From an uncultured Bacteroidota bacterium (GTDB lineage Bacteria; Bacteroidota; Bacteroidia; Flavobacteriales; Flavobacteriaceae): 11,592 nucleotides of DNA. This document shows, in pieces, positions 1 through 11,592 of this stretch. A program made the position numbers and the translations under genes. A model generated the notes under the pieces. It had not been told where the DNA came from, did not search any database, and saw only the letters and a list, made by a program, of their open reading frames with translations. How positions within the stretch are numbered: position 1 is the stretch's first letter; each line of letters begins with the position of its first letter. Where the stretch lies: NCBI GenBank assembly GCA_903837025.1, contig CAILTC010000386.1, positions 1 to 11,592 of the forward strand. The letters are read 5' to 3'.

Positions 1-337
1 TCGCCAGTTCGCTGACGTTCGTTTCGTTTTTTTTACATCAAATAGTAAATTTTCAAACGAATAGCTATTAATTTCTTTTACAAAAGTAATGCCTAATTTT
101 CTAATTGCTTCGTCTGTTCGGTAAATTTTTCACCTCAGGTCAAGAATTTCGTTTTGAATTTTTTAGCCTTTGTTATGTTGTAGAGTTTGTAAAATAATAG
201 AGGTTTTACAAGCTAAAATTTTTTTCCAAAAAAATTATATAAGGGATCTTGTACTATTTTATAGCACAAACACCTTTTTTGTCTGAATTTTTTGTATTTT
301 AGGAGTCAATTAAGTCCCATACTTAAAAAAATAAACC
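1..337. other. Upstream region without a convincing gene
   Basis: This 337-bp stretch is AT-rich and has no ORF with a plausible start. On the minus strand a frame is open from 129 to the window edge (43 codons, preceded by TGA at 130-132, no ATG or GTG start), reading K-I-Y-R-T-D-E-A-I-R-K-L-G and onward. I do not recognise it; it may be a gene remnant or chance. A perfect 9-bp inverted repeat with a CC loop (AATTTTTTT / AAAAAAATT) lies at 217-236, about 100 bp before the activator gene. The promoter of the activator is presumably here, but I found no clean TAnnTTTG (the Bacteroidota -7 box) and no GG-N10-GC sigma-54 site. Near misses with one base too many, such as TAGAGTTTG around 181-189, are not strong enough to call. 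Confidence 0.5.
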
Positions 338-1687
338 ATGACTTCTTTAAAGATTTTCCTGATTGAAGACGATGCTTTCTTTGGCGAAGCTTTGAAATAC
401 CATTTAAAATTAAACCCAGATTTTGATGTTCATCTTTTTAAATCTGGAAAAGAATGCTTGAATAATTTGTATAAAAAGCCCGATATCATTTGTTTAGATT
501 TTGGTCTGCCGGATATTACAGGAGATATACTTCTAAAAAAAATTCAAGAAACGAACAACAAAATTCCAATTATAATTATAAGCGGGCAAGAAGATATAGA
601 AGTCGCTGTCAATTTTTTAAAAGCAGGTGCCAAAGATTACATTGTTAAAAACGAACATACAAAAGACATTCTTTGGAATTGTATAGGGAAAATAAGGGAA
701 AATCTTGTTTTGATTAACGAAGTCGAAGATTTAAAAGAAAAATTAGAACAAAAATTTAGTTTTGAAAACACAATAATTGGTCAAAGTGATGCCATAAAAA
801 GTGTGTTTAATAAAATAAATAAATCCATTAATACGAATATTAATGTTTCGATAACAGGTGAAACGGGAACAGGAAAAGAAGTTGTAGCAAAAGCGATCCA
901 TTATAATTCAGAACGAAAAATCAAACCTTTTATAGCTATAAATATGGCGGCTATTCCGAATGAATTAATGGAAAGTGAATTTTTCGGACATGAAGCGGGT
1001 GCTTTTACAGGAGCGAATACCAGAAGAGTTGGTAAATTTGAGCAAGCAAATGGCGGAACAATTTTTCTTGATGAAATTGCGGAGTTAGATTTGAATCTTC
1101 AGAGTAAATTATTGAGGGTTTTGCAAGAACGCGAGGTGGTTCGTTTAGGAGGAACTACCAAGATAAAATTTGATGCTAGGCTTATCATTGCAACCCATAA
1201 GGATTTAGCACAAGAAGTGAAAAAAGGTAATTTTAGAGAAGATTTATATTATAGAATTATTGGTTTACCCATAGAGTTGCCTCCATTAAGAGATCGAGGA
1301 AATGACACCTTGTTGTTATCAAAACATTTTATGGCTTTATTTACAAAAGAGAATAAGATGAAACCCATCTCATTGTCAAAAGAATCTAAAGACAAACTGA
1401 TAAAATACCCCTTTCCGGGTAATATCCGAGAGTTAAAATCGGTTATTGATTTAGCGTGCGTAATGAGTGATGGCAAAGAAATTGTACCCGATGATCTAAC
1501 TTTTACGAGTATAAATGATACTGATTTTTTTCTGAACGAAGAAAAGACATTAAAAGGATATACTACCGAAATCATTATGCATTATCTAAAAAAGAACAAT
1601 AATGACGTGTTGAAAACAGCAAAAAAATTAGATATAGGCAAATCAACCATTTATAATTTAATTCAGTCCTATGAATTAGACAAATAA
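338..1687 (+). CDS. NtrC-family sigma-54-dependent response regulator (REC-AAA+-Fis HTH)
   Basis: This is a 449-residue enhancer-binding transcription activator with the full three-domain layout. The N-terminal receiver (about 1-120) has the acidic pocket E10-D11-D12, phosphoacceptor D54, S82 and K104. The AAA+ domain (about 145-375) has Walker A GETGTGKE at 174-181, the sigma-54-contacting GAFTGA loop at 221-226 intact, and Walker B GGTIFLDE at 239-246. The C-terminus (about 405-449) is a Fis-type helix-turn-helix around TAKKLDIGKSTIYNLI. Known for the family: phosphorylation promotes oligomerisation, and ATP hydrolysis then remodels sigma-54 RNA polymerase at -24/-12 promoters. The adjacent hybrid kinase is its probable phosphodonor (inference). 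The ATG at 338 is the natural start, since the REC fold begins five residues later. Its likely target sites are the dyads at 4692-4710 and 5500-5518. The length is typical, and nothing is missing. Confidence 0.96.
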   Translation: MTSLKIFLIEDDAFFGEALKYHLKLNPDFDVHLFKSGKECLNNLYKKPDIICLDFGLPDITGDILLKKIQETNNKIPIIIISGQEDIEVAVNFLKAGAKDYIVKNEHTKDILWNCIGKIRENLVLINEVEDLKEKLEQKFSFENTIIGQSDAIKSVFNKINKSINTNINVSITGETGTGKEVVAKAIHYNSERKIKPFIAINMAAIPNELMESEFFGHEAGAFTGANTRRVGKFEQANGGTIFLDEIAELDLNLQSKLLRVLQEREVVRLGGTTKIKFDARLIIATHKDLAQEVKKGNFREDLYYRIIGLPIELPPLRDRGNDTLLLSKHFMALFTKENKMKPISLSKESKDKLIKYPFPGNIRELKSVIDLACVMSDGKEIVPDDLTFTSINDTDFFLNEEKTLKGYTTEIIMHYLKKNNNDVLKTAKKLDIGKSTIYNLIQSYELDK

Positions 1688-1768
1688 ATATAACGGAATT
1701 TGTCTTTTATAAAGCGAATTTGTTCTATAGTTAAAAATGGAGGATTGTATTAATGAAATAGAATAAAT

Positions 1769-4660
1769 ATGGATTTTCATCAACTTTTACAAAAACAGAT
1801 CAAAAAACATTTGACAATTGATTGTGTCGAAGATCCTTCTATTAAGGCGTTTATTCAATCTGTGAATGAATCGTATTTGAATTTTGAAAGTGACATAAAT
1901 AATTCATATATCGAACCCAATAAAGAGGAATTAAGTGACAATAATTCAATAATAAAAGAGTCTGTAGATCAACCACTACAAACCGTAGAATTATTTGGAA
2001 ATTTAATAGACAATCTACAATCGGGGATTTTATTAGAAAGTGAGAATCGAAAACTGGTGTTTTCTAATCAACTATTTTGGGATTTTTTTAATGTAAATAC
2101 GACTCCCCTAGAAATGGCGGGAATGAATTGTGACGAATCCATAGAAAAGAATAAGTTACATTTTAAATATCCTAAAGATTATATTGATCGATATTATAAA
2201 ATATTAAGTCTTAGGCAAACTGTTACGGGCGAAGTAATAGAAACAGCAGACAATCGTTTTCTGGAGAGAGATTATATTCCCATTTATATTGACAATAAAT
2301 ATATAGGTCATTTTTGGAAATTTTCTGATGTTACTATAAAAACACAAAGTATAAAATTATTAGAGCAAAGTCTGGAGCATAACCGCTTAGTGATGAACTC
2401 CTCGCTCAATTCGATTATTACTGTTGATAATGATAAGCAAATAACTTTTTGGAATCAACGGGCAGAAACAGACTTCCATTGGAAAAGAGAAGAAGTACTT
2501 GGGAAAAACATCATCAATTTATTAATCCCATTGCGCTATAGAAAGTTGTGGAATCATTTAATTTATAAATATCAAAACAGTGATAAAAATAACTATATAA
2601 ATAAGCACCAAGAAATAATTTTACTCAACAAAGCTGGAAACGAATTTTATAGTGAAATTTCTATAATTCCTATTAATCAATCCGGAAAGACCTATTTCAG
2701 TGTCTTCATTCAAGATATTACCAAAAGGAAAGAAGCGGAAAAAAGTCATAAAATTCAGGAAACAAAATACCAGAATATTATCAGCAATATGAATCTCGGA
2801 TTGCTTGAGGTAGATAATAACCAAAACATTCAATATGCAAATCAAAGTTTTGCGGACATGTCTGGGTTTGAAATAAAGGAGCTTATTGGAAAGAATCCTT
2901 CTGAAATTTTTGTTTTTGGAGAAAATTTAGAGATAATTAATTCTAAAAATAATCTTAGAGCGGCAGGTGATTCTGATTTTTATCAAATATCGATCAAGAA
3001 TAAAAAAGGAGAGTTAAAATGGTGGGCAATAAGTGGAGCACCAAATTATGATAATAACGGAAATTTAACCGGCTCAATAGGAATACATCTTGATATTACC
3101 AAGCAAAAACAATTAGAAATTGACCTCGAAATTGAAAAAACAAATGCCATAGCATCTTCAAAAGCCAAAGAAATATTCTTGGCAAACATGAGTCACGAAA
3201 TTAGAACACCACTCAATGCTATTATTGGATTTTTAAGAGAATTAGACAAACAAGAACTAACAGAAATTCAAAAAAAATACATTAGTAATAGCAACATTGC
3301 TTCGAAACATTTATTAGCCATTATTAATGATATTTTAGATATATCAAAAATAGAAGCAGGCGAAATGTCATTAGAAAATGAAGATTTTATCTTTGAAAAA
3401 TCTATTTCAAATGTTACAACCGTTCTACTGCCTATGCTAGAGCAAAAAGGATTAGGATTTAAAGCCACCATTTCAAATGAAATAGAAAAGATTTTAAAAG
3501 GGGATACACTACGACTGCAACAAATTTTATTTAACCTTATTGGTAATTCCATAAAATTCACTAATAAAGGACGTATTGCTATAGACTGTGAAGTCGTAAC
3601 TAAAAATCCTTTTTCGCAAGAAATACGAATCTCAGTAGCTGATACTGGAATAGGAATGGAAAGCAGTTTTATTGATACTATATTTAATAAATTTTCTCAA
3701 GAAGATTTAGCGATTACTCGGAAATATGGAGGTACAGGCTTAGGGTTAACAATTACCAAGGAGCTTGTTAAGTTGATGAATGGAAGGATTGAGATTGAAA
3801 GCAAAAAAAATGAAGGTACAATTATCCGTTTGTATATCAATTTTCAAAAGGGTAGCATACAAAGCATAGGAAACTTAAATATCGAAAATTTATCTACAAG
3901 AATAGATAATATTTCTATTCTTTTGGTTGAAGACAATTATTTAAACCGAATGATAGCTCAAAACACTTTACAATATTATAACTGCAAAGTTACCGAAGCC
4001 GAAAACGGTAAAGAAGCATTAGAAATCTTGAAAAACGAAAAGTTTGATATCATACTCATGGATGTACAAATGCCTCAAATGGGTGGTATCGAAGCAACCG
4101 AAATTATTAGAAAAGAACTTCAACTTTCGACTCCAATTATTGCATTTACAGCAAACGCATTAAAAACAGAAATTGATAAATGTAAAAAAGCTGGAATGAA
4201 TGATTATGTGACAAAACCTTTTGATGAAGATGTTTTTATAGAAACAATTGCAAAACATACCTTAAACAAAAAATCGTTAATTCCTAATTCAGTAGCAAAA
4301 CAAACATTTTCAAGTCAAAAACTATATAATTTAGCCTCCTTGAATAAATTAAGCAGAGGAAATAATGAATTTGTGATAAAAATGATAAACATTTTTGTAG
4401 AACAAACAGCAGATACGATCGAAAAATCTGCAACAGCAATTAATCTGAATAACTTTGTTGAAGCAAGCCAATTAATCCATAAAATAAAACCTAGTACAGA
4501 AAGTTTGGGAATAACTACCCTGATCAAACAAATTACACTTCTTGAAAAATTAACAAAAGAAACATCCGATAAAGAACAAATTTTAGCTCTTTTTAATCCT
4601 ATAAAAGATATTTTAGAACAAGTAATTATTCAACTTAAAGAGAATGAACTTAATGCATAA
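1769..4660 (+). CDS. Soluble hybrid histidine kinase (PAS x3-HisKA-HATPase-REC-HPt)
   Basis: This 963-residue multi-domain sensor kinase has no signal peptide and no transmembrane segment, so it probably senses a cytoplasmic or ligand-bound cue. After an unassigned N-terminus (1-70) come three PAS-like domains at about 75-195, 200-320 and 333-445; the last two end in the usual D-I-T-K-x-K. The HisKA H-box is ANMSHEIRTPLNAI with phosphorylated H476. The HATPase_c domain carries the N-box near N593, then DTGIGM and GGTGLGLTI. A receiver at about 715-830 has E721-D722, phosphoacceptor D765 and K816. A C-terminal HPt domain has H904 within HKIKPSTESLG. An internal H-D-H chain fits a phosphorelay whose final Asp is D54 of the upstream activator or D57 of the downstream receiver (inference). 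An in-frame TGA at 1754-1756 rules out a longer start. The 81-bp gap after the activator gene shows no terminator, so the two genes are probably co-transcribed. Confidence 0.95.
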   Translation: MDFHQLLQKQIKKHLTIDCVEDPSIKAFIQSVNESYLNFESDINNSYIEPNKEELSDNNSIIKESVDQPLQTVELFGNLIDNLQSGILLESENRKLVFSNQLFWDFFNVNTTPLEMAGMNCDESIEKNKLHFKYPKDYIDRYYKILSLRQTVTGEVIETADNRFLERDYIPIYIDNKYIGHFWKFSDVTIKTQSIKLLEQSLEHNRLVMNSSLNSIITVDNDKQITFWNQRAETDFHWKREEVLGKNIINLLIPLRYRKLWNHLIYKYQNSDKNNYINKHQEIILLNKAGNEFYSEISIIPINQSGKTYFSVFIQDITKRKEAEKSHKIQETKYQNIISNMNLGLLEVDNNQNIQYANQSFADMSGFEIKELIGKNPSEIFVFGENLEIINSKNNLRAAGDSDFYQISIKNKKGELKWWAISGAPNYDNNGNLTGSIGIHLDITKQKQLEIDLEIEKTNAIASSKAKEIFLANMSHEIRTPLNAIIGFLRELDKQELTEIQKKYISNSNIASKHLLAIINDILDISKIEAGEMSLENEDFIFEKSISNVTTVLLPMLEQKGLGFKATISNEIEKILKGDTLRLQQILFNLIGNSIKFTNKGRIAIDCEVVTKNPFSQEIRISVADTGIGMESSFIDTIFNKFSQEDLAITRKYGGTGLGLTITKELVKLMNGRIEIESKKNEGTIIRLYINFQKGSIQSIGNLNIENLSTRIDNISILLVEDNYLNRMIAQNTLQYYNCKVTEAENGKEALEILKNEKFDIILMDVQMPQMGGIEATEIIRKELQLSTPIIAFTANALKTEIDKCKKAGMNDYVTKPFDEDVFIETIAKHTLNKKSLIPNSVAKQTFSSQKLYNLASLNKLSRGNNEFVIKMINIFVEQTADTIEKSATAINLNNFVEASQLIHKIKPSTESLGITTLIKQITLLEKLTKETSDKEQILALFNPIKDILEQVIIQLKENELNA

Positions 4661-4691
4661 TTCTATTAATGATCTTTCCTTTCGGTAAAAT

Positions 4692-4710
4692 ATTTTCCAA
4701 ATTACGGAAT
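4692..4710. promoter_or_regulatory. Probable enhancer (UAS) dyad for the sigma-54 activator, copy 1
   Basis: ATTTTCCAAATTACGGAAT contains the dyad TTCC-N7-GGAA (4695-4709, centre 4702). It matches the second copy at 5500-5518 in 16 of 19 positions. Its centre lies 63 bp upstream of the -24 GG at 4765, about -88 from the predicted start of transcription, the usual distance for an NtrC-type binding site. Binding by the activator encoded at 338-1687 is inferred from proximity and arrangement, not demonstrated. Confidence 0.6.
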
Positions 4711-4762
4711 AATAAAGTACCTATAAAGTATGTAGTTACCTACAAATAAGCAAGATACAATT

Positions 4763-4778
4763 TTGGCTTGACTTTGGC
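4763..4778 (+). promoter_or_regulatory. Sigma-54 (-24/-12) promoter of the single-domain receiver gene
   Basis: TTGGCTTGACTTTGGC fits the sigma-54 pattern TGGCAC-N5-TTGC well. The GG (4765-4766) and GC (4777-4778) are separated by exactly 10 bases, and the -12 tetramer is TGGC against consensus TTGC. Transcription would start near 4790, giving a leader of about 13 nt before the ATG at 4803. A sigma-54 activator gene lies just upstream, and a dyad is correctly placed upstream of the promoter. Confidence 0.65.
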
Positions 4779-4802
4779 TTTCCATGTGTAAAATATATTA
4801 TT

Positions 4803-5243
4803 ATGGAAAAACGAACTCAATTCAAGTTTTTTATTGTAGACGACGATTTTTTTTGCGCAAGCATGTATGAACAGTTTTTAACTAGTATGGGATACAGCAA
4901 TATAACCTATTATAATAATGGTATTGATTGTTTGAAAAACCTAGATGAGCAACCAGATATTATTTTTTTAGATCATATTATGGATGACATAACGGGATTT
5001 GAAGTTTTAAAAAAAATAAAAAGTTATAACCCGAACATATATGTTATTATGGTTTCAGGCCAAGAAACTATTAAAACTGCCGTTGATGCGCTAAAATATG
5101 GCGCTTTTGACTATATAATTAAAGACAACGCAGTTTGTGACAAGATGGGGATTATCATCAATAAAATTATTTTGATAAAAGAAGAACATAATAAATTAGA
5201 TCAAAATTTTATTCAAAAATTGCTTTTTTTCTTTAAATTTTAA
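4803..5243 (+). CDS. Single-domain response regulator (stand-alone REC)
   Basis: This 146-residue protein is a CheY-like receiver without an output domain. It has D13-D14-D15 in the acidic pocket, phosphoacceptor D57, S85 and K107, and then a short lysine- and phenylalanine-rich tail (about 125-146) with no recognisable fold. It resembles the receiver of the activator at 338: both read DCL or ECL, then PDIIxLD, then DITG, VSGQE or ISGQE, and DYIxK at matching positions, so the two are probably paralogues. Stand-alone receivers commonly act as phosphorelay intermediates, phosphate sinks or protein-protein switches. Next to a kinase with an HPt domain, a sink or shuttle role is plausible (inference). 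The gene has its own candidate sigma-54 promoter, which suggests that it is induced by the system it belongs to. Confidence 0.93.
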   Translation: MEKRTQFKFFIVDDDFFCASMYEQFLTSMGYSNITYYNNGIDCLKNLDEQPDIIFLDHIMDDITGFEVLKKIKSYNPNIYVIMVSGQETIKTAVDALKYGAFDYIIKDNAVCDKMGIIINKIILIKEEHNKLDQNFIQKLLFFFKF

Positions 5244-5250
5244 AGAAAAA
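5226..5250. terminator. AT-only inverted repeat over the 3' end of the receiver gene
   Basis: TTTTTCTTTAAA (5226-5237) and TTTAAAGAAAAA (5239-5250) are perfect 12-bp inverted arms around one T, overlapping the stop codon at 5241-5243. The stem is nearly all A-U, with no G+C-rich base and no separate U-tract, so termination is only a possibility. The last residues of the protein (LLFFFKF) are encoded by the left arm. Confidence 0.35.
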
Positions 5251-5290
5251 TGAATTACAAATCAGTTTTTATTGTAAGATTCTAATTCAT
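5250..5290. repeat. Inverted repeat following the receiver gene
   Basis: ATGAATTACAA (5250-5260) and TTCTAATTCAT (5280-5290) are inverted arms of 11 bp with one mismatch, separated by a 19-base loop. This could be a 3' hairpin of the receiver transcript. A T-rich run (about 5305-5313) lies some 15 bp further on. Its function is not established. Confidence 0.3.
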
Positions 5291-5499
5291 AATCTCCTCC
5301 GCCATTTTTTTAAATATCACTTTTTTCTCTGCGATTAAACACTTCTATTACCCTTTTTTTAAGGTCATAATTCTGTAACAATAATGCGTTCTGCTATTTA
5401 GTTTTTATAGATGTCAAGTACATGCGGCAGCGTTAGTTCAATAAATTCAGAACAGAAAAGACCAAATCTTCAATTACAAAGTTATTCCATAAATTAATA
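5291..5499. other. Non-coding part of the long intergenic region
   Basis: This is AT-rich DNA between the hairpins after the receiver gene and the second regulatory dyad. The only short ORF is a 28-codon frame at 5411-5497, which lacks any promoter or spacing support. A TTCC half-site at 5485-5488 sits 18 bp before the TTCC of the dyad at 5503. A comparable TTCC at 4676-4679 sits 19 bp before the first dyad, perhaps a weaker second binding position. I see no RNA gene or riboswitch. Confidence 0.4.
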
Positions 5500-5518
5500 A
5501 TTTTCCAAAATTTGGAAT
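5500..5518. promoter_or_regulatory. Probable enhancer (UAS) dyad, copy 2
   Basis: ATTTTCCAAAATTTGGAAT contains TTCCAAA-A-TTTGGAA (5503-5517), a perfect 15-bp dyad centred on 5510. It is 16 of 19 identical to the copy at 4692-4710. Its centre is again exactly 63 bp from the GG (5573) of a TTGGCA box. This is the better of the two dyads and the likely operator for the small-ORF and acyltransferase operon. Confidence 0.6.
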
Positions 5519-5570
5519 TTTAATCATTTTTCGCATCATTTAAATTACTGTTAGTTAGTGGTTTGTGTAT

Positions 5571-5586
5571 TTGGCATATTATGTGA
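5571..5586 (+). promoter_or_regulatory. Candidate sigma-54 promoter with a weak -12 element
   Basis: TTGGCATATTATGTGA has a strong -24 half (TTGGCAT) but a poor -12 half (GTGA instead of TTGC; only the conserved -13 G and one T fit). On sequence alone it would not be called. It is reported because its distance from the dyad (63 bp) and to the following ATG (40 bp from GG, against 38 bp for the first copy) repeats the arrangement before the receiver gene. Transcription would start near 5598. Confidence 0.4.
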
Positions 5587-5612
5587 AAAGTAACGAATAG
5601 AAATATTTTGCA

Positions 5613-5702
5613 ATGAAAAATATTTTTACCAAAACAGCTTTTCCCAATCTTGTTGACAATGCTACCATCATTTTAAAAAAAAACGTAGCAAAACTTAAAT
5701 AG
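5613..5702 (+). CDS. Small ORF 1, possible 29-residue micro-protein
   Basis: This frame runs from ATG to TAG and encodes 29 residues, beginning MKNIFTKTAF and ending in the lysine-rich NVAKLK. It is basic, has a mildly amphipathic middle (NLVDNATIIL), and shows no signal peptide, no cysteines and no known domain. I do not recognise it. Support is positional. It starts about 15 nt after the predicted sigma-54 transcription start, as the receiver gene does after its own (13 nt), and it is followed after 6 bp by small ORF 2 and then by the acyltransferase. It could instead be a leader peptide, an RiPP-like or secreted peptide, or chance. Confidence 0.4.
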   Translation: MKNIFTKTAFPNLVDNATIILKKNVAKLK

Positions 5703-5708
5703 ATCATT

Positions 5709-5807
5709 ATGGTTTATTTGAAACGATTCGGTCTAAGATTAAAGTCCAATTTATCAGTCAATAAAATTGATACAGAACAAACGCCAAACAAAGGCATAAA
5801 ATCATAA
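5709..5807 (+). CDS. Small ORF 2, possible 32-residue micro-protein
   Basis: This frame runs from ATG to TAA and encodes 32 residues. A basic N-terminal half (MVYLKRFGLRLKSN) is followed by a polar tail (TEQTPNKGIKS). It shows no hydrophobic membrane span and no family I know. The gaps of 6 bp to small ORF 1 and 10 bp to the acyltransferase start give a tandem, operon-like packing with ATG starts throughout. This is the main argument for it being translated, or at least for the leader being arranged for translation through to the acyltransferase. Confidence 0.35.
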   Translation: MVYLKRFGLRLKSNLSVNKIDTEQTPNKGIKS

Positions 5808-5817
5808 TAGAGAAGTT

Positions 5818-6555
5818 ATGCAAAACGGAATCATGAAAATAATTCAACAACAAGATAGCAATTCTAAATGGGATGCAACACTGAATGTAACTGCTTTATT
5901 TGAGTTTGTTTTTATTCAAATAAGTTCTTTTATCCGTGGTTTTAGAGTTGTTTTCTACTTTAGAAAACCAAATGGAATGATGCTAGGAAAAGAGGTTTCT
6001 TTTTTTAATATGTCTAAAATAAAATGGGGAAAATGCCTGCGCTTAGGGAATCAGGTCTCTATTTCGGCTTTGGGCAAAAACGGAATTCATTTTGGAGATA
6101 ATGTAAGTATCGGAGCCTTTAGTAGAGTAGTTGTATCTACTTCTCTTAACAATGTAGGTAATAAAATTGTGATCGGAAACAATGTAGGCATTGGCGAATT
6201 TGCTTATTTAGACGGAACTGGTGATATAGAAATTGGAGACGAATGTACCGTTGGGCACCATTTGAGTTGTAATCCTGAAAACACCAATTATGGTAATTTA
6301 GAAACTCAAATTAATCATCAAAGTGTTTCTAGAAAAGGGATAACGATTGGTAAAAATTGCAGTATAGGTAGTAAAGTTACCATACTAGACGGAGTAAATA
6401 TTGGTTATGGCAGTTCTGTTGCCGAGGGAAGTTTAGTCACAAAATCATTTTCAGAAAACAGTGTTATTGGTGGAGTTCCTGCCAAACTTTTGAAAAAAAG
6501 GAAAAATGATCTCCAGAAATATTTCAGTAATTTGTTATCCTGCAAGCCCATATAA
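5818..6555 (+). CDS. Left-handed beta-helix (hexapeptide) acyltransferase
   Basis: This 245-residue protein belongs to the LbH O-acetyltransferase superfamily. Hexapeptide-type repeats ([LIV]-G-x4) run from about residue 60 to 215, for example IKWGKC, IHFGDN, VSIGAF, IVIGNN, VGIGEF, IEIGDE, ITIGKN, CSIGSK and VNIGYG. The C-terminus carries the typical V-I-G-G-V-P-A-K closing motif (about 218-225). H146 and H147 in TVGHHLS are candidate catalytic histidines. Family members transfer acetyl or other acyl groups from acyl-CoA to sugars in polysaccharide, LPS or capsule synthesis; the acceptor here is unknown. The first 60 residues hold a hydrophobic patch (ALFEFVFIQISSFI) but no clear membrane span. 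ATG 5818 was chosen because it lies 10 bp after small ORF 2; ATG 5833 is an alternative. The genes upstream suggest that it is the main output of the sigma-54 system. It converges with the minus-strand operon 51 bp downstream. Confidence 0.9.
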   Translation: MQNGIMKIIQQQDSNSKWDATLNVTALFEFVFIQISSFIRGFRVVFYFRKPNGMMLGKEVSFFNMSKIKWGKCLRLGNQVSISALGKNGIHFGDNVSIGAFSRVVVSTSLNNVGNKIVIGNNVGIGEFAYLDGTGDIEIGDECTVGHHLSCNPENTNYGNLETQINHQSVSRKGITIGKNCSIGSKVTILDGVNIGYGSSVAEGSLVTKSFSENSVIGGVPAKLLKKRKNDLQKYFSNLLSCKPI

Positions 6556-6606
6556 AAAAGAACGAATTAAAATACCAATAATATAAAATTTAGAAAATGA
6601 ATTGCT

Positions 6607-6972
6607 TTAATTTTCGAGAATTTCGGTTTGATTTTTTTTCGTCAGACCTTTAAAAACCAAATTATAGGAATGATCGATCAATTCTTTGACAAATACATCT
6701 GTAACTTCCTTATTTATTTCGACCGTGTTCCAATGCACTTTGCTCATATGAAACGCTGGTTGTATCGCATCATATTCTGCTCGTAATTCTTGAGCATATT
6801 CGGGATTGCATTTCAAATTTACCTTTGGAGAACCATTTTCCCATTGGATTAATGAGGAAAGAGCAAACATTTTCCCTCCAACTTTAAAGACCAAAGTATC
6901 TTTATCGAACGGAAAATGTTCGGTAACTCCTTTTTTAGAAAGACAATATTCATAGAAGGTTTCGAGATTCAT
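6607..6972 (-). CDS. MmcQ/YjbR family protein
   Basis: This 121-residue protein matches the MmcQ/YjbR (CyaY-like fold) family. It has an N-terminal YCLSKKGVTEHFPFD segment, a central MFALSSL strand with VNLKCNPE, then HMSKVHWNTV and a closing LIDHSYNLVFKGL segment. The family is widespread and described as a small, possibly DNA-binding fold, but its biochemical role is poorly established, so no specific function is claimed. It is the last gene of the ruvC-hemW operon, 4 bp after the DUF4260 gene. The ATG at 6972 begins directly with the conserved helix and needs no adjustment. Confidence 0.9.
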   Translation of the reverse strand: MNLETFYEYCLSKKGVTEHFPFDKDTLVFKVGGKMFALSSLIQWENGSPKVNLKCNPEYAQELRAEYDAIQPAFHMSKVHWNTVEINKEVTDVFVKELIDHSYNLVFKGLTKKNQTEILEN

Positions 6973-6976
6973 AACG

Positions 6977-7330
6977 CTAATTTTTTCCTATTTTATCAAG
7001 ATGGGTAAACTTAAAACCCGTTTCATATTTCAATCCGTATCCCATCATTCTATCCATTGAAGAATGAGAAAATAAAATAATTCCAGCAAGTTGAAATGTG
7101 GTATTAAAAAAATAGATCCCCGCCAAATACACAAGTAAAGCAATCGCCCTATGATGAAATAAATTATAGAGCAAAGCTCCGGTTTTGTTGCCAAAAGCAT
7201 ATCCAATCATAGATAAATCTGGAGCAAGAATAAGAATCAAAAACCACCACCAAGCATAATTTAATTGGCTAAACAGATAAATCCCAAAAAGGAATAACCC
7301 TAATTCTTCGAGTTTAATAATTGTTTTCAT
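6977..7330 (-). CDS. DUF4260 family membrane protein
   Basis: This 117-residue protein fits the DUF4260 family. Hydrophobic segments at about 8-24, 26-43 and 65-92 suggest three or four membrane helices. Characteristic motifs are APDLSMIGYAFG (about 36-47), GALLYNLFHHRA and the C-terminal SSMDRMMGYGLKYETGFKFTH with conserved D, R, H and G residues. No biochemical role is known to me. Its ATG overlaps the TGA of the upstream GNAT gene in ATGA (7327-7330), implying translational coupling. The protein is the usual length and is intact. Confidence 0.9.
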   Translation of the reverse strand: MKTIIKLEELGLFLFGIYLFSQLNYAWWWFLILILAPDLSMIGYAFGNKTGALLYNLFHHRAIALLVYLAGIYFFNTTFQLAGIILFSHSSMDRMMGYGLKYETGFKFTHLDKIGKN

Positions 7331-7728
7331 CCTATTATTTTTTCCATCATTTTTTCGGGGTGTGCCAATGCCTTAAAACCAAATTTCTCATATAAAAAAT
7401 GAGCATCAGAGGTGGCCAATCTCCATATTTTGACCTCTTTTAGAACAGGCTCTTTCATCATAGCCGCTATTAAAATCGAAGAATAGCCATTACCACGATA
7501 TTCTTTATCTATAAAAACATCCATCAAATATGCAAAAACAACATAATCCGTAATCACTCTTGCAAAACCTATTTGAACATCGTTTAAATATATTCCAAAA
7601 CAAATTGAACTATCAATCGTGATTTGCACTTCATCAATTGTTCTTCCTGCAGCCCAATAAATGTCTTTCAGGAAATTTTGAATAAAAGGAACATTAAGCT
7701 TCTTTTTATCGGTTGAAATGACAATCAT
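7327..7728 (-). CDS. GNAT family N-acetyltransferase
   Basis: This 133-residue single-domain GNAT protein has the acetyl-CoA-binding motif A around VFIDKEYRGNGYSSIL, with R78-G-N-G-Y82 supplying the pyrophosphate loop. A C-terminal motif B region, HFLYEKFGFKAL, is also typical. The substrate cannot be deduced; this compact subgroup is annotated only generically. It lies between hemW (6-bp gap) and the DUF4260 gene (4-bp overlap), so it is expressed with housekeeping genes. Nothing suggests an antibiotic-modifying or toxin role. Confidence 0.92.
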   Translation of the reverse strand: MIVISTDKKKLNVPFIQNFLKDIYWAAGRTIDEVQITIDSSICFGIYLNDVQIGFARVITDYVVFAYLMDVFIDKEYRGNGYSSILIAAMMKEPVLKEVKIWRLATSDAHFLYEKFGFKALAHPEKMMEKIIG

Positions 7729-7734
7729 AAATTT

Positions 7735-8880
7735 TTATTCCAAATTTACCAAAAACAAATCACTTGCAATTCCATCGGTCAAAAATTTTCCTTTTTTGGT
7801 GGTTTTTAAGACTTTGTCATCAACGATAGTTACGATTTCTAGCAAGTTATTTTCAATGTGTCTCTCCGATTGTTTGTTGAGGTATTCTATAAATTCATTC
7901 CCAAATTCAGTTGCAATTCTATCTAAAGAAACGCCCCAAATGGTTCGCAAACCGGTCATTATATATTCGTTATAACGGTCTGTTTTTGATAAAATTTCGA
8001 TTTCGTTAGGAAGTTTGTTTTCGGCCAAAGTCTTTAAATAAAGTGCATTATTCGAAACATTCCAGCTGCGTGAAATTCCATCATAACTATGCGCCGAAGG
8101 GCCAATGCCAATGTATTTTTTTCCTAACCAATACGCCGAATTATTCTTCGAGAAATAATTTTCTTTCGCAAAATTGGATAATTCATAATGTATAAAATCG
8201 TTTTTTGCGAGCGTTTCTACAAGAATAGAAAAATGTTCCTGTGCTAGATCATCATTTGGTTTGGCAATTTTTCCCGTTTGAATAAGTTTGTTCAAGGCCG
8301 TTTTAGGTTCGACCGTCAAAGCATAACTCGAAATATGTGAAATACCAAAACTCAAAGCAGTTTCGATATTTTGTTTCCAGTTGGAGTTGCTCATTCCAGG
8401 AATCCCATATATTAAATCTAGGGAAATATTATCGAAATATTTTGTGGCTTCTTCAAGACAGTTTTTGGCTTCTGCCGAATTATGCGCCCGATTCATCATC
8501 AATAAATCGTCTTCAAAAAAGGACTGAATCCCAATGCTTAATCGATTAATTGGACTTTTCGACAATTCGATAATTCGTTCTTTTAATAAATCATCTGGAT
8601 TTGCTTCAAGCGTAATTTCTGGGTTTTCGGAAACTTCGAAATTAATATAAACTTCATCAATCAAAAACTGAATTTCGTTAGTTGTCAAAACACTCGGCGT
8701 TCCACCACCAAAATAGATTGTTTCGATAATTTCGTTTTCAAACTCATTTTTTCGCATCTTGATTTCTTTGGCTAAAGCCGAAACCATTTCGTCCTTTTTC
8801 TTCATAGAAGTCGAAAAATGGAAGTCACAATAATGACACGCCTGCTTGCAAAAAGGGATGTGAATGTAGATTCCACTCAT
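7735..8880 (-). CDS. hemW: Radical SAM heme chaperone HemW
   Basis: This 381-residue protein has the radical SAM cluster motif C11-x3-C15-x2-C18 followed by D-F, directly after GIYIHIPF, the usual start of HemW. The SAM-binding GGGTPS is at 58-63. RLSIGIQSF and a C-terminal HemN-type domain (from about 290, with [16 protein letters not shown]) complete the family pattern. HemW proteins were long annotated as oxygen-independent coproporphyrinogen III oxidase. They lack the extended N-terminal features of true HemN and are now regarded as heme-binding proteins that deliver heme to target enzymes. The start codon overlaps the ruvC stop in ATGA (8877-8880), so it is translationally coupled and second in the operon. 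The length is normal for the family. Confidence 0.93.
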
Positions 8881-9431
8881 TTCTTAACTCTATTTTCATT
8901 GTTCTTTACAAAAGCATCCCAACCCGTGTAACTTTTCTCGCCAACAACTTTTCCAGAATTAAAAAAATGACATACTGCAGCCGCCAAACCATCTGTTGAA
9001 TCGAGGTTTTTTGGTAATACTTTTAGACCTAATAATTGTTGAAGCATTTTAGCAACTTGCTCTTTGCTGGCGTTTCCGTTACCGGTTATGGCCATTTTTA
9101 TTTTTTTTGGTTCGTATTCCGTAATGGGAATATCTCTCGAAAGTCCCGCCGCCATGGCTACGCCTTGCGCTCGTCCTAACTTTAGCATCGATTGTACGTT
9201 CTTGCCAAAGAATGGTGCTTCAATCGCGATTTCGTCAGGGTGGTGCGTTTCGATGAGTTCGATCGTGCGCTCAAAAATGACTTTTAGTTTTTGATAATGA
9301 TTATCATATTTACTCAAAATTAATTCGTTCAACTGAAGAAATTCCATTTTCTTGTTGACGACTTTTATCAATCCAAAACCCATAATTGTAGTTCCTGGGT
9401 CAATTCCTAATATGATTCGTTCGTTTGCCAA
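8877..9431 (-). CDS. ruvC: Crossover junction endodeoxyribonuclease RuvC (TTG start)
   Basis: RuvC cleaves Holliday junctions produced by homologous recombination, working with RuvAB. The RNase H-like fold is evident from ILGIDPGT (D11), [11 protein letters not shown] (E71) and [14 protein letters not shown] (D144 and D147), matching the D-E-D-D active site of E. coli RuvC (D7, E66, D138, D141). No in-frame ATG exists. TTG codons occur at 9464, 9455, 9452 and 9431. I chose 9431, giving 184 residues that start M-A-N-E-R-I-I-L-G, because it places the first catalytic Asp at the usual distance from the N-terminus, avoids a 10-bp overlap with the divergent gene at 9455, and leaves a leader after the promoter at 9472-9479. 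Starting at 9464 would give 195 residues. It is the first gene of the minus-strand operon. Confidence 0.94.
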
Positions 9432-9454
9432 TTTAAAGTTGTTATTTTGCAACA

Positions 9455-10402
9455 ATGATTTCAATTCCTCACAAAGCTAAACAATTCCTTGTACTTCTGA
9501 TCAAACTTTTGATTGTTGGTGGTTCCTTTTATTTTATTTACAACCAACTGGCACATAACGACAAACTCGATTGGGAGAAATTCCTCATTCTCTACAAAAA
9601 AAATCAGTCGGTTATGGGAATCGGTTTTATTTTGTTGTTGAGCGTTTTAAATCGGTTATTCGAAATTTTGAAATGGCAGAATCTAGTTTCCTGCTTTCAT
9701 AAAATCACGCTTCAAGAATCTACAAAACAGGTTCTTGGCGCCTTAACCGCAGGATTATTTACACCAAATGGCATTGGAGAATATGCTGGAAAAGCTTTGT
9801 TTTTCGAAAAGTCAAAAGCAAAAAAAATCGTATTTCTAAATTTAATTTGCAATGGAATCCAGATGATTTTGACTACTATTTTCGGAACCATTGGGTTATG
9901 GATTTTGGGTTATGGATTTTGGGCTTTGTATGTTTTAGGAATAGCTATTTCCTTTTTTCTTTTTTCTTTTCTCTTCAGAAAAATAAAAATCAAAGGCTAT
10001 TCTATCGAAAAAATGATTCGTAAGATTAATGAAATCCCGAAAGCGATTCATCAAAAAAATATATTTTTGGCTGTTTGTCGCTATTTGATTTTCTCCCATC
10101 AATACTATTTTTTGTTTTTGGCTTTTGATGTCCATTTGTCTTATTTAACAATGATGGCTGCAATTGCCAGTGTTTATTTTCTGGCATCTGCATTGCCTAC
10201 ATTCCAGTTTTTAGATTTCGCTGTAAAAGGAAGTATTGCTGTTTATTTCTTAGGAATTCTTGGAGTAAACGAATGGATTGTTGTTTTTATAAGTACCTTA
10301 ATGTGGTTTTTGAATGTCGTTTTGCCAGTTATTATTGGTAGTTATTTTGTCATGAATTACAAAATGCTAAGCCCGACAATTTCCGAAGTCGGTAAAGCTT
10401 AA
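9455..10402 (+). CDS. Flippase-like / lysylphosphatidylglycerol synthase TM-region protein
   Basis: This 315-residue polytopic inner-membrane protein resembles the UPF0104/AglD-like family, often named lysylphosphatidylglycerol synthase transmembrane region. About seven or eight hydrophobic segments can be seen, near 9-29, 52-71, 127-150, 152-174, 203-224, 229-250 and 257-299 (probably two). The family signature is visible in [19 protein letters not shown] (about 98-116) and in a second conserved segment, [19 protein letters not shown]. There is no catalytic MprF domain, so lysyl transfer is not expected. Members are thought to move or support lipid-linked intermediates, and the following glycosyltransferase gene (15-bp gap) fits glycolipid or glycan assembly (inference). 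ATG 9455 lies 23 bp from the preferred ruvC start, leaving little room for a separate promoter. Confidence 0.88.
9472..9479 (-). promoter_or_regulatory. Candidate Bacteroidota-type -7 box for the ruvC operon
   Basis: On the minus strand this reads TAGCTTTG, a perfect match to the Bacteroidota housekeeping -7 consensus TAnnTTTG. A TTTG that could act as the -33 element lies at 9502-9505, with a 22-bp spacer, near the long end of the accepted range. Transcription would start around 9465, leaving a leader of about 35 nt before TTG 9431 and almost none before TTG 9464. The box sits inside the first codons of the divergent membrane-protein gene. Confidence 0.4.
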
Positions 10403-10417
10403 AATCACTAAAGCAAT

Positions 10418-11518
10418 ATGATCACAATTGTTTTATTTTTGGTTGTTTTGATTTATGCAATCACTATCGCTTCCTTAAGGTATGGTTTTTCGAAAGTAAA
10501 TTCCTTTGAATATGTTGGATTACTGCCAAAAATAAAATTCACGATTATCGTTCCTTTTCGGGATGAAGCCGAAAACTTACCCAATCTTTTAGAGAGTTTC
10601 TCTAAATTGAATTATCCGAATGATTTGTTTCAGGTTATTTTGGTTGATGATGATTCACAAGAAAGATTGCAGATTGCAGATTACGGATTTCAGATTGTAA
10701 AAACACCAAATATTCGAGTTTCTAATTCACCCAAAAAAGACGCGATCCTAACGGCGATGCAATTCGTAAATACCGATTGGATCATCACCACCGATGCAGA
10801 TTGTGTGGTTCCTAAAAACTGGTTATTGACCTTGGATAATTACATTCAGAACCACAATGTTTCGATGATTGCTGGTGCGGTGACTTATACTTGTGAAGAT
10901 TCTTTTTTGCAACATTTTCAGCAATTGGATTTGGCGAGTTTGCAAGGTGCGACAATTGGGAGTTTTGGACTTAAAAAAGGTTTTATGTGCAATGGCGCTA
11001 ATTTTGCCTATACAAAATCCTTTTTCGAAGAATTAAATGGTTTTCAAGGGAATGATGGGATTGCCAGCGGCGACGATGTTTTTTTACTTCAAAAAGCGTT
11101 TGCGCAATTTCCGGAGAAAGTTCATTATCTAAAATCTAGAAATAACATTGTACTCACAAAACCGTTGAACGATTGGAAATCTTTATTTTATCAAAGAGTT
11201 CGTTGGGCTTCAAAAACAGGCTCGTACCAAAGTAGATTTGGAATTGGTTTAGGATTGGTTGTTTTAACAGGGAACTTGAGTTTAATTTTCGCTCTTGGCT
11301 TTTTACTTTTGGGTTTTATTTCGTGTTTCAAATTCTTGTTGCTGTTCCTAATAAAGTTTATTATTGATGCAACTTTGATTCAAAAATCGAATCATTTCTT
11401 GACTAAAAACAAGATGCGATATTTGGTTTTGAGCGGTCTATTGTATCCATTTTTCAGTGTTAGCGTGGCTTTGTATTCTCAATTTGGAAAATACGAATGG
11501 AAAGGAAGACGTTTTTAG
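10418..11518 (+). CDS. Membrane-anchored family 2 glycosyltransferase
   Basis: This 366-residue protein has an N-terminal membrane helix (about 2-20), a cytoplasmic GT-A catalytic domain (about 38-270) and two or three C-terminal hydrophobic segments (about 275-345). GT2 motifs are in order: IIVPFRDEAENL at the fold start, VDDDS near 75-78 for the nucleotide, D126-A-D128 as the metal-binding DxD, G-D219-D220 as the catalytic base region, and Q259-R-V-R-W263 (QxxRW). The last motif is typical of processive or polyprenyl-linked enzymes such as cellulose or hyaluronan synthase relatives. The sugar and acceptor cannot be predicted. The gene follows the flippase-like gene by 15 bp and is probably co-transcribed. 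A heptanucleotide repeat lies within the coding sequence just after VDDDS. The stop at 11516-11518 is followed by the structured repeat. Confidence 0.92.
   Translation: MITIVLFLVVLIYAITIASLRYGFSKVNSFEYVGLLPKIKFTIIVPFRDEAENLPNLLESFSKLNYPNDLFQVILVDDDSQERLQIADYGFQIVKTPNIRVSNSPKKDAILTAMQFVNTDWIITTDADCVVPKNWLLTLDNYIQNHNVSMIAGAVTYTCEDSFLQHFQQLDLASLQGATIGSFGLKKGFMCNGANFAYTKSFFEELNGFQGNDGIASGDDVFLLQKAFAQFPEKVHYLKSRNNIVLTKPLNDWKSLFYQRVRWASKTGSYQSRFGIGLGLVVLTGNLSLIFALGFLLLGFISCFKFLLLFLIKFIIDATLIQKSNHFLTKNKMRYLVLSGLLYPFFSVSVALYSQFGKYEWKGRRF
10665..10699 (+). repeat. Five imperfect heptanucleotide repeats inside the glycosyltransferase gene
   Basis: Five consecutive 7-base units read GATTGCA, GATTGCA, GATTACG, GATTTCA and GATTGTA. 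They encode roughly residues 83-94 (RLQIADYGFQIV), immediately after the VDDDS motif. Because seven is not a multiple of three, gain or loss of one unit would shift the reading frame. Similar GATTnnN strings occur as simple repeats between genes in flavobacteria (from memory). Confidence 0.6.
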
Positions 11519-11525
11519 ATTCCTT

Positions 11526-11592
11526 AAACCCTAGCCCAGATGAAAACGGCATCCTTTTTCTTTTTTTTTTAAAGAAAAAGATATAGTGAACA
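11526..11592 (+). repeat. Flavobacterium-type structured 3' repeat, possible terminator, cut by the window edge
   Basis: The segment begins AAACCCTAGCCCAGATG, continues through CGGCATCC and then forms a hairpin: CTTTTTCTTT (11554-11563), a loop of seven T, and AAAGAAAAAG (11571-11580), followed by ATATAGTGAACA. I recognise the flanks CCCTAGCCC, CGGCATCC and GATATAG as those of a dispersed element common after genes in Flavobacterium, whose outer arms normally pair across the hairpin. The right outer arm lies beyond the window. It probably ends the glycosyltransferase transcript. The identification comes from memory, without a search. Confidence 0.55.

Follow-up and report, generated by a model that had tools for sequence, protein, structure and literature searches.

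Candidate sigma-54 enhancer dyads in a flavobacterial exopolysaccharide cluster and their probable remnant in an uncultured Bacteroidota bacterium

Introduction

Two nearly identical dyads, each placed at the same distance before a box that resembles a sigma-54 -24 element, raise the question of which regulator and which genes they serve. They are found in a stretch of 11,592 nucleotides from an uncultured Bacteroidota bacterium (contig C386), and this whole stretch is referred to as the window. The initial annotation had proposed a candidate operator and a two-promoter local regulon of a nearby sigma-54 activator. Comparison with related genomes upheld a conserved regulon but not the number of promoters, which is three in relatives, within an exopolysaccharide (EPS) cluster. 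Accordingly, the dyads are very probably enhancers of the local sigma-54 activator that would drive EPS transcription units, and the pair in the window would be largely a vestigial remnant.

Results

Gene content of the window

The genome that holds the window is 89% complete in 665 contigs and has a sigma-54 gene (rpoN; PF04552, E 1.9e-51). A sigma-54 response-regulator activator (bEBP) is encoded at 338-1687 on the + strand, and its receiver, AAA+ domain with a GAFTGA loop and sigma-54 interaction function are those of an NtrC-type protein. Pfam assigned Response_reg (2.8e-20), Sigma54_activat (4e-70) and AAA_lid_14 (1.8e-17), and GHEAGAFTGA and GETGTGKE were spotted by eye in the translation. 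The C-terminal piece, taken as a Fis-like HTH, had HTH_8 as its top match (E 5.4e-4) with 20.1 bits, under the Pfam gathering cut-off of 22. Among named relatives, the activator was 87% identical to that of Flavobacterium omnivorum (L011), 87% to that of a Flavobacteriaceae MAG (L010) and 69% to that of Chryseobacterium takakiae (L012).

The next gene (1769-4660, + strand) encodes a hybrid histidine kinase of 963 codons with PAS, HisKA, HATPase and receiver domains in Pfam and an Hpt domain under the cut-off. This kinase is presumed to be the partner of the activator, and the same activator-then-kinase order was found in relatives. It also lies between the activator gene and the first dyad, so that the activator does not directly precede the first module as had been annotated. 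The first gene after that module encodes a stand-alone receiver-domain protein (4803-5243, + strand; Response_reg 1.3e-22), which retains the phosphorylatable Asp (FLDHI). The second gene after the second module is an open frame for a hexapeptide acyltransferase of the EPS cluster (5818-6555, + strand; Hexapep 1.7e-8). On its 3' side, YjbR, DUF4260 and GNAT genes follow on the opposite strand, then HemW-like and RuvC-like genes whose names were assigned by eye, and a Flavo-1 RNA (RF01705; 11529-11592, + strand, 54.1 bits) runs off the contig end.

Twin modules

The 19-mers at 4692-4710 and 5500-5518 are identical at 16 of 19 positions, and the centres of their symmetric 15-mers (4702 and 5510) both lie 63 bp before a GG (4765 and 5573). 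The following ATG stands 38 bp after the GG in the first module (M1) and 40 bp after it in the second (M2). All of these measurements agreed with the initial annotation. The enhancer-like dyads themselves, TTCCAAATTACGGAA in M1 (4695-4709) and TTCCAAAATTTGGAA in M2 (5503-5517), have the form TTCC-N7-GGAA.

The annotated pair of -24 boxes was borne out in part: TTGGC is present in both modules, but a full -24/-12 arrangement only in the first. The M1 box, TTGGCTTGACTTTGGCT (4763-4779, + strand), is a sigma-54-type promoter sequence with GG-N10-GC. The second box, TTGGCATATTATGTGA, reads GG-N10-GA and offers the -24 half only; thus, the M2 promoter (5571-5587, + strand) has the -24 element TTGGCATA and no canonical -12. 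A reversed reading of the second box, with TTGGCATA as -12 and TGG at 5559-5561 as -24, was dropped because the spacing was two bases too long; the M2 boxes of relatives, which hold TTGGCACG or TTGGCATA at the -24 place, also spoke against it. When the window, L261 and L172 were scanned for known RNA families, no match fell on the modules.

Conservation of the M1 module

Activator orthologues were collected at E <= 1e-110 from 398 genomes of the genus, and 26 genomes, including the one studied here, were positive. Six further activators, 46-66% identical, were added from other genera of the family. The M1 module was then surveyed in 29 loci with an identified receiver gene, namely, 25 of the 26 genus genomes (G632 excluded) and L011, L012, L172 and L173. 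The initial annotation had made its reading depend on conservation of the dyads beside orthologues of the activator, and they are conserved: in a free scan, 26 of 29 loci showed, 5' of the receiver gene, a dyad with at most one mismatch 62-65 bp before the -24 GG. The spacing was 62 bp in 6 of these loci, 63 bp in 14, 64 bp in 5 and 65 bp in 1, and the half-sites were perfect in 21 and had one mismatch in 5. In L159, L163 and L165, the mismatched dyad stands at 63 bp and a perfect one at 82 bp, which is 19 bp further up. The exceptions were L012 (Chryseobacterium) with 53 bp, L172 with 82 bp and L173, in which the scan before the receiver gene turned up no promoter.

Additional sites were common in M1 loci. 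A pair of dyads offset by 19 bp, neither with more than one mismatch, was present in 5 of 29 loci, and an extra TGGA or GGAA half-site was found about 20 bp before the matching dyad half in 13 of 17 M1 sequences (the window not among them). In L172, between the kinase end at 9735 and the receiver at 10367, two dyads with promoter-like boxes were observed; the first precedes an open frame of 25 codons, read by eye (MKKFIQNFLEILEELGAAAAHALRT).

The G of the -12 box carried 2.8 bits in the 17 M1 sequences, compared with averages of 0.45 bits 5' of the -24 box and 0.43 bits in the spacer, and M1-related boxes had G at -12 in nearly all relatives. The spacer DNA of the modules was weakly conserved (0.27-0.43 bits). 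Selection of the sequences had required a perfect dyad with a GG 60-65 bp away, which in part explains the high bits at the half-sites and the GG; of these values, the -12 and spacer bits alone were used as evidence, and the evidence for spacing is that of the free scan.

The EPS cluster in relatives

The usual gene order in relatives is activator, a protein of ~380 residues, hybrid kinase, receiver and an EPS cluster. The ~380-residue protein was FIST by Pfam in the single one tested (L150), and its sole NCBIfam match was the NO sensor NosP, at 51.8 bits against a cut-off of 450; the protein is missing from several loci, e.g. L011, L154, L160 and L162. The EPS cluster starts with Poly_export/SLBB (Wza-like), Wzz/GNVR (Wzc-like), flippase-like, glycosyltransferase and Wzy_C genes, continues with a gene for a ~790-residue protein with a weak thymidylate-kinase match, a hexapeptide acyltransferase and two glycosyltransferases, and then has genes for a DUF1972 glycosyltransferase and a PF00953 transferase. 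Names were given by Pfam on L012, L150 and L253 and by BLAST similarity or position at other loci. A Wzx/Wzy-type cluster is characterized by an uninterrupted series of Poly_export, Wzz/GNVR, Wzy_C and glycosyltransferase genes, and such a series was present in relatives (by Pfam in L012 and L253, by BLAST similarity at other loci); the flippase-like proteins had no match in Pfam. In several relatives, YjbR closes the cluster.

In clusters covered far enough, the dyad was found at three places: M1 precedes the receiver gene, M2 the thymidylate-kinase-like gene and M3 the DUF1972 glycosyltransferase gene. M2 had a perfect dyad in all 16 relatives examined (18 possess the thymidylate-kinase-like gene). 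With the window included, the distance from the M2 dyad to GG was 62-65 bp in 16 of 17 cases and 60 bp in the remaining one. M3 had a perfect dyad in 11 of 13 loci and one mismatch in 2; its -24-like box was at 62-65 bp in 9 of 13 and at 53 bp in 2, whose -12-like box was at 64 bp, and the last 2 of 13 went unscored by the pattern. The core boxes were unequal. M1 has both, M2 has a strong -24 (TTGGCACG or TTGGCATA) and lacks a canonical -12 in nearly all relatives, and M3 has a strong -12 (e.g. TTTGGCATA) with a weak -24 (e.g. AGCACG) in 9 of 13 loci.

The acyltransferase lies directly 3' of the thymidylate-kinase-like gene in relatives. Among 199 genomes, it had 12 relatives at 53-69% identity, all in activator-positive genomes, and the other matches were at most 40% identical.

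Association of the dyad pattern with the activator

A combined pattern, consisting of an AT-rich dyad, 50-58 bp and TGGY-N7-TRG, was scanned over the 398 genus genomes. Of the 26 activator-positive genomes 19 matched, compared with 13 of the 372 activator-negative ones, which makes 32 in all (Fisher p 1.4e-18, a value that overstates the evidence because species are not independent), and a reversed control pattern matched 1 of 398. The association of dyad and activator claimed in the initial annotation was thereby substantiated. In 18 of the 19 activator-positive genomes the match was the M1 module, and in two of them M3 was matched as well; the remaining match, in G632, is on a separate contig, not beside the activator and with no gene downstream. 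Four of the activator-negative matches had near-identical sequence and may represent a conserved coding stretch. A looser dyad pattern was present in 20 of the 26 genomes with the activator, against two matches of its reversed control; its extra matches, and those outside the EPS locus, mostly had GC-richer cores.

G632, in which neither a Wzc-like nor a thymidylate-kinase-like gene was found, showed a peculiarity of its own. Its M1-like module (L261 ~1714-2358 (L193), minus strand) faces about 560 bases without a listed ORF of more than 80 codons. This stretch has a stem, CTGGCAGCAAC...GTTGCCAG, with a fold z-score of -2.1; 3 of 100 shuffles were as stable, and there was no Rfam match. The arrangement may represent a small RNA transcribed with sigma-54, or else a promoter that has lost its gene.

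A perfect dyad was also located within 400 bp 5' of the activator gene in 4 of 34 activator loci (33 distinct). In these four (L152, L153, L173 and L174), the called start of the activator follows it by 56-143 bp, which suggests that the activator may be autoregulated in some species.

Loss of the cluster in the window

The distance between M1 and M2 is 808 bp in the window compared with ~7 kb in intact relatives. Missing from the window are the genes between the receiver and M2, the larger part of the thymidylate-kinase-like gene and all that relatives have from the following glycosyltransferase through M3; YjbR comes next after the acyltransferase. The FIST-type gene is also missing, and only a gap of 81 bp separates activator and kinase. 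Thus, the twins stand close together in the window, on a locus that has decayed.

After M2, at 5613-5807 (+ strand), a stop-interrupted remnant of the thymidylate-kinase-like gene was located, which corresponds to the C-terminal ~70 codons of a gene of ~790 codons in relatives. It was accepted on an anchored global comparison with the gene's end: aligned with the last 210 bases of the genes of 14 relatives, 5641-5807 scored 18.5, compared with 5.5 for the best of 200 shuffles and 1.0 for the best of 29 interior windows. As a free local DNA match, the gene end was within shuffles (37 against a best shuffle of 38), and a DNA search with the whole gene was above them (37 against 34 in 30 shuffles). 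The remnant probably also holds the first ~7 codons of the gene, as 19 of 21 bases from 5613 agree with the start that the gene of a relative has at this position behind M2; the same start as a free local match was within shuffles (32 against 37). The remnant was unlisted when a thymidylate-kinase-like profile was run over the window's 586 stop-to-stop pieces, and two short ORFs after M2, compared as proteins, scored 38, which was within shuffles (best 44 and 43). These ORFs were rejected as new small genes because the remnant lies there.

Neither a Wzc-like nor a thymidylate-kinase-like gene was found elsewhere in the same genome, an absence that is uncertain because of its completeness and fragmentation. 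Among the 26 activator-positive genomes, the Wzc-like gene was found in 17 and the thymidylate-kinase-like gene in 18. Most of the EPS cluster is thus apparently gone from this genome, which has kept two of the switches and their controller.

Fate of the receiver after target loss

The Wzc-like gene was not found in 9 of the 26 activator-positive genomes, and 8 of these 9 retained the receiver gene and M1, with G632 as the exception. The ratio of receiver to activator divergence averaged 1.75 in these 8 genomes and 1.44 in the 17 with the Wzc-like gene (Mann-Whitney p 1.5e-4, from simple distances for pairs of species that are not independent). L011 had first been grouped as EPS-positive (p 1.2e-4; ratio 1.94), and its row was then dropped; the other rows include distances to L011. 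L163 and L165, two of the genomes without a found Wzc-like gene, have Tyr at the position of the receiver's phosphorylatable Asp. The faster divergence of the receiver in genomes without the Wzc-like gene indicates that its function is tied to the EPS genes, and it suggests that the receiver may undergo slow decay once these are lost.

Discussion

Proposed mechanism

In the proposed mechanism, the hybrid kinase, together with the FIST sensor in most relatives, would phosphorylate the activator, and the phosphorylated activator would bind TTCC-N7-GGAA. A DNA loop of about six helical turns would then bring the activator ATPase to the sigma-54 polymerase at -24/-12. The alternatives of 53 and 63 bp, the shorter being that of two M3 copies and the Chryseobacterium M1, are one helical turn apart and fit a looping contact on the same helix face. 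In intact relatives, with operon limits that are likewise predicted, the M1 unit would comprise the receiver, Wza-like, Wzc-like, flippase-like, glycosyltransferase and Wzy genes, the M2 unit the thymidylate-kinase-like protein, acyltransferase and glycosyltransferases, and the M3 unit the DUF1972 glycosyltransferase and PF00953 sugar transferase, their joint product being a putative EPS. After deletion of most of the cluster, the activator, the kinase, M1 with the receiver and M2 with the acyltransferase are what is left in the window.

Alternative explanations

Considered alone, the dyads of the window are only mildly unusual in their rarity: two TTCC-N7-GGAA sites were observed against 0.32 expected from shuffles, and two were reached in 7 of 200 shuffles. 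It is conservation in relatives, not the dyad count, that places the twin modules above chance. Each module has its own counterparts in many genomes, M1 with the receiver and M2 with the thymidylate-kinase-like gene, and the two are distinct promoters, ~7 kb apart in relatives, with different DNA between their elements, which agrees with the annotated view that the arrangement is no simple duplication. Chance or local duplication therefore retains practically no probability, and we regard it as already refuted by this conservation. The dyad could instead be the operator of another, unlinked regulator, e.g. a repressor, with the nearby activator being incidental. M2, which lacks a canonical -12 and so may use another polymerase form, would suit such a regulator, as would the combined pattern in 13 activator-free genomes; nevertheless, the pattern tracks the activator gene over 398 genomes, the distance from dyad to -24 is kept and the spacer sequence is not, as is expected of an enhancer, and four loci have the dyad before the activator gene itself. 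An unlinked regulator is accordingly considered quite improbable.

A different issue is whether the pair in the window still works as a two-promoter regulon with a new role. The frames of activator, kinase, receiver and acyltransferase are all open, the receiver and M1 were kept in nearly all genomes without a found Wzc-like gene, and the divergence of the window activator is nothing out of the ordinary (mean distance 0.190 compared with 0.173-0.287 in others). Against this stand the broken first gene after M2, the faster divergence of the receiver relative to the activator where the Wzc-like gene was not found, and the loss of the phosphorylatable Asp in 2 of 8 such genomes. A regulon with a new role is thus rather unlikely, and a largely vestigial EPS switch remains the preferred reading of the window.

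Comparison with known systems

The closest known kind, by analogy, is the PrsK/PrsR PEP-CTERM regulon of Proteobacteria (Haft et al. 2006, PMC1569441). According to the available part of that report, a 17-nt activator motif, a spacer averaging 62.8 nt (SD 10.6, range 32-92) and a -24/-12 motif lie upstream of the regulated PEP-CTERM genes, and the site has the same genome distribution as the regulator. Both systems have an NtrC-type response regulator and a kinase near EPS genes, comparable spacing and a site distribution that follows the regulator over genomes (PMC1569441). However, motif 1 of PrsK/PrsR ends in TTTACA whereas the motif here is TTCC-N7-GGAA, and the sites here directly precede EPS synthesis genes whereas the PrsK/PrsR targets are PEP-CTERM genes (PMC1569441). 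The activator, at 360.1 bits, did not reach the cut-off of 502.6 of the PrsR equivalog TIGR02915, and no PrsK model was among the matches listed for the hybrid PAS kinase (25 of 153 families). L253 proteins remained below the XrtA-type cut-offs (TIGR03007, 78.5 against 278.85; TIGR03027, 78.7 against 180), and exosortase/PEP-CTERM families did not show among the matches of the 17 relatives' proteins scanned (Pfam 16, NCBIfam 6). Because of these scores, the system is described as PrsR-like in its working, and no membership is assigned.

Sigma-54 control of EPS or PEP-CTERM traits is already a known kind, as far as the available parts of the sources tell (PMC9850573, PMC9040800, PMC12316311). 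In Vibrio vulnificus, the sigma-54 activator DctD2 turns on EPS clusters with RpoN-dependent starts, a similar pairing of activator and EPS clusters, but the organism is a gammaproteobacterium and dicarboxylic acids are the inducer (PMC9040800). A PEP-CTERM gene tied to floc formation was reported under RpoN-dependent control (PMC9850573), and sigma-54 sites were predicted at polysaccharide export and glycosyltransferase genes in Myxococcia in a survey whose available text leaves EPS in Flavobacteriia unmentioned (PMC12316311). Motif SM4 of Flavobacterium psychrophilum, a species of the same genus as L011, the nearest named relative, marks mapped -24/-12 promoters in a genome with three sigma-54-interaction proteins, and the targets named are protein-quality-control, envelope-stress, gliding and exported-protein genes (PMC9723704). 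It resembles the present case in its -24/-12 promoters and differs in that the available text mentions no enhancer motif and no EPS cluster under SM4 (PMC9723704). A literature search of titles and abstract openings, with subscription journals mostly outside it, returned no paper on the present regulon, and no enhancer motif for Bacteroidota was found in the accessible portions of the compared literature.

Implications

The regularity of the modules invites a further, tentative and somewhat doubtful idea, namely, that the rigid geometry (~63 or 53 bp) with core boxes unequal by design might grade or time EPS production, with the receiver acting as a feedback valve on the phosphorelay. If this were true, core-box strength at a fixed looping distance would set the EPS level or its order in time, and the stand-alone receiver would be the first product of M1, its role as a valve explaining why it decays once the EPS genes are lost.

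As predicted from sequence comparison, the operator, the promoters and the targets of a Bacteroidota sigma-54 activator can be named concretely for this locus, which would extend the pairing of sigma-54 activators with exopolysaccharide synthesis to flavobacteria. Why an enhancer would require a constant spacing can be tested directly in this system. Moreover, the nine activator-positive genomes without a found Wzc-like gene offer a natural series in which the decay of a regulon after the loss of its targets may be followed.
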